NCBI RefSeq assembly: GCF_036248255.1 | Contig: NZ_CP109178.1 | Location: 3,038,001-3,102,000 of the forward strand | Source: Streptomyces sp. NBC_01717 | Lineage (GTDB): Bacteria > Actinomycetota > Actinomycetes > Streptomycetales > Streptomycetaceae | Reading direction: 5' to 3' | Length of the DNA stretch: 64,000 nucleotides | Shown: piece by piece, positions 1-64,000 of the stretch | How the letters are laid out: the number at the start of each line of letters is the position of its first letter | Numbering within the stretch: position 1 is the first letter of the stretch | Translations under genes and position numbers: made by a program | Notes under the pieces: generated by a model | Database searches by the model: none | What the model was told of the DNA's origin: nothing | Seen by the model: the letters and a program-made list of their open reading frames with translations, nothing else

Positions 1-137
1 GGCCCGTTCGCTGCCGGGTCGGTGGTCAGGCGGGCACCGGGGCCGAGCCTGAGCTCCGGCTCGTCCGTACGCACCTCGACGGTGACCTCGCCCTTGATGC
101 CGTGGGCGCGGCCGATCCGCGCAACTACCAGCTGCAC
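1..137 (-). CDS. rimM: Ribosome maturation factor RimM, N-terminal part (runs off the window)
   Basis: The first 45 codons of RimM, a 30S maturation factor that binds S19 and helps 16S rRNA processing. The visible N-terminus reads [20 protein letters not shown], which carries the family's characteristic [10 protein letters not shown] signature of the first beta-barrel domain. The start is a GTG at 137 with an AGGAGAG ribosome-binding site about 8 nt upstream. It lies downstream of rpsP and khpA on the same strand, the usual rpsP-khpA-rimM-trmD order. The rest of the gene lies before position 1, so nothing can be said about its C-terminal PRC-barrel domain. Confidence 0.93.
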
Positions 138-216
138 CTTGTGTCTCTCCTGTCATACGACGACGGGCCGGGGCGGGCGCATGGCCCTCCCCGGCCCGTG
201 CCGGTGTTCAACTCTG

Positions 217-456
217 TCAGCGAACCTGGTCCACATCGACGAGGTCGACGCGGATGCCACGGCCGCCGATGGCGCCCACGACGGTTCGCAGCGCGCGTGC
301 GGTGCGGCCGTTGCGGCCGATCACCTTGCCGAGGTCATCGGGATGGACCCGGACCTCGAGCACACGACCACGGCGCAGGTTGCGCGAGGCGACCTGCACA
401 TCGTCGGGGTTGTCGACGATGCCCTTCACGAGGTGCTCGAGAGCCTCCTCGAGCAT
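217..456 (-). CDS. khpA: KhpA-type KH-domain RNA-binding protein
   Basis: A 79-residue single KH-domain protein. The GxxG RNA-binding loop is visible as KVIGRNGRTA (about residues 44-53), followed by the alpha-helix and strand GGRGIRVDLVDV. Proteins of this family bind RNA, often with KhpB, and influence cell wall synthesis and ribosome-linked processes. The ATG at 456 lies only two bases after the rpsP stop codon, so translation is probably coupled to S16; rimM starts 79 bp further on. Length and gene position are typical for Gram-positive bacteria. The exact RNA targets cannot be inferred. Confidence 0.95.
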   Translation of the reverse strand: MLEEALEHLVKGIVDNPDDVQVASRNLRRGRVLEVRVHPDDLGKVIGRNGRTARALRTVVGAIGGRGIRVDLVDVDQVR

Positions 457-458
457 GC

Positions 459-902
459 TCAGGCCTCGGTCGACTCGGCGGGCGCGGCAGCGTCAGCAGC
501 CTCGTCCGCCTTCTTGTCGGCCTTCTTCGCCTTCTGCGTGATGGCCTCGCCCTTGGACTCCTCGCCGGTGTCCTTGGCCAGGGCCTCGAACAGGGCGCGC
601 TTGTCGGCCTTGGGCTCCGGCTGCAGCAGCGGCGCGGGGGCGGGGAGGCCCTTGTGGGCCTGCCAGTCACCGGTGAGCTTCAGGATCGCGAGAACCGGCT
701 CGGTCGGCTGGGCGCCGACGGACAGCCAGTACTGCGCGCGCTCCGAGTTGACCTCGATGCGCGAGGGGTTCTGCACCGGGTGGTACAGGCCGATCTCCTC
801 GATGGCCCGGCCGTCACGGCGGGTACGGGAGTCGGCGACGACGATGCGGTAGTGAGGCGAACGGATCTTGCCCAGACGCTTCAGCTTGATCTTGACTGCC
901 AC
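459..902 (-). CDS. rpsP: 30S ribosomal protein S16
   Basis: A 147-residue S16. The conserved N-terminal core ([20 protein letters not shown], then [18 protein letters not shown] and the YHP motif) is complete. After about residue 90 comes an actinobacterial extension rich in Ala, Lys and Glu, which makes the protein nearly twice the length of the E. coli S16. S16 binds 16S rRNA early in 30S assembly. The start is GTG at 902, with AGGAGA about 11 nt upstream. It heads the rpsP-khpA-rimM operon. Confidence 0.98.
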
Positions 903-1059
903 GGGAGTGGTGTCTCCTGGTCTATGACGTGGTTGGGCACAACGAAGATGCCACGTGGGGTTGCGGTACTCGGGTGCCCGATGGACGCGTCAGCCGGAGG
1001 CGAGAGGGTTCCTGTGCGGCTGTCGAGTACAGCTAGCCATTGTGCCACACCACATCGGG

Positions 1060-1653
1060 TCACCCCACCGCGACCGCCGCTTCCGGGATGCGGAAGGGCT
1101 TTCCGCAGCCACCGCAGACGATCGGCGCCTGGGCGAGGACCGACGGTACGACCCGGACGTTGCGTCCGCAGTCGCAGACGGCCTTGACGCGCACGCCACC
1201 TCCGGAGGAGCCGTGCCGTGCGGCCGGCCCGCGGAAGGAGCGTTTGGTGTCGGCGGCGGTGGCGACCGTGTGCGCCTTGAGGGCGCGCTGCAGTCGCTCG
1301 ATCGTCGGGCGGTAGCGGCGCTTGGCCTCGGGGTTGAGCGTGACCAGCGAGAAGCCACTGCTGGGGTGGGGCTCCTCGGCGTGGTCGAGACCCAGCTCCT
1401 CGGCGATCGCGAGGAATCGTCTGTTGTGGTAGCGGCCGGCGCGGGAGGTGTCACGGACACCTCGGGCGGCGGCGATGCCATGGACTGCCTCATGCAGCAG
1501 TCGCTCGAAGGAGAGCTCGGCGCCACAGGCGGACGACGACTCTCCGATCAGGGACTCGGGCGCGGCAAGATCGGGCAGCTCGGGGTGGTACCGCTGAATA
1601 TCGGCCCACGCCTGCGCCAGCTCTGCGGCAAGTACAGGTGGTGTCGTGCTCAC
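1060..1653 (-). CDS. SprT-like zinc metalloprotein with C-terminal zinc ribbon
   Basis: About 197 residues from the GTG at 1653. It carries a zincin motif HEAVHG near residue 55 (HExxH), followed by an ARGVRDTSRAGRYHNRRF stretch with further His/Arg residues typical of SprT-like proteins, and a C-terminal zinc ribbon with two Cys pairs (CDCG and CGGCGKPF). SprT-like proteins include DNA-protein crosslink proteases, but function is not established for this actinobacterial group. An ATG at 1734 in the same frame would add 27 residues that do not look conserved and cover an A+T-rich stretch (1690-1715) more like a promoter, so the later GTG is preferred; no strong ribosome-binding site precedes either start. 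Confidence 0.7.
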   Translation of the reverse strand: MSTTPPVLAAELAQAWADIQRYHPELPDLAAPESLIGESSSACGAELSFERLLHEAVHGIAAARGVRDTSRAGRYHNRRFLAIAEELGLDHAEEPHPSSGFSLVTLNPEAKRRYRPTIERLQRALKAHTVATAADTKRSFRGPAARHGSSGGGVRVKAVCDCGRNVRVVPSVLAQAPIVCGGCGKPFRIPEAAVAVG

Positions 1654-1806
1654 GTCGTGACAACGAGCCTGAGTGCCCCGGTGTTCCGATTCCGGGCCAT
1701 CCCAAATATTTTGCACGTACCAGTCAGTTGCCATTCATGTGTCCTGACGAGGGCAGGTGCGCTGATCTGCGGAGAACCCTCGCAGCTCGCACGAAGCCGG
1801 TACGTA

Positions 1807-1834
1807 GTGACGTGTACGCCGTGACGCGTACGCC
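1807..1834. repeat. Tandem 14-bp direct repeat upstream of the SprT-like gene
   Basis: Two adjacent 14-bp units, GTGACGTGTACGCC and GTGACGCGTACGCC, differ at one position. They lie about 155-180 bp upstream of the SprT-like start and directly beside the proS terminator hairpin. A direct repeat of this size and head-to-tail arrangement could be a regulator site, but no regulator is known to me for it. Confidence 0.5.
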
Positions 1835-1865
1835 CCGGCGCGCAGACAGCGCATGCGCGCCGGGG
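1833..1865 (-). terminator. Putative terminator of proS
   Basis: A perfect 12-bp stem (CCCCGGCGCGCA with TGCGCGCCGGGG, arms 1833-1844 and 1854-1865) and a 9-nt loop, 30 bp after the proS stop. There is no clear T-run, which is usual in high-G+C actinomycetes. Confidence 0.65.
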
Positions 1866-1894
1866 ACGGACGGTTCCGGGAACACCGTCGGGCG

Positions 1895-3310
1895 TCAGTA
1901 GGCGCGGGCCACGACGGCGACAGTACCGGGGGCGTCGTCGGACTGAGGCACCGACCCGTCCTCGGCCAGCAGACACCGTACCGAGGCTCCCTGCTCCGCG
2001 AGCCGGGCCTCCCCCGCCGGGCCCAGGACGTCCCACGGAATGCGGGCCCAGCCGCCCGCGGCCGCTGCTTCTGCGGCCTCCTCGACGGTGGCCGCCTCGC
2101 TGGTACGGGAGGTGCGGCGGGCCCGGGACTCACGCAGCAGGGTCGCCTGGTCCTCCTCCAGAACGGCCGGCAGCAGCGTTGCCAGCGCCTCGATCGGGAC
2201 CGGTTCCTTCCCGCCGGGGATGCGGCGGGCCAGCATCGCCGTTCCGTTCTCCAGATCGCGCGGGCCGACTTCGATCCGTACCGGTACGCCCTTCAGCTCC
2301 CAGTCGACCGCGCGCCGACCGAAGGGGGTCTCCGTGCGGTCGTCGAGGTGCACCCTGATCCCGGCGGCGCGCAGCCGGTCGCCGATGGAGCGGACCGCGG
2401 TGAGTACCGCGTCGTCCCCCTTGATCGCGAGGACGACCACCTGGACGGCGGCCAGCCGCGGCGGGACGCGGAGCCCCTGGTCGTCGCCGTGCGACATGAT
2501 CAGGCCGCCGACCATCCGGGTCGAGGTGCCCCAGGAGGTCTGCCAGACCAGCTCCCGCCTGCCCTCCTTCGACAGGTACTCGGTGTGGAAGGCCTTGGCG
2601 AAATTGGTGCCGAGCTCATGGCTCGTACCCATCTGCAGGGCCTTGCCGTCGCCCATCATCGCTTCGAGGGTGAGCGTGTTGACGGCGCCCGCGAACCGCT
2701 CCCTCGGGGTCTTCCGGCCGAGCACCACGTCGATGCCGAGGACCTCGGTCATGAAGTCCGCGTAGACGTCCCGGTGGATGCGGGCGGCGTACTCCCGGGC
2801 GTCCTCGTACGTGGCGTGGGCGGTGTGGCCCTCCTGCCAGAGGAACTCTGTCGTACGGAGAAAGACCCGCGGGCGCATCTCCCAGCGGACGACGTTGGCC
2901 CACTGGTTGATCAGGAGGGGCAGATCCCGGTAGCTCTGGACCCATTTCGAGAAGTACTCATTGATGATCGTTTCGGACGTCGGCCGCACCACCACAGGCT
3001 CTTCGAGGTCCTTGCCGCCGCCGTGGGTGACGATGGCGAGCTCGGGTGCGAAGCCCTCGACGTGCTCCGCCTCGCGTGTCAGGTAAGACTGGGGGATGAA
3101 GAGTGGGAAGTAGGCGTTCTGGGCGCCCGCATCCTTGATGCGGGCATCCATCTCCTGCTGCATCCGCTCCCACAGGCCGTATCCGTACGGTCGGATGACC
3201 ATGGTGCCGCGCACCGGACCGTTGTCCGCGAGTTCGGCCTTGTTGATCAGATCCTGGTACCAGCGGGGAAAGTCCTCGGCCTGGGGTGTGAGAACGGGTG
3301 CCTTTGCCAT
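1895..3310 (-). CDS. proS: Prolyl-tRNA synthetase, short form without editing insertion
   Basis: A 471-residue class II aminoacyl-tRNA synthetase that charges tRNA-Pro. Motif 2 is visible as RPRVFLRTTEFLWQEGHTAH and motif 3 as GLIMSHGDDQGLRVPP; the TSETIINEYFSKW block is typical of ProRS. The protein goes straight from motif 2 to the HATYEDAREYA region without the roughly 180-residue INS editing domain of ordinary bacterial ProRS, so it belongs to the archaeal/eukaryotic-like type. The start chosen is ATG at 3310 (MAKAPVLTP); an ATG three codons earlier is possible. Streptomyces usually also carry a long bacterial-type proS elsewhere, which would make this a second copy; that cannot be checked in this window. 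Confidence 0.93.
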   Translation of the reverse strand: MAKAPVLTPQAEDFPRWYQDLINKAELADNGPVRGTMVIRPYGYGLWERMQQEMDARIKDAGAQNAYFPLFIPQSYLTREAEHVEGFAPELAIVTHGGGKDLEEPVVVRPTSETIINEYFSKWVQSYRDLPLLINQWANVVRWEMRPRVFLRTTEFLWQEGHTAHATYEDAREYAARIHRDVYADFMTEVLGIDVVLGRKTPRERFAGAVNTLTLEAMMGDGKALQMGTSHELGTNFAKAFHTEYLSKEGRRELVWQTSWGTSTRMVGGLIMSHGDDQGLRVPPRLAAVQVVVLAIKGDDAVLTAVRSIGDRLRAAGIRVHLDDRTETPFGRRAVDWELKGVPVRIEVGPRDLENGTAMLARRIPGGKEPVPIEALATLLPAVLEEDQATLLRESRARRTSRTSEAATVEEAAEAAAAGGWARIPWDVLGPAGEARLAEQGASVRCLLAEDGSVPQSDDAPGTVAVVARAY

Positions 3311-3556
3311 GGCGCGCATCGTACGGCGACATCTCGCTCCGCACGGAGTGACGGGACCGGCCCTCGTGGCCTGTATCCGGGGGCGCACGACGTGTCCCCC
3401 GGCGCGCACGACCGTAGCTCGCAACCATTGCCCTCCGACCCCTGGACGAAGCCGCGGATGCGGAGTTCTCTGACTTACGGGGGAGTGCGGGCGCGCAGAC
3501 ACACGGGGGCCGTCCACTCGGGTACGACCGACTTCTCGGCGGATTGGGGCGCTTTC

Positions 3557-4417
3557 ATGACACCAACGCTCGTCCGGCACCACAGGCAGGCGGATGCATC
3601 CGCCCCGGTGGATCCCGGAACCCGGGCCCGTGACTGGGCCGAGATCCAGGAGCGCATGCTCGCACCGCTGTACGAAGCGGTGTACGAGCGGCTCGAAATC
3701 GGAGCCGGTACGCGGCTGCTCTCCCTCGGCTGCGGCTCCGGGCTCGCGCTGCTGATGGCCGCCGCCCGTGCGGCGCACGTCACCGGAGTCGACACCGACC
3801 GTGAGCGTCTTGCTCTGGCCCGCGAACGGCTGCTGCCCGACCCCGGACCCGAGCGGGCCCGGGACGGTCTGCCGGTGCTCCTCGACGGTGATCCGTCCGT
3901 CGCCGCCCGGCCCGAAGGCCCCCCGTACAACCTGCTCACCGTGTTCACCCCGATCGGCTGCTCGGCGGGCGACTCCGAGGGGCTGAAACCGGAGCTGGAG
4001 TCCGCTGTTCCGCTGGTCGCCCGCGGCAGTTCGGTGGTGCTGACCGGATGGGGTCCGCCCGAGCGGTGTGCCACTGCGGCGGTGCTACGGGTGGCGACCC
4101 GGCTCGGTGACGGGGTGCGGGCGCCCCGCGCGGGAGGCTGGCGCCCGGCGCGCCGGGACGATCTGGAGGAGGTCGCGTTCCGGGTCGGGCTCAATCCGAA
4201 CGGCTCGGGGCGGGTGGCGTGCCCGTTCGGGTACGCGGACATGGACAGCGCGGTGCGCGGGCTGCTGTCGACCCGGCTGTTCGACGCGGCGGTACGGGCG
4301 ACGGACCGGTCCCAGGTGGAGAAGGAGGTCGCGGAGGCACTGCATCCGCACCGGCGCCGGGACGGCACGGTCTGGATGCCGAATGTCTTCCGCTATCTCG
4401 TCTGCACCACTCCCTAG
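3557..4417 (+). CDS. SAM-dependent methyltransferase, class I
   Basis: About 286 residues. A Rossmann-fold SAM-binding motif I, RLLSLGCGSGLALLMA, is near residue 55, followed by the acidic end of strand 2 (VTGVDTDRERL) and a weak motif IV region (YNLLTVFTPIGCS). The substrate is not recognisable. The ATG at 3557 has no strong ribosome-binding site; upstream in-frame starts exist, for instance an ATG near 3458, so the N-terminus is uncertain. It is divergent from proS and convergent with ftsH, and appears to be a single-gene unit. Confidence 0.75.
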   Translation: MTPTLVRHHRQADASAPVDPGTRARDWAEIQERMLAPLYEAVYERLEIGAGTRLLSLGCGSGLALLMAAARAAHVTGVDTDRERLALARERLLPDPGPERARDGLPVLLDGDPSVAARPEGPPYNLLTVFTPIGCSAGDSEGLKPELESAVPLVARGSSVVLTGWGPPERCATAAVLRVATRLGDGVRAPRAGGWRPARRDDLEEVAFRVGLNPNGSGRVACPFGYADMDSAVRGLLSTRLFDAAVRATDRSQVEKEVAEALHPHRRRDGTVWMPNVFRYLVCTTP

Positions 4418-4482
4418 AAGGGCGCTGCACTCCCTGGAAGGGTGTTCCGCAGAAGGGCGTTCCGCGCTCGGCCGGGCGGCTC

Positions 4483-6396
4483 TCAGTGCTTGGCCAGGCG
4501 CGCGACGCCCGCCGCCCGGTAGGCCGCCTCCTCGTCCAGCGTCTCGTTCTGCAGCAACGCGGACGCCAGCCTGTCCAGCTTCTCCCGGTGCTCGCGCAGC
4601 AGCCGCTGCGCCTCGATGTAGCACTCGTCGACGATGCGCCGCATCTCGTGGTCCACCGCGTCCAGCGTGGCGGGCGCCGCCGAGAGGCCGTACGCCTGCT
4701 GGGCGTCGCCCGGGATCGCCGTCAACCTGCCGACCCTGTCGCTCATCCCCCAGCGCCCGACCATCCCACGCGCCAGATTGGTGACCTGTTCCAGGTCGCT
4801 CTCCGAACCCGTGGTGACCACTCCGTAGACCAGGTGCTCCGCGGCCATGCCACCGAGGGCGCCGATGATGCGGCCGCGCAGATAGTCCTCGGTGTACGCG
4901 TACTTGTCGGCCTCCGGCGTCGAGAGGGTGACGCCGAGGGCCCGGCCGCGCGGCACGATGGTGACCTTGCGGACAGGGTCGGCGCCGGGCTGGAGCATCC
5001 CGAGGAGGGCGTGGCCGCTCTCGTGGTACGCGGTCCTGCGGCGCTCCTCCTCCGGCATGACCAGCGGTCGTTCGGCTCCGAGCTGCACCTTCTCCAGGGC
5101 GTCCGACAGGTCGGCCTGGTTGACCTCGGACTGCTTGCGCTTGACGGCGAGCAGGGCGGCCTCGTTGGCGAGGTTGGCGAGGTCCGCACCGGTCATGCCG
5201 GGGGTCGTGCGGGCCACCTGGCCGAGGCTCACGTCCTCGGAGAGCGGGATCTGCCGGGTGTGGATCTTCAAGATCGCCTCCCGGCCGCCCCGGTCCGGTG
5301 GGCTCACCTGGACGATCCGGTCGAAGCGGCCGGGCCTGGTGAGCGCCGGGTCGAGGACATCGGCCCGGTTGGTCGCGGCGAGGACGACGACGCCTTCCGA
5401 TCCGGAGAAGCCGTCCATCTCGGTGAGGATCTGGTTCAGCGTCTGTTCGCGCTCGTCGTGGCCGCCCATGCCGGAGCCGCCGCCGCGGGCCCGGCCGATG
5501 GTGTCGATCTCGTCGATGAAGACGATGGCGGGGGCGACCTTGCGGGCCTCGGCAAAGAGTTCCCGTACCCGGCTCGCGCCGACGCCGACGATCATCTCGA
5601 TGAACTCGGAGGCGGAGGCGGAGAAGAACGGCACCCCGGCCTCGCCCGCGACGGCCCGCGCGAGCAGCGTCTTGCCGGTGCCGGGCAGGCCGGCGAGCAG
5701 CACTCCCCCGGGCATCCGGGCGCCCATCTTCCGGTACTCCTGCGGGTTCTTCAGGAAGTCGACGACATCGTTGAGTTCGCCCTCGACCTCGTCGATCCCG
5801 GCCACGTCCTCGAAAGTGGTGCGCTTGGCGCCCTCCAGTTCGACCGGTCTGGGCGGGGCCTTGCGGCCCAGTGCGCCGGCGCCGCCGAATCCTCCGGACA
5901 TCCGGCGGGCGATGAAGACCCAGAGCAGGACGAGCAGCAGGATCGGGGCAAGGGAGATCAGCAGATTGGCGAGGAAGCTGCGCTGCTGGACAACCGGTTC
6001 CGCGGTGACGGTGACATCGTCCTTGATCAGCTCGGCCCAGAGGTTGTCGTCGGCGAAGGCGGGCCGCTGGGTGACGAACTTGGTGTACGTCTTGTCGCTG
6101 CCGGGGACCTTCGCCTCTTTCCTCAGCTGCCCCTGGATGGCGTCGCCCTTGGAGTAGATCTTGGAGACGTTGCCCGCCGTGACCTGCTTGCTGAATTCCG
6201 TGTAAGCGATGGTCGGCTCGTTCCTCCCGTTGAAGAAGGAGAGCACCAGGTTGGTGATCAGATAGACGGCCAGCGCGGTCAGCAGCAGTCCGCCCCAGCC
6301 GCCCGGCATCTTCCGGCGCGGCGGAGGGGGCGGTGGGGCGCCCTCGGAGCGCCACGGCTGGTCGGTCCGATCGCGTGGCGGTACAGGACTGGTCAC
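4483..6396 (-). CDS. ftsH: ATP-dependent zinc metalloprotease FtsH (paralogue with altered pore loop)
   Basis: A 637-residue membrane AAA+ protease that degrades misfolded membrane and regulatory proteins. Two membrane segments are visible (about residues 35-55 and 141-163) around an extracytoplasmic domain, then the AAA module with Walker A GLPGTGKT (236-243), Walker B VFIDE (292-296) and SRH ([20 protein letters not shown]), and zinc site HESGH (458-462). The usual aromatic pore motif MFVG reads MIVG here (Ile269), so the substrate-gripping Phe is missing. Start is GTG at 6396 with GAGGAGC upstream. It lacks the long Pro/Gln-rich tail seen on many actinobacterial FtsH proteins; it is probably a second FtsH rather than the housekeeping one. 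Confidence 0.94.
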
Positions 6397-6503
6397 GCGC
6401 GCTCCTCTGCCGACGACCTTGAAGCGACATTAAGCACCAAAGCTCCCGGGGGGCCCGCCCGGTGGGCCCATGGGGGGACATCGGCGCGCGGACGCGTGAA
6501 CCC

Positions 6504-6540
6504 TTGTCAATATCCAGAATCCTGTTTACTGTTCGATTCG
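6504..6540 (+). promoter_or_regulatory. Candidate promoter of yhfZ giving a leaderless transcript
   Basis: A -35-like TTGTCA (6504-6509) is separated by exactly 17 bp from a -10-like TACTGT (6527-6532). Transcription would begin about 7 bp further on, at or next to the GTG start codon at 6540. No ribosome-binding site precedes that GTG, consistent with a leaderless mRNA. Confidence 0.55.
6518..6538. promoter_or_regulatory. Operator-like site 1 (in front of yhfZ)
   Basis: AATCCTGTTTACTGTTCGATT overlaps the spacer and -10 of the candidate yhfZ promoter. Its first 15 bases match the site at 7541-7560 at 13 positions without gaps (AATCCTG-k-TT-w-CTGT). It contains two CTGTT units. The position suggests autorepression by YhfZ; this is inference. 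Confidence 0.55.
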
Positions 6541-7478
6541 TGAACGTCACCGACGAACGCTTCCTCACCCGCAACGGCCTCGCCGCCCGGCAGCTCGCCG
6601 TCCTGCTCCTCAACCATGAGTCGGACACCCGCATGCCCCGGGTACGCGACTTCGCCGAGGAGCTGGGCTGCGGAAACGGCACCGTGCAGGCGGCGTTGCA
6701 GCTGCTGGAGGAATCCGGCGCCATCGAGACGACCGCCCGCGGCCACCTCGGCACCTTCCTCGTCCGCTCGGACCGCTCCGTGCTCTGGAGGCTCTCCGGC
6801 CTCGGCACCCTGCTCGCCGCGATGCCCCTGCCGTACTCACGCCGGTACGAGGGTCTGGCGACCGGGCTGCGCGGCGCCTTCGAAACGGCCGGCGCGCCGT
6901 TTGCCATCACCTTCATGCGCGGCGCCGGGGCCCGTACCGCCGCACTCCTCGAAGGCAAGGTCGACCTGGTCGTCCTCTCCCGCTTCGCGGCCGACCAGCT
7001 GATCGCCGAGCATCCGGTGGAGCTGGTCGCCGAGCTCGGCCCCGCCACGTATGTCGGTGCGCACGGCATGCTGCTGCGGCACGGCGCAGACCTCGACTCC
7101 CCCGGGCTGCGGGTGGCGGTCGACCACGCCTCCGAGGACCTGCGGATGCTGGTCGAGCGAGTCTTCGCCGGCCGCGAGGACATCGAGTGGCGCGAGGCCT
7201 CGTACATGCAACTGCCCGACCTCTTCGCCCGTGACGAGGTCGACGCCACCGTCTGGAACCTGGACGAGGTGCAGGACCGGATCGGGCTCGGGGTCGACGT
7301 GCTTCCGCTCGGCGACGAGGTCACCCGCGAGCTGTCGCTGCGCAACTCCAGCGCGGCGATCATCGGCCGGACCGGCGGAGCGAAGGCCCTTGCCGCCGTC
7401 CGGGAGTCGCTCGATCTCTCGCTGGTGACCCGGCTGCAGACCGAGGTACTGAGGGGCGAGCGCGTGCCCTCGTACTGA
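6540..7478 (+). CDS. yhfZ: YhfZ-family winged-helix transcriptional regulator
   Basis: 312 residues from GTG 6540. An N-terminal winged helix-turn-helix (about 15-70: QLAVLLLNHESDTRMPRVRD, then NGTVQAALQLLEESGAIETT) resembles GntR-type DNA-binding domains. The remaining 240 residues look like a periplasmic-binding-protein fold used as an effector domain (LLEGKVDLVVLSRFAADQL, then ATVWNLDEVQDR), the architecture of enteric YhfZ. It opens the yhf-type cluster and is followed 96 bp later by yhfY. It is presumably the local regulator; the effector is unknown. The gene may be leaderless. Confidence 0.85.
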   Translation: MNVTDERFLTRNGLAARQLAVLLLNHESDTRMPRVRDFAEELGCGNGTVQAALQLLEESGAIETTARGHLGTFLVRSDRSVLWRLSGLGTLLAAMPLPYSRRYEGLATGLRGAFETAGAPFAITFMRGAGARTAALLEGKVDLVVLSRFAADQLIAEHPVELVAELGPATYVGAHGMLLRHGADLDSPGLRVAVDHASEDLRMLVERVFAGREDIEWREASYMQLPDLFARDEVDATVWNLDEVQDRIGLGVDVLPLGDEVTRELSLRNSSAAIIGRTGGAKALAAVRESLDLSLVTRLQTEVLRGERVPSY

Positions 7479-7540
7479 TCCGGTGGATCCGGTGAGACCG
7501 ACCCCGGCCACCTGTGGCCTCGGACGATCTGAAAATACAA

Positions 7541-7560
7541 AATCCTGGTTTCTGTCGATT
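7541..7560. promoter_or_regulatory. Operator-like site 2 (in front of yhfY and the structural genes)
   Basis: AATCCTGGTTTCTGTCGATT closely matches the site in front of yhfZ and ends 14 bp before the GTG of yhfY, just ahead of the ribosome-binding site AGGAGG (7563-7568). Its presence at both places argues for one regulator, most simply YhfZ, acting on its own gene and on the operon. An A+T-rich stretch (7530-7562) could hold a promoter, but no convincing -35/-10 pair was found. Confidence 0.55.
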
Positions 7561-7574
7561 ATAGGAGGATCATC

Positions 7575-7961
7575 GTGGACGACCAGCTCGCATTGCGGAT
7601 CCGGCTCTTCCGTGAAGGAGGCCAGGTCAAGCCCGAAGTCGCCGACTTCGTCGCCGCCGAACTGGCCGCCCTCGAAGCCGACGGGCGCACCGTCACCGAA
7701 GCCAGCGCCGGAATGCTGACCAGTCACCTGATGATGGCCCTCACCCGGCTCCTCGACGGCCAACCGATCGAGCAGTTCCTCACCGACGACCAGGTCGCCG
7801 CCGAACTGGCCGGACATCCCCACGCCGTCGCGCGCGCCCGCGCCATCTCCGCGCGGGCCGAGCAGGAGCTCGGAGCGGCGCTCCCCGACTCGGAGATCAA
7901 CTTCCTCGGCATGCACCTCGCCGTGCTCGCCCAGCACTCACCGGCCGCCCCGGCCTCCTGA
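7575..7961 (+). CDS. yhfY: YhfY-like PRD-domain protein
   Basis: 128 residues forming a single PTS-regulation-domain-like helical bundle. The conserved-His regions are visible as TSHLMMALTRLLDGQ (about 49-63) and EINFLGMHLAVL (near the C-terminus). PRDs are normally phosphorylated by PTS proteins on such His residues to control antiterminators or activators, but this protein has no attached DNA- or RNA-binding domain, as in the enteric YhfY. GTG start with an excellent AGGAGG. It lies between yhfZ and yhfU; no PTS enzyme is encoded in this window, so whether it is phosphorylated is open. Confidence 0.75.
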   Translation: MDDQLALRIRLFREGGQVKPEVADFVAAELAALEADGRTVTEASAGMLTSHLMMALTRLLDGQPIEQFLTDDQVAAELAGHPHAVARARAISARAEQELGAALPDSEINFLGMHLAVLAQHSPAAPAS

Positions 7962-7998
7962 CCCACCCCGTCCAACCCCAGACAGAGAAGGACCAGCC

Positions 7999-8355
7999 AT
8001 GACGAAGATCCTCACCGGCGGTGTCGGCAAGGTCGAGGTCACCGACACGATCAAGCAGCTCGCGATCGACGGCATCGACATCGTCGCCTCCAGTGACATG
8101 GACGCCGCGATGAAGCTGCGCGTCGGACAGGCCGACTACTACCTCGGCACCTGTCACACCGGCGCCGGCGCCTCCCTCGGCGTACTCGTCGGCCTGATGG
8201 GCTCGGCCGCCTGCCACACCTTCGGGCGCAGCATCCCCTCCGAGGACGAGGTCGCCGCCCTCCTCGCCGACGGCAAGAAGGCCTTCGGATTCTCGATGGA
8301 CCAGATCGACGTCATCGCCCCCCTCATGGCGCGCGCCATCGCCGCCCGCGGCTGA
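7999..8355 (+). CDS. yhfU: YhfU-like DUF2620 protein
   Basis: 118 residues with a predicted alternating alpha/beta pattern. It begins MTKILTGGVGKVEVTD, with a glycine-rich first loop, and has a conserved-looking segment YYLGTCHTGAGASLG with Cys52 and His53. This matches the DUF2620/YhfU family that always accompanies the YhfT transporter. Function is unknown; the size and small N-terminal Rossmann-like fold recall PTS EIIB components, which together with the neighbouring PRD protein is suggestive only. AAGGA-type ribosome-binding site upstream of the ATG; 37 bp after yhfY. Confidence 0.8.
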   Translation: MTKILTGGVGKVEVTDTIKQLAIDGIDIVASSDMDAAMKLRVGQADYYLGTCHTGAGASLGVLVGLMGSAACHTFGRSIPSEDEVAALLADGKKAFGFSMDQIDVIAPLMARAIAARG

Positions 8356-8402
8356 CCCCGGCCACCTCTTCCTGAACACCCCGGGCACGAAGGAGTGACC
8401 CT

Positions 8403-9737
8403 GTGAGCACCACACTCGCCGCCGGAGCCGGCCTCGATTTCACACTGGCCCAGCAGCTGACCGTGATAGCCCTCTGTGCGCTGACCGCGTACATCTCGCA
8501 CATGGCGCTGGCCGTCTTCAACGACGGCGTACGCCCGTTCCTGCTGGACTTCATCCAGGGGCGCACCACGCGCAGCGCCACGACGGCGGTCTCCTTCGGA
8601 CTGTCCGCCGGGTTCATCTTCGGACTCGGCGCACCCATGGCGCTCTCCACCGGTGTGCTGAATCCGTGGCTCGTCTTCCTGCCCACCGACATCCTCGGCA
8701 TGCTGGCGCCGAAGAAGTGGCTCGCACCGATCCTCGGCGGCGCCTGGGGTGCGGTCGTCGTCTTCGGCCTGAACGGCGCGAACGACGTGGCACACGATCT
8801 GCCGGTCGACTTCATCACCGCGATGCAGCAGATGTCGACGCCGATCCTGTTCCTCTTCACGCTGTTCCCGGTGCTCGCGATCACCAAGCAGTTCGGCCGC
8901 AAGTGGGGCGGCGTCGCGGGGGGTCTCGAACTCGCGCTGGTCGTCCTCACCATGAAGGTCTGGCCGAAGATGTTCGCCGGGGCGCTGGCCATGGCCATCG
9001 GCGTTCTGATGCTGATCGCCCTGGCCATCGCCAAGGACATGAAGCAGCGCAAGGCCGACAAGGCCGCGGGCGTCACCGAGATCGTCCTGGACGACGACCC
9101 GATGGCCTCCCTGTTCAGCGCGAGCGCGGCCCGGCTGCGCAGGTATCTGCCGCTCTTCATGGTGCTGGGTGCCGGAGTCTGTGTGCTGGCGCAGATGCAT
9201 ATATTCGGCGGCGGCGAGGCGACCAGCTTCCTGATCGCCAAGGGGCAGTACACGGAAGCCGCCCAGGTCGACTTCTACCGGGTCTTCGGCTTCATCCCGC
9301 TGATCGCGACGACCGCGCTCGCGTCGGGCGCGTACGGCATCGCGGGGTTCACGCTGGTGTACCCGATCGGCTATCTGATGCCGAACCCGTTCCTCGCCGC
9401 GATCGTCGGCGCCGCCGTGTTCGCCCTCGAGATCCTGGCCCTCTCCTCCATCGGCAAGGTCCTCGGCAAGCTGCCCAGCGTCCGCGACTCCTCGGAGCAC
9501 CTGCGCAGCGCGATCGGCGACACGCTGCAGCTCGCGATCCTCTTCGGCTCACTGATGGCCGCCAACGCCATGGGCGGCGGACTCGGGATCCTCGTCGTCG
9601 GCGGGCTCTACCTGCTGAACGACGCGATGGGCCGGCCGGTCGTGCGGATGGCCGCCGCTCCGGCAGCGGTGATCGTCGGCGGAATCCTCCTCAACGTCCT
9701 GTACTGGCTCGACCTGTTCACCCCGATCAAGGGCTGA
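8403..9737 (+). CDS. yhfT: YhfT-like membrane transporter
   Basis: 444 residues with about ten to twelve hydrophobic segments (for example 20-38, 65-85, 95-120, 140-160, 180-200, 255-275, 300-330, 335-355, 385-415, 425-440). A charged cytoplasmic stretch lies around 208-232 (KDMKQRKADKAAG). It matches the YhfT family, a putative transporter found only in yhf-type clusters. The substrate is not known. It sits directly after yhfU and before php, as in the enteric cluster, and the GTG start has an AAGGAG upstream. Confidence 0.82.
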   Translation: MSTTLAAGAGLDFTLAQQLTVIALCALTAYISHMALAVFNDGVRPFLLDFIQGRTTRSATTAVSFGLSAGFIFGLGAPMALSTGVLNPWLVFLPTDILGMLAPKKWLAPILGGAWGAVVVFGLNGANDVAHDLPVDFITAMQQMSTPILFLFTLFPVLAITKQFGRKWGGVAGGLELALVVLTMKVWPKMFAGALAMAIGVLMLIALAIAKDMKQRKADKAAGVTEIVLDDDPMASLFSASAARLRRYLPLFMVLGAGVCVLAQMHIFGGGEATSFLIAKGQYTEAAQVDFYRVFGFIPLIATTALASGAYGIAGFTLVYPIGYLMPNPFLAAIVGAAVFALEILALSSIGKVLGKLPSVRDSSEHLRSAIGDTLQLAILFGSLMAANAMGGGLGILVVGGLYLLNDAMGRPVVRMAAAPAAVIVGGILLNVLYWLDLFTPIKG

Positions 9738-9773
9738 GGCCGGGTCACGTACGCCAGGAAGGAACTCTCCACG

Positions 9774-10733
9774 ATGCACACCACCGTCCCGCAGCCCGTG
9801 CTCCGTACGGTCGTCGGCGATCTCGTCCCCGGCTCGGTGCGCGGCCCCGCCCTCGCTCATGAGCACCTCGTCCTCGACCTCGACCACCGGGGCGACGGTG
9901 CGGCCGTCCTCCACCCGGACCGGCATGCCGCGGCCGTCACCGCCGAGCTGGCCGCCCTCCGGGAGGAGTTCGGGCTCGGCCTCGTCGTCGAGCTGACCTG
10001 CCGCGGCATGGGCCGGGACGCCGCCACCCTGGCCCGGATCGCCCGGGACGCGCAGGTCGCCGTCGTCGCCGCCACCGGGTGGTACTACGAGCCGTTCCAC
10101 ACCCCCGAGATCGCCGCCGCCGACATCGACGAGCTCACCGCAACCCTCGTCCGCGAGATCGGCACGGGCATCGGCTCCACCGGGATCCGCCCCGGCGTCC
10201 TCGGAGAGATCGGCAGCCACGGCGACACACCCACCGCCGCCGAGACGAAGGTGCTGCGGGCCGCCGCGCGGGCCGCGGCCGCCACCGGGCTGTCCGTCGC
10301 CACCCATGCGCAGCTCGGCCGTGGCGGCCTCGCCCAACTGGAGCTCCTCACCGCCGAGGGCGTGGAGCCGCACCGCATCAGCATCGGCCACCAGGACCTT
10401 CTCGACGATCCGGCCGTGCACCGGGAGCTCGCGGCGAGCGGTGCGTATGTCGCGTTCGACACCGTCGGCAAGGACAGCTACCAGAGCGACGACACCCGGC
10501 TGCGGCTGCTGCTCGCCCTGCTGGAGGCCGGGCATGCCGACCGGGTTTTGTTGAGCTGCGACATCTCGCGCCACGGCTACCTGCGCACGGAGGGCGGCCA
10601 GGGGTACGGGCATCTCTTCCGGAGCTTCCTGCCCAAGGCCCGCGCCGCCGGCGTCGACGACGGCCTGATCGACCTGATGACCCGCTGCAATCCGCTGCGC
10701 TTTCTCACCGGCGCCGGCGTGGAAGAGATCTGA
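9774..10733 (+). CDS. php: Phosphotriesterase homology protein (YhfV/Php)
   Basis: 319-residue amidohydrolase-superfamily barrel. Metal ligands are recognisable: His29 and His31 (AHEHL), Glu145 (LGEIGSH) in place of the carbamylated Lys of true phosphotriesterase, His178 (ATHAQ), His206 (SIGHQD) and Asp263 (LSCDISR). The Lys-to-Glu change is the hallmark of the PHP subfamily, in which Glu bridges the metals. PHP enzymes are not efficient phosphotriesterases; lactone or phosphoester hydrolysis has been proposed. An AGGAAGGA ribosome-binding site precedes the ATG; two bases separate its stop from yhfS. Confidence 0.88.
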   Translation: MHTTVPQPVLRTVVGDLVPGSVRGPALAHEHLVLDLDHRGDGAAVLHPDRHAAAVTAELAALREEFGLGLVVELTCRGMGRDAATLARIARDAQVAVVAATGWYYEPFHTPEIAAADIDELTATLVREIGTGIGSTGIRPGVLGEIGSHGDTPTAAETKVLRAAARAAAATGLSVATHAQLGRGGLAQLELLTAEGVEPHRISIGHQDLLDDPAVHRELAASGAYVAFDTVGKDSYQSDDTRLRLLLALLEAGHADRVLLSCDISRHGYLRTEGGQGYGHLFRSFLPKARAAGVDDGLIDLMTRCNPLRFLTGAGVEEI

Positions 10734-10735
10734 TC

Positions 10736-11872
10736 ATGAACCCGGCACTACCGCAGACATTCCCCCTCGCGACCGTGGCACTGGACGACGCGATCGCCCG
10801 GCAGTTCCGGCTGCTGGAGGCGACCGCCGCCCACTTCGAAGGCCCCCAGCTCTTCGAAGCGGACGCCGGCGTCGTCCCCGGTCTCGGTCGTCCCCGCACC
10901 ACCGCCCGCGTCGAAGCGGTCCTGGCCGACTTCTTCGGCGCCGAGGACGCCGCGTTCGTGCAGGGCGCGGGCACGGGCGCGATCCGCGCGGCGCTCAACG
11001 CCGCCGTACTGGCCGGGGATCCGCTGCTCATCCACCGGGCGCCCGTCTACCGCACCACCGAGGTCACCCTGCGCGGCATCGGTGTGCGGACCGTCGAGGT
11101 CGACTTCAACGACGGTGCCGCACTGCGCGAGGCCCTGGCGTCCGGCCGGTTCCGGTGGGCGTACGTCCAGCACACCCGGCAGCGGCTCGCCGACTCGTAC
11201 GACCCCGCCGAAGTCCTCGCCGCCTGCCGGGCCGCCGGCGTGCGCACGCTCGTCGACGACAACTACGCCGTGATGCGCACCCCCGCCGCGGGGGTGGAAC
11301 TGGGCGCCGACGCCTCCTGCTTCTCGCTGTTCAAGCTGCACGGTCCCGAAGGCGTCGGCGTCGTCGTCGGAGCCCGCGATCTCGTCGAACACATCCGGCG
11401 CGACAACTACTCCGGCGGCGGCCAGGTCCAGGGCCACCAGGCGCTCGACGCCCTGCGCGCCCTGACCCACGTACCGGTGATGTGGGCCGTCCAGTCCAAG
11501 GTCGGTGCCGAGGTCGCCGAGCGGCTGGCGGCCGGGGAAGTGGCCGGCGTCGCCGAGGTCCGGATCGCCAACGCCCAGGACCTCTGTCTGCTGGTCCGCC
11601 TGGACCGGCCGGTGGCGAAAGAGCTGCCCGCCGTCGCCGCACGCTTCGGGGCGGCGCCCTACCCCGTCGGCTCCAACTCGCGCTACGAGATCGCGCCGCT
11701 GTTCTACCGGATGTCCAGCTCTGCGCTGGACGACGCACCCGAGCTGGCCGACTGGACCGTACGCATCAACCCCATGCGGGCGGGGGCGGATCTCGTCGTC
11801 GACATCCTGCGCCGCTCGCTCGACGCACTGGGCGACCGGCCTGCCGAAGTGAACGACCCGAAGGACGCCTGA
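10736..11872 (+). CDS. yhfS: YhfS-like PLP-dependent aminotransferase/lyase (fold type I)
   Basis: 378 residues. The PLP Lys is Lys200 in SCFSLFKLHGPEGVG and the pyridine-nitrogen-binding Asp is in TLVDDNYAVM (174-175); GAGTGAIRAAL near residue 80 is the phosphate-cup region. It matches the YhfS family, related to class V / cystathionine-lyase-like enzymes with unknown substrate. Start ATG at 10736, two bases after the php stop, so translation is coupled. It is followed after two bases by yhfX. Confidence 0.85.
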   Translation: MNPALPQTFPLATVALDDAIARQFRLLEATAAHFEGPQLFEADAGVVPGLGRPRTTARVEAVLADFFGAEDAAFVQGAGTGAIRAALNAAVLAGDPLLIHRAPVYRTTEVTLRGIGVRTVEVDFNDGAALREALASGRFRWAYVQHTRQRLADSYDPAEVLAACRAAGVRTLVDDNYAVMRTPAAGVELGADASCFSLFKLHGPEGVGVVVGARDLVEHIRRDNYSGGGQVQGHQALDALRALTHVPVMWAVQSKVGAEVAERLAAGEVAGVAEVRIANAQDLCLLVRLDRPVAKELPAVAARFGAAPYPVGSNSRYEIAPLFYRMSSSALDDAPELADWTVRINPMRAGADLVVDILRRSLDALGDRPAEVNDPKDA

Positions 11873-11874
11873 CC

Positions 11875-13038
11875 GTGTTTCTCGACACCGTGCTCACCCG
11901 CAACCCGGAGCTCGTCGATGCCGCGGCGGCCCTCCACCGGCGTGGTGAGATCCCGCCCGACACCTATGTGATGGACCTCGACGCCGTCGAGGCCAACGCC
12001 GAACTCCTCGCCGCCGAGGCCCAACGGCTCGGCCTCTCCCTCTGGTTCGTCGTCAAACAGTTCGGCCGTAACCCCGAGCTGATCAGGGCCGTCGCCCGGC
12101 ACATCCCCAAGTACGCCGCCATCGACCCGGCCGAGGCCCGCATCCTGCACGCGACGGGCGCCCGGGCCGGCAACCTCGGCCACCTCGTCCAGATCCCCCG
12201 CCGTGCCCTGCCCGAGATGCTGGCCTGGCGCCCGGAGACCGTCACCGTCTACGACCTGGCCAATGCCCGGGCCGTCTCCGAGGCCGCCCAGCGGCTGGGC
12301 CTGGTGCAGGACATTCTCGTACGGCTCGAAGGCGCCGAGGGCACCGTCTACCCGGGCCAGGAGGGCGGTGTCCCGCTCCCCCGCCTGGACGCGTTCGCCG
12401 AGGCCGCCGAGCGGCTGCCGGGCATCCGGATCGCGGGCGTCACCGCCTTCCCGTGCGTCCTGTGCGACCCGGCGACCGGAACCCCGTACGCCACCCCCAA
12501 CTTGACGCTCGTCCTGAAGGCCCGCGAGCTCCTGGCCGCCCGCGGGCACGAGGACCTCAAGCTGAGCGCCCCGAGCGCCACCTCGATGGCCTCGCTGCCG
12601 TTGCTCGCCGCCCACGGCGCCACCCACGGCGAGCCCGGCCACGCCCTCACCGGCACGACCCCGCTGCACGCACTGGACTCCGGCCAGCCCGAGAAGCCCG
12701 CCTATGTGTACGTGAGCGAGATCGCCCACACCCTCGACGACGGTCGCCCCGCCCTCTACGGCGGCGGCTTCTACGCCCGCTCCCACATCGGCAGCGCCCT
12801 GCTGCCGCGCACCGGCGCACGCCTCGGCGTGCAGGGCGCTCCCGCCGAGAACATCGACTACTACCGGCTGCTCGACGCCCCCACCGACGGCCAGGACGTC
12901 CGGCTCGGCGACACCGCGCTGCTCGCCTTCCGTACCCAGATCTTCGTCACCCGCTCGACCGTCGCCGTCGTCGCCGGACTCTCGTCCGGAACCCCGCGGC
13001 TGTGCGGGCTCCACGACGCCCAGGGCCGGGCCCTGTAA
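11875..13038 (+). CDS. yhfX: YhfX-like PLP-dependent racemase-family enzyme (fold type III)
   Basis: 387 residues with the alanine-racemase N-terminal barrel. The PLP Lys is Lys61 in LWFVVKQFGRNPE, preceded by TYVMDLDAVEANAELL, which is the usual opening of this fold. An Arg/Tyr-rich C-terminal beta domain (YYRLLDAPTDG) is present. It matches the YhfX family; the true reaction is unknown and could be racemisation, decarboxylation or transamination of an unusual amino acid. GTG start at 11875, two bases after the yhfS stop. The run yhfS-yhfX-yhfW is tightly packed. Confidence 0.85.
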   Translation: MFLDTVLTRNPELVDAAAALHRRGEIPPDTYVMDLDAVEANAELLAAEAQRLGLSLWFVVKQFGRNPELIRAVARHIPKYAAIDPAEARILHATGARAGNLGHLVQIPRRALPEMLAWRPETVTVYDLANARAVSEAAQRLGLVQDILVRLEGAEGTVYPGQEGGVPLPRLDAFAEAAERLPGIRIAGVTAFPCVLCDPATGTPYATPNLTLVLKARELLAARGHEDLKLSAPSATSMASLPLLAAHGATHGEPGHALTGTTPLHALDSGQPEKPAYVYVSEIAHTLDDGRPALYGGGFYARSHIGSALLPRTGARLGVQGAPAENIDYYRLLDAPTDGQDVRLGDTALLAFRTQIFVTRSTVAVVAGLSSGTPRLCGLHDAQGRAL

Positions 13039-13048
13039 GGAGCACACC

Positions 13049-14290
13049 ATGGCCAAGACCGTCATCGTCGTCGTCGACGGATTCGGCATCGGCGCCATGC
13101 CCGACGCGGGCACCCTGCGCCCCGGTGATCTCACCGCCGACACCTGCGGGCATGTCCTCGACCACTGTCGCGAGGCCCTCGGCCGTCCGCTGCGGCTGCC
13201 GGTGCTCGGCTCGCTGGGGCTCGGTCTCGTCCACCCGCATCCGGATCTCGCCCGCCGCACCCATCTGCCCGTCGCCGCGGGCCGGGCCGCCCTGGGCTAC
13301 CCCGGCGCGGACACGTTCGCCGGCCACCAGACGATGATGGGTGCGGACTTCAGCCGGGTGACGGTGGCCCGGCTCGGCGACCATCTGGACGAGGTGACCA
13401 CGGCTCTGGAAGCGGCCGGGCACCGCGTCGCACCGCTGGACGGCCGGCCGCTTCTCGTCGTCGACGGCGCGGTGCTCGTGCACGACAACCTGGAAGCCGA
13501 CCCCGGCATCAACTGGAACGCCTCCGGCCGTCTGGAGGACCTCCCCTTCGACGGACCGGGCGGGATCCTCGCCATCGCCCGTACGGTACGCGCGGTCGCG
13601 CCGGTCGCCCGGGTCATCGCGGTCGGCGGTCACGCGGACGGCCCGCTTCCGCAGTTCGTACGCCTCGGCGACGCGGGCACCGTAGGCCTCGACACCCCCG
13701 CCACCGGCTTCTACCGCAACGGCGGCCTCGCCGTGCAGCACCTCGGCGCCGGCATCGATCACACCCGGCAGCTGCCCGACCTGGCCGCCCGCGCCGGGAT
13801 CCCGGTCACCCTGGTGGGCAAGGCCGCCGACATCCTGGCCTGCGACGCGGCCGAGCGGCACCCTGCCGTGCAGACCGCGGACGTGCTCACCCACACCCTC
13901 GAAGCGGTACGCGCGCCCGGCGACGCGCTCGTCGTCGCCAATGTCCAGGAGACCGACCTGGCGGGACACCAGCAGGACGCCGAACGGTACGGCCGTCTGC
14001 TGGAGCAGGTAGACGCGGGGCTCGCCGCGCTCCTGGCGCTGCTCGACGCCCCCGGCGACCGGCTGATCGTCACCGCCGACCACGGCAACGACCCGACCAT
14101 CGGGCACGCCTACCACACCAGGGAGTACGTCCCCGTGCTGATCCACCGGCCCGGTGCGGACGGTGTGGAGCTGCTGCCGGACGCGGGCAGCCTGGCGGAC
14201 GTCGGCGCCACCGCCGCCGTATCGCTGGGGCTCGACCCGGCGGGGCTGGCCAACGGGACGACACTGCGGCCGGGGCGGCACGCGGCCTGA
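13049..14290 (+). CDS. yhfW: YhfW-like phosphopentomutase-family protein
   Basis: 413-residue alkaline-phosphatase-superfamily mutase. It opens with VVVDGFGIGAMPDAG (metal ligand Asp), has the nucleophile-region HQTMMGAD with Thr as in phosphopentomutase DeoB, and ends with the metal-binding TADHGNDPTIGHAYHTREY. True DeoB interconverts ribose-1- and ribose-5-phosphate; YhfW is a divergent branch and its substrate is unproven. Ribosome-binding site AAGGAG and ATG at 13049, 10 bp after yhfX. It is the last gene of the cluster and ends at a strong terminator shared with ffh. Confidence 0.85.
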   Translation: MAKTVIVVVDGFGIGAMPDAGTLRPGDLTADTCGHVLDHCREALGRPLRLPVLGSLGLGLVHPHPDLARRTHLPVAAGRAALGYPGADTFAGHQTMMGADFSRVTVARLGDHLDEVTTALEAAGHRVAPLDGRPLLVVDGAVLVHDNLEADPGINWNASGRLEDLPFDGPGGILAIARTVRAVAPVARVIAVGGHADGPLPQFVRLGDAGTVGLDTPATGFYRNGGLAVQHLGAGIDHTRQLPDLAARAGIPVTLVGKAADILACDAAERHPAVQTADVLTHTLEAVRAPGDALVVANVQETDLAGHQQDAERYGRLLEQVDAGLAALLALLDAPGDRLIVTADHGNDPTIGHAYHTREYVPVLIHRPGADGVELLPDAGSLADVGATAAVSLGLDPAGLANGTTLRPGRHAA

Positions 14291-14307
14291 GCACGCGGGG
14301 CACACAC

Positions 14308-14344
14308 GAAAGGGGCGCCCGCCTTCCCGGCGGGCGCCCCTTTC
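14308..14344. terminator. Bidirectional terminator between yhfW and ffh
   Basis: A perfect 16-bp stem (14308-14323 with 14329-14344, GAAAGGGGCGCCCGCC) and a 5-nt loop, flanked by A's and T's on the two sides. It ends both the plus-strand yhf-type cluster and the minus-strand ffh. Confidence 0.9.
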
Positions 14345-14367
14345 GCATACGGGCCGAGCGTGGAGCG

Positions 14368-15918
14368 TCAGCCCATGAACTTCTTGAACTCGTCCGGCAG
14401 CTCGAAGTTCTTGTCCTCCTGGGCCGGCAGGCCGAACGCGCCGCCCTGCGCCGCCGCCTGCTCGCGGCGGGTCGCCGCGGCCTGCTCCTCGGCCTTGCGC
14501 TTCATCGGGTTGCCGCTCTTGCGCTTGCCCTTGGCCTGCTTGATCTGCTTCTTCTGGCGACCGGGACCGCCACCCATGCCGGGCATCCCCGGCATACCCG
14601 GCATGCCGCCGCCCTGCGCCATCTTCGACATCATCTTGCGCGCCTCGAAGAACCGCTCCACCAGGTTCTTCACGGCGGACACCTCGACACCCGAACCCTT
14701 GGCGATACGGGCCCGGCGCGAGCCGTTGATGATCGTCGGCTCCTGACGCTCGTACGGCGTCATCGACTTGATGATCGCGGCGGTACGGTCCACGTCCCGC
14801 TCGTCGATGTTGTTGATCTGGTCCTTGATCTGCCCCATGCCGGGCAGCATCCCGAGCAGCTTGGAGATGGAGCCCATCTTCCTGACCTGCTCCATCTGCG
14901 CCAGGAAGTCGTCGAGCGTGAAGTCCTTGCCCTTGCTGGACGCCAGCTTGGAGGCCATTTTGGCGGCCTCTTCCTGGGTGAAGGTCTTCTCCGCCTGCTC
15001 GATCAGGGTGAGCAGGTCACCCATGTCGAGGATGCGCGACGCCATGCGGTCGGGGTGGAAGGCGTCGAAGTCCTCGAGCTTCTCACCGTTCGACGCGAAC
15101 ATGATCTGCTTGCCCGTGACATGGGCGATCGACAGGGCGGCACCACCGCGGGCGTCACCGTCGAGCTTGGAGAGCACCACGCCGTCGAAGCCGACACCGT
15201 CGCGGAAGGCCTCGGCGGTGTTGACCGCGTCCTGGCCGATCATCGCGTCGACGACGAAGAGGATCTCGTCGGGGCTGACGGCGTCGCGGATGTCCGCGGC
15301 CTGCTGCATCAGCTCCTGGTCGATACCGAGGCGGCCCGCGGTGTCGACGATCACCACGTCGAACTGCTTGGAGCGGGCGTGCTCGATGGAGTCCTTGGCG
15401 ACCTGGACCGGGTCACCGACGCCGTTGCCCGGCTGCGGGGCGTACACGGCGACACCGGCGCGGTCGGCGACGACGCTCAGCTGGTTGACGGCGTTGGGGC
15501 GCTGGAGGTCACAGGCGACGAGCAGCGGCGAGTGGCCCTGGCCCTTGAGCCAGACACCGAGCTTTCCGGCCAGGGTGGTCTTACCGGCACCCTGCAGACC
15601 GGCGAGCATGATCACGGTGGGCGGGTTCTTGGCGAACCGCAGTCGCCGGGTCTCACCGCCGAGGATGCCGACGAGCTCCTCGTTGACGATCTTGACGACC
15701 TGCTGGGCAGGGTTCAGCGCCTGGGAGACCTCGACGCCGCGCGCCCGCTCCTTGACGTTGGCGATGAAGGCACGGACAACGGGAAGCGCGACATCGGCCT
15801 CGAGCAGGGCGATACGGATCTCGCGTGCCGTGGCGTCGATGTCCGCCTCGGACAAGCGGCCCTTGCCCCGGAGGTTCTTGAAAGTCGCGGCAAGGCGGTC
15901 GGAGAGAGTATCGAACAC
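14368..15918 (-). CDS. ffh: Signal recognition particle protein Ffh
   Basis: 516-residue SRP54 GTPase that binds signal sequences and 4.5S RNA and delivers ribosomes to FtsY. N domain (1-90), G domain with GLQGAGKTTLAGKLG, DTAGR, TKLDGDARGG-type motif (SKLDGDARGG) and an M domain ending in a Met/Gly/Pro repeat stretch (GMPGMPGMPGMGGGPG) and a basic tail. Length is normal. It is separated from glnD by a hairpin and ends at the terminator shared with yhfW. Confidence 0.98.
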   Translation of the reverse strand: MFDTLSDRLAATFKNLRGKGRLSEADIDATAREIRIALLEADVALPVVRAFIANVKERARGVEVSQALNPAQQVVKIVNEELVGILGGETRRLRFAKNPPTVIMLAGLQGAGKTTLAGKLGVWLKGQGHSPLLVACDLQRPNAVNQLSVVADRAGVAVYAPQPGNGVGDPVQVAKDSIEHARSKQFDVVIVDTAGRLGIDQELMQQAADIRDAVSPDEILFVVDAMIGQDAVNTAEAFRDGVGFDGVVLSKLDGDARGGAALSIAHVTGKQIMFASNGEKLEDFDAFHPDRMASRILDMGDLLTLIEQAEKTFTQEEAAKMASKLASSKGKDFTLDDFLAQMEQVRKMGSISKLLGMLPGMGQIKDQINNIDERDVDRTAAIIKSMTPYERQEPTIINGSRRARIAKGSGVEVSAVKNLVERFFEARKMMSKMAQGGGMPGMPGMPGMGGGPGRQKKQIKQAKGKRKSGNPMKRKAEEQAAATRREQAAAQGGAFGLPAQEDKNFELPDEFKKFMG

Positions 15919-15997
15919 GGCGCTCGTCGGTCCTCAGGGTCGGGGTCGGGTGCAGGTCAGTCGTCCCCCAGGGTATCCGGACACCGGGAAACACAAA

Positions 15998-16030
15998 GCC
16001 CTCGCCCGCATACTCGTGACGGACGAGGGC
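15998..16030 (-). terminator. Putative terminator of glnD
   Basis: A 7-bp GCCCTCG/CGAGGGC stem with an inner CCG/CGG pairing, followed on the minus strand by a T-rich tract (TTTGTGTTT). It lies 23 bp after the glnD stop. Confidence 0.5.
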
Positions 16031-16052
16031 CTCTCCACGTGATCGCGGAAGC

Positions 16053-18506
16053 TCAGCTCAGGGCCCGCTGCACCTCTCCGGCCAGCTCGGCGGCCCGCAC
16101 ATCGCCCAGCGGCTCGCCGTCCGCGCCTGTGACATAGAACGCGTCCACCGCGTTCGCCCCCAGCGTCGACACGTGTGCGCTGCGCACCCGCACCGCGCTC
16201 TGCTCCAGTGCCCGGCCGATCCGGTGCAGCAGCCCCGGGGCGTCCTGGGCCCTCACCTCGATCACCGTCGCCAGCCGGGAGCCGGCCGGTGCGACCGTCA
16301 CCCGGGGCGGCGGGGCCTTCACCCCGCGGCGCCGGGGATAGGCGGCTTCGCGTTCGGCGAGGCGGGCCTGGATGTCGAGGGAGCCGTCCAGGGCGCGTAC
16401 GAGATCGGCGCGGAGCCGGGTGGCCTGTGGCAGGGAGCCGTATTCGGCCGCCACCCGCCAGCTGAGCAGAAGGACGTCGACGCACTCACCGAGTTCGGTG
16501 GGGAGCTCGACGGCCCGCAGGTCGGCGGCGCGGACGGTGAGGCGGTGCAGGGCGAGTACTCCGGCGGCGGCGGGCAGGACGCCGGGGCGGTCGGGGACGG
16601 CGATGAGGAGTTCGACGCCGACGGGTTCCGGTTCGCCGTCCCCGTTCGCGGGTTCGGCCTGGGCGTGCAGGGCGAGGACGGGTTCGCCGGTGCGCAGTGC
16701 CTCGATGGCGAGGCGTTCCTGCTCGGCGCTGGGTTCGGCCGGTTCGGGTTCGTCCGGGGTCTCGCCCGCGAGAACGGCGGCGACGCGCTTGACCAGGTCG
16801 GTGACGAGGGAGGCACGCCAGGTGGACCAGGCGGCGGGCCCGGTGGCCAGCGCGTCGGCCTCGGTGAGGGCGTGCAGGAGTTCCAGCGTGGACGTGGTCC
16901 CGACGGCGGTGGCGACGGACCGGACGGTCGCCGGGTCGTCGAGGTCACGGCGGGTGGCGGTCTCGACGAGCAGCAGATGGTGCCGTACGAGGGTGGCGAT
17001 GACGCCCACGTCGTGCTGGTCGAAGCCGATCCGGGCGGCGAGGTCGCGGGCGATGACCTCGCCGGCGACGGAGTGGTCGCCGGGCCAGCCCTTGCCGATG
17101 TCGTGCAGCAGGGCGGCGACGAGGAGGAGGTCGGGACGGCCGACGCGGCGGGTGAGGGAGGAGGCCCGGACGGCCGCCTCGACGAGGTGGCGGTCGACGG
17201 TCCAGGTGTGGACGGGATTGCGCTGGGGCCGGCAGTGGACACGTTCCCAGTCGGGCAGCAGCCGGGTGATCAGCCCTTCCGCTTCGAGGGCTTCCCAGAC
17301 GGGGACGGTGGCCTCCCCCGCGCCGAGCAGGGTGACGAGTTCCTCACGGGCCTCGGCGGGCCAGGGCACGGGCAGCGGGCGCGCGACGGTGGCGAGGTGG
17401 CGTACGACATGCCGGGAGATCGGCAGTTCGGACTGGGCGGCCGCGGCGGCCGCGCGCAGCACGAGCACCGGGTCGCGTTCGGGGCGGGCGGTGCGGGCGA
17501 GGACGACTTCGCCGTCGGCCTCGACGACGCCGTCGGCGAGCGGGGTGCGCTCCGGGGCGACCGCCTTGCCACCGCCCAGCATGGCGCGCAGCCGGGGGCG
17601 CACGGACCGGGCGCGGAGCACGCGGTTGACCTCGCGCCAGGTGACGTCGGTGGCGTACGAGACGGTGCGCGCGGCCTCGTACACCTGGCGCAGCAGTGCG
17701 TCGGCGTCGAGGAGGCCGAGGGCGGTGGCGACCTGGTCCTGTTCCTGGAGGGCGAGGCGGTCGGTGGCACGGCCGGTGGTCAGGTGCAGGGCGTCACGGG
17801 CGTCCAGGAGTACGCGGCGGGCCTCGGCGAGGCCTTCGCGGGGCGCGTCGGCGACCCAGGAGGCGGCGACGGCGCGCAGAGCGGTGGCGTCGCGCAGTCC
17901 GCCGCGGGCCTCCTTGAGGTCTGGTTCGAGGAGGAACTGGAGCTCGCCCTGGCGCTCGGCCCGTTCGCGGCAGAGTTCGTCGAGGGCAGGGAGGCGTTTG
18001 GGGGCGAGGTTGCGCCAGTCGGCGAGGATCGTGGTGCGCATCGCGGCGACCAGGCCGAGGTCTCCGGCCACGGGCCGGGCGTCGAGCAGTCCGAGCTGCA
18101 CCTTGAGGTCCTCGTCCGCCGTCTTCCTGGCTTCGGCGGGGGTCCGCACGGAGTGGTCGAGCGCGAGGCCGAGGTCCCAGACGGGGTACCAGATGCGGTC
18201 GGCGAGGGAGGCGAGGGCGCCGGCGTCGGCATTGCCGTCGTGCAGCAGCAGGAGGTCGAGGTCGCTGCGCGGGGAGAGTTCGCCGCGGCCGTAGCCGCCG
18301 ACGGCGACGAGGGCTGCGCCGCGGACGCCGGTCGCCTCGGCGGCGGCGGTGAACAGGGCGGTCAGCCAGTCGTCGGTGAGTGAGGCCAGGGCCGCACGGC
18401 GCGGCGGCCCGGACTGCGCCTTCTCCTGGAGGAGGCGCAGTCGGGCCGCCGCGTAGCCGCTGGGTCCCGAGTCTTCGGAATCGGTGGTCACTTCAGTGCT
18501 CGTCAC
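16053..18506 (-). CDS. glnD: PII nucleotidyltransferase GlnD
   Basis: 817 residues from GTG 18506. Nucleotidyltransferase motif GYGRGELSPRSDLDLLLLHD (GlyGly-less GS variant with DxD), a central HD domain (LLHDIGKGWPGDHS) for removal of the modification, and two C-terminal ACT domains (RPGVLPAAAGVLALH and DAPGLLHRIGRALEQ) that sense glutamine. In streptomycetes GlnD adenylylates PII. A longer start at 18563 would overlap glnB; the GTG has AAAGG 8 nt upstream and leaves 31 bp after glnB. Last gene of amtB-glnB-glnD. Confidence 0.95.
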   Translation of the reverse strand: MTSTEVTTDSEDSGPSGYAAARLRLLQEKAQSGPPRRAALASLTDDWLTALFTAAAEATGVRGAALVAVGGYGRGELSPRSDLDLLLLHDGNADAGALASLADRIWYPVWDLGLALDHSVRTPAEARKTADEDLKVQLGLLDARPVAGDLGLVAAMRTTILADWRNLAPKRLPALDELCRERAERQGELQFLLEPDLKEARGGLRDATALRAVAASWVADAPREGLAEARRVLLDARDALHLTTGRATDRLALQEQDQVATALGLLDADALLRQVYEAARTVSYATDVTWREVNRVLRARSVRPRLRAMLGGGKAVAPERTPLADGVVEADGEVVLARTARPERDPVLVLRAAAAAAQSELPISRHVVRHLATVARPLPVPWPAEAREELVTLLGAGEATVPVWEALEAEGLITRLLPDWERVHCRPQRNPVHTWTVDRHLVEAAVRASSLTRRVGRPDLLLVAALLHDIGKGWPGDHSVAGEVIARDLAARIGFDQHDVGVIATLVRHHLLLVETATRRDLDDPATVRSVATAVGTTSTLELLHALTEADALATGPAAWSTWRASLVTDLVKRVAAVLAGETPDEPEPAEPSAEQERLAIEALRTGEPVLALHAQAEPANGDGEPEPVGVELLIAVPDRPGVLPAAAGVLALHRLTVRAADLRAVELPTELGECVDVLLLSWRVAAEYGSLPQATRLRADLVRALDGSLDIQARLAEREAAYPRRRGVKAPPPRVTVAPAGSRLATVIEVRAQDAPGLLHRIGRALEQSAVRVRSAHVSTLGANAVDAFYVTGADGEPLGDVRAAELAGEVQRALS

Positions 18507-18537
18507 CCAGCTGCCTTTCAGTTTGCGAGACCGTCGG

Positions 18538-20599
<2,062 letters not shown>

Positions 20600-22075
20600 T
20601 CAGATCGCTTCAGCGGTCTCGGGCAGCTGTTCGGTGAGCAGATCGGTGAGCCTGGCGACCTCGGGGATGTCTCCGAAGTCCCTGGCAGCGGTGTCGACGG
20701 TCTTGCGCAGCCGCGTGTTGACGCGCTCGGAGCGCACCTTCTTGGCAACCCGCAGGGCCTTCTCGGCCAGCAGCGTGGACTGCTCGGGTTCGCGCTTGAG
20801 GAGGTGCACCGTGGCGAGACCGACCAGGTTCAGTGCGTACGACCGCTGGTGCTCGTCGTCCTCGCCGAAGAGCTCGACGGCCTTCTCCATGATCGGCTCG
20901 GCGAGCGAGGCGTACGTGGGGCTCCGGCCGGCGACATAGGCCAGGTCACGGTACGAGTGGGAATTCTCGCCGTTGAGCTCGGCCTCGGAGAAGAAGCGGA
21001 TCCAGTCGGGCTCGGGCTCGCCGTCGATCCCGGCGTCGAGGAAGGTGTCCTCGGCCATCCGGACGGCCCGCTTGCACTTGCTGGGCTGGCCCATGTTGGC
21101 GTAGGCGCGGGCCTCCATCGCATACAGCATGGCCTGGGTGCGCGGGGTGGCGCAGTCCCGGCTGCCGTACTGGGCGAGATGGATGAGTTCGAGGGCGTCG
21201 TCGGGCCGTCCCAGGTGGATCATCTGACGGCTCATGCTGGACAGGACGTAACTGCCCAGCGGTTTGTCGCCGGCTTCCTTGGCGGCGTGCAGCGCGAGGA
21301 CGAAGTACTTCTGGGCGGTGGGCTGGAGGCCGACGTCATAGCTCATCCAGCCCGCCAGCTCGGCGAGTTCGGCCGCGCACCGGAAGAGCCGCTTGGCGGT
21401 GGCCGCGGGCTGCGGTTCCTGCAACAGGTCGGTGACCTCGTGGAGTTGGCCCACGACGGCCTTGCGTCGCAGGCCGCCGCCGCACTGGGCGTCCCACTGG
21501 CGGAACATCACAGTGGTGGACTCCAGCAGGTCGAGCTCGGGGCTGGAGAGGCGGGAGGGACGCCGGTCCGCCGCGGACGGCTCCGGATCCGCCGGGGTCG
21601 CGGCGGCGACCGGCACCAGCCACCGCTGCATGGGCTCGATGAGGGCCGGGCCCGCGGCGAGGGCGAGCGAGGTGCCGAGGAATCCGCGGCGGGCGAGCAT
21701 CAGGTCGCTGCGGGAGAACTCGCTGAGCAGCGCGACGGTCTGCGGGCCTGCCCAGGGCAGGTCGACACCGGCCACCGACGGTGACTGATGGGCGGAGCGC
21801 AGCCCGAGGTCCTCGACGGCGACGACGGTGCCGAAGCGCTCCGAGAAGAGCTCGGAGAGGATGCGCGGAATCGGCTCACGCGGCTGTTCACCGTCGAGCC
21901 AGCGCCGGACCCGGGAGGTGTCCGTGCTGATGTGGTGGGCGCCCATCTGGCGCGCCCTGCGGTTCACCTGCCGTGCCAGCTCGCCCTTGGACCAGCCGCT
22001 GCGCACGAACCATGATCCCAATTGCCCGTTGGGGCGCTTACCGGCATTCGTATCGCCTGCGCCGCTGCCACTCAC
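20600..22075 (-). CDS. nsdA: NsdA, negative regulator of differentiation and antibiotic production
   Basis: 491 residues from GTG 22075. N-terminal DNA-binding-like region (about 20-75: SWFVRSGWSKGELARQVNRR, then SRVRRWLDGEQPREPIPRIL), a short hydrophobic stretch (RRGFLGTSLALAAGPAL, about 120-136) and a C-terminal array of TPR-like helices (LHAAKEAGDKPLGSYVLSSM). This matches NsdA of Streptomyces, whose loss raises sporulation and antibiotic output in S. coelicolor. Position between amtB and the prim-pol-like gene is the conserved one. GGGGGCG precedes the start. Confidence 0.92.
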   Translation of the reverse strand: MSGSGAGDTNAGKRPNGQLGSWFVRSGWSKGELARQVNRRARQMGAHHISTDTSRVRRWLDGEQPREPIPRILSELFSERFGTVVAVEDLGLRSAHQSPSVAGVDLPWAGPQTVALLSEFSRSDLMLARRGFLGTSLALAAGPALIEPMQRWLVPVAAATPADPEPSAADRRPSRLSSPELDLLESTTVMFRQWDAQCGGGLRRKAVVGQLHEVTDLLQEPQPAATAKRLFRCAAELAELAGWMSYDVGLQPTAQKYFVLALHAAKEAGDKPLGSYVLSSMSRQMIHLGRPDDALELIHLAQYGSRDCATPRTQAMLYAMEARAYANMGQPSKCKRAVRMAEDTFLDAGIDGEPEPDWIRFFSEAELNGENSHSYRDLAYVAGRSPTYASLAEPIMEKAVELFGEDDEHQRSYALNLVGLATVHLLKREPEQSTLLAEKALRVAKKVRSERVNTRLRKTVDTAARDFGDIPEVARLTDLLTEQLPETAEAI

Positions 22076-22499
22076 TGGAACGCCCCCATCCCGCTGAATA
22101 CGTGTCGCGCGAACCACTATCAGAATGCCGTGGGCCCAAGCCGTCCGTACGGCGGTTGTGCACCATCGAACAGGAAATCGACTTGCCTCCGGCATACCCA
22201 TCGGCGCACATACTTCCATGGTTCGTGTACCGACGGTAATCCTACGATCACCCGTCCGGCGAGCGTGATTACAGAAACGCCACCATTCGCCACCCCATCG
22301 AATGAACGCGTTCACCGTCGGGCGCGATTCACTTGACAGACGGCGATCAGTAGCAGACGCAGTGACGCACACAGGGGCGCGCGGGCCGTGCCGCACCACC
22401 ACAGGTTCATGCGTGCGCTGCTCGGTCGACGGGGCGACGGAATGTAACGACCGCACTCCTCGTCGTAACCACCGGCGAGCCGGACCCGTTGGAGGGGGC
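22076..22499. promoter_or_regulatory. Divergent promoter region of nsdA and the prim-pol-like gene
   Basis: 424 bp without a gene. A perfect TTGACA (22333-22338) could be the -35 of the plus-strand gene, but the -10 at the right spacing (GACGCA) is poor. The middle (22090-22330) is less G+C-rich than its surroundings, as expected for promoters. No clear operator palindrome was found. Confidence 0.35.
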
Positions 22500-23201
22500 A
22501 TGGGCTTCACGATCGGCGGCATCCGTGAGATGCGATCCGGCGCACGGCGTCGAGGCCGTACGGCCGAGTGCACCGCGGTGGCCGAATACACAGGGCTGTG
22601 GGGCTGGGCCGTCGCGCCGGGAGCGCGGGCCGCGGCCGGCCGCTGCTCGTGCGGCGACAACGGCTGCGCCTCCCCGGGCGCACATCCGCTGGACTTCGCC
22701 GACGAGGTGCCCGCCGGCGCCACGCTGGCCATGGCTGCGAGCGCGTGGGCCGAGGTGCCGGGCGCGTCGATGCTGCTGCCGGTGGGGCGCACGTTCGACG
22801 TCCTCGATGTCGCCGAACCGGCCGGGCGCCGGGCGCTGGTACGGCTCGAGCGGATGGGTCTGCCGCTCGGCCCGGTGGCGGTGACACCGTCCGGGCGGGC
22901 CCAGTTCTTCGTCGCGCCGGGCGCCGCCGCCGAACTCCCTCAGCTGCTGTACCGGATGGGCTGGGACGACGCGGATCTGGATCTGCGGGCGCTCGGTCCC
23001 GGCTGCCACATCACCGCCCCGCCGTCCGACGAGGGCGGTCTCGGCCCGGCCCGCTGGCTGCGTCCGCCGGTCCTCGACACGTCGGGCAGGCCGCCGCAGG
23101 CGCGGCTGTTGCTGGGCACGCTGGCCTACATCTGCCATCGCTCCCGGGGCCTGAAACCCAATTGCCGGACGGGCTCGAAAGTGAACCCGTCCGGCAATTG
23201 A
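22500..23201 (+). CDS. Primase-polymerase (prim-pol) domain-like protein
   Basis: 233 residues resembling the N-terminal domain of actinobacterial bifunctional DNA primase/polymerase proteins: it opens with AEYTGLWGWAVAPGARAA, has a Cys cluster (CSCGDNGCASPGAHP) and the strand FDVLDVAEPAG where the catalytic acidic pair would lie, but the classical DxD is not evident, so catalysis is doubtful. It occupies the conserved place between nsdA and ftsY. ATG at 22500 with GGAGGGGG directly upstream. The last 14 or so codons lie inside an inverted repeat (23159-23200). Confidence 0.7.
   Translation: MGFTIGGIREMRSGARRRGRTAECTAVAEYTGLWGWAVAPGARAAAGRCSCGDNGCASPGAHPLDFADEVPAGATLAMAASAWAEVPGASMLLPVGRTFDVLDVAEPAGRRALVRLERMGLPLGPVAVTPSGRAQFFVAPGAAAELPQLLYRMGWDDADLDLRALGPGCHITAPPSDEGGLGPARWLRPPVLDTSGRPPQARLLLGTLAYICHRSRGLKPNCRTGSKVNPSGN
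23159..23200. repeat. Palindromic repeat forming the 3' end of the prim-pol-like gene and a terminator
   Basis: A perfect 15-bp inverted repeat (CAATTGCCGGACGGG at 23159-23173 and its complement at 23186-23200) with a 12-nt loop. The stop codon TGA lies at its right edge. The sequence resembles a dispersed Streptomyces intergenic palindrome; a similar half-copy (AAGCCCGTCCGGCGAT) is at 42901-42916. It could end transcription from both the prim-pol-like gene and ftsY. Confidence 0.7.
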
Positions 23202-23234
23202 GGACGAAACAGCGATCGGGCGGACCCGAGGGCG

Positions 23235-24449
23235 TCAGTCGCCGATCAGCGCGTCGACGAACGCCTCCGGCTCGAACGGAGCCAGATCGTCCGGACCCTC
23301 GCCCAGACCCACCAGCTTCACCGGTACGCCCAGCTCGCGCTGGACGGCGATGACGATGCCGCCCTTGGCGGTGCCGTCCAGCTTGGTGAGGACGATGCCG
23401 GTGATGTCGACGACCTCGGCGAACACCCGAGCCTGAACCAGGCCGTTCTGCCCGGTCGTGGCGTCGAGGACGAGCAGGATCTCGTCGAGCGGGCCGTGCT
23501 TCTCGACGACACGCTTGACCTTGCCGAGCTCGTCCATGAGCCCGGTCTTGGTGTGCAGCCGGCCGGCGGTGTCGATGAGCACGACGTCGGCGCCCTCGGC
23601 AATGCCCTCCTTCACCGCGTCGAACGCGATCGACGCCGGGTCGCCGCCCTCGGGTCCGCGGACCGTGCGGGCACCGACGCGCTCGCCCCAGGTCTGGAGC
23701 TGATCGGCGGCGGCGGCACGGAACGTGTCGGCGGCGCCGAGCACGACGCTGCGGCCGTCGGCGACGAGGACCCGGGCCAGCTTGCCGGTGGTGGTGGTCT
23801 TGCCGGTGCCGTTGACACCGACGACCATCACGACGCCGGGGGTGTCGACACCGCTCTCCGTCTTGACCGCACGGTCGAAGTCGGTGCCGAGCAGGGCGAG
23901 GAGCTCCTCGCGCAGCAGTGTGCGCAGCCCCTCGGGGGTACGGGTGCCGAGGACGCGGACGCGCTCGCGCAGCCGCTCCACCAGCTCCTGGGTGGGTGCG
24001 ACGCCGACATCGGCGGTGAGCAGGGTGTCCTCGATCTCCTCCCAGGTGTCCTCGTCCAGATTGTCGCGGGACAGGAGCGTGAGGAGCCCCTTGCCGAGGG
24101 TGCTCTGCGAGCGGGCGAGCCGGGCGCGCAGCCGTACGAGACGGCCCGCGGTGGGCTCGGGGATCTCGAGCGCGGGGACAGCGGGTGCCTCCGGCTCGGC
24201 GACTGCCGGGGCTTCCGCGACGGGAGCCTGGACGTCGGGGGGCCCGACCTCCTCGATGGTGCGGCGCGGTTCCTCGCGCGGTGTCTCGGCCTCCTCGCCG
24301 ACATGGGGTTCGGCGGGAGGAGTGAGGGTCGGTGTGCTCGACGGTGTCGGGGGCAGCTGCTTCTTCTTGCGGCCGCTGACCACGAGCCCGCTGACCAGGC
24401 CGGCCACGACCAGGGCGGCGATGACTACAGCAAGGATGACGAATTCCAT
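23235..24449 (-). CDS. ftsY: SRP receptor FtsY
   Basis: 404 residues. An N-terminal membrane segment (EFVILAVVIAALVVAGLVSG, residues 2-21) and an acidic Pro/Glu/Ala linker to about residue 110 precede the NG GTPase domain with GVNGTGKTTTTGKLA, DTAGRLHTK and TKLDGTAKGG. It receives SRP-ribosome complexes at the membrane and hydrolyses GTP with Ffh. The ATG at 24449 is chosen because it starts exactly at the hydrophobic segment; an upstream start would add unrelated residues. Confidence 0.96.
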   Translation of the reverse strand: MEFVILAVVIAALVVAGLVSGLVVSGRKKKQLPPTPSSTPTLTPPAEPHVGEEAETPREEPRRTIEEVGPPDVQAPVAEAPAVAEPEAPAVPALEIPEPTAGRLVRLRARLARSQSTLGKGLLTLLSRDNLDEDTWEEIEDTLLTADVGVAPTQELVERLRERVRVLGTRTPEGLRTLLREELLALLGTDFDRAVKTESGVDTPGVVMVVGVNGTGKTTTTGKLARVLVADGRSVVLGAADTFRAAAADQLQTWGERVGARTVRGPEGGDPASIAFDAVKEGIAEGADVVLIDTAGRLHTKTGLMDELGKVKRVVEKHGPLDEILLVLDATTGQNGLVQARVFAEVVDITGIVLTKLDGTAKGGIVIAVQRELGVPVKLVGLGEGPDDLAPFEPEAFVDALIGD

Positions 24450-24558
24450 AACCCACCCAGTATCAGTCACGGCCGCGCCCGCGGGCGGCACCGGAGGATC
24501 GCCCAGGAATCCGACGGAGCGTTATGCACCTTTTGGCGGTAAAGGTACGCTCCCGTTC

Positions 24559-25929
24559 GTGGAGACCCGCGGCCTGGAACCCGTCCCCGACAGCGAGCGC
24601 ACCGGTCGGGTCCGCACCCTCTTCCCCACCTGGGCCGCCGCCAACATGACCGTTCTGCTGCTCACCGTGGGCGCGGGGCTCGTCGTCTTCAGCGGCCTGA
24701 ATCTCTGGCAGGTGTTGATCGTCGCGGTCACAGCGCCCGTCGTCAGTTACGGACTGGTCGGCCTGGTCTCGGTCGCCGGGCAGCGGGGCGGTGCGCCAGG
24801 CATGGCGCTCTCCCGGGCCGTCTTCGGGCAGCGCGGCAATCTGCTGCCCGGTGCGCTGATCTGGATCGCCCGTTGGGGCTGGGAGACCGTGAACGCGGTC
24901 ACCGGTACGTACGCCCTGCTGGCCGTGCTCGATCTGCTGTTCTCCGTCCGCTCCACCACAGCGCTGATCATGGCGGTGCTGGTGGCCTTCGTGGCGAGCA
25001 GCTTTCTGGTGTCCGGGCTCGGGGCGGGCGCGCTGCGGGCGTGCTCCACCTGGTCGGCATATCTCTTCGGCGGGTTCAGCGCCCTCGCGCTGATCCACCT
25101 GGGGGTCGGCACCGACTGGCGGGCCGTCCTGGACAGACCGGCCGGACCGACGGCGCTGATGATCGCCGGGATCGGCACCCTGGCGGCCGGCGGCATCAGC
25201 TGGGTACCGTCCGCCCCGGACTTCACCCGATATCTGCCACGCACCACTCCCCGTCGGGCGGTGGTCGGGGCGACCGTGGGCGGTGCGGTGCTCGTCTCGC
25301 TGCCGCTGGTGCTGATGGGTGCGGTGATGGCGGTGGGCACTCCGGGCCTGGCCACCAGCAGCGATCCGGTCTCCTTCATCGGCACGCTGCTGCCGGACTG
25401 GATCTCGGTGCCATATCTGCTGATTGCCGTGGTGGGAATGGTGCTGATCAACGCGATGTCGATGTATTCGGCCGGCTTCACCGCGCAGACGCTGGGATTC
25501 ATGATCCCGCGCACCTGGGCGGTCGGGGTGAATGCGGCCATCAGTCTCCTCCTCGGCGGGTTGCTGATGATGGCGACGAGTAGCTTTATCGATCCGTTCG
25601 TCTCCTTTCTGACGTTGCTCGCGGTGACGTTCTCCGCCTGGATCGGCGTCTTCGGCGTGGATCTGCTGCGGGGGCGCACCTACGATGCGACGGCCCTGCT
25701 GGACACCTCTCCCGCCGGTGCCTACTGGTACACCGGCGGCTTCTCCGTGCCCGCCGTGGCCGCGTGGGGTTCGGGGCTGGTGGTCGGGCTGCTGCTGACC
25801 GGCGTGGAGTGGTTCACCGGCCCGCTCGCCACCACCTGGATCGGGCGCCACGGCCTGGGCTGGGCCGCCACCATCGCCGTCTCCGGCGCCCTGTACGCCC
25901 TGCTGCCGCGTCCGGCCGGGGCGCGGTGA
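24559..25929 (+). CDS. Purine/cytosine permease of the NCS1 family
   Basis: 456 residues with about twelve membrane helices. The beginning (RVRTLFPTWAAANMTVLLLT) and the SYGLVGLVSVAGQRGGAPG region are typical of NCS1 transporters of cytosine, allantoin, hydantoin or thiamine precursors. No enzyme of nucleobase metabolism is adjacent, so the substrate is open. GTG start at 24559 has no good ribosome-binding site; a TACGCT 8 bp upstream could be a -10, which would make it leaderless. It is divergent from ftsY and followed by an LLM flavoprotein. Confidence 0.82.
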   Translation: METRGLEPVPDSERTGRVRTLFPTWAAANMTVLLLTVGAGLVVFSGLNLWQVLIVAVTAPVVSYGLVGLVSVAGQRGGAPGMALSRAVFGQRGNLLPGALIWIARWGWETVNAVTGTYALLAVLDLLFSVRSTTALIMAVLVAFVASSFLVSGLGAGALRACSTWSAYLFGGFSALALIHLGVGTDWRAVLDRPAGPTALMIAGIGTLAAGGISWVPSAPDFTRYLPRTTPRRAVVGATVGGAVLVSLPLVLMGAVMAVGTPGLATSSDPVSFIGTLLPDWISVPYLLIAVVGMVLINAMSMYSAGFTAQTLGFMIPRTWAVGVNAAISLLLGGLLMMATSSFIDPFVSFLTLLAVTFSAWIGVFGVDLLRGRTYDATALLDTSPAGAYWYTGGFSVPAVAAWGSGLVVGLLLTGVEWFTGPLATTWIGRHGLGWAATIAVSGALYALLPRPAGAR

Positions 25930-25947
25930 CGGTACACCTCTACACTT

Positions 25948-25962
25948 CTGACGCTACGTCAG
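25948..25962. promoter_or_regulatory. Palindromic operator candidate before the LLM oxidoreductase
   Basis: CTGACGCTACGTCAG is a 6+3+6 perfect inverted repeat 50 bp upstream of the LLM gene start, overlapping a -10-like TACTGT (25964-25969). Its TGACG/CGTCA arms resemble sites of TetR-type repressors; no such regulator is encoded next to it. Confidence 0.45.
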
Positions 25963-26011
25963 CTACTGTCCCGGCGCGCCAAGCCCGCCCGGCGAAAAGG
26001 GGACACCCGTC

Positions 26012-26971
26012 ATGGCCTTCACAGTGGTCCGGTTCAACCTCGTCGATCCCGCCGCCACCCCCGACTCCCTCTCGGCCCGCTACCGTGCGGCGCTGGAGAT
26101 GGCCGCGTACGCCGACCGGCACGGCGTCGACACCGTGCAGACCGAGGAACACCACGGAGCCGCCGACTCCTGGCTGCCCTCCCCCTTCGTCTTCGCAGGA
26201 GCGGTCTTCGGCGCCACGGACCGGATCGCGGTCACGATCTCGGCGATCATCGGCCCGCTGCACGACCCACTGCGGCTTGCGGAGGACATCGCGGTCCTCG
26301 ATCTGCTGAGCGGCGGCCGGCTGGTGACGGTCGCGGGCATCGGATACCGGCCCGAGGAGTACGAACAGGCGGGTGTCGAGTGGGGCAGGCGCGGCCGGCT
26401 CCAGGACGAGCTGCTGGAGACCTTGTTGCAGGCGTGGACCGGCGAACCGTTCCCGTACCGCGGCCGTACGGCCCAGGTCACTCCCCGCCCGTACACCCAG
26501 CCGCATCCGCTGCTGCTGGTGGGGGGCAGCTCGCGGGCGGCGGCGCGGCGGGCGGCCCGGCTGGGGCTGCCGTTCTTCCCCAGCGCCCATCTGCCCGAGC
26601 TGGAGGCGTACTACCACGAGCAGCGCGCGGCCCACGGCACGGAGGGGTTCTGCATGATGCCGGCGGCCGAGACGCCCTTGCTTCATGTCTCGGAGGACCC
26701 GGATCGGACCTGGGCCGACTACGGTCAGCACTTCCTGCACGAGGCACGGACGTACGCCTCCTGGCAGTCGAAGGACATCCGCTCGGCCGTACGCTCGGCA
26801 GCCACGACGGTGACGCAGTTGCGGGACGAAGGGGTCTACCGGGTCGTCACCCCGCAGCAGTTGGCCTCACTGGAGGCGGACAGCCTGGTGCTGCATCCGC
26901 TGTGCGGTGGGATGCCGGTCGAGGAGGGGTGGCGCAGCCTGCGGTTGTTCTGCGACGCACTCGCACGATGA
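26012..26971 (+). CDS. LLM-class flavin-dependent oxidoreductase
   Basis: 319-residue luciferase-like TIM barrel. The conserved features are the N-terminal strand FTVVRFNLVDP, EEHHGAADSWLPSPFVFAGA (the typical ExHH catalytic/FMN region), LLSGGRLVTVAGIGYRPEEY and a C-terminal GGMPVEEGW. These enzymes use FMN or F420 for oxidation or monooxygenation of small molecules; the substrate is not evident. AAGGGGA ribosome-binding site 9 nt before the ATG. It could be transcribed with the upstream permease, but an operator-like palindrome sits between them. Confidence 0.85.
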   Translation: MAFTVVRFNLVDPAATPDSLSARYRAALEMAAYADRHGVDTVQTEEHHGAADSWLPSPFVFAGAVFGATDRIAVTISAIIGPLHDPLRLAEDIAVLDLLSGGRLVTVAGIGYRPEEYEQAGVEWGRRGRLQDELLETLLQAWTGEPFPYRGRTAQVTPRPYTQPHPLLLVGGSSRAAARRAARLGLPFFPSAHLPELEAYYHEQRAAHGTEGFCMMPAAETPLLHVSEDPDRTWADYGQHFLHEARTYASWQSKDIRSAVRSAATTVTQLRDEGVYRVVTPQQLASLEADSLVLHPLCGGMPVEEGWRSLRLFCDALAR

Positions 26972-26985
26972 CGTGGGCGGATGCG

Positions 26986-27021
26986 CGCGTCCCCGGCTCG
27001 CGGGCGCGGGCCGGGGACGCG
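26986..27021. terminator. Bidirectional terminator between the LLM gene and glcP
   Basis: A 12-bp stem (CGCGTCCCCGGC at 26986-26997 with its complement at 27010-27021) between convergent genes. No T-run. Confidence 0.65.
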
Positions 27022-27046
27022 TGGTCGAGGAGAGGGGCAGCGGGGA

Positions 27047-28465
27047 TTAGCCCATCTCCTCCAACGCCTTGCCCTTGGTCTCCTTCACGAACTTGAGCAC
27101 GAAGGGGATCGAGAGCACGGCGAAGCATGTGTAGATGATGTAGGTGCCCGACAGGTTCCAGTCGGCCAGGCTCGGGAAGCTCGCGGTGATCGCCCAGTTG
27201 GCGATCCACTGGGCGGAGGCGGCGACACCGAGTGCGGCGGCGCGGATCCTGTTCGGGAACATCTCGCCGAGGAAGACCCAGACCACGACGCCCCACGACA
27301 GGGCGAAGAAGAGCACGAAGACATGGGCCGCGACGAGGGCGACGACGCCCTGGGCGGTCGGGAGTTTGCCGTTGACGAGATCGGCGGAGAAGGCCCAGGC
27401 CTCGAAGGCCAGCGCGATCGCCATACCGACGGAGCCGGCCAGCGCGAGCGGTTTGCGGCCGACACGGTCGACCAGGAGCATCGCGATCACGGTACCGATG
27501 ATGTTGACGATCGATGTGGTGAACGACCAGAAGAACGAGTCGGTCGGGTCGATGCCGACGGACTGCCACAACGTCGCCGAGTAGTAGAACGCCACGTTGA
27601 TGCCGACGAGCTGCTGGAAGACCGAGAGGCCGATACCGACCCAGACGATCGGCAGGAAGCCGAAGCGGCTGCCGAGCAGGTCCTTGAAGGTGGACTTGTG
27701 CTCACGGTGCATGGCCGTCTCGATCTCCAGGACGCGGGCGTCGAGGTCGACGCTCCCGCCCTCGACCTCACGGAGGATCTCCCGGGCCTGGTCCTTCTTG
27801 CCGACCGAGATCAGGAACCGCGGCGACTCGGGGATCGCGAACGACAGCAGCCCGTACAGGAGCGCGGGAACGACCATCACACCGAGCATCCACTGCCAGG
27901 CTTCCAGGCCGCCGATCGTGCCGCGCTGCTTGCCGTCGGCCATCTGCAGGATGCCGAAGTTCACCAACTGCGAGATGGCGATGCCGATGACGATCGCCGC
28001 CTGCTGGAAGGAGCCGAGCCGGCCACGGTAGGCGGCCGGCGACACCTCGGCGATGTAGGCCGGGCCGATGACCGAGGCCATACCGATGGCGAAGCCGCCG
28101 ATGATCCGCCAGAAGGCGAGATCCCAGAGGGCGAACGGGAGCGCGGAGCCGATGGCGCTGATGGTGAACAGCACCGAGGCGATCCGCATGCACCGGATGC
28201 GGCCGATCCGGTCGGCGATACGGCCCGCCGTGGCGGCGCCGATGGCGCAGCCGATCAAAGCGATCGCGATGACCTGGGCCAGGGTTCCGGAGCCGATGTC
28301 GTACCGGTCCCGGATCGCCTCGACGGCGCCGTTGATCACGGCACTGTCGTAGCCGAAGAGGAAGCCACCCATCGCAGCGGCTGCCGTGATGAAGATGACA
28401 TGGCCGAGGTGTTCCGGATGGGCTGCTCGGGCTCCGGATCCCGGTGTCTGCGATGTGCTGGTCAC
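27047..28465 (-). CDS. glcP: Glucose permease GlcP (MFS sugar porter)
   Basis: 472-residue sugar-porter-family transporter with twelve helices. Signatures visible: GGFLFGYDSAVINGA in helix 1, GRIADRIGRIRCM, IPESPRFLI before the central loop, FQQLVGINVAFYY and VDRVGRKPLAL. Length and context (next to smc) match GlcP, the main glucose transporter of S. coelicolor, which takes up glucose by proton symport since glucose is not a PTS sugar there. GTG start at 28465 with AGGAG 5-6 nt upstream. A slippage-prone G-run repeat lies in its leader. Confidence 0.93.
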   Translation of the reverse strand: MTSTSQTPGSGARAAHPEHLGHVIFITAAAAMGGFLFGYDSAVINGAVEAIRDRYDIGSGTLAQVIAIALIGCAIGAATAGRIADRIGRIRCMRIASVLFTISAIGSALPFALWDLAFWRIIGGFAIGMASVIGPAYIAEVSPAAYRGRLGSFQQAAIVIGIAISQLVNFGILQMADGKQRGTIGGLEAWQWMLGVMVVPALLYGLLSFAIPESPRFLISVGKKDQAREILREVEGGSVDLDARVLEIETAMHREHKSTFKDLLGSRFGFLPIVWVGIGLSVFQQLVGINVAFYYSATLWQSVGIDPTDSFFWSFTTSIVNIIGTVIAMLLVDRVGRKPLALAGSVGMAIALAFEAWAFSADLVNGKLPTAQGVVALVAAHVFVLFFALSWGVVVWVFLGEMFPNRIRAAALGVAASAQWIANWAITASFPSLADWNLSGTYIIYTCFAVLSIPFVLKFVKETKGKALEEMG

Positions 28466-28488
28466 ATGAACTCCTGGTGCCTGGCCGC

Positions 28489-28534
28489 GTCGTCAGGCGT
28501 GGGGGGGCGAGTCGTCAGGCGTGGGGGGGGGCGA
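28489..28534. repeat. Tandem duplication with G-run in the glcP leader
   Basis: Two head-to-tail copies of GTCGTCAGGCGTGGGGGGGCGA (28489-28510 and 28511-28534); the G-run is 7 in the first and 9 in the second. Just upstream of the glcP ribosome-binding site, so it is in the mRNA leader as C-runs. Such tracts can vary in length by slippage. Confidence 0.75.
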
Positions 28535-28699
28535 ACTCTTCTCAAGTGGCGCACAACTCTTCAGCCGCCACCACTTGAAGTTAAAAACGACGTTTCAGAG
28601 AGTATGCGTTCAAGTTTCGAATTCAAAAATCGAGCATGGTCCGCTTCTACCCAGGACCGCCCATCAGGTGCGTTGAAGGTTTGAAGAATGAGTAAAGCT
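28535..28699 (-). promoter_or_regulatory. glcP promoter region with repeated CTTGAA elements
   Basis: A comparatively A+T-rich 160 bp. On the minus strand TTGAAT and TACTCT are 16 bp apart (near 28630 and 28605) and could be the promoter. CTTGAA/TTCAAG occurs several times, including the inverted pair CAAGTGG...CCACTTG (28544-28577), suggesting a regulator site. Confidence 0.4.
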
Positions 28700-31600
28700 T
28701 CAGCGCAGTCGCTGGCTGATGACCTTGGAGACCCCGTCACCCTGCATCGACACGCCGTACAGCGCGTCGGCGACCTCCATCGTCCGCTTCTGATGCGTGA
28801 TCACGATGAGCTGCGAGCTCTCCTGGAGCTCCTCCATGATCCGGATCAGTCGCTGCAGATTGGTGTCGTCGAGCGCTGCCTCGACCTCGTCCATCACATA
28901 GAACGGGCTCGGCCTCGCCTTGAAGATCGAGACCAGCAACGCGACGGCCGTCAGGGACCGCTCGCCGCCCGACAGCAGGGAGAGCCGCTTGACCTTCTTG
29001 CCCGGCGGGCGGGCCTCGACGTCGACACCGGTCGCCAGCATGTTGTCCGGATCGGTCAGGACGAGCCGGCCCTCGCCGCCCGGGAAGAGCCGTGAGAAGA
29101 CGCCCTCGAACTCGCGGGCCGTGTCCCGGTATGCCTCCGTGAACACCTGCTCGACCCGCTCGTCGACCTCCTTGATCACCTGCATCAGATCGGCCCGGGT
29201 CTTCTTCAGGTCTTCGAGCTGCTCGGAGAGGAACTTGTGCCGCTCCTCCAACGCCGAGAACTCCTCGAGGGCGAGCGGATTCACCTTCCCGAGTTGCTGG
29301 TACGCCCGTTCGGCGGACTTCAGCCGCTTCTCCTGCTCGGCCCTGACGAACGGTTTCGGCTGGTTGCGCGGGTGCTCCGGGTCCTCCGGCAACTCCTCGC
29401 CCTCCGCCGCCGGCGACGGCGGCACCAGCTGGTCGGGGCCGTACTCGCCGACCAGCCCGGCCGGCTCCACGCCCAGCTCCTCGAGGGCCTTCGCCTCCAG
29501 CTGCTCTATCCGCAGCCGCTTCTCGGCGCCCAGCACCTCGCCGCGGTGGACGGAGTCGGTCAGCTTGTCCAGCTCGCCCTTGAGCTCACGGCCGTGGCCG
29601 CGCTCGGCGGTCAGCTCCCGCTCACGCTCCGCCTTCGCCGCCTCGGCCGCGACCCGCTCCTCCTCGGCCCGTACGACGGACACCTCGACGTGGGCGAGAA
29701 GCTGACGGGCGCCGGACGCGACGGCGGAGGCGACCGCGGCCTCGTGGCGCAACCGGGTGCGGCGTTGCTCGGCGCGGGCGCGGGCCTCGCGTTCGGCACG
29801 GGCGCCGCGGTCGAGGGAGTCGGCGCGTCCGGCGAGCCCCTTGACACGTTCCTCGTGGGTACGGACCTGGAGGCGGGCCTCCATCTCGGTCTGGCGCGCG
29901 TTGGCCCCGTCGGCGGCGAGCCGGTCGCGCACGGAGTTGTCGGGCTCCTCCTCGACCGGCATCTCCTCGGCCACGAGCAGCCGCTCGGCGAGCTCCTCGG
30001 CCTCCTCGGTCGCCCGCTCCAGGGCGTCCTGGGCGCGAGCGGCGGAGGCGGCCGACCGCTCGGCCTCACCCGCGGCGCCGCGCGCCTGCCCGGCGAGCCG
30101 CCCGAGCTGCTGGGCCACCCCTGACTTCTCCCGCTCGGCGGCCCTGCGCCGTTCCGCCAGCTCCTCGACGAGTTCGGCGCAGGCGCTGCGCCGCTCCCCC
30201 GCGAGTCGCTGGGCCTCGGCCAACTCGGTGCACCGGACGGCCAGTTCCGCCAGCTCGGCGGCGGCCTCGTCGACGGACGCCTGCACTTCGAGAAGACTGG
30301 GCGCGCCGGCGGACCCGCCGTGCGCGAAGTGCGCCCCCAGAACATCTCCCTCGCCGGTCACGGCGGTCAGCTCGGGATGCGCGGCAACGAGATCCTCGGC
30401 GTCCTCCAGCGTGGGGACGACCACCATGCCCCGCACGAGCCCGCGCACGGCGCCCATCAGCTCGGCAGGACCCTGGACAAGATCGGCCACGGCCGGCGGG
30501 GCGTCCGGGCCCGCGGCGCGAGGCACCGGGCCGGACGCCCCGGCGAGCCCGGCAACACCGTGGGCCGGGGTGTCCTGCCCCGGTACGTGCCCCGCGCCCG
30601 CAGCGCCCCCCAGCAGCAACGCCGCCCGCCCCGCGTCCTGCTTGCGCAGAAGGCGGATCGCGTTCGCCGCCGTGGCCGGATCCGTCACCGCCACCGCGTC
30701 CGCCGCAGCGCCCAGTGCCGCCGCCACCGCCACCTCGTGGCCCGCGGCCACCGTCAGGAGTTCCGCGGCCGGGCCGAGCAGACCCGACAGACTGTCCTTC
30801 GAGGCGAGCAGCACCCCCGTGCCGTCCTTGCGGCGCAGGCCCAGGGCCAGTGCCTCGTGGCGGGCCGCCACCGCCGCCCGCTTGCGTTCCGCGCCGGTGG
30901 CGGCCTCCCGGGCGGCCGAGAGGGCCGCATCCGCCTCCGCCAGCTCCCGCCTGGCGGCGTCGTGGCGCTCGCCCAGCTCCGCGTCACCCGCGTCCAGGCC
31001 CTCCACCTCGGCCTTGAGCTGCTCGTACTCCTCCTGCGCTGCGACCGCCCGCTCCTGCGCCTCGTCGCGCGAGGCGGCCAGCCGGTCGATCTCCGCCTGC
31101 GCCGAACCGGCCCGGCTCCGGGCCGCGTTGACCTGTCCGGTCAGCCGCGCCAGACCTTCGCGCCGGTCCGCGATGGCTCGGGCCGCGTCCTTGAGCCTGC
31201 GTTCTTCGGCGACCAACTCCCGTTCCAGTTCGGCCCGGTGGGCGGCGGTGTCCTCCAGCGCGTGCTCCGCCGCTTCCAGCGCGGCCTCCAGCTCCGCCTC
31301 CTGCTCACGGATCCGGGCGGCCTCGCGCTCCATGTCCTCCGGGTCGCGACCGCGCCGCTCCTCCTCCGGTGCGGCGGTGGCACTCTTCACCCGGGCATCT
31401 GCGAGCGAGATCGTGCCGCGCACCCGTTCGGCCAGCTGCGAGAGCTCGTACCAGGTCTGCTGGGCGCGCTGCAGCCGCGGCGCCAGCCGCCGTACCTCGT
31501 CCTCCAGCTCCGCCTCACGTGCCAGAGCCGCCTTGAGCTCGGCCTCCGCCGCTTCCCGGCGCTGCTTCAGCGCGGCTTCGTCGGCGATCTCGCTGCGCAG

Positions 31601-32320
31601 CGCGGTGCGCAGCCGCACCAGGTCGTCGGCGAGCAGCCGCAGCCGGGCGTCGCGCAGATCGGCCTGGATGACGGCGGCCCGCCGGGCCACGGCCGCCTGC
31701 CGGCCCAACGGTTTCAGCTGCCGTCGCAGTTCGTCCGTCAGATCCTGGACGCGGGCCAGGTTGGCCCCCATCGCGTCCAGTTTCCGCAGCGCCTTCTCCT
31801 TGCGCTTGCGGTGCTTGAGTACGCCCGCGGCCTCCTCGATGAACGCGCGCCGCCCCATCGGATCGGCATGGAGTACGGAGTCCAGCTGGCCCTGCCCGAC
31901 GATGACGTGCATCTCCCGGCCGATGCCGGAGTCCGAGAGCAGTTCCTGGATGTCCAGGAGCCGGCAGGTGTCGCCGTTGATCTGATACTCGCTGCCGCCG
32001 TTGCGGAACATGATCCGAGTGATCGTCACTTCGGCGTATTCGATGGGCAGTGCGCCATCCGCGTTGTCGATGGTCAGCGACACTTCGGCGCGTCCGAGCG
32101 GCGGCCGCCCGGTGGTGCCGGCGAAGATCACGTCTTCCATCTTGCCGCCGCGCAGAGATTTGGCTCCCTGCTCACCCATGACCCAGGAGAGCGCATCCAC
32201 CACATTGGACTTGCCGGAACCGTTCGGACCGACGACGCAGGTGATCCCCGGTTCGAACCGCAGGGTCGTGGCGGAGGCGAACGATTTGAAACCACGCAGG
32301 GTCAGGGCCTTGAGATGCAC
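28700..32320 (-). CDS. smc: Chromosome segregation protein SMC
   Basis: 1206 residues. N-terminal head with Walker A GPNGSGKS (31-38), long Glu/Arg/Ala-rich coiled coils (about 165-500 and 690-1030), a Gly-rich hinge (about 505-680) and C-terminal head with signature LSLLSGGERSLTAVALL and Walker B FYVMDEVEAALDD. SMC compacts and segregates chromosomes with ScpA/B. The start MHLKALTLRGFKSF is the canonical one. Downstream of the small coiled-coil protein and separated from it by a terminator. Confidence 0.98.
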   Translation of the reverse strand: MHLKALTLRGFKSFASATTLRFEPGITCVVGPNGSGKSNVVDALSWVMGEQGAKSLRGGKMEDVIFAGTTGRPPLGRAEVSLTIDNADGALPIEYAEVTITRIMFRNGGSEYQINGDTCRLLDIQELLSDSGIGREMHVIVGQGQLDSVLHADPMGRRAFIEEAAGVLKHRKRKEKALRKLDAMGANLARVQDLTDELRRQLKPLGRQAAVARRAAVIQADLRDARLRLLADDLVRLRTALRSEIADEAALKQRREAAEAELKAALAREAELEDEVRRLAPRLQRAQQTWYELSQLAERVRGTISLADARVKSATAAPEEERRGRDPEDMEREAARIREQEAELEAALEAAEHALEDTAAHRAELERELVAEERRLKDAARAIADRREGLARLTGQVNAARSRAGSAQAEIDRLAASRDEAQERAVAAQEEYEQLKAEVEGLDAGDAELGERHDAARRELAEADAALSAAREAATGAERKRAAVAARHEALALGLRRKDGTGVLLASKDSLSGLLGPAAELLTVAAGHEVAVAAALGAAADAVAVTDPATAANAIRLLRKQDAGRAALLLGGAAGAGHVPGQDTPAHGVAGLAGASGPVPRAAGPDAPPAVADLVQGPAELMGAVRGLVRGMVVVPTLEDAEDLVAAHPELTAVTGEGDVLGAHFAHGGSAGAPSLLEVQASVDEAAAELAELAVRCTELAEAQRLAGERRSACAELVEELAERRRAAEREKSGVAQQLGRLAGQARGAAGEAERSAASAARAQDALERATEEAEELAERLLVAEEMPVEEEPDNSVRDRLAADGANARQTEMEARLQVRTHEERVKGLAGRADSLDRGARAEREARARAEQRRTRLRHEAAVASAVASGARQLLAHVEVSVVRAEEERVAAEAAKAERERELTAERGHGRELKGELDKLTDSVHRGEVLGAEKRLRIEQLEAKALEELGVEPAGLVGEYGPDQLVPPSPAAEGEELPEDPEHPRNQPKPFVRAEQEKRLKSAERAYQQLGKVNPLALEEFSALEERHKFLSEQLEDLKKTRADLMQVIKEVDERVEQVFTEAYRDTAREFEGVFSRLFPGGEGRLVLTDPDNMLATGVDVEARPPGKKVKRLSLLSGGERSLTAVALLVSIFKARPSPFYVMDEVEAALDDTNLQRLIRIMEELQESSQLIVITHQKRTMEVADALYGVSMQGDGVSKVISQRLR

Positions 32321-32440
32321 GCCGCCGGACTCTACCTTTCGCTCTCGGTTTCGCTGATGAAGGTGCAGGGCACATCAGACGGTAAGGGAAGAGGTGTACA
32401 TCCGGGGGCGGTCCGGCGCAGGTCAGCGAGACAAAGAAAG

Positions 32441-32462
32441 AAGGGACGCCGAGGCGCCCCTT
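32441..32462 (-). terminator. Terminator upstream of smc
   Basis: On the minus strand AAGGGGCGCC/GGCGTCCCTT form a 10-bp stem with one G-U pair, followed by a T-rich tract (CTTTCTTTGT). It would end transcripts from the small coiled-coil gene about 155 bp after its stop, so smc likely has its own promoter in the next 120 bp. Confidence 0.6.
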
Positions 32463-32616
32463 TAAATCTTGCTGCTGTGCTACGTGACGGATCAAGAACG
32501 CGGCGGATCAATAGCGCGACAGATCAGAGCGATGATCTTCAGTGATCCGGTGACGATCCGGTGATGAACTCAGACGGCTGACGCAAGCAGCCCGACCGGC
32601 CCCTGTGGGCCTTCGA
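32463..32616. other. Stretch without a gene between the smc terminator and the small coiled-coil gene
   Basis: It contains a direct repeat GATCCGGTGA (two copies, about 32544-32566) and a small GGCCC/GGGCC hairpin near the stop of the small gene. Nothing else recognisable. Confidence 0.35.
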
Positions 32617-32829
32617 TCAGGTCAGCGCCGGCTCCGCCTGGGGTACGTCGATGTCGATGCTGTCGAGCAGCGACTCTTGGTGCTGGGCGGCGGCGTTGAG
32701 CGCGTCGTTCTCGTCCTGAATCCGTACGAGCTCGGATTCAAGATCCTGGACGCGCTGCTGGAGCCGTCGCATCTCGGCGAGGAGTCGCGGGTCGGAACCG
32801 CCGACGTAACCGAGAAGCGCCTTTGCCAT
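32617..32829 (-). CDS. Small conserved coiled-coil protein
   Basis: 70 residues. After an N-terminal MAKALLGYVGGSDPRLLAEM comes a heptad-rich helix (RLQQRVQDLESELVRIQDE) and an acidic tail. It is the kind of short, strongly conserved actinobacterial protein found upstream of smc; function unknown. ATG at 32829 with AGGACCATC upstream, a weak but acceptable ribosome-binding site. Confidence 0.75.
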   Translation of the reverse strand: MAKALLGYVGGSDPRLLAEMRRLQQRVQDLESELVRIQDENDALNAAAQHQESLLDSIDIDVPQAEPALT

Positions 32830-32870
32830 GATGGATGGTCCTCCACACTGAGTGACCGACCGATGCGGTG

Positions 32871-32967
32871 TGGGTCGTGAGGGAATCGCACCCGCGGTGC
32901 TCGGCAGCGCTCTGTCATCACTGCGGTTCTGCTGCCAACCAGCTCTGCCAAACAGCTAAGGTGCGCG
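32871..32967 (-). other. Degenerate tRNA-like sequence
   Basis: On the minus strand a D-arm-like segment TAGCTGTTTGGCAGAGC (32942-32958) and a T-arm-like segment GCGGGTGCGATTCCCTC (32879-32895; loop TGCGATT) are placed as in a tRNA of about 97 nt, but no acceptor stem pairs and no clear anticodon arm forms. Probably a tRNA relic or chance resemblance; not scored as a functional tRNA. Confidence 0.3.
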
Positions 32968-33268
32968 GGGTTTTCAGCGTCTCACCAAAAAGTTTGACGG
33001 TCAACACGATCACACCCTGTAGAGGCGGGCGTCCCTGGGGCGCGCGGCTTGACGATCATGCGGCGCGACTCTCCTGCGGGGCCCTGAAGGGCGTGGAGAT
33101 CATCCTTACTGCCGCAGCCTGGCATGCCAACCGATTCTTGGCAACCACCCGGTCCTTCCGCAGGTCATTTCATGTGTACGCGGATCAGTGGCGCACACCG
33201 TCACGCCCCGCCGCCCGTCGAACACGGTCCGAACACGGCCCCGAATTCGGTCGGCATTCGGATCACGA
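32968..33268. other. Intergenic region between the tRNA-like sequence and acyP
   Basis: About 300 bp. No gene with convincing codon use and no strong terminator were seen; a short TCGGNATTCGG-type repeat (33246-33262) is present. Part of it follows the acyP stop and may hold an unrecognised 3' end. Confidence 0.3.
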
Positions 33269-33550
33269 TCAGCGGATGGCAAATCCCTCGTAACCACCGC
33301 GCGGGGTGTCCCAGATCTCAGTGACTCCGTCCACGCGGCCGGGTGTGTCGTCGGACCGCAGCCACTCCAGCAGACGGTGGCAATTCTCACGTCGCCCTTC
33401 GGCGACAACCTGCACCCGACCGTCGTCGAGATTGAGCGCGAATCCGGTGAGGTCCCCGATCTCCAAAGCATTTGCCCTGGTGAACCAGCGGAACCCTACT
33501 TGCTGTACTCGGCCGCGTACCCAAGCAGTGAGTCGCACATCTTCGTTCAT
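33269..33550 (-). CDS. acyP: Acylphosphatase
   Basis: 93 residues, the full family length. Active-site Arg in the phosphate loop [11 protein letters not shown] and catalytic Asn in [11 protein letters not shown] are both present. It hydrolyses acyl phosphates such as acetyl phosphate or 1,3-bisphosphoglycerate. Start is ATG at 33550. It keeps the conserved position between smc and mutM/rnc. Confidence 0.95.
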
Positions 33551-33626
33551 GCCAGAACGCTAACCGGCCAATTGCTCAACGGGCACTTCCGCCCCATAGG
33601 CCATGGCGTACAGTCCGGTCGCAATA

Positions 33627-33648
33627 GCCTCACCTGATCGGGTGAGGC
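33627..33648. promoter_or_regulatory. Inverted repeat in the acyP-CAP intergenic region
   Basis: GCCTCACC-TGATCG-GGTGAGGC, 8-bp perfect stem with 6-nt loop, between divergent acyP and the CAP gene, 48 bp before the CAP start. Since both genes are transcribed away from it, an operator is likelier than a terminator. Confidence 0.4.
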
Positions 33649-33695
33649 ATGTTGACGCCCGGAGTGGCGTCCAGATCGCCAGAAGGGGACAGCAG

Positions 33696-34646
33696 ATGGG
33701 CCGCCATCGACGCTCCGCCGCAGGTCCCGAAGCAGGTCCGGCCGCCGACCCGTACAAGGCCGCGACCACCCGCCGTCAACGGGGCGCCCGCCGCAGGAAG
33801 CGGTCCGCCATGCATCTGCGTACCGGACTGGTCGGCGTCTCCGCGGCCATGGCCGTCGGAGCCGTGGCCGTGGCTTCCGGACTGCTGCCGGGCGGCGCCG
33901 GCTACCACGTGAGCGGCGGCACGGCCGCCGACCAGGTCCGCGCGGACGGGGCGCCGGACCTGCTGACGCAGGGCGGTTCCACCACTGCACCGGCCGACCG
34001 CGGCATGTCGTCGGCCTCGGCCAGCCGCGGTACAGGGCGTTCCCAGGGGCCGGAGGGGTCGCCCTCCCCCTCGTCGACCCCGTCCGCCTCGCCTTCGGAG
34101 AAGGCCGAGCGGACGAAGCAGGCGGAGAGGACGGAGGAGAGCGCTGCTCCCTCGGCGGCCGACAGGACCGGCGCCGCCCCGGCGACCAAGACCCCGACGG
34201 CCAAGGCCTCGACGACGCCGAAGACGTCGGCCGCCGCTCCGACCCACCAATCCTCGCCCCCGGCTGCCGGCACCTCCGCACAGGCGGCCGTGCTCGCCCT
34301 GGTCAACGAGGAGCGCGCGAAGGTCGGCTGCAGCCCGGTGACGGCCAGTGCCTCGCTCGCCTCGCTGGCCCAGGACTTCAGTGACGACATGGCGGCCCGC
34401 GGCTTCTTCAGCCACACCGACCCGGACGGCCAGACCCCCTGGGACCGTGCCACCAAGGCCGGCGTGACGGGGCTCGGCGGCGAGAACATCGCCCGCGGCC
34501 AGGCCGACGCACAGGCCGTGATGGCCTCCTGGATGAACAGCGAAGGCCACCGAGCAAACATTCTCAACTGCGACTACAAGACACTCGGTGTCGGAGTTCA
34601 CTACGGCTCCGGCGGCCCCTGGTGGACGCAGGACTTCGGCTTCTGA
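33696..34646 (+). CDS. Exported CAP/SCP-domain protein
   Basis: 316 residues. A basic N-terminus followed by a membrane/signal segment (GLVGVSAAMAVGAVAVASGL, about 44-63), a Ser/Thr/Pro/Ala-rich linker of about 130 residues likely to cross the cell wall, and a C-terminal CAP domain (about 197-316) with LALVNEERAKVGCSPV, FFSHTDPDGQTPWDR, GENIARG and HRANILN. Extracytoplasmic bacterial CAP proteins often have unknown ligands. Start ATG 33696 with GAAGGGGA; 50-odd residues before the signal segment are unusually long and basic. Confidence 0.88.
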   Translation: MGRHRRSAAGPEAGPAADPYKAATTRRQRGARRRKRSAMHLRTGLVGVSAAMAVGAVAVASGLLPGGAGYHVSGGTAADQVRADGAPDLLTQGGSTTAPADRGMSSASASRGTGRSQGPEGSPSPSSTPSASPSEKAERTKQAERTEESAAPSAADRTGAAPATKTPTAKASTTPKTSAAAPTHQSSPPAAGTSAQAAVLALVNEERAKVGCSPVTASASLASLAQDFSDDMAARGFFSHTDPDGQTPWDRATKAGVTGLGGENIARGQADAQAVMASWMNSEGHRANILNCDYKTLGVGVHYGSGGPWWTQDFGF

Positions 34647-34687
34647 CCCGCCGGACACCCACCCCGGAGCCGTCCAGGCCTCAGCGA

Positions 34688-34734
34688 TTACGCCCGCACA
34701 GCGCACTCCAGAAGTGAGCGCTGTGCGGGCGTAA
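34688..34734. terminator. Long perfect hairpin after the CAP gene, in front of the hxlR gene
   Basis: 17-bp perfect arms (TTACGCCCGCACAGCGC at 34688-34704, complement at 34718-34734) and a 13-nt loop that can pair ACT/AGT further. It is placed to terminate the CAP gene, and it ends only 9 bp before the next gene's ATG, so it may also serve as an operator or hold that gene's promoter. Confidence 0.75.
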
Positions 34735-34743
34735 GCTGTTTCC

Positions 34744-35142
34744 ATGGACGAGAGCACGCATCGGGACGGCACCGACAGCCTGCCGTTCGACGTGTTCTCC
34801 CGGCAGTGCCCCTCGCGCGGCACGCTGGAACATGTCACCGGACGCTGGGGCAGTCTGACGCTGACCGCGCTCCACGATTCCGGTTCCCGCTTCAACGAGC
34901 TGCGGCGCAGGGTCGACGGGGTGAGCGAGAAGATGCTCTCCCAGACGCTTCACGCTCTGGAGCGGGACGGGCTCGTCCACCGGGAGGCGCAGCCCACCAA
35001 CCCGCCGCGTGTCGACTACGAGCTGACTCCCTTGGGACGCGAGGTCGCCGACCGGCTGCGCCGGCTGATCGAGCTCGTCGAGGGCCGGATGCCCGAGGTG
35101 CTGGACGCCCGCAACCGTTACGACGAGGCCCGCGAGAGCTGA
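34744..35142 (+). CDS. HxlR-family winged-helix regulator
   Basis: 132 residues. A single N-terminal Cys (RQCPSRGTLEHVTGRWG, Cys22) followed by the winged helix (RFNELRRRVDGVSEKMLSQT, then LERDGLVHREAQPT and DYELTPLGREVA) is the typical HxlR layout, in which that Cys senses quinones or aldehydes in several relatives. The ATG at 34744 has no ribosome-binding site; a TAAGCT (34732-34737) lies one helical step before it, so the message may be leaderless. No obvious target gene is adjacent. Confidence 0.9.
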   Translation: MDESTHRDGTDSLPFDVFSRQCPSRGTLEHVTGRWGSLTLTALHDSGSRFNELRRRVDGVSEKMLSQTLHALERDGLVHREAQPTNPPRVDYELTPLGREVADRLRRLIELVEGRMPEVLDARNRYDEARES

Positions 35143-35164
35143 GGGCTCCGCGGCCGGACGCCCC

Positions 35165-36019
35165 TCAGGGCCGCGGCGGCCGCTGGCAGCGCGGGCAGAA
35201 GTAGCTGGAGCGGTTCATCCACGGGCGGCGGCGCATCGGCGTACCGCAGCGGTGGCAGGGCTCGCCCTCGCGCCCGTAGGCGTCGAGGGACCGGTCGAAG
35301 TAGCCCGACTCGCCGTTCACATTGACGTAGAGGCTGTCGAAGCTGGTGCCGCCCTGGTCGAGCGCCGCGTTCATCACGTCGCGGACATGACCGAGCAGCT
35401 CGGCCGACCTGGGCCGGGTCAGCGTCGCGGTGGGCCGGTCGTAGTGCAGCTTCGTGCGCCAGAGCGCCTCGTCCGCGTAGATGTTGCCGACGCCGCTGAT
35501 CAGCGACTGGTCGAGCAGCGCGCGCTTGACCGTCGTACGGCGCAGCCGCAGCGCGGTGTGGAACGCGGCGTCGTCGAACGCCGGGTCCAGCGGGTCGCGG
35601 GCGATGTGCGCGATGGTGTCGGGCAGCCCGTCGGGGGTGTTCTCGTGGAGCGAGAGCCCGCCGAAGGTCCGCTGATCGACGAAGCGCAGTTCGGTGCCGA
35701 GGGTGTCGTCGAAGCGGATCCGGATCCGCAGGTGCTTCTCGTCGGGGGCGTCCTGCGGCTGTACCAGCAGCTGGCCGCTCATGCCGAGGTGGCCGAGGAG
35801 CGAGGAGGACACCTCGTCCAGTGGCACCCAGAGGTACTTGCCGCGGCGCATGGCCCTGCCGAAGCGGCTGCCGCTGAGCCGGGCCGCGAAGTCCGTGGAG
35901 CCCGCGATATGGCGGCGGACGGCGCGCGGGTGCAGGACCTCGACGTCGGCGACCGTGCGGCCGGTGATCCAGCGGTCGAGACCTCGCCGTACGACTTCGA
36001 CCTCGGGCAGCTCGGGCAC
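35165..36019 (-). CDS. mutM: Formamidopyrimidine-DNA glycosylase
   Basis: 284 residues. Catalytic N-terminal [13 protein letters not shown], the H2TH region ([15 protein letters not shown]) and a C-terminal zinc finger (CHRCGTPM...FCPRCQRP) are intact. It removes 8-oxoguanine and ring-opened purines. It is downstream of rnc but a hairpin (36086-36112) separates them. Confidence 0.97.
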
Positions 36020-36085
36020 GGTGCAGCTCCTTCAGTTCCTTCGGAACAAGGTTACGTACCTGTCTTTGATTCCGGACACGGCAAA

Positions 36086-36112
36086 CCCCCCGGTGCACAG
36101 GGCACCGAGGGG
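36086..36112 (-). terminator. Terminator of rnc
   Basis: CCCCCCGGTGC and GCACCGAGGGG form an about 10-bp stem with one bulge and 5-nt loop; on the minus strand it is followed by GGTTTGCC. It is 9 bp after the rnc stop. Confidence 0.55.
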
Positions 36113-36120
36113 TCGACGCG

Positions 36121-36948
36121 TCAGGCCGGAGCGACGTCCGTGGACGGCGACGGGTCGGCAGGGGTATCGGCGGCCCCTCCGTCGGCAGCGGCGGCCTTGG
36201 CCGCAGCTTCCCGTTCCTCCGCGGCGGCGCTGATCTCACGCCAGGCGGACTCGGCCGCCTGCTGCTCCGCTTCCTTCTTGCTACGGCCGGTGCCGGTGCC
36301 GTACGAGACACCACCGACGCGAGCAGCAGCAGTAAAGGTCTTCTCGTGGTCCGGGCCGGTCTCCGTGACGAGGTACTCGGGGACTCCGAGGCTCTCGCTC
36401 GCGGTGAGTTCCTGGAGGCTGGTCTTCCAGTCCAGGCCGGCGCCGAGGTTGGAGGACCTGTCGATCAGCGGGTCGAAGAGCCGGTGGACCAGCTCCGAGG
36501 CCACACTGAGGCCCTGGTCGAGATAGACCGCGCCGATCACCGCTTCAAGGGTGTCGGCGAGGATGGACGCCTTGTCCCTGCCGCCCGTGCCCTCTTCGCC
36601 CCGGCCTAGCCGGATGAAGGAGCCGAGTTCGAGGCCGCGGCCCACCTCAGCAAGTGCACGCGAGTTGACCACCGCGGCCCGCAACTTGGCCAGCTGGCCT
36701 TCGGGCAGGTCGGGGTGGGTGCGGTACAGCGTGTCCGTGACCACCAGGCCGAGCACCGAATCCCCGAGGAATTCGAGCCGCTCGTTGGTGGGCAGACCGC
36801 CGTTCTCGTATGCGTACGAGCGGTGGGTCAGCGCACGCACCAGAAGGGCGGACTCGAGGTGATACCCGAGCCGCCCTTCCAGAAGCGTGTGGGACGAGGC
36901 TGTGTTGACGTTGTCTGCCTGCTTCTTGGCGTGGGACAACTCAGACAT
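36121..36948 (-). CDS. rnc: Ribonuclease III
   Basis: 275 residues from ATG 36948 (GTG 36960 would add four). The RNase III signature [17 protein letters not shown] with catalytic Glu/Asp, the second acidic site [15 protein letters not shown], and a C-terminal dsRNA-binding domain ([17 protein letters not shown], then [16 protein letters not shown]) are all present. In S. coelicolor this is AbsB, a global regulator of antibiotic synthesis. It starts 19 bp after rpmF, in the DUF177-rpmF-rnc operon. Confidence 0.97.
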
Positions 36949-36967
36949 CGGGCCTCTCACCAGCCGC

Positions 36968-37141
36968 TCAGACCTCGAGGACCTGGCGCTTGTTGTACGT
37001 GCCGCAGCTCGGGCACGCGATGTGCTGCAGCTTCGGCTCCTGGCAACGCTCGCACGAAACCAGAGTGGGGACCGCAGCCTTCCACTGCGACCGGCGGTGG
37101 CGCGTGTTGCTGCGCGACATCTTCCGCTTCGGAACAGCCAC
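36968..37141 (-). CDS. rpmF: 50S ribosomal protein L32
   Basis: 57 residues. [20 protein letters not shown] is the canonical start; the zinc-binding CERCQEP...[10 protein letters not shown] pair is present, so this is the Cys-containing (C+) form. GTG start at 37141, three bases before the DUF177 stop. Confidence 0.98.
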
Positions 37142-37143
37142 GG

Positions 37144-37812
37144 CTACTTCTCCTGCTTCTCGTCGACGCCCGCTTCGGCGCCGCCCATGTTGTCCTTCTC
37201 GCCGTCCGAAACGGTCTCGGCGAGTCCTTGCAATGCCGCCCAACGAATGTCGACGGCATCGTGGTGGTGACCGGGGTTCTCGTCCAGCCTGATTCCGCAT
37301 TCGGAACACAGACCGGCACAGGACTCCCGGCACACCGGCTGCATCGGCAGTGCGAGCACCACCGCATCACGCAGCACCGGCTCGAGGTCGAACAGGCCGT
37401 CCTCGATGAAGAGCCTGTCCTCGTCGTCCTCGGCGTCGTCGGCCGGTTCCGCTTTGATGCGGCCCCGGTCATCGGCGTCAGGGTACGAGAACATCTCCTG
37501 GAAGTCCGCCGCAACCTCTTGGCGCAGCGGCTCCAGACACCTTACGCACTCCCCCTCGGCCGACGCACGGGCGGTGCCTGTGACAAGCACCCCTTCCATG
37601 ACCGATTCGAGGCGGAGGTCCAGTTCCACCGGTGCGCCTTCCGGCACACCGATGACCCCGTCGATACCGAGGTCCTTGGGGGCGTCCACCGAGCGGGTCA
37701 GCCGCAGGAGGGCACCGGGACGCCGACCCAGCTCGTGCGTATCGAACACGAGAGGGTTTCGGTGGTCGAGGTGGCCGTTCAGGGCTTTTCCTGCTTTCGA
37801 AATCGTGTGCAT
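37144..37812 (-). CDS. DUF177/YceD family protein
   Basis: 222 residues as drawn. The family core (GSxxCxRCLEPL-type [20 protein letters not shown], then [16 protein letters not shown] and [13 protein letters not shown]) is intact; YceD proteins act in 23S rRNA accumulation/50S biogenesis and are always next to rpmF. The start is unclear: ATG at 37812 has no ribosome-binding site, whereas a CTG at 37782 has AGGAAAAG at the right spacing and begins right before [19 protein letters not shown], the conserved part. A CTG start seems likely. Confidence 0.88.
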
Positions 37813-37966
37813 GGCGCATCGCGCACCGTGGGAGGGGCCGACCGGTTCGGAGTCGAAGCGGGCAGCCGGGATCGCAGTCATACTCGCGACCGAAGGACCA
37901 GGATACTGGACGCGTAACCCTGCTCCCAATCGGGTCCGATTCCGGACCCGAATCGACCTGAATCGG

Positions 37967-39061
37967 TCAGCGCTCCTGCTCGTACCGGCGGAGCTGGTCG
38001 AGGTCGATCATGCTGGTGTCGAACAGGCTGGTCTCGTCGAGGGCGCTCTCGCCCTGCTGGTGAAGCCCCTGCTGCGGGAGGGGCTGGTGCTGCCAGCTGT
38101 CGTACCCCTGCGTCTGGCCCTGGTCGTAGCCCTGAGCCTGCAGCTGCGCGTGGCCCTGGTCGTAGCCCTGCTGCTGATAGGCGGCGTACGGGTCGGGCTG
38201 CTGCTGGTAGCCGTACATGTCCTGCTGGGGCTGCTCCTGGTACGCGTACGTCTCCGCGTAGCTCGGCTGGGCCTGCGCCGGGAAGTGCGGCTGGACCGGC
38301 TGGGGCACCGGCTGCGGCTCCGGGGCGGCGAGCTCGGCGAGACCGGCCCAGTGGTCCTCGTCGCTGGTGTGGCCCTGGCTGCCCGCGGCGTCCTGGGCGG
38401 CCATGTGCGCGCCGAGCTCGTCGGTGGCGACCCGGCCGTGCAGCTTCTGCCGGCCGCGGCCGACCGCCTCCAGGGTCTTGGCCAGCACGGCTTCGAAGGC
38501 GCCGAGCTTGGTGTCGACGTAGTCGTCTGCGCGACGCTGCAGTGTTGCCGGGTCGGTGCTGCGCTCCGGGGCCTCGGCGAAGTCCGGGTCCTCGTACCCC
38601 TGTTCATCGAAGGCCTGGCCGCGGCCGAGGAGCTTCTCACGGCCACGGTCGACGGAGCCGATCGTCTTGGTGAGGACGACCTCGAAGTTGGCGAGCTTGC
38701 TGTCGACGTACTCGTCGGCCTCGGCGCGGACCTCGTCGGCCTCCCGGCGGGCCTCGTCGAGGATGCGGTCGGCCTCGGACTGGGACTGCCGGGCGATCTC
38801 GGTGTCGGAGACCAGTGAGCCGCGCTGGGCGTGGGCGGACTCGATGATCCGCTCGGCCTCCTGGCGGGCCTGCTCGACCAGCTGCTCCCGGCCGCCGAGG
38901 AGCTCCTGGGCGTGGGCGAGCGAGCCGGGGAGGGCCTCACGTACCTCTTCGAGCATCGCGAGCAGCTCGGCGCGGTTGACCACGCACGACGCCGACATGG
39001 GCATGGACCGGGCGTTCCCGACCGCTTCGACGATCTCGTCGAGCTTCTTCTGCACGTCCAC
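37967..39061 (-). CDS. DivIVA-like coiled-coil protein with Gln/Tyr-rich tail
   Basis: 364 residues. About 1-190 is a long coiled coil with two similar segments (EYVDSKLANFEVVLTKTIGS and DYVDTKLGAFEAVLAKTLEA), an internal duplication, each followed by a DRGREKLLGR / GRGRQKLHGR repeat. After residue 240 comes a low-complexity Gln/Tyr/Pro-rich stretch ending in a short acidic FDTSMIDLDQLRRYEQER. The N-terminus lacks the DivIVA membrane-binding crossed loop, so the usual label cell division initiation protein is only loosely supported. It lies between coaD and the rpmF operon. Confidence 0.85.
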   Translation of the reverse strand: MDVQKKLDEIVEAVGNARSMPMSASCVVNRAELLAMLEEVREALPGSLAHAQELLGGREQLVEQARQEAERIIESAHAQRGSLVSDTEIARQSQSEADRILDEARREADEVRAEADEYVDSKLANFEVVLTKTIGSVDRGREKLLGRGQAFDEQGYEDPDFAEAPERSTDPATLQRRADDYVDTKLGAFEAVLAKTLEAVGRGRQKLHGRVATDELGAHMAAQDAAGSQGHTSDEDHWAGLAELAAPEPQPVPQPVQPHFPAQAQPSYAETYAYQEQPQQDMYGYQQQPDPYAAYQQQGYDQGHAQLQAQGYDQGQTQGYDSWQHQPLPQQGLHQQGESALDETSLFDTSMIDLDQLRRYEQER

Positions 39062-39159
39062 CGTGTGCTCGCCACTCTCTACTGCTGATTGGAGACGGAC
39101 GGGACGACTGTACGGCCAGTCGGCGCCCGTCCGACACCTGGTGACGGGCTGTCAGTGCT

Positions 39160-39669
39160 TCACTCCTGGGCGAGCCGGTCCACGAGGGCCCGGTGGACCA
39201 GCGGCGGCAGCAGGTGCGAGACATCGCCGCCCCAGGTCGCGACCTCCTTGACCAGGGAGGACGACAGGAAGCTGTACGTGGGGTTGGTCGGTACAAAGAG
39301 CGTCTCGACGCCGGAGAGGCCGTTGTTCATCTGGGCCATCTGCAGCTCGTAGTCGAAGTCACTGACGGCTCGCAGGCCCTTCACGATGGCCGGGATGTCG
39401 CGCTGCTTGCAGAAGTCGACCAGGAGGCCGTGGAAGGACTCGACCTGGACGTTGCCGAAGTCGGCGGTGACCTGGCGGATCAGCTCGATCCGCTCATCGA
39501 CCGTGAACAGGCCCTTCTTGGACTGATTGATCATCACCGCGACATGTACGACGTCGTACAGCTTCGAGGCGCGGCCAATGATGTCGAGGTGTCCATTGGT
39601 GATGGGGTCGAACGACCCCGGACAGACGGCGCGGCGCAACTTGAGTCCCTCGCTCTCCGGTGCGGTCAT
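39160..39669 (-). CDS. coaD: Phosphopantetheine adenylyltransferase
   Basis: 169 residues of the nucleotidyltransferase fold. The HxGH-type motif reads [14 protein letters not shown], and [16 protein letters not shown] holds the second conserved block. It makes dephospho-CoA from 4'-phosphopantetheine and ATP. ATG at 39669 overlaps the rsmD stop by four bases (ATGA). Confidence 0.97.
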
Positions 39670-40250
39670 CGTGCGTCTTCGCACGTAGAGGCGGCGCGAC
39701 CGTACCAAAGCGTCCCCTCGCCGTAGCGACGGGCCCGCAGTGGCTCGAATCCCTCGGGCCACTTGAATTCTCCGCCTCTGGTGCTCCGTTCCACGGTGAC
39801 GAGGGCAGCGTCCGTGAGCCAGCCCTGGGCGCGGAGTGTGAGCAGTATCTCGCCAAGATCGTCGTCGGTGACGACGTACGGCGGGTCCAGGAAGACCACG
39901 TCGTACGGGTCCGCGGGCGCCGGTCCTGTCACGATCTGTTCGGCTTTGCCGGTACGGACTTCGGCACCGGGCAGGCCGAGCGTGCGGACGTTGTCCCGGA
40001 CCGTGCGGGCGGCCCTGGTGTCTGCCTCGACGAGAAGGGCGTGGACCGCGCCGCGGGAGAGCGCTTCGAGGCCGACGGCGCCGGAGCCCGCGTACAGATC
40101 CGCGATACGGATGCCCTCCAGGGTGCCGAGGAGCGCCTCCCAGGTGGAGAAGAGGCCCTCGCGTGCGCGGTCGGAGGTGGGGCGGGTGCCGGTGCCGGGC
40201 GGGACGGCCAGGCGGCGTCCGCCGGCCGAGCCGGCGATCACGCGGGTCAT
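39666..40250 (-). CDS. rsmD: 16S rRNA (guanine966-N2)-methyltransferase RsmD
   Basis: 194 residues. SAM-binding [17 protein letters not shown] and catalytic motif DPPY ([10 protein letters not shown]) are present, and the N-terminal [15 protein letters not shown] is the family hallmark. It overlaps coaD by four bases, as in most bacteria. Confidence 0.97.
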
Positions 40251-40320
40251 GGGTGTCTGAATCCTCGGGTCGGGGTGGCCCGCCGGGGTGGGGCGGGCGC
40301 CGTGCGTCCCACGATATGGC

Positions 40321-40350
40321 TTCGGGCCCGTTCGGGCCCGGGGGCCCCGT
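40321..40350. repeat. GC-rich hairpin repeat between rsmD and recG
   Basis: TTCGGGCCCG occurs twice in tandem (40321-40340), followed by GGGGCCCC; it folds into a very stable GC hairpin. It is downstream of recG, so it may terminate it. Confidence 0.5.
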
Positions 40351-40435
40351 CGGACACCTGGGTCTCCCCCGTCCTCAGCCGTTGTCGTCCGTCCGGTGCC
40401 CGGCTGCCCTCTCCTCCTGCGTTCAGACCTTGCGC

Positions 40436-42646
40436 TCAGCCCTTGTCGAGGTACTCCTCGCGCTCCTTGTCGAGCAGTGCGTCCAGGGCGGTGCGCAGCT
40501 CGGGCAGGTCTGTCAGCTCCGGGTCGGCGGCGACGACGGCGACGGCCTCCTCGCGGGCGGCGGCGATGACCTCCTCGTCGTCGATGACGGTGAGCATCCG
40601 CAGGGACGAGCGGACACCGGACTGGGCCTGGCCGAGGACATCGCCCTCACGGCGCTGTTCGAGGTCGATCCGGGACAGTTCGAAGCCGTCGAGGGTGGCC
40701 GCGACGGAGGACAGACGGGCCCGGGCGGGGCTCGCCTCGTGCGCCTCGCTGACCAGCAGGCAGAGGCCGGCGGCGGAGCCACGGCCGACGCGGCCGCGCA
40801 GCTGGTGGAGCTGGGAGACGCCGAACCGGTCGGCGTCCATGATCACCATCGCGGTGGCGTTGGGGACGTTCACCCCGACCTCGATGACGGTCGTCGCGAC
40901 GAGGACGTCGACCTGGCCCGCGGCGAAGCGGCGCATCACGTCGTCCTTGTCGTCGGGGTTCATCCTGCCGTGCAGCACCGCGATGCGTAGACCGGCGAGG
41001 GCGCCCTTGGTGAGCTGCTCGGCGATCTCCAGGACGGCGAGCGGCGGGCGCTTGTCGCCGTCGTCCTCGGGCGGCTGCTTCTTGCCCTTCTTCTTCTCGG
41101 ACTCGTCGTCGGCGTCGTCACCGATCCGGGGGCATACGACATACGCCTGATGGCCGTTCTCCACCTCCTCGCGGACCCGCTCCCAGGCGCGGGCGAGGAA
41201 GTGCGGCTTGTCCTTGGCGGGGACGACATGGCTGGCGATCGGCGAGCGGCCGGCCGGCAGCTGGTCCAGCACGGACGTCTCCAGGTCACCGAAGACGGTC
41301 ATGGCGACGGTACGGGGAATGGGTGTGGCGGTCATGACCAGCAGGTGCGGCGGCTGCTTGCCCTTGGACCGCAGGGCGTCACGCTGCTCGACACCGAAGC
41401 GGTGCTGCTCGTCCACGACGACCAGTCCCAGGTCATGGAACTGCACCTTGTCCTCGATCAGCGCATGCGTGCCGATCACGATCCCGGCCTCGCCGGTGAC
41501 CAGGTCCAGCAGCGCTTGACGGCGGGCCGCCATGCCCATGGAGCCGGTGAGCAGCACCACCTTCGTGCCGAGGTCGGAGCCGCCCAGCATTCCTCCCTCG
41601 GCCAGCTCGCCCATCATTTCTGTGATGGACCGGTGGTGCTGCTGGGCCAGCACCTCGGTGGGGGCGAGCATCGCGGCCTGTCCGCCCGCGTCGACGACGG
41701 CGAGCATGGCGCGCAGCGCGACCAACGTCTTCCCGGAACCGACCTCGCCCTGCAGCAGCCGGTGCATCGGGTGCTCGGTCGCCAGGTCGTCGAAGATCTC
41801 CTTGGAGACCTTCTCCTGGCCCTCGGTGAGGGTGAACGGCAGCTTGGCGTCGAATGCGTCGAGCAGCCCGCCATGGGCGGGGATCCGCGCCACCGCCGGA
41901 AGTTGGGTGTCCGCGTACCGGCGGCGGGCGAGCGCGACCTGGAGGACGAACGCCTCGTCCCACTTCAGCCGGTCCCTGGCCTCGGCGATGTCCGCCTTGG
42001 TCTGCGGACGGTGGATCTTCAGCAGCGCCTCGGGCAGCGGGGTGAAGCCACGCCCCTCGCGCAGGGAGGGCGGCAGCGGGTCGACGGCGTCCCGGGCGCT
42101 GGGCAGCACGGTGTCGACGGCCTTGGCGATCCGCCAGGAGTCGAGCTGCTTGCAGGCCGGATAGATGGGCAGCAGCTTCCCGGCGAAGGCGTCCACCGCC
42201 TCCGTGGCCTCGTCGGCGTCCGTGGCGTCGAGCAGCTGGTAGGTGGGGTGGGCGAGCTGCATCTTCCGGTTGAAGACGGAGACCTTGCCCGCGAACATCG
42301 CCCGGCGCCCGGGCAGCAACTCCTTGTGCGGCTTGTGCACGCCATGGCCGAAGAAGACCAGCTGGAGCCGGCCGCTGCCGTCGGTGAGGGTCACCTCCAG
42401 GCGTTTGCCCTTGCCGTTGTTGAACATCATGATCCGGGCGTCGGCGACCTGGGCGACGACGGTCACATGCTCGTCCAGCGGGAGGTCGGCCAGCGCGGTC
42501 AGCTTGCCGCGCTCCTCGTACCGCCGCGGGTAGTGGTGCAGCAGATCACCGACCGTATGCAGGTCGAGGTGTTCGGCCATCACCTTCGCGGTGGCACCGC
42601 CGAGCAGCTTCTTGAGGGGTTCGTCGAACGCAGACACGCGATCCAT
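40436..42646 (-). CDS. recG: ATP-dependent DNA helicase RecG
   Basis: 736 residues from ATG 42646 (GTG 42661 would add five). N-terminal OB/wedge domain (DLLHHYPRRYEERGKL), helicase motifs GEVGSGKT, DEQHRFGVEQR, TATPIPRT, and C-terminal RGRVGRGSAAGLC with QRREGDVLGQAQSG. RecG regresses stalled forks and branch-migrates Holliday junctions. A charged low-complexity insertion (EKKKGKKQPPEDDGDKR) sits between motifs IV and V. No strong ribosome-binding site precedes either start. Confidence 0.97.
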   Translation of the reverse strand: MDRVSAFDEPLKKLLGGATAKVMAEHLDLHTVGDLLHHYPRRYEERGKLTALADLPLDEHVTVVAQVADARIMMFNNGKGKRLEVTLTDGSGRLQLVFFGHGVHKPHKELLPGRRAMFAGKVSVFNRKMQLAHPTYQLLDATDADEATEAVDAFAGKLLPIYPACKQLDSWRIAKAVDTVLPSARDAVDPLPPSLREGRGFTPLPEALLKIHRPQTKADIAEARDRLKWDEAFVLQVALARRRYADTQLPAVARIPAHGGLLDAFDAKLPFTLTEGQEKVSKEIFDDLATEHPMHRLLQGEVGSGKTLVALRAMLAVVDAGGQAAMLAPTEVLAQQHHRSITEMMGELAEGGMLGGSDLGTKVVLLTGSMGMAARRQALLDLVTGEAGIVIGTHALIEDKVQFHDLGLVVVDEQHRFGVEQRDALRSKGKQPPHLLVMTATPIPRTVAMTVFGDLETSVLDQLPAGRSPIASHVVPAKDKPHFLARAWERVREEVENGHQAYVVCPRIGDDADDESEKKKGKKQPPEDDGDKRPPLAVLEIAEQLTKGALAGLRIAVLHGRMNPDDKDDVMRRFAAGQVDVLVATTVIEVGVNVPNATAMVIMDADRFGVSQLHQLRGRVGRGSAAGLCLLVSEAHEASPARARLSSVAATLDGFELSRIDLEQRREGDVLGQAQSGVRSSLRMLTVIDDEEVIAAAREEAVAVVAADPELTDLPELRTALDALLDKEREEYLDKG

Positions 42647-42813
42647 TGCACACCACACCACTGACAGAAGTCGCCCGCACCACCGGAATCCCCTGGTGCG
42701 GCGGCCGGCTGCTGCTTCAGCTGGGGCGGGCGGCGGAGGCGGCAGCCGTACTGGCGGCCGGGCTGCCCGACATCACGGCCGAGGACCATGCGGACCGGAC
42801 GCCGCACAAGTAG
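42646..42813 (+). pseudogene. Possible short coding remnant between recG and the DAK2 gene
   Basis: A plus-strand frame from a TTG at 42646 reads TEVARTTGIPWCGGRLLLQL and goes on to a TAG at 42813, about 55 codons with streptomycete-like third-position G+C. It has no ribosome-binding site and no recognisable family. It overlaps the recG start on the other strand. Probably a decayed or chance frame. Confidence 0.25.
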
Positions 42814-42958
42814 GGACCGGGCCCGCCAGGTGCCCGTTCTCTCCGCAATCGGCGGACGAGCTGGATTTCATCGCCCGGCGGGCAGTTGACCGGCGCTTTC
42901 AAGCCCGTCCGGCGATCGGGACGACGCTTCACGGGCGGCGGCGCCGCCCGTATCCGCC

Positions 42959-44596
42959 CTACTCCACGCCGATCAGCAGCGGCGTTCCCTGTCCGCCGCC
43001 CCGGTACACCACCGTGTCCACCGCCAGATAGCCCTCCCGCACATGCTCCTCCAGGGCGTCGGCCAAGGCGTCCGGTACGTCCTCGCCCAGTACCAGAGTG
43101 ACGAGTTCACCGCCCGCCGCGAGCATCCGGTCGATCACCGCCCGGGCCGTGCTGGGGACGTCCTCGCCGATGACCGCCACATCGCCTTCGATCAGGCCCA
43201 GGATGTCGCCGGCCTGGCAGATGCCCGCCATGGTCCAGGACTGCCGTTCGGCGACGGCCAGTTCGCCGTAGCGGGTGGCACCGGCCGCAGCGGTCATCGC
43301 CACCACGTCCTCGTCGAAGCTGCGGTCCGGTTCGTGGACGGCGAGCGCGGCGATGCCCTGGACGGCGGCCCGGGTCGGGATGAGGGCGACCCGGATGCCC
43401 TCGGTACGGGCCTGTTCGGCGGCGGCCGCCGCCGTGTGGCGCAGCTCTGCGTCGTTCGGCAGGAGCACCACCTCGCGGGCGTGCGCGCGGCGGATCGCGT
43501 CGACCAGTTCACCGCTGGCCGGCGGCTCCCCGGGCCGGGCGAGCACGGTGGTCGCACCGGCCTCGGAGCAGAGGCCGGAGAGCCCGGGGCCGGGAACCAC
43601 TACGACGACACCGCGCTGCGAGGGTTCGCTGTGGGGCAGGTGGACCCGGTCGGCGCCGAAGTGGGTGATCCGGATCCGGTACGGCCGGCCGGCCTCGACC
43701 CCGGCCTCCACCGCCGCACCCGCGTCGTCGACATGGACGTGGACGTTCCAGAGCCCGTCCCCGCCGACCACGACGAGCGAGTCACCGAGCCCGTCGAGCC
43801 GGGTGCGCAGCCGGTCGACCGCGTCGTCCCCGGCCTCCAGCAGATAGATCACCTCGAAGGCGGGGCCGTCCTGCGGTCCGCGCGCCGCGCAGTCCTCGGC
43901 CGCGGCAGTGGTCACGGGGGCGATGTCGGGGGCCACCCAGATGCCGTGTTCGGGCGTCTCCCCGGAGACCGCTTCGACGAGGGCCTCGAGGACGGTCACC
44001 AGACCCCGTCCTCCGGCGTCCACGACGCCCGCCCGCCCGAGGACGGCCAACTGTCCGGGGGTCTCGTCCAGCGCAGTGCGTGCCCCCTCGTACGCGGCCT
44101 GCACGACCGCCTGCGCACTCGGGTCGCCCGCCGTGCGCCCGGCGGCCTCGGCGGCCGCGGTGGCCACCGTCAGCACGGTGCCCTCGACGGGGTGGGCGAC
44201 GGCCTGCCTGGCCGCGGTCGCGGCCCGGGTCAGCGCGAGCCGCAGATGGTCCGCGTCGTGCCCGTCGGCCAGCACCCCCGCCATGCCGCGCAGCAGCTGC
44301 GCCAGGATCGTGCCGGAGTTCCCGCGGGCGCCGATCAGCGCCCCGTGCGCCATGGCCCGTACGGCATCGGCGAGGGCGGGCACGGACGCGCCGGTCTCGT
44401 GCCCGGCGAAGACCGCTTCGACGGCCCCTGCCGCGGACTCCACCGTCAGATAGAGGTTGGTCCCGGTGTCCCCGTCCGCGACGGGATAGACATTGATCGC
44501 GTCGATCGCCGCACGCTCCCGGCCCAGTGCTTCCAGGGCCAGCGAGCACCAGGTACGCACCGCGACGGCGTCCATGTCGTCGGCGGTCTGCGGCAC
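42959..44596 (-). CDS. DAK2-domain protein, FakA/YloV family
   Basis: 545 residues from GTG 44596 (AGGAGG 8 nt upstream). The N-terminal DAK2 kinase domain shows INVYPVADGDTGTNLY and MAHGALIGARGNSGTILAQL, the Mg-ATP and substrate loops of dihydroxyacetone-kinase-like fatty acid kinases; the C-terminal half is the FakA-specific region. With a DegV-type FakB partner, FakA phosphorylates fatty acids. No FakB gene is near, so function is assigned by family only. Divergent from rpmB. Confidence 0.9.
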   Translation of the reverse strand: MPQTADDMDAVAVRTWCSLALEALGRERAAIDAINVYPVADGDTGTNLYLTVESAAGAVEAVFAGHETGASVPALADAVRAMAHGALIGARGNSGTILAQLLRGMAGVLADGHDADHLRLALTRAATAARQAVAHPVEGTVLTVATAAAEAAGRTAGDPSAQAVVQAAYEGARTALDETPGQLAVLGRAGVVDAGGRGLVTVLEALVEAVSGETPEHGIWVAPDIAPVTTAAAEDCAARGPQDGPAFEVIYLLEAGDDAVDRLRTRLDGLGDSLVVVGGDGLWNVHVHVDDAGAAVEAGVEAGRPYRIRITHFGADRVHLPHSEPSQRGVVVVVPGPGLSGLCSEAGATTVLARPGEPPASGELVDAIRRAHAREVVLLPNDAELRHTAAAAAEQARTEGIRVALIPTRAAVQGIAALAVHEPDRSFDEDVVAMTAAAGATRYGELAVAERQSWTMAGICQAGDILGLIEGDVAVIGEDVPSTARAVIDRMLAAGGELVTLVLGEDVPDALADALEEHVREGYLAVDTVVYRGGGQGTPLLIGVE

Positions 44597-44854
44597 GTGG
44601 TGTTCCTCCTGGAGAGCGGCCGTGGGCGGCTGGCTGAACCGCAGAGTAGTCCGGTCCGGTGGGCCCGGCAGGGACAGGGGCGGGGCGGACGGCGGCGAAA
44701 CCCATGGTAGTTTCGTTCTACCGACGCAGCCGTTGTATGCTGCTTCGGTTGCCCGATGAGAGTCGGGCCATTCCTCCGGTACCGCCACTTCAGTCAAATG
44801 ATTCCGGCGCGCCGGAATTCACTGTAAGTGCATCTGAAGTCTTTGGAGTGACCC

Positions 44855-45040
44855 GTGGCTGCCAACTGCGACGTCTGCGGCAAGGGGCCGGGCTTCGGCA
44901 ACAACATTTCGCACTCGCACCGCCGTACGTCCCGTCGCTGGAATCCCAACATCCAGCGCGTGCGTGCCGTGGTCGGTCGGACGCCGAAGCGGCTCAACGT
45001 CTGCACCTCGTGCATCAAGGCCGGCAAGGTCGCGCGCTGA
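44855..45040 (+). CDS. rpmB: 50S ribosomal protein L28, zinc-binding form
   Basis: 61 residues. [20 protein letters not shown] and [12 protein letters not shown] carry two CxxC pairs, so this is the C+ paralogue that needs zinc. GTG start; GGAG 7 nt upstream. It sits alone, divergent from the DAK2 gene, with a strong terminator downstream. Confidence 0.98.
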
Positions 45041-45073
45041 CGTTCCCGTCGTAGCGCAGCCTTCCGGTTGCCC

Positions 45074-45107
45074 AAAAAGCCGGTCCACCTCGGTGGACCG
45101 GCTTTTT
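45074..45107. terminator. Bidirectional terminator between rpmB and thiD
   Basis: AAAAAGCCGGTCCACC paired with its complement (45074-45089 and 45092-45107); an intrinsic terminator for both strands with A- and T-runs. About 33 bp after rpmB and 16 bp after thiD. Confidence 0.93.
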
Positions 45108-45123
45108 GCTGTGCGCCGGTCCC

Positions 45124-45936
45124 TTACAGCCGCCACCCGTGGTCGACGGGGCCGATCCCGGCGCCCAGCGGGAAGCCTGCCGCGATCGCCCCGGTGACGT
45201 ACTCCTTCGCGGCCCGTACCGCAGTCGGTACGTCCTGCCCCCGGGCCAGCCCGCAGGCGATCGCGGAGGCCAGGGTGCAGCCCGTGCCATGGGTGTGCCG
45301 GTTGTCGTGCCGGGGGGCACGCAGCCAGTGCTCCTCGGTGCCGTCCGTGAGCAGGTCGACCGGTTCGCCGGGCAGATGCCCGCCCTTGATGACGACCCAG
45401 CGCGGTCCGTATCCGAGGATCTCCCCGGCGGCCCGCCGCATTCCGGACTCGTCCGTGACGGTCACTCCGGTGAGCTGTGCCACCTCGTCCAGGTTGGGGG
45501 TCGCCACCGTCGCGACCGGCAGGAGCTTCTGCCGTACGGAATCGAGGGCTTCGGCGGCCAGCAGCGGATCGCCGTGCTTGGAGACCCCGACCGGGTCGAC
45601 GACGACCGGGGCGTCGGTCGCCGCGAGAAGTGCGGCGACGGTCTCCACGAGTGCGGCCGACGCCAGCATGCCGGTCTTCACCGCCTGGACCCCGATGTCG
45701 TCGACGACGCTGCGGTACTGGGCCCGGACAGCCTCCACGGGCAGCTCCCACGCGCCCTGGACACCCAGCGAATTCTGCGCCGTCACCGCGGTGATCACGC
45801 TCATGCCGTGCACGCCGTGCGCCAGCATCGTCTTCAGATCGGCCTGAATGCCCGCACCGCCGCCGGAATCCGATCCGGCGACGGTGAGTACACGGGGTGG
45901 TACGAGCGGTGCGGCGGGGGATGCAGATATGGGCAT
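45124..45936 (-). CDS. thiD: Hydroxymethylpyrimidine/phosphomethylpyrimidine kinase
   Basis: 270-residue ribokinase-fold enzyme, making HMP pyrophosphate for thiamine. Substrate-site [20 protein letters not shown], the DPVGVSKHG region and ATP site [15 protein letters not shown] are present. Follows thiL by 42 bp in the direction of transcription. No TPP riboswitch was seen upstream. Confidence 0.96.
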
Positions 45937-45978
45937 ACCCCGAAATCTACTCCGGGCGCCGGAGCTGCCGGGCGCCCC

Positions 45979-46950
45979 CTAAGGGCTGTCCTCGATACCA
46001 CCGAAGTGGTCCCAGCCGCCCTTGCTGGTCCAGGGCGCGCCGTCGACCGTCACCTGGGGCAGCGCCGACGGGTTGAGGACCTCGCCGATCACCTTCCAGC
46101 GGGCGGGCAGCTTCACGTCCGCCGGGAACGTGGCGACGATCGCGTGGTCCTCTCCCCCGGTGAGCACCCACTGCAGCGGATCCACGCCGACCGCCTGGCC
46201 GATGTCGGACATCTGCGAGGGGATGTCGATGAGACCGGAGCGCAGATCGATCCGGACCTTGCTGGCCTCGGCGATGTGCCCGAGGTCGGCGACGAGCCCG
46301 TCGCTGACGTCCGTCATGGCGGTGGCGCCGAGCCCGGCGGCCGCGGGGCCGGCGTGGTACGGCGGTTCGGGGCGCCGGTGGGCCTCGACGAAGGCGCGCG
46401 GCGAGCGGAAACCGCGGGAGAGCACCGCGTACCCGGCGGCGGACCAGCCGAGCCAGCCGGTGACGGCGACGACGTCGCCGGGGCGGGCGCCGGCCCGGGT
46501 GACCGGTTCGTGGTTGCGCAGATCACCGAGTGCAGTGATCGCGACGGTGATGGTCTCCCCGCCGACCACGTCACCGCCGACCACGGCCGCCCCCGCGACC
46601 TGGCATTCGTCACGGATGCCGTCCATCAGCTCGCCCGCCCAGGTGACCGGGAGTTCGGCGGGGACGACCAGGCCGAGCAGCAGCGCGGTGGGCACGGCGC
46701 CCATGGCGGCGATGTCGGCGAGATTCTGCGCGGCGGCCTTGCGTCCGACGTCGTACGCCGTCGACCAGTCGCGGCGGAAGTGCCGTCCCTCCAACAGGAT
46801 GTCGGTACTGGCCACGACCCTGCGGTCGGGAGCGGCCACGACCGCGGCGTCGTCGCCGGGTCCGAGCCGTACCGCCGGAGTGGTGGTGAGGCGGGAAGTG
46901 AGCTCCCTGATGAGCCCGAACTCCCCCAACTCGCCCACGGTTCCCTTCAC
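45979..46950 (-). CDS. thiL: Thiamine-monophosphate kinase
   Basis: 323-residue ThiL of the PurM/ThiL superfamily, which makes thiamine diphosphate from thiamine monophosphate. Nucleotide- and metal-binding blocks GPGDDAAVVAAPDRRVVAST (46-65 or so), DVSDGLVADLGHIAE and LTGGEDHAIVATF are present. First gene of thiL-thiD; divergent from the Lrp-domain gene. Confidence 0.96.
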   Translation of the reverse strand: MKGTVGELGEFGLIRELTSRLTTTPAVRLGPGDDAAVVAAPDRRVVASTDILLEGRHFRRDWSTAYDVGRKAAAQNLADIAAMGAVPTALLLGLVVPAELPVTWAGELMDGIRDECQVAGAAVVGGDVVGGETITVAITALGDLRNHEPVTRAGARPGDVVAVTGWLGWSAAGYAVLSRGFRSPRAFVEAHRRPEPPYHAGPAAAGLGATAMTDVSDGLVADLGHIAEASKVRIDLRSGLIDIPSQMSDIGQAVGVDPLQWVLTGGEDHAIVATFPADVKLPARWKVIGEVLNPSALPQVTVDGAPWTSKGGWDHFGGIEDSP

Positions 46951-47268
46951 CGAGTCTCACCTCTCATCTATCGCGCCGGACGGGCGTCCGGCCTGGATCG
47001 GCGGCCGGGGGCCGGGACCGTGGCCCGGCCGTCGGATGCAGTCTGCTCCGGTTGTCGCCGGCATGCCTGTCCCCCATCCGGACCGCTGCACTTGCGGTCG
47101 CGAGCCGTCACTGCTGTCGGTACTGTCAAGAGATACGTCAACCGCTGCCATCCGTACGCCACGCGGTGGGACGTCATCCGGTCCGCAGGTCTCCCCGCGG
47201 CCCGTGGCAACGCGATACCGTGGCGTCTCTTTCCCCCACATGATCCTCGTGGCCGCCCTGGAGGTTCC
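46951..47268. other. Divergent intergenic region between thiL and the Lrp-domain gene
   Basis: 318 bp. A 7-bp hairpin GCCGGAC-GGGC-GTCCGGC (46976-46993) and a GGCCGGG...CCCGGCC pair lie near thiL. TTGCGG (47092) and TACTGT (47121) on the plus strand are too far apart for a standard promoter. No gene seen. Confidence 0.3.
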
Positions 47269-47502
47269 GTGGTACAGGCGTACATCCTTATCCAGACCGA
47301 GGTGGGCAAGGCGTCGACCGTCGCCGAGACCATCACGAAAATCCCGGGAGTGATCCAGGCAGAGGACGTCACCGGCCCCTACGACGTGATTGTGCGCGCG
47401 CAGGCCGACACAGTCGATGAACTCGGACGCATGGTGGTCGCCAAGGTCCAGCAGGTGGAAGGCATCACCAGAACCTTGACCTGCCCGGTCGTTCATCTGT
47501 AG
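47269..47502 (+). CDS. Stand-alone Lrp/AsnC ligand-binding (RAM) domain protein
   Basis: 77 residues with no DNA-binding domain. AYILIQTEVGKASTVAETIT, PGVIQAEDVTGPYDVIVRA and VEGITRTLTCPVV are the beta-alpha-beta pattern of the AsnC effector domain. Such single-domain proteins may modulate full-length Lrp regulators or bind amino acids. GTG at 47269 with GGAGG. Followed 20 bp later by the DUF3515 gene. Confidence 0.9.
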   Translation: MVQAYILIQTEVGKASTVAETITKIPGVIQAEDVTGPYDVIVRAQADTVDELGRMVVAKVQQVEGITRTLTCPVVHL

Positions 47503-47522
47503 CCCCCTTATACGCTGGGCCG

Positions 47523-48011
47523 GTGACGTCCTTCCGCCGCCGGCTTCGCCGCCCCGTGTTCCTCGGCCCGTCCGCTGCCGTTCTGCTGCTGGCCGCGGCG
47601 GGCTGCTCCACCACGGACGCCCATGCGTCGATCACGGTTCCCACCCCGACGCCGGAAGCCGCAGCCTACTGCCGTGCACTGCACAAGGAGCTGCCGAAGA
47701 CCGTCGCCGGACAGGAGCGCAACGACCCCGGGCCGAAGTCGGAGCTGACCGCCGGCTGGGGGGACGGGGCGATCGTACTGCGCTGCGGCGTCGACCGGCC
47801 CGCAAAGATGGACGATCCGATGGCGAAGGGGGCCGAGGCGGACGGCGTCAACTGGCTGCTGGAGCAGCCGGAGGACGCCGGTCCGCGCTTCACCACCACC
47901 TATCGCAAGGCGTATGTCGAGGTATCGCTCTCGACGGCGTACGCGCATGACATCAGCCCGCTGGCAGCGTTCGCCGCCGCCGTCAAGAAGACGGTCCCCA
48001 GCAGCATCTAG
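47523..48011 (+). CDS. DUF3515-family lipoprotein
   Basis: 162 residues. A signal peptide ends in the lipobox LLLAAAGC (Cys27). The mature region has the Cys-containing PEAAAYCRALHKELP and AIVLRCGVDRP, typical of this actinobacterial family of unknown function. GTG start; may be co-transcribed with the Lrp-domain gene. Confidence 0.88.
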   Translation: MTSFRRRLRRPVFLGPSAAVLLLAAAGCSTTDAHASITVPTPTPEAAAYCRALHKELPKTVAGQERNDPGPKSELTAGWGDGAIVLRCGVDRPAKMDDPMAKGAEADGVNWLLEQPEDAGPRFTTTYRKAYVEVSLSTAYAHDISPLAAFAAAVKKTVPSSI

Positions 48012-48069
48012 AGAGTGTCGTCCGCGCGGTCCGGCCCGGTGCCTGTGCGCACATCCGGCCCGGTGCTTC

Positions 48070-49227
48070 TCAGCGCAGGCCGGTCGGGCGGGTCAACGCT
48101 GCCTGGATCAGCCGGTCCACCAGCTCCTGGTAGCTCACGCCGCTCTCCTGCCACATCCGCGGGTACATGGAGATCGGGGTGAAGCCCGGCAGCGTATTGA
48201 TCTCGTTGATCACGAAGCTGCCGTCCTCGGTGAGGAAGAAGTCGGCGCGCACCAGGCCCTCGCAGGACGCCGCCTCGAAGGCCTCGACCGCGAGCCGCTG
48301 GACCTCGGCCGTCTGCTCCTCGGTGAGCGGGGCGGGCACGATCCCGGACGCCGAGTCGATGTACTTGGCCTCGAAGTCGTAGAAGTCGTGCGCGGTGACC
48401 GGCGGGATCTCGGCGGGCACGCTGGCGCGCGGTCCGTCCTCGAACTCCAGCACCCCGCACTCGATCTCGCGGCCCCGCAGCAGCGACTCGACCAGGAACT
48501 TGGGGTCGTGGCGGCGGGCTTCCTCGATCGCCTCGTCGAGGCCGGAGAGGTCGTCGACCTTGGTGATACCGATGGACGAACCTGCCCGGGCGGGCTTGAT
48601 GAAGAGCGGCCAGCCGTGCTCACCGGCGAAGTCCACGATGCGCTTGCGGGCACCGGAGCGGTCGGTGTCCCACTCACGGGGGCGGATCACGACGTACGGA
48701 CCGACGGGCAGCCCGAACGAGGTGAACACCCGCTTCATGTACTCCTTGTCCTGGCCGACCGCCGAGGCGAGCACACCGGCGCCCACGTACGGCACCCCGG
48801 ACAGCTCCAGGAGCCCCTGGAGGGTGCCGTCCTCGCCGTACGGGCCGTGCAGGACGGGGAAAACGACGTCGACCTCGCCGAGCGCCTTCGGGACCGAGCC
48901 GGGCTCGCTGTAGACCACCTCGCGGCTGCCGGGGTCGACGGAGAGCACCACGCCGCCCTCGCTGGACTCGGCCAGTTGTGCCACGTCCGGCATCTTCCGG
49001 TCGGTGATGGCCATCCGCTCGGGCTCGTCGGCGGTGAGCGCCCAGCGGCCGTCCGTCGTGATGCCGATCGGCAGGACGTCGTACTTCGTCCGGTCGATGG
49101 CGTTCAGGACGGCACCTGCGGTGACGACCGAAATGCCGTGTTCGGAGCTGCGGCCGCCGAACACGACGGCCACACGCGGCTTGCGGAGCTGCTGCTCCGG
49201 GCTCTGGGGGAGGTTCTCGCTGCTCAT
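48070..49227 (-). CDS. ddl: D-alanine--D-alanine ligase
   Basis: 385-residue ATP-grasp ligase making the D-Ala-D-Ala dipeptide for peptidoglycan. VAVVFGGRSSEHGISVVTAG (N-terminal), ATP-site LFIKPARAGSSIGITKV, and NEINTLPGFTPISMYP (metal ligands) are present. The Tyr/Phe specificity residue region was not assessed. ATG at 49227 chosen as the usual start; an upstream start would add about 23 residues. Confidence 0.96.
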   Translation of the reverse strand: MSSENLPQSPEQQLRKPRVAVVFGGRSSEHGISVVTAGAVLNAIDRTKYDVLPIGITTDGRWALTADEPERMAITDRKMPDVAQLAESSEGGVVLSVDPGSREVVYSEPGSVPKALGEVDVVFPVLHGPYGEDGTLQGLLELSGVPYVGAGVLASAVGQDKEYMKRVFTSFGLPVGPYVVIRPREWDTDRSGARKRIVDFAGEHGWPLFIKPARAGSSIGITKVDDLSGLDEAIEEARRHDPKFLVESLLRGREIECGVLEFEDGPRASVPAEIPPVTAHDFYDFEAKYIDSASGIVPAPLTEEQTAEVQRLAVEAFEAASCEGLVRADFFLTEDGSFVINEINTLPGFTPISMYPRMWQESGVSYQELVDRLIQAALTRPTGLR

Positions 49228-49300
49228 ATCGCGTTGAGCGTACCTGCTGGTACGGGTCACGTCAGCGCCCCCGGGGCCGACCCGCGTACGGAGCATCCAC

Positions 49301-50311
49301 TCAGTGGCGCTCGGCCTTCGCGCTGCGCGACATCAGCTCGCCCAGTGCGACCATCGGCGGCTTGCCCTCGTGGACGATGGAGACGACCGTCTCCGTGATG
49401 GGCATGTCGATCCCGTGCCGGCGTGCCAGATCGCGCACCGATTCACAGGACTTGACGCCCTCGGCGGTCTGCTTGGTGACGGCGATGGTCTCTTCCAGCG
49501 TCATGCCGCGGCCGAGGTTGGTGCCGAAGGTGTGGTTGCGCGACAGCGGCGAGGAGCAGGTCGCCACCAGGTCGCCCAGGCCCGCGAGTCCGGAGAACGT
49601 CAGCGGGTCGGCGCCCATGGCGAGGCCGAGCCGGGTGGTCTCGGCGAGGCCGCGGGTGATGAGCGAGCCCTTGGCGTTGTCGCCGAGGCCCATCCCGTCG
49701 GCGATGCCGACGGCGAGACCGATGACGTTCTTGACCGCGCCGCCCAGTTCGCAGCCGACCACATCGGTGTTGGTGTACGGGCGGAAGTACGAGGTGTGGC
49801 AGGCGGCCTGGAGGCGGCGGGCCACCGACTCGTCCTGGCAGGCGACGACGGCCGCGGCAGGGCGGCGTTCGGCGATCTCCTTGGCCAGGTTGGGGCCGGT
49901 GACGACGGCGATGCGGTCCACACCGACCTTGGTGACGTCCTCGATGACCTCGCTCATCCGCTCGGCGGTGCCGAGTTCGACGCCCTTCATCAGCGAGACG
50001 AGCACGGTGTCCGGTCCGAGGTGCGGGGCCCAGTCGGCGAGGTTGGCGCGCAGTGTCTGCGACGGCACGGCGAGCACCGCGAAGTCGGCGCCGCGCAGCG
50101 CCTCCGCGGCGTCGGTGGTGGCCCTGATGGACTCGGGGAGTTCAATTCCCGGCAGATAGTCGGGGTTGGTACGGGTCGTGTTGATCGCCTCGACGGCCTC
50201 GGCACGACGGCCCCAGAGAGTGACCTCGCCACCGGCGTCGGCGAGGATCATGCCGAACGCCGTACCCCATGAGCCGGTTCCGAAGACGGCTGCTTTTACG
50301 GGGTGCGTCAC
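49301..50311 (-). CDS. gpsA: Glycerol-3-phosphate dehydrogenase [NAD(P)+]
   Basis: 336 residues. Nucleotide-binding GTGSWGTAFGMILADAG, catalytic-Lys region GGAVKNVIGLAVGIADGM and GLAGLGDLVATCSSPLSRN are intact. It makes sn-glycerol-3-phosphate for phospholipids. Its start overlaps the end of plsC by four bases, so both lipid genes are coupled. Confidence 0.97.
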   Translation of the reverse strand: MTHPVKAAVFGTGSWGTAFGMILADAGGEVTLWGRRAEAVEAINTTRTNPDYLPGIELPESIRATTDAAEALRGADFAVLAVPSQTLRANLADWAPHLGPDTVLVSLMKGVELGTAERMSEVIEDVTKVGVDRIAVVTGPNLAKEIAERRPAAAVVACQDESVARRLQAACHTSYFRPYTNTDVVGCELGGAVKNVIGLAVGIADGMGLGDNAKGSLITRGLAETTRLGLAMGADPLTFSGLAGLGDLVATCSSPLSRNHTFGTNLGRGMTLEETIAVTKQTAEGVKSCESVRDLARRHGIDMPITETVVSIVHEGKPPMVALGELMSRSAKAERH

Positions 50312-51060
50312 TTGGGTCCCTTCCCTTCGGCCTTGCGCCGCTGTTCGGCACGCGCCTTGCGGTGGTCGTAGAGCTGGGCGGGGGCCTTCTCGCCGCGTAC
50401 GACTTCGAGCTGGGCGGTGACCGCGGCCATGATGACCTCGGTCGCCTCACGCAGGACGTCGGGCGTCGGCTCCTTGTCGTGGAACCGGGAGAGGTCGACG
50501 GGCGGTCCGGCCTGCACCTGGAGCGTCTTGCGGGGGAAGAGCCGGAGCTTCTGCTCCTTGGCGTACGGCGGCATCGCGAGGTTGGCGCCCCACTGCGCGA
50601 CGGGAATGACCGGGGCCTTCGTCATCAACGCGACGCGGGCGGCGCCGGTCTTGCCTGCCATCGGCCACATGTCGGGGTCGCGGGTGAGGGTGCCCTCCGG
50701 GTAGAAGGCGACGCATTCACCGCGCTCGATGGCGTCGACGGCGGCCCGGAAAGCGTCCAGCGCATTGGTCGTCTCGCGGTACACGGGGATCTGTCCGGTG
50801 CCGCGCAGGATCATTCCGACAAAGGGAGTCTTGAAGAGGCCCGCCTTGGCGAGAAGCCGCGGCACCCGGCCGGTGTTGTACTGGAAGTGACCGTAGGAAA
50901 GCGGGTCCAGATACGAGTTGTGGTTGACCGCAGTGATGAATCCGCCGTCGGCCGGGATGTGTTCCATTCCCCGCCAGTCACGCTTGAACAGAACCACCAG
51001 CGGTGGTTTTGCGATGGCCGCCGCCAGGCGGTACCAGAAGCCGATTCTGCGGCGGGACAC
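50308..51060 (-). CDS. plsC: 1-acyl-sn-glycerol-3-phosphate acyltransferase
   Basis: 250 residues from GTG 51060 (GAGGAAGG upstream). Acyltransferase motifs NHNSYLDP (NHx4D) and FYPEGTLTR (EGT) are present with GTGQIPVYRE between them. It makes phosphatidic acid. A basic C-tail (DHRKARAEQRRKAEGKG) follows. Overlaps gpsA by four bases. Confidence 0.93.
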   Translation of the reverse strand: MSRRRIGFWYRLAAAIAKPPLVVLFKRDWRGMEHIPADGGFITAVNHNSYLDPLSYGHFQYNTGRVPRLLAKAGLFKTPFVGMILRGTGQIPVYRETTNALDAFRAAVDAIERGECVAFYPEGTLTRDPDMWPMAGKTGAARVALMTKAPVIPVAQWGANLAMPPYAKEQKLRLFPRKTLQVQAGPPVDLSRFHDKEPTPDVLREATEVIMAAVTAQLEVVRGEKAPAQLYDHRKARAEQRRKAEGKGPK

Positions 51061-51211
51061 TCGGACACCTTCCTCTACGGACCTGACGAGCTGCCTGGCC
51101 CATGGGCGGCCAATTCTGGCCCCAGGCCCCTGCTCTGTCGAGAACACCGTACGCCTCGCCTCCGGGACCGAACCTCCGGGTTGTCACACCGGCAGGCGAG
51201 AATGAGCGGCG

Positions 51212-51895
51212 ATGTGCATCGAGGGGGAGATCGCCACGAACACCGACCCGACCGGCCTGTGGTCCCTGGTCGTCCCGTTGAAGCCGCTGGCACAGGGCAA
51301 GAGCAGGCTCACGGGGGCGGCCGGCGTCATGCTGCGCCCCCGGCTCGCCCTGGCCTTCGCGCAGGACACCGTGGCTGCCGCGCTGTCCTGCCGGGCCGTA
51401 CGGGATGTGGTGGTCGTCACGGACGACCCGGTGGCCGCGGCCGCGCTCGCGGCGCTCGGGGCGCGCACCGTTCCCGACGAACCGGCCGCCGGGCTCAACG
51501 CCGCACTCGTCCACGGCGAGCGGGCGGTGCGCGACCGGCGGCCCGCCGCCGCGGTCGCGGCGCTGAACGCGGATCTGCCCGCACTGCGACCCGCGGAATT
51601 GGCCCGGGTCCTCGATTTCGCAACCGAATTTCCTCGCGCATTTGTTACGGATGCGACAGGAATCGGCACGACATTTCTTTCGGCTACGTCCGGGGTGGAA
51701 TTGCGTCCGGCTTTCGGTGGCCCGTCCAGGGCTCGGCATCTTTCCTCCGGCGCGGTGGAAATCACGTCAGCCGGTATCGATTCGGTCCGCCAGGACGTGG
51801 ACACCGGCGACGATCTGCGGGCGGCCGTGCGCCTCGGGGTCGGCCCGTACACGGCGGACCGCTGGGCCGCGGGCGTGCCCGCGCGGGACCGATAG
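51212..51895 (+). CDS. cofC: CofC/FbiD-type guanylyltransferase for coenzyme F420
   Basis: 227 residues with a MobA-like fold: WSLVVPLKPLAQGKSRLTG (nucleotide-binding), VVVVTDDP and AALNADLPALRP. It activates phosphoenolpyruvate or phospholactate with GTP for the F420 side chain. Positions 51620-51710 are markedly A+T-richer at third codon positions than the rest. Followed 10 bp later by a small gene; divergent from plsC. ATG 51212; a slightly later start is possible. Confidence 0.9.
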   Translation: MCIEGEIATNTDPTGLWSLVVPLKPLAQGKSRLTGAAGVMLRPRLALAFAQDTVAAALSCRAVRDVVVVTDDPVAAAALAALGARTVPDEPAAGLNAALVHGERAVRDRRPAAAVAALNADLPALRPAELARVLDFATEFPRAFVTDATGIGTTFLSATSGVELRPAFGGPSRARHLSSGAVEITSAGIDSVRQDVDTGDDLRAAVRLGVGPYTADRWAAGVPARDR

Positions 51896-51905
51896 GCTGC
51901 CGTTC

Positions 51906-52109
51906 ATGCAGGCGACCTCGTACACGTACGACCCCGAGACCCGCACCGGCAGTGTGCTGCTCGACGACGGCACCCCGGTGGAATTCGACGCCCCGGCCTT
52001 CGACGCGGGCGGCCTGCGGCTGCTGCGCCCCGGGCAGCGGGTGCGGATCGAGGTCGCGGGCGAGGGTGCGGACCGGCGGATCACCCTGGTGACGCTGCAG
52101 ACGTTCTGA
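51906..52109 (+). CDS. Small cold-shock/OB-like beta-barrel protein
   Basis: 67 residues, mostly beta strands: GSVLLDDGTPVEFDAPAFDA, GGLRLLRPGQRVRIEV, ITLVTLQTF. The pattern is like a cold-shock or S1-type OB fold, but no RNP motif was recognised. It follows cofC closely, may be translationally coupled, and ends before a hairpin. Confidence 0.7.
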   Translation: MQATSYTYDPETRTGSVLLDDGTPVEFDAPAFDAGGLRLLRPGQRVRIEVAGEGADRRITLVTLQTF

Positions 52110-52165
52110 AGGGCGCCTCGGACCACCGGGCCCCTCCGGCAGCGGGCCGGGCCCCGAACAGCCCG

Positions 52166-52197
52166 CGGGCCGGGCTCCCCATGGGGAGCCCGGCCCG
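52166..52197. terminator. Terminator between the small OB-like gene and hupS
   Basis: A palindrome CGGGCCGGGCTCCCC-AT-GGGGAGCCCGGCCCG; about 14 bp stem and CATG loop between convergent genes. Confidence 0.8.
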
Positions 52198-52228
52198 GCG
52201 CGTGTGAGAAGCCCTGCGCTGCTCGGTC

Positions 52229-52894
52229 TCACTTCTTCCGCGCGACGGCCTTCTTGGCCGTGGTCTTGCGCGCCGTGGTCTTCTTCGCGGGCGCCTTCTT
52301 CGCCGTGGTCTTCTTGGCGGGCGCGGTCTTGCTGGCGACGGTCTTCTTGACGGCCGTGGTCTTCTTCGCCGCCGCGGCCGTGGTCTTCTTGGCCGGCGTG
52401 GTCTTCTTGGCCGCCGCGGTGGTCTTCTTCGCGGTGGTCTTCTTGGCGGCGGTGGTCTTCGCCGCGGTCACCGCCTTCTTGGCGGTGGCCTTCTTCGCCG
52501 TGGCCTTCTTGGCAGTGGCCTTCTTGGCGGCGGCCTTCGTGGTCGTACGGGTGGAAGCACCGCCCGAGAGGCTGCCCTTGGGCGCCTTCTTCACGGCCAC
52601 ATCGTGCTTGGGGAGCTTCTTCGAGCCGCTCACCAGGTCCTTGAAGCCCTGTCCCGCGCGGAAGCGGGGCACCGAGGTCTTCTTGACCCGTACGCGCTCA
52701 CCCGTCTGCGGGTTGCGGGCGTAGCGAGCCGGCCGGTCGACCTTCTCGAACGAGCCGAAGCCGGTGACCGAGACACGGTCCCCGGCGACAACGGCACGGA
52801 CGATCGCGTCGAGTACCGCGTCGACAGCGTCTGCGGCCTGCTGGCGGCCGCCGACCTTGTCGGCAATCGCTTCTACGAGCTGCGCCTTGTTCAC
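52229..52894 (-). CDS. hupS: HU-like nucleoid protein with lysine-rich tail
   Basis: 221 residues. The HU/IHF domain (1-90: MNKAQLVEAIADKVGGRQQA, then GFGSFEKVDRPARYARNPQT) is followed by a 115-residue Ala/Lys/Thr repeat tail of KKTTAK/KKATAK units resembling histone H1. HupS in S. coelicolor helps compact the spore nucleoid. The tail repeats at the DNA level are a plausible source of length changes. A good promoter lies upstream. Confidence 0.96.
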   Translation of the reverse strand: MNKAQLVEAIADKVGGRQQAADAVDAVLDAIVRAVVAGDRVSVTGFGSFEKVDRPARYARNPQTGERVRVKKTSVPRFRAGQGFKDLVSGSKKLPKHDVAVKKAPKGSLSGGASTRTTTKAAAKKATAKKATAKKATAKKAVTAAKTTAAKKTTAKKTTAAAKKTTPAKKTTAAAAKKTTAVKKTVASKTAPAKKTTAKKAPAKKTTARKTTAKKAVARKK

Positions 52895-52945
52895 GTCTTC
52901 CCCTTCGGAGACATTGCCAGAACGAAAGTGTTCAAGCGTTTTCGC

Positions 52946-52974
52946 ACGTTAGGCAGATATATACCGCAAATCAA
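52946..52974 (-). promoter_or_regulatory. Candidate promoter of hupS
   Basis: On the minus strand TTGATT (52974-52969), 17-bp spacer, TAACGT (52951-52946). Start of transcription would be near 52939, leaving a 45-nt leader. Confidence 0.6.
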
Positions 52975-53037
52975 ACACGAAACGGGCTAATCACCCTAGT
53001 GCCGCAACGAAGTCGACCGCTGCGCAGTTCCGCAGAG

Positions 53038-53265
53038 TCAGTCACCTTCGGGGAATCGGCCCTCATCGAGGTCCTTCATCAACCGGTCCAGACGCCTTGC
53101 CGCATCCGGTAGATCGTGCTTCGCCGCGGCCGTGACGACCAACAGCTTCCGGGACAGCGCCATCCTTACGCCCTCCGGGACTTGCAGTGCGCGCACTCTT
53201 GCGTGCGCTTCCTTCAATTGGTCGGCGACTTGGCCGTAAAGCTTGAGTTGGCTGTCGCGTTCCAT
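53038..53265 (-). CDS. Small hypothetical protein next to leuCD
   Basis: 75 residues, mostly helical and charged (SQLKLYGQVADQLKEAHARV, then DLPDAARRLDRLMKDLDEG). No family recognised. The ATG at 53265 has no ribosome-binding site; a CACAAT 6 bp before it could be a -10, suggesting a leaderless mRNA. Conserved position after leuD and before hupS in streptomycetes, as I recall. Confidence 0.65.
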   Translation of the reverse strand: MERDSQLKLYGQVADQLKEAHARVRALQVPEGVRMALSRKLLVVTAAAKHDLPDAARRLDRLMKDLDEGRFPEGD

Positions 53266-53319
53266 GCACCGATTGTGCCATCTGGGGCGAGTTGTCGCCC
53301 GACGGGGTCTCAACAAGCG

Positions 53320-53353
53320 ACTGCGCCCTCTACCAGAAGGTAGAGGGCGCAGT
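53320..53353. terminator. Terminator of leuCD
   Basis: ACTGCGCCCTCTACC-AGAA-GGTAGAGGGCGCAGT, a perfect 15-bp stem with a GNRA-like loop, 16 bp after the leuD stop. Confidence 0.88.
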
Positions 53354-53369
53354 ACTGGAAACGCGCTGC

Positions 53370-53963
53370 TCAGGCGTTAATTGTACGCGGCTTGAAGGTC
53401 GGCCTTGCCGCCTCATAAGTCGCGATGTCCGCTTCGTTCTGAAGGGTGAGGCTGATGTCGTCCAGCCCGTTCAGCAGTCGCCAGCGGGCGTTCTCGTCGA
53501 GCTCGAAGTCGGCGGTGATGCCCTCGGCGCGGACCTGGCGCTCCTCCAGGTCGACGGTGATCTCGACCTTCGGGTCGGCCTCGGTCAGCTCCCAGAGTGC
53601 GTCGACCACCTTCTGGTCGAGCACGACGGTCAGCAGGCCGTTCTTCAGCGAGTTGCCGCGGAAGATGTCGGCGAACCGGGACGAGATGACGGCCTTGAAA
53701 CCGTAGTTCTGCAGGGCCCAGACGGCGTGTTCACGGGACGAGCCGGTACCGAAGTCGGGACCTGCCACCAGGACCGTGGCGCCGTCCCGCTCGGGGCGGT
53801 TGAGGACGAAGTTCCCGTCCTTGCGCCAGGCCTCGAAGAGTCCGTCCTCGAAGCCGTCGCGGGTGACCTTCTTCAGCCAGTGGGCGGGGATGATCTGGTC
53901 GGTGTCGACGTTGCTGCGGCGCAGCGGGACAGCCCGGCCGGTGTGTGTGGTGAAAGCTTCCAT
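53370..53963 (-). CDS. leuD: 3-isopropylmalate dehydratase small subunit
   Basis: 197 residues. [15 protein letters not shown] (swivel domain), [20 protein letters not shown] and the [15 protein letters not shown] block are complete. With LeuC it isomerises 2- to 3-isopropylmalate in leucine synthesis. Five bases after leuC. Confidence 0.98.
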
Positions 53964-53968
53964 GATTC

Positions 53969-55393
53969 TCAGACTCCGGCGGACGTACGGGCGTCGGACA
54001 GGTCGGCCGGCGAGGCCAGGTGGCCCAGCACGGCGGTGGCGGCGGCGACCTGCGGGGAGACCAGGTGAGTACGGCCGCCCTTGCCCTGCCGGCCCTCGAA
54101 GTTACGGTTCGAGGTCGAGGCGGAGCGCTCGCCGGGGGCCAGCTGGTCGGGGTTCATACCGAGACACATCGAGCAACCCGCGTGCCGCCATTCGGCGCCT
54201 GCCGCGGTGAAGACCTTGTCCAGGCCCTCCTCGACAGCCTGCAGGGCGACCCGGACCGAACCGGGGACGACCAGCATCCGTACGCCGTCGGCGACTTTGC
54301 GGCCGTCCAGGATCGAGGCCGCGTTACGCAGGTCCTCGATGCGGCCGTTGGTGCAGGAGCCTACGAAGACGGTGTCGACACCGATCTCGCGCAGCGGCTG
54401 CCCAGCGGTCAACCCCATGTATTCCAGGGCCTTTTCGGCGGCGTTCCGCTCCGAGGCGTCCTCGTACGAAGCGGGGTCGGGGACGTTCGCCGACAGGGGC
54501 GCACCCTGACCGGGGTTGGTGCCCCAGGTGACGAACGGGGCCAGTTCCGCGGCGTCGATGACCACCTCGGCGTCGAAGACCGCGTCCTCGTCCGTGCGCA
54601 GCGTCTTCCAGTACGCGACGGCGGCGTCCCAGTCCTCGCCCTGAGGGGCGTGGTCGCGGCCCTTCAGGTAGTCGAACGTGGTCTCGTCCGGGGCGATCAT
54701 GCCGGCCCGGGCGCCCGCCTCGATCGACATGTTGCAGATGGTCATCCGGGCTTCCATCGAGAGCTTCTCGATGGCCGAGCCGCGGTATTCGAGGATGTAG
54801 CCCTGGCCGCCGCCGGTGCCGATCCGGGCGATGATCGCGAGGATCAGGTCCTTGGCCGTCACGTCGTGGGGCAGTTCGCCGTCGATGGTGATCGCCATCG
54901 TCTTCGGACGGGCCAGCGGCAGCGTCTGGGTGGCCAGCACGTGCTCGACCTGGCTGGTGCCGATGCCGAACGCCAGCGCGCCGAACGCGCCGTGCGTGGA
55001 GGTGTGGGAGTCGCCGCAGACGACCGTGGTGCCGGGCTGGGTCAGCCCCAGCTGCGGGCCGACCACGTGCACGACGCCCTGCTCGACGTCGCCCAGCGGG
55101 TGCAGCCGTACGCCGAACTCCGCGCAGTTCTTGCGCAGCGTCTCCAACTGGGCGCGGGAGACCGGGTCGGCGATGGGCTTGTCGATGTCGAGGGTCGGGG
55201 TGTTGTGATCCTCGGTGGCGATGGTGAGGTCGAGGCGCCGCACCCGGCGTCCGGCCTGACGGAGGCCGTCGAAGGCCTGCGGGCTGGTCACCTCGTGCAG
55301 CAGGTGCAGATCGATGAAGAGGAGGTCGGGCTCACCTTCGGCGCGCCGGACGACATGGTCGTCCCAGACCTTCTCCGCGAGTGTCCTACCCAT
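53969..55393 (-). CDS. leuC: 3-isopropylmalate dehydratase large subunit
   Basis: 474 residues. Aconitase-fold enzyme with three [4Fe-4S] cysteines in [14 protein letters not shown] and [15 protein letters not shown] 55393 has GGAGGG just upstream, right behind a hairpin (55406-55425). Divergent from ndgR, the IclR-type regulator of leuCD in streptomycetes. Confidence 0.98.
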
Positions 55394-55405
55394 CGCTTTC
55401 CCTCC

Positions 55406-55425
55406 GGCCGGCGTCTTCGCCGGCC
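55406..55425 (-). promoter_or_regulatory. Leader hairpin directly before the leuC ribosome-binding site
   Basis: GGCCGGCG-AAGA-CGCCGGCC, 8-bp perfect stem, abutting GGAGGG of leuC. It could control access to the ribosome-binding site; no leucine-codon leader peptide was found. Confidence 0.5.
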
Positions 55426-55534
55426 CAACTAGAGATTCGGTGCGCCGCCGTCCGGACCCCCGTGCGGGGCGGTGGCTTCGGGCCGTTGTATGGCCGCCCC
55501 TACAGGTTCGCAACTTCTGCCGAAAATTGAACTT

Positions 55535-55555
55535 GCGTTTCACAGAGTGAGACGC
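55535..55555. promoter_or_regulatory. Inverted-repeat operator between leuC and ndgR (likely NdgR site)
   Basis: GCGTTTCAC-AGA-GTGAGACGC; 8 of 9 arm positions pair. It is 13 bp before the ndgR start and about 140 bp from leuC. Size and palindromy suit an IclR-family dimer. Binding is inferred from position. Confidence 0.65.
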
Positions 55556-55567
55556 GAGTATCGTCGT

Positions 55568-56284
55568 ATGGACAACTCTAGCGGCGTCGGCGTTCTCGAC
55601 AAGGCAGCTCTGGTATTGAGCGCCCTGGAGTCCGGTCCGGCCACCCTCGCCGGGCTGGTCGCGGCGACCGGGCTCGCACGACCCACGGCCCATCGACTGG
55701 CCGTGGCACTGGAACACCACCGGATGGTGGCGAGGGACATGCAGGGCCGTTTCATCCTCGGCCCGCGGCTGGCGGAGCTCGCGGCCGCGGCCGGCGAGGA
55801 CCGCCTGCTGGCGACGGCCGGCCCGGTGCTCACACACCTGCGCGACATCACCGGCGAGAGCGCGCAGCTCTACCGCAGGCAAGGCGACATGCGGATCTGT
55901 GTGGCGGCCGCGGAGCGGCTGTCCGGACTGCGGGACACCGTGCCGGTCGGCTCCACACTCACCATGAAGGCCGGCTCGTCGGCCCAGATCCTGATGGCCT
56001 GGGAGGAGCCGGAGCGCCTGCACCGCGGCCTCCAGGGCGCCCGCTTCACGGCGACAGCGCTTTCCGGCGTCCGGCGGCGCGGCTGGGCCCAGTCGATCGG
56101 CGAGCGGGAGCCGGGCGTCGCCTCGGTCTCGGCGCCGGTGCGCGGCCCGTCGAACCGGGTGGTCGCCGCCGTCTCGGTCTCCGGACCGATCGAGCGGCTG
56201 ACCCGCCACCCGGGCCGGATGCACGCCCAGGCGGTCATCGACTCGGCCGCGCGGCTGAGCGAGGCCCTGCGCCGCAACGGCTGA
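55568..56284 (+). CDS. ndgR: IclR-family regulator NdgR
   Basis: 238 residues. Winged HTH ([20 protein letters not shown]) and an IclR effector domain (about 75-235: [20 protein letters not shown], then [20 protein letters not shown]). NdgR controls leucine and amino-acid genes and antibiotic synthesis in S. coelicolor. The ATG at 55568 has no ribosome-binding site; TATCGT (55559-55564) may be a -10 giving a leaderless mRNA. Confidence 0.94.
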
Positions 56285-56311
56285 CGTACTCGGTTCCCCC
56301 CTGATCCGAAA

Positions 56312-56335
56312 GGCCGCCCCAGCGTCGTGGCGGCC
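56312..56335. terminator. Terminator between ndgR and the DUF4188 gene
   Basis: GGCCGCC ... GGCGGCC, 7-bp stem and 10-nt loop between convergent genes. Confidence 0.5.
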
Positions 56336-56339
56336 CCGC

Positions 56340-56846
56340 TCAGCCCTTCCGCTCCGTGACCGAGCGATGCGCGAGACGATCCGCCGCGCGACGGCCCCGC
56401 CCCTCGACGGGCAGCACGCCGGTCACCGCAGCCAGTCCGTACGGCGGCATGTCGGCGTAGATCGACTCGTACGATCCCTCAGGTGCGATGTACGTCTCGT
56501 GCCACAGCCCCACGTGCTGCCTGGACTTCTTCTCCTTGCGGTTCATCATCGCCCAGGCCTTGCGGTGGAACATGTCGGGAGCGCTCGCGTACGCGTACAG
56601 CTTCTCCTTCGACTCCCAGTACTGGACGACGTAGTACGTCCTCGGCGACCCGGTGAGCAGCGTGTAGCCGAGCAGTCCGCGACTCCTGTCCCGGCTCAAC
56701 TCCCGCAGCATGCGCGGCATTGCGGCGAGAACCGGCAGCCAGTGGTGCACGCCCCAGAAGTGGTTGATGCGCATCCCGATGAGCAGGACGACCACCTCCC
56801 CCTCAGCGGCCGCGGTCGTCCGCCCCGGTATCGGCTTGGCAAACAT
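56340..56846 (-). CDS. DUF4188 (monooxygenase-like) protein
   Basis: 168 residues. [40 protein letters not shown] and [20 protein letters not shown] are typical of the DUF4188 family, a dimeric alpha/beta-barrel fold related to phenylacetaldoxime-dehydratase/heme monooxygenase proteins, function unknown. ATG 56846 with AGGGGGC. Divergent from a MerR gene with a shared palindrome, so it is probably the regulated gene. Confidence 0.8.
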
Positions 56847-56884
56847 GCAGTGCCCCCTGTCTCGTGGCGACCATTGGAGAGCGT

Positions 56885-56907
56885 CACTATCCAATGATTG
56901 GATAGTG
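56885..56907. promoter_or_regulatory. Perfect palindromic operator of the MerR/DUF4188 pair
   Basis: CACTATCCAA-TGA-TTGGATAGTG, a 10+3+10 perfect dyad, midway between the two divergent starts (40 bp from each). MerR-family proteins bind such dyads. Confidence 0.8.
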
Positions 56908-56945
56908 GCACTGCCCAAGGGGTGGCGCAAGGGAAGGCACCGGAC

Positions 56946-57587
56946 ATGCGACTGTCGGAACTGAGCAAGCAGAGCGGCGTCACGACCGCGACGATCAAGT
57001 ACTACCTGCGTGAGGGGCTGCTGCCGCCCGGTGAACGCGTCAGTGCGACCCAGGCCGAGTACGACGAGAGCCATCTGCGCCGACTCCGTCTGGTGCGGGC
57101 GCTGATCCAGGTCGGCCGCCTTCCGGTGGCAACGGCACGCGAAGTACTGGGACATGTCGACGACGAGGCACTCGGCCGGACGATCCGCCTCGGCGCGGCG
57201 CTGTGGTCCCTGCCGCACGGCCCCGAGCCGGACGAGGAGGCCCCGGAGACGGCCGAGGCGCGCCACGAGGCCGACCGGCTTCTCGACCGGCTCGGCTGGG
57301 CGTTCGTGAAGGATCTCGGCTCACTGGACCCGGTCCATCGCGCACTGGTTGCGTCGATGGCCACCCTCATCCGGCTCGGCTACCCGTGTGACATCGAGTA
57401 CTTGGCGGAGCAGGCCCGCCTCATGGAGCAAGTGGCCGTCCACGACCTGGACATGATGGAGTCCTATCCGGCGGGCGCTGAGCAGGTGGAGATGGCGGTC
57501 GCCTCGGTGGTGCTCTACGAACCGCTGCTGCTGGCGCTGCGCAGGCTGGCCCAGGAGGAGGAGTCGGCCCGGCGGTACGGTCTCTGA
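56946..57587 (+). CDS. MerR-family transcriptional regulator
   Basis: 213 residues. N-terminal MerR HTH (LSELSKQSGVTTATIKYYLR, then EGLLPPGERVSATQAEYDES) and dimer coil; the C-terminal 110 residues are helical and contain no Cys metal site, so a small-molecule or unknown signal is likely. Ribosome-binding site GGAAGG. The natural target is the divergent DUF4188 gene via the palindrome at 56885-56907. Confidence 0.9.
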   Translation: MRLSELSKQSGVTTATIKYYLREGLLPPGERVSATQAEYDESHLRRLRLVRALIQVGRLPVATAREVLGHVDDEALGRTIRLGAALWSLPHGPEPDEEAPETAEARHEADRLLDRLGWAFVKDLGSLDPVHRALVASMATLIRLGYPCDIEYLAEQARLMEQVAVHDLDMMESYPAGAEQVEMAVASVVLYEPLLLALRRLAQEEESARRYGL

Positions 57588-57626
57588 ACACAGCGGGTCC
57601 CCGCGCACAACGGGCCCCGGACATAC

Positions 57627-57664
57627 GACCAAGGGCCCTTCACCGAAGTGAAGGGCCCTTGGTC
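57627..57664. terminator. Bidirectional terminator between the MerR gene and the tRNA array
   Basis: GACCAAGGGCCCTTCAC-CGAA-GTGAAGGGCCCTTGGTC, 17-bp perfect stem with tetraloop. Confidence 0.92.
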
Positions 57665-57677
57665 TTCTGCTCTGTTG

Positions 57678-57750
57678 TACCCCCGACCGGATTCGAACCG
57701 GCGCTACTGCCGTGAGAGGGCAGCGTGCTAGGCCGCTACACAACGGGGGC
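57678..57750 (-). tRNA. tRNA-Glu (CTC), copy 3
   Basis: 73 nt. Acceptor GCCCCCG/CGGGGGT, anticodon CTC in CTGCCCTCTCACGGCAG, T-loop GGTTCGAATCC. CCA not encoded. Identical to the other two Glu copies; last gene of the array. Confidence 0.96.
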
Positions 57751-57774
57751 GTGTTTTACAGATGAAGCTCTGCG

Positions 57775-57846
57775 CTGGGCTACCAGGACTCGAACCTAGA
57801 ATGACGGTACCAGAAACCGTAGTGTTGCCAATTACACCATAGCCCA
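57775..57846 (-). tRNA. tRNA-Gln (CTG), copy 2
   Basis: 72 nt. Acceptor TGGGCTA/TAGCCCA, anticodon CTG in ACGGTTTCTGGTACCGT, discriminator G, CCA not encoded. Confidence 0.96.
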
Positions 57847-57858
57847 TGGTGTTACAAG

Positions 57859-57931
57859 TACCCCCGACCGGATTCGAACCGGCGCTACTGCCGTGAGAGG
57901 GCAGCGTGCTAGGCCGCTACACAACGGGGGC
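57859..57931 (-). tRNA. tRNA-Glu (CTC), copy 2
   Basis: 73 nt, identical to the other Glu copies. It lies between the two Gln-Glu units. Confidence 0.96.
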
Positions 57932-57991
57932 CCTAGCGATCCTGCATCGAAATCGTGGGTGCGACCCAGGTGATCTCGCGGGAAGGATCTG

Positions 57992-58064
57992 TACCCCCGA
58001 CCGGATTCGAACCGGCGCTACTGCCGTGAGAGGGCAGCGTGCTAGGCCGCTACACAACGGGGGC
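57992..58064 (-). tRNA. tRNA-Glu (CTC), copy 1
   Basis: 73 nt, identical to copies 2 and 3. It follows tRNA-Gln copy 1 by 24 bp. Confidence 0.96.
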
Positions 58065-58088
58065 GTGTTTTACAGATGAAGCTCTGCG

Positions 58089-58160
58089 CTGGGCTACCAG
58101 GACTCGAACCTAGAATGACGGTACCAGAAACCGTAGTGTTGCCAATTACACCATAGCCCA
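58089..58160 (-). tRNA. tRNA-Gln (CTG), copy 1
   Basis: 72 nt, identical to Gln copy 2. First tRNA of the array. Confidence 0.96.
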
Positions 58161-58247
58161 CCAAAACTCAACCCCCAGAGGGGATTTTGTTCGGTTTGCG
58201 CTTCCCGGCCGGATCTTTCGGCCCGCTCGGGCGGCGCAGGAAGAACA

Positions 58248-58967
58248 TTACCTGAAGGTGTCCGGCGCTCCAAAACGGGTATTGCCCGCCAACAGTCCGG
58301 GGAGCTGATCAAGTCCGGTGATCCGGACCAGCTCGGGCCGCCCGCCACGCCCGTCCCTGTCCAGCCAGACCCCCTTCAGTCCGGCCGCCACCGCCCCACC
58401 GGCGTCGATGTCCGGGTGGTCGCCGACGTACACGACGTCCTGCGGCGCCAGCCCGAGCGTGTCGCAGGCGGCGTGGAACGCCCCGGCCTCGGGCTTGGAG
58501 ATGCCGAGCTCCACCGCGCACACCACGGCCTCGAAGCGGTCCCGCACGCCGAGAGTGCGCAGCTTGCGGTCCTGGTTGTGGATGCTGGAGTTCGACAGGA
58601 CGCCATGCCGGTAGCGGTCGGCCAGCAGGTCCAGAGCCGGCACCGCGTCCGGGAAGAGCGCCCAGGCGGCCTCGTAGTGGACGACGTGCCGGCCGAACCA
58701 GGCGTCGGCCTCCGCGTCCGTCAGCGAGCGCCCGAGGAACGCACGGACCCGGTCCCGGCGCTGTCCCTGGAAGTCGGTCTCCCCGGCGGCGAAACGCACC
58801 CACTGCACGTCGGTGATGGCCCGCCATGCGTCGAGTGCCTGCTCGACGGACGCGTATCCGGCAGGCAGGCCCTCGCTCGCCAGGTGTTTGCGCATACCGA
58901 CACGGTCGGCGCCCGTGTAGTCGAAGATCGTGTCGTCGATGTCCCAGATCACGGCTCGGATCGGCAT
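58248..58967 (-). CDS. HAD-superfamily hydrolase
   Basis: 239 residues. Motif I VIWDIDDTIFDYTG (DxDxT), motif II VLSNSSIHN, motif III Lys in GISKPEAGAFH and motif IV GDHPDIDAGG are all present; the helical cap between residues 20 and 105 is of the C1 type. Likely a small phosphatase of unknown substrate. ATG at 58967. It lies between the tRNA array and gltX and may be transcribed toward the array. Confidence 0.9.
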   Translation of the reverse strand: MPIRAVIWDIDDTIFDYTGADRVGMRKHLASEGLPAGYASVEQALDAWRAITDVQWVRFAAGETDFQGQRRDRVRAFLGRSLTDAEADAWFGRHVVHYEAAWALFPDAVPALDLLADRYRHGVLSNSSIHNQDRKLRTLGVRDRFEAVVCAVELGISKPEAGAFHAACDTLGLAPQDVVYVGDHPDIDAGGAVAAGLKGVWLDRDGRGGRPELVRITGLDQLPGLLAGNTRFGAPDTFR

Positions 58968-59003
58968 GAGGCCACGCTACCGCTCAACCGGGGCTCGGCC
59001 ACG

Positions 59004-59048
59004 CGGAAGGGGGCGACCACCGGATGAACCGGTGACCGCCCCCTTCCG
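59004..59048 (-). terminator. Terminator of gltX
   Basis: 20-bp stem with two adjacent mismatches (59004-59023 with 59029-59048; CGGAAGGGGGCG core) and a 5-nt loop, 15 bp after the gltX stop. Confidence 0.82.
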
Positions 59049-59063
59049 GCGTACAGGAGACGC

Positions 59064-60575
59064 TTACGCGGCCAGCTTGGCCAGTGCCGCGTCGATCCGG
59101 GCGACCGTCTTCTCGCGCCCCAGGATCTCGAGGGACTCGAAGAGCGGCAGACCGATCGTGCGGCCGGTGACGGCGACGCGGACCGGGGCCTGGGCCTTGC
59201 CGAGCTTCAGGCCGTGCTCCTCACCGGCGGCGAGGATCGCGTTCTTGAGCGCCTCGGCGTTCCACTCGGACTCGATCAGCTTGGCCCGGGCGGTGACGAG
59301 CAGGGCGTCGGAGCCCTCCTTCATCGCCTTGGCCCAGGACGCCTCGTCCTCGACCGGCTCGTCGAGGAAGAGGAAGTCGACGTTGGCCGTGATGTCCGAG
59401 AGGACGGTGACACGGGTCTGGGCGTAGGGGGCGATGGCCTCGAACCGGGCGGCGTCGAAGGCCTCCGGGGCCCACGGCGCGAACGGGGCCTTCAGCCAGG
59501 GACCGCACGACTCGGTGAAGGTCTTCACGTCGAGCATGCGGATGTGCTCGGCGTTGATGTGCTCGCACTTCTTCAGGTCGAAGCGTGCCGGGTTGGCGTT
59601 GACGTCCTTGATGTCGAACGCCGCCACCATCTCCTCGACGGAGAAGATGTCGCGGTCCTCGGCGATCGACCAGCCCAGCAGGGAAAGGTAGTTGAGCAGT
59701 CCCTGAGGGAGGAAGCCGCGCTCGCGGTAAAGGTTGAGCGAGGCCTGCGGGTCACGCTTGGAGAGCTTCTTGTTGCCCTCGCCCATGACGTACGGCAGGT
59801 GCCCGAAGACAGGGGTCTCCTTGGCGATGCCCAGCTCGATCAGCGCCTTGTAGAGGGCGATCTGGCGCGGGGTGGAGGAGAGCAGGTCCTCGCCGCGCAG
59901 GACGTGGGTGATCTCCATCAGCGCGTCGTCGACCGGGTTGACCAGCGTGTAGAGCGGGGCGCCGTTGGCCCGGACGATGCCGTAGTCCGGCACGTTCTCC
60001 GGCTGGAAGGTCAACTCGCCGCGGACCAGGTCCGTGAAGGTGAGCGCCTCGTCGGGCATCCGGAAGCGGACGATGGACGTCCGGCCCTCGGCCTCGTACG
60101 CGGCGGTCTGCTCGGCGGTCAGGTCGCGGCAGTGGCCGTCGTAGCCGGACGGCTTGCCGGCGGCGCGGGCGGCCTCGCGGCGGGTGTCGAGCTCCTCGGT
60201 GGTGCAGTAGCAGTGGTACGCGTACCCGCCGGCGAGAAGCTTCTCGGCGACGTCCTTGTAGATGTCCATGCGCTGCGACTGCCGGTACGGGGCGTGCGGG
60301 CCGCCGACCTCGGGGCCCTCGTCCCAGTCGAATCCGAGCCAGCGCATCGAGTCGAGCAGCTGGTCGTACGACTCCTCGGAGTCGCGGGCCGCGTCGGTGT
60401 CCTCGATCCGGAAGACCAGGGTGCCGCCATGGTGCCGGGCGAAGGCCCAGTTGAAGAGGGCGGTGCGGACCAGGCCCACGTGGGGGTTGCCGGTCGGGGA
60501 GGGACAGAACCGTACGCGGGGGGGTACCCCCTGCTCGAGCGAGGTCGAGAGCTTGGGGGAGTTCGTGTTAGCCAC
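59064..60575 (-). CDS. gltX: Glutamyl-tRNA synthetase with repeat-derived N-terminal extension
   Basis: 503 residues. Class I motif HVGLV in [16 protein letters not shown] and [11 protein letters not shown] (KMSKS) are intact, with the anticodon-binding C-terminus to LAKLAA. The first about 17 residues ([20 protein letters not shown]) include a stretch encoded by a palindromic repeat (60526-60560); the conserved protein begins at [11 protein letters not shown] at 60575 overlaps the FAHD stop by 8 bp (GTGGCTAA). Confidence 0.96.
60526..60560. repeat. Dispersed-type palindromic repeat inside the gltX 5' end
   Basis: CCCCC-T-GCTC ... GAGC-TT-GGGGG imperfect palindrome (CCCCC 60527-60531, GGGGG 60555-60559), a form I know as a common Streptomyces intergenic repeat, here in frame within a coding gene. 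Confidence 0.65.
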
Positions 60576-61353
60576 GCTTGATCACCTTGTTGGTGAGAGT
60601 GCCGATGCCTTCGATGGAGACGGCGACCTCGTCGCCGACATGCAGGGGTCCGACCCCTGCCGGAGTGCCGGTGAGGATCACATCGCCCGGGAGCAGCGTC
60701 ATCGCCTCCGTGATGTGGACGACCAGGTCCTCGATGGAGCGGATCATTTCGCTCGTACGGCCCAGTTGACGTTGCTCACCGTTGACCGTGGCCTGAATGG
60801 CGAGGTCGCTGGGGTCGAGGTCGGTCTCCACCCAGGGGCCCAGCGGGCAGGACGTGTCGAAGCCCTTGGCCCGGGCCCACTGCTTCTCGCGCTTCTGGGC
60901 ATCGCGGGCGGTGACGTCGTTGGCGCAGGTGTAGCCGAAGATGACGTCCTTGACGCGCTCACGCGGCACTTCACGGCACATCCGGCCGATGACCACGGCC
61001 AGCTCGGCCTCGTAGTGCACTTCGTTGGAGAAGGAGGGGTACTCGATGGCGTCCCCGGAGCCGATCACCGACGTGGTGGGCTTGAAGAAGGCGACCGGTA
61101 CGTCCGGGACCTCGTTGCCGAGTTCTGCGGCGTGCTCCGCGTAGTTGCGGCCGATGGCCACGACCTTGTTGGGGAGCACGGGCGGCAGCAGCCGGACCTT
61201 GCTCAGCGGGACCTTGGTGCCGGAGAGCTCGAAGTCGGCGTACGGGATGCCCTTGATGATGTCGAGGACGAGGTCACCGGAGTCGACGGTGCCGTCGCCC
61301 TCGACCGCGCCGAAGGCGACATTGCCGTCGATGGAGAACCTGGCGATGCGCAC
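60568..61353 (-). CDS. Fumarylacetoacetate hydrolase (FAHD)-family protein
   Basis: 261 residues. The FAH-fold core is clear: [32 protein letters not shown] (metal ligands Glu), [20 protein letters not shown] and [20 protein letters not shown]. Family members hydrolyse or decarboxylate diketo acids such as oxaloacetate or acylpyruvates. GTG start at 61353. It is upstream of gltX and overlaps it by 8 bp. Confidence 0.92.
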
Positions 61354-61435
61354 GGGATGCTGTCGCCCCTCACTTGCTGGCTGGCTGAAGACTGACGCCC
61401 CAGGCTAACGCGGGTGAGGGGGACAATCGCGCGCA

Positions 61436-61624
61436 TTACTCGGCGGTGGCGGCCATGGCCGGGGCTTCCATCAGGATGGTGCGACGCGGGTTGGCCGTCT
61501 GCGTCGGCAGGTCGACGGCGTGCTCCGGCTGTTCCGGCGTCTGCAGCACTTCGGCGTCCTTGAGGTGCGCCAGCGTGGTGCGCCGGGGGTTGGCAATGTT
61601 GCGGAACATCATCGTCGTCTTCAT
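61436..61624 (-). CDS. 62-residue peptide with a repeated ANPRRT motif
   Basis: A small, basic, Cys-free protein. ANPRRTTL (about 11-18) and ANPRRTIL (about 44-51) form an internal repeat separated by an acidic Pro/Glu/Gln stretch. Third-codon G+C supports coding. No strong ribosome-binding site (GACGGCAG). I do not recognise a family. It sits between FAHD and the cvn1-type kinase gene. Confidence 0.65.
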   Translation of the reverse strand: MKTTMMFRNIANPRRTTLAHLKDAEVLQTPEQPEHAVDLPTQTANPRRTILMEAPAMAATAE

Positions 61625-62203
61625 CTGCCGTCAAGACCCTGTCGGTACGGGCGCCGCCGGGAGGGGCGCCGGTTGTCGGATTTGCCATCCCTGTAAAGCG
61701 TCAGGCTAAACATCCAATTCCCTCCGGATCCCCGGAAGGGACGACGATCATCATGTGAGTTTGCTCACGAAGCAGTCGACAATTACCTCATTCCGGACGC
61801 CCGATCTTGATCGAAGAAACGGACATTGCATCACTGAATGAACCATTCCGCTGCTGATCATGTCGACTGGGACACCCCCGACCTCCACCACATGCGCGCG
61901 TGATGAACCGGTTTGCCCCTAAACACTCTCTACGACTTGTTACCCAGCCATCACAACGTGTCACTCCGGTCACAGCGTGACGCGGGGCCCTTGTTGGAGA
62001 TCCGGCACTGTGCTGGAATTCCACGCACCGCCGCGGGTTTCAGGCCGGCGCGCAGGGGCGCAACGCAGCGCCGAGTGGCGGCGGGAAGGGGAAGAGCGCC
62101 GGTCACTCACGACCACCATGGGGCGGGAAAAGACGCCCCACGACGCCGACACCGTCCCGCCCGTCTACGCGGGGGGACGCCTGGTCCAGAGGTTGCGACG
62201 CTA
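61625..62203. other. Long intergenic region upstream of the cvn1-type sensor kinase gene
   Basis: 579 bp. The first 300 bp are A+T-richer than the surroundings, and GTGAG-TTTG-CTCAC (61755-61768) is an operator-like dyad. A possible promoter toward the kinase is TTGTTG (61991-61996), 17 bp, TGGAAT (62014-62019). A plus-strand frame at 61977-62204 has no support beyond being open. Confidence 0.4.
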
Positions 62204-64000
62204 GTGCAGGGACGTTTCAAGAGGGATGGCAGCGCTGCGGCGGAACAGGAGCCGCACGGCGGGACCGACCGCGGTTCCTCGCCCCAGCACGCCCAGAACC
62301 CCGGACCGGCCGCGGCCGGCGACAGCAGCGAGCGCGCCCCGCGCTCGGCCGGCCCGGCGAGCACCAGCGCCGGTCCGATCACCCCGCTCGTGCCCCGGGG
62401 CGCCGTCAACACGGGCTCGCGAATAGCTCTGCGGAACTGGCGCATCAGTACGCGCCTGGTCTCGCTGCTCGCCCTTCCTGTAGTCGCCGCGACCACCCTG
62501 GGTGGTCTGCGCATCAACGACTCCATGAACGACATCCAGCAGCTGGACCACATGCAGCTGCTCACCCAGATGACCAAGCAGGCGACCACGCTCGCCCAGG
62601 CGCTCCAGGAGGAGCGCGACCGGTCGGCCGGTCCGCTGGCCAACGGGGTCAAGGCCGACGACCCCAAGGTCGCCGAGCCGCGCAAGAGGACCGACCGGGC
62701 GAAGTCCGCGTTCTTCGAGGCGACGAACGAGATCGGCAACACCGACGACGACGAGGCTCTTGAGGGCATCCACTCGAGCGTCGCGCAGATCGCCGGCCAG
62801 CTCGGACAGATCCGCGACATACGCAAGGACGCGTACGCGAAGGGCAGCCCGAGCCTCCAGACCGTCGACGCGTACAGCCAGCTGATCACCTCGCTGCTGA
62901 GCCTCTCGCAGGACATGGCGCAGGCGACCAGCAACCCCGAGATGATCAAGCGGACCCGTGCCCTGGCGGCGTTCTCCTCCGCCAAGGAGTACGCGTCGGT
63001 CCAGCGGGCGATCATCGCCGCTGCGCTGCCGGGCGGCGGTGTCCGAAAGGGATCGCATCTCGACCAGAACGACCGGCAGTTCGGCCGCGCCGCTCTCCAC
63101 AAGGAGACGCTGGCGCTGAAGTCGTTCGACGTGACCTACACGGCCTCGGGACAGAACGCCGAGGAACTGACGGCGACGCTGGAGAACGGCAACAACCCGG
63201 AGATCAAGGCCGCCGACACCTACGCGCAGAAGGTGCTCGACAGCCCCACCGGCATGGCGGGCACGGCGGAGCGTTCGTACCTGGACTGGTACGACCAGAG
63301 CACCACCAAGATCCAGGCGATGAAGACCATCGAGGAGACTCTCCTCGGCCAGATGGAGGGCAAGGCCCGCGAGCTTCGCAACCAGTCGCAGCGCGAGGCC
63401 ATCATCAGCGGTGCGCTCATCCTGCTGGTGCTCGGTGTCTCGCTGATCGGCGCCTTCGTCGTCGCCCGGTCCATGATCCGCTCGCTGCGGCGGCTGCAGG
63501 ACACCGCCACCCGGGTCGCCCAGGACCGTCTGCCGGAGCTCGTCAAGCAGCTCTCCGAGGCCGACCCGCAGGACGTCGACACCTCGGTCGAGTCGGTCGG
63601 TCTGCACTCCCGTGACGAGATCGGCAAGGTGGCCGCGGCCTTCGACGACGTGCACCGCGAGGCCGTCCGCCTCGCCGCCGAGCAGGCGCTACTGCGAGGC
63701 AACGTCAACGCGATGTTCACCAACCTCTCGCGGCGTTCGCAGGGTCTCATCCAGCGTCAGCTCTCGCTCATCTCCGAACTGGAGTCCCGCGAGGCCGACC
63801 CGGACCAGCTGTCGTCCCTCTTCAAGCTCGACCACCTCGCGACCCGTATGCGCCGTAACGGCGAAAACCTCCTCGTCCTCGCGGGCGAGGAGCCGGGCCG
63901 CCGGTGGACCCGCCCCGTCCCGCTGGTCGACGTTCTCCGTGCCGCCGCCTCCGAGGTGGAGCAGTACGAGCGCATCGAACTGGCCGCGGTGCCCGCCACC
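62204..64000 (+). CDS. cvnA1: Nitrate/nitrite-sensing-type sensor histidine kinase of a cvn conservon (truncated by window end)
   Basis: First 599 codons from GTG 62204. Cytoplasmic Pro/Ala/Ser-rich N-tail (1-75), membrane segment (RISTRLVSLLALPVVAATTL, about 80-105), a roughly 300-residue extracellular NIT-like domain (TKQATTLAQALQEERDRSAG, then AFSSAKEYASVQRAIIAAAL), second membrane segment (AIISGALILLVLGVSLIGAF), HAMP-like linker and start of the DHp helices (LRGNVNAMFTNLSRRSQGLI). This is the Cvn1 kinase architecture; the ATPase domain and partner genes lie beyond 64000. Confidence 0.9.
   Translation, partial: MQGRFKRDGSAAAEQEPHGGTDRGSSPQHAQNPGPAAAGDSSERAPRSAGPASTSAGPITPLVPRGAVNTGSRIALRNWRISTRLVSLLALPVVAATTLGGLRINDSMNDIQQLDHMQLLTQMTKQATTLAQALQEERDRSAGPLANGVKADDPKVAEPRKRTDRAKSAFFEATNEIGNTDDDEALEGIHSSVAQIAGQLGQIRDIRKDAYAKGSPSLQTVDAYSQLITSLLSLSQDMAQATSNPEMIKRTRALAAFSSAKEYASVQRAIIAAALPGGGVRKGSHLDQNDRQFGRAALHKETLALKSFDVTYTASGQNAEELTATLENGNNPEIKAADTYAQKVLDSPTGMAGTAERSYLDWYDQSTTKIQAMKTIEETLLGQMEGKARELRNQSQREAIISGALILLVLGVSLIGAFVVARSMIRSLRRLQDTATRVAQDRLPELVKQLSEADPQDVDTSVESVGLHSRDEIGKVAAAFDDVHREAVRLAAEQALLRGNVNAMFTNLSRRSQGLIQRQLSLISELESREADPDQLSSLFKLDHLATRMRRNGENLLVLAGEEPGRRWTRPVPLVDVLRAAASEVEQYERIELAAVPAT

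Follow-up and report, generated by a model that had tools for sequence, protein, structure and literature searches.

What do the eight genes of a yhf cluster do in a Streptomyces genome, and how did they come to lie between an ftsH gene and ffh? In E. coli the yhf genes are part of the unassigned metabolism, and they are widespread, with 483 stretches of GTDB species genomes carrying a YhfT relative; our literature search found no functional study of them and no metabolite or growth data on a yhf pathway. We analyzed a stretch of 64,000 nucleotides from Streptomyces sp. NBC_01717 (the window), in which the list of open reading frames (ORFs) places eight yhf-set genes at 6504–14290, all on the plus strand and in the order Z-Y-U-T-php-S-X-W. 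The analysis gives DUF2620 a fold and a related family, names an amidase as a frequent ninth gene, provides YhfZ with two candidate DNA sites, the only exact matches to their pattern in the genome, and suggests glucosamine-6-phosphate or a relative of it as the likely end product, so that eight function-less genes are turned into testable claims.

The genes are yhfZ (6540–7478), encoding a GntR-type regulator with a YhfZ_C effector domain; yhfY (7575–7961), a single-PRD mini-protein; yhfU (7999–8355), a DUF2620 protein of 118 residues; yhfT (8403–9737), a polytopic membrane protein and probable transporter; php (9774–10733), a metal hydrolase of the phosphotriesterase family; yhfS (10736–11872), a fold-type I PLP enzyme; yhfX (11875–13038), an alanine racemase-like fold-type III PLP enzyme; and yhfW (13049–14290), a phosphopentomutase-like metalloenzyme. 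Profile searches assign them to yhf families and not to unrelated ones, with Pfam E-values of 1e-57 (YhfZ_C), 1e-5 (PRD), 7e-42 (DUF2620), 8e-153 (YhfT), 8e-66 (PTE, in Php), 1e-41 (YhfS-like_C), 4e-24 (YhfX-like_C), and 1e-33 (Metalloenzyme, in YhfW). YhfZ passes its NCBIfam equivalog cut-off (340 bits, cut-off 260), as does YhfW for PRK12383 (447 bits, cut-off 254); Php, at 217 bits, stays under the cut-off of 486 set for the php model PRK09875, and none of the remaining five proteins passes an NCBIfam cut-off. An earlier note on this DNA had named eight yhf homologues in this direction and order, and the ORFs, Pfam, and the two equivalogs bear it out, although its gap range of 2 to 60 bp was too narrow: the gaps are, in order, 96, 37, 47, 36, 2, 2, and 10 bp, a range of 2 to 96 bp. 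Outside the cluster lie an ftsH-like protease gene on the left (4483–6396, minus strand), named by reading its sequence without a family search and a junction partner in other genomes, and ffh on the right (14368–15918, minus strand), an ORF named by reading. Because both neighbors are on the minus strand, yhfW and ffh converge on a hairpin of 17 pairs (14307–14345; −40.3 kcal/mol, z −6.2 versus shuffles); the strong terminator described earlier is borne out as a hairpin, but it is not among the hits of the T-run terminator scan. Clusters of this type are known, though with no substrate assigned to them; this one occurs in Streptomyces. The same note had stated that enteric bacteria share the gene set, and all eight families are indeed found in E. 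coli K-12, where the order differs (yhfZ-yhfY-yhfX-yhfW-php-yhfU-yhfT-yhfS) and the set lies between frlR and trpS rather than between ftsH and ffh; by tblastn, seven of the eight window proteins match there at 34–48% identity, with none for YhfY at 1e-8.

For comparison beyond the genus we used the best 80 of the 483 stretches, a set biased to Clostridium-like clusters by a query that began with a Cetobacterium sequence; E. coli, Cetobacterium, and Vibrio bring the total to 83 loci, 82 of them with a called YhfT ORF. Mechanical ORF calling finds all eight genes in at least 51 of the 82. The window's gene order occurs unmodified in seven of these loci, and the commonest type (19/82) has an amidase gene after yhfT. 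Among these loci outside Streptomyces, an amidase gene in or near the cluster is a frequent and new companion (41/82 on the same strand, 46/82 on any strand); it is an amidase-signature gene of 340 to 370 codons, and all six tested match PF01425 at E ≤1e-4, four of them over the cut-off. The set had been called complete, which is true of the window with its eight genes, but many Firmicutes clusters add the amidase (10 of 16 Clostridium loci). Also new is nagB (glucosamine-6-phosphate deaminase), which lies directly 3′ of yhfW in 6/80 loci and is followed by an HPr gene in two; the five of these six genes that were tested are all over TIGR00502, and one further locus (L121) has a seventh, weaker nagB-like gene upstream. 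In 74/80 loci, some of which end at contig ends, nagB was not found adjoining yhfW. The Clostridium, Cetobacterium, and Enterococcus clusters have the families of the window and differ from it by amidase, nagB, and HPr genes; neither amidase nor nagB was found in the window or in 46 fetched Streptomyces regions, 45 of them from carriers. PLP enzymes and mutases occur in biosynthesis too, and a biosynthetic operon with YhfT as an exporter could be built on them; the mini-PRD protein, the hydrolases, and the nagB and HPr neighbors suggest breakdown instead, and we regard this alternative as highly improbable.

YhfU is a soluble protein of the ribose-5-phosphate isomerase B (RpiB/LacAB) fold, a new finding, and therefore is not a membrane carrier. 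By profile comparison it is evidently also related to the SFCGS family (PF14272), likewise new: the whole-length profiles align over 116 columns (hhalign E 1.2e-7, probability 91%, five SFCGS sequences), and PF14272 matches the YhfU of one locus (L081) at E 1.4e-5, with no match to the window's own YhfU at E 0.001. Compared with the RpiB/LacAB isomerases YhfU is shorter, and the direct profile comparison is not significant (hhalign E 0.24); placement in the PF02502 sequence family was rejected, as Pfam gives DUF2620 only. Residues Cys52, Thr54, and Gly57 are invariant in 47/47 sequences, in a loop that we take to correspond to the one in E. coli RpiB with the catalytic Cys. It is possible, though on balance unlikely, that this fold and these residues make YhfU a true sugar-phosphate isomerase and not a transport partner, with YhfT acting alone, a reading compatible with the pathway proposed below. 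However, on inspection of the invariant alignment columns RpiB Asp9, His99, and the C-terminal Args seem to have no counterpart, the protein has only 118 residues, and yhfU adjoins yhfT, just as the related SFCGS gene is also near membrane genes. The adjacency is almost constant, with yhfU immediately 5′ of yhfT in 74 of the 75 loci with both, and one ORF between them in the exception (L086). Import by YhfT and YhfU, as first suggested, thus keeps the pairing of the two genes but loses YhfU as a carrier. YhfT has no clear match among solved folds, so it is the membrane helices alone that point to transport. A phosphotransferase permease was considered for YhfT/YhfU and rejected, with no EIIA, EIIB, or EIIC domain at E 0.001 in Pfam. 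HPr is present in 29/29 and the enzyme I N-domain in 28/29 yhf genomes tested (own genome included), which counts for little because 7 of 14 controls also have each.

The SFCGS relationship leads to a second gene set. Five SFCGS regions were fetched and three read fully, from Enterococcus (L223), Citrobacter (L224), and Providencia (L225), with organism names taken from the loci through which the genomes were reached. All three have the order single-PRD, SFCGS, DUF4312, DUF4311, DUF4310, metallohydrolase, DgaE-family PLP enzyme, and DgaF aldolase. The Enterococcus region, the one scanned, matches TIGR03582, TIGR03577, TIGR03583, TIGR01437, and NF047796, the last over its cut-off and TIGR01437 below the glucosaminate equivalog cut-off. 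This cluster (the EF_0829–EF_0839 families of NCBIfam) resembles the yhf set in its single-PRD gene and YhfU relative, its membrane proteins, its metallohydrolase, and its fold-type I PLP enzyme, but the membrane proteins, hydrolase, and aldolase are from families other than those of yhf. YhfT has no profile similarity to DUF4310 or DUF4311, and the parallel therefore excludes the membrane part. YhfY and the SFCGS-region PRD protein align with an hhalign E of 1.5e-10, a likeness of domain type and size without special kinship, because both are PRD domains; the window's YhfY has no TIGR03582 match. We read the two systems as apparently following one plan: a PRD switch, a YhfU-like partner, a membrane protein, a metal hydrolase, a PLP enzyme, and a sugar-phosphate end. 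By eye, no kinase adjoins the SFCGS set in Citrobacter or Providencia, and the Enterococcus region has a PfkB-like gene. Known kin of DgaE/DgaF-type enzymes act on phosphorylated sugar acids. A bolder proposal, which we consider very doubtful, is that YhfY, YhfU, and YhfT form a new phosphotransferase-linked type of uptake, made of a YhfT without a clear solved-fold match, an RpiB-fold partner with an invariant Cys in its anion-binding loop, and a one-domain PRD supervisor. The same kind of pair, a mini-PRD protein with a YhfU relative, is seen again next to DgaE-/DgaF-type enzymes, where the membrane proteins are unrelated.

All four cluster enzymes keep their active-site residues, whose roles are presumed except for YhfW, where they come from comparison. 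YhfS and YhfX match solved structures of their own families, both described as uncharacterized (4j8l at 1e-97 and 4kbx at 3e-80), and Php matches 1bf6/4lef. The next-nearest structures are Cys/Met-metabolism enzymes and methionine gamma-lyase for YhfS, and alanine racemase (3.5e-6) and D-threonine aldolase (4e-4) for YhfX; the putative PLP lysines, YhfS K200 and YhfX K61, are conserved. YhfW is nearest to phosphopentomutase and retains its metal ligands and phospho-acceptor, the putative phosphate residue T89 being T in 20/28 sequences and S in 8/28. Assignment of YhfW as a DeoB equivalog was rejected (TIGR01696, 121 bits, cut-off 341). Php keeps the residues expected to bind metal and has conserved residues H29, H31, E145, H178, H206, and D263.

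From the neighbors and folds together we infer that an amino-sugar conjugate is the best available reading of the substrate. Specifically, we propose, tentatively and at a little under an even chance, that the yhf cluster forms a catabolic operon, self-contained and inducible, under YhfZ, with an amino-sugar or amino-sugar-acid conjugate as the likeliest substrate class; every enzymatic step is deduced from family and residues. YhfZ would bind two copies of one operator, before yhfZ and yhfY, at a site recognized by its conservation, and a ligand would relieve it. YhfT would import the compound with YhfU at its inner face, and YhfY, with its single PRD domain, may be the phosphotransferase system's means of tuning the process. 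Php, together with the amidase in other bacteria, would cleave ester, lactone, or amide bonds; the amino part would be handled by the racemase-like YhfX and by YhfS, a lyase- or transferase-like enzyme, and YhfW would shift the phosphate on the sugar part to give a sugar phosphate, whose breakdown glucosamine-6-phosphate deaminase would complete where present. Salvage of a phosphorylated amino-sugar-like or amino acid conjugate had been suggested in the earlier note, and the nagB genes beside yhfW in six loci strengthen the amino-sugar idea, which stays conditional. Several observations count against this model: the common gene set lacks a kinase, nagB was not found beside yhfW in most loci, neither nagB nor the amidase was found in the Streptomyces regions, YhfT has no clear fold match and no likeness to the SFCGS-region membrane proteins, and the operator described below was not found 5′ of yhfY in 12 of 45 loci. 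Phosphate transfer, too, is not always needed, because yhfW is uncalled in 18/82 loci outside Streptomyces (with mechanical ORF calling and contig ends) and missing from 5/46 in Streptomyces.

The enzymes also lend themselves to other substrates. If Php is the central enzyme and acts as a phosphotriesterase or as a phospho-sugar lactonase, the cluster could salvage organophosphates or lactones, the PLP enzymes acting on an aminoalkyl part and YhfW on the released phosphate ester. The PTE-family membership and conserved residues of Php fit this, as does its weak score of 55 bits, under a cut-off of 630, with a phospho-furanose lactonase model, but Php is far under the cut-offs of the lactonase and OPH models, and nagB, the amidase, and the PRD protein are left unexplained, so that we judge it unlikely. 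Somewhat more unlikely is use of D-amino acids or dipeptides, in which YhfX racemizes, YhfS cleaves, and the amidase and Php split an acyl conjugate to free its amino acid, which would make the sugar-phosphate features incidental. The structural neighbors of YhfX and YhfS favor it, and in one Halanaerobium (L120) a dipeptide-epimerase-like gene, below the cut-off, lies 5′ of the cluster; however, yhfX is immediately 5′ of yhfW in 64/64 loci with both, which ties the racemase-like to the phosphomutase-like enzyme, and YhfU has a sugar-phosphate isomerase fold.

Regulation of the cluster would draw on a repeated site. Two copies of a candidate operator, recognized by pattern and conservation, lie on the plus strand: CAGAATCCTGTTTACTGT (6515–6532), immediately 5′ of the likely YhfZ start, and CAAAATCCTGGTTTCTGT (7538–7555), 5′ of yhfY. 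An 18-base degenerate pattern built from the two has four matches in the window at ≤3 mismatches, versus 0.14 expected. Across the 10.2-Mb genome there are two exact matches, both in the yhf cluster, and allowing ≤2 mismatches adds one site with two mismatches; the reversed pattern has zero matches. In other Streptomyces loci, searched over 140 bases upstream with three mismatches allowed, the operator lies 5′ of yhfZ in 38 of 41 with a yhfZ match and 5′ of yhfY in 33 of 45 (not found in 12), and at both places in 31/41; the reversed controls give 0 and 0. We infer from these patterns that YhfZ probably regulates all eight genes of the cluster, its own included, and hardly anything beyond them. 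The operator also bears on the start of yhfZ, placed earlier at 6504, which is a TTG: GTG 6540 is the likelier start, because the NCBIfam YhfZ model covers the 6504 frame from residue 18 onward and the operator occupies the DNA before codon 13 of that frame.

As to the position of the cluster, a search of 392 genomes from the genus puts YhfT over the Pfam cut-off in 46 of them, own genome included, and at E 1e-3 in 47, the 47th (G113) having no yhf genes in its region. A phylum sample has YhfT in 2/396 genomes, both Streptomyces, and in none outside the genus. Many Streptomyces YhfT proteins already carry an NCBI name. Regions were fetched for the 45 other carriers and G113. The cluster shares its stretch with ffh in 22 of the 45, although 2.3–2.4 kb separate yhfW from ffh in two (L072 and L074), and L055 has it next to ftsH, where the contig stops; with the window, 24 of 46 carriers have it at the ftsH/ffh junction, and the insertion site is not unique to the window's genome. 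The remaining 22 carriers have no ffh within the stretch. Ffh was found in 20 of these genomes (G005 among them), with no yhf gene within ~1.5 kb of ffh in any and with neither ftsH nor a methyltransferase gene near ffh in four; it was not found for L064 or for L066, which is an 8.9-kb contig. Where the block is absent the ffh junction is short: among 16 Streptomyces ffh regions without it, ffh adjoins ftsH (92–646 bp) in 12 and a methyltransferase gene in four, one of the latter (L161) belonging to a carrier whose cluster lies at another place. This comparison, which the earlier note had proposed, bears out a junction without the block, but ftsH is not constant there.

The block had also been described as acquired. 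A gain is supported by its presence in 46/392 genomes, by the lack of YhfT outside the genus in the phylum sample, and by the short block-free junction, but it is not recent, its base composition being normal and the same as that of its neighbors. A tree built by a quick search from five outgroups and 45 clusters of Streptomyces, with L076 omitted, groups the Streptomyces clusters in one clade; the location label needs 6–7 changes, below all 500 shuffles, with a program warning of long branches meeting (L075 included). The yhf and Ffh trees agree in their distances (Mantel r 0.63, n 41; largest of 1000 permutations, 0.23), with r 0.78 among clusters off ffh and 0.53 among those at ffh. Because of the tree, this agreement, and the neighbor-like composition, the block is an old gain, and from then on it was mostly passed down by descent, lost, and relocated. 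Its ancestral place may have been the ffh site, but the clusters on the earliest branches of the tree (L062, L075, and L064) are found at other places. A further tree, which sets seven Streptomyces clusters against 27 others, shows a long Streptomyces stem (1.26); closest to Streptomyces are the cluster of E. coli K-12 and that of a Vibrio plasmid.

The Streptomyces locus L075 looks like a decaying or truncated yhf cluster, in which tblastn detected only yhfY, yhfU, yhfT, and php. An ORF resembling a polyketide synthase gene by eye lies close to these genes. Among the Streptomyces clusters sited at ffh, four (L061, L063, L068, and L070) have no match to yhfW, and three of these (L061, L063, and L068) also have none to yhfZ; the remaining yhf genes are retained in all four. 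The Streptomyces cluster L076 also adjoins ffh. A low-complexity insert midway through its yhfT keeps the reading frame, so the gene remains one uninterrupted ORF.

Genes for PfkB-type sugar kinases lie no more than three genes downstream of the yhf cluster at loci L128, L102, and L105; the L128 kinase, the one of the three included in a family scan, is ribokinase-like, with scores below the model cut-offs. At L104 the order is yhfW-nagB-HPr, with the HPr gene directly after nagB, although the enzyme I N-domain was not found in its source genome (G808).

All 11 Photorhabdus loci (L122 to L124, L135, L136, L139 to L142, L144, and L149) lack a yhfW ORF. In nine of them, genes named by eye as FruB-like (with an HPr domain) and FruA-like precede the cluster, and no kinase gene separates the FruB-like from the FruA-like gene. 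A 244-kb Vibrio halioticoli plasmid (L080) carries a seven-gene yhf set with no ORF matching yhfS, and upstream of the set is what appears, by eye, to be a lactose-type PTS operon.
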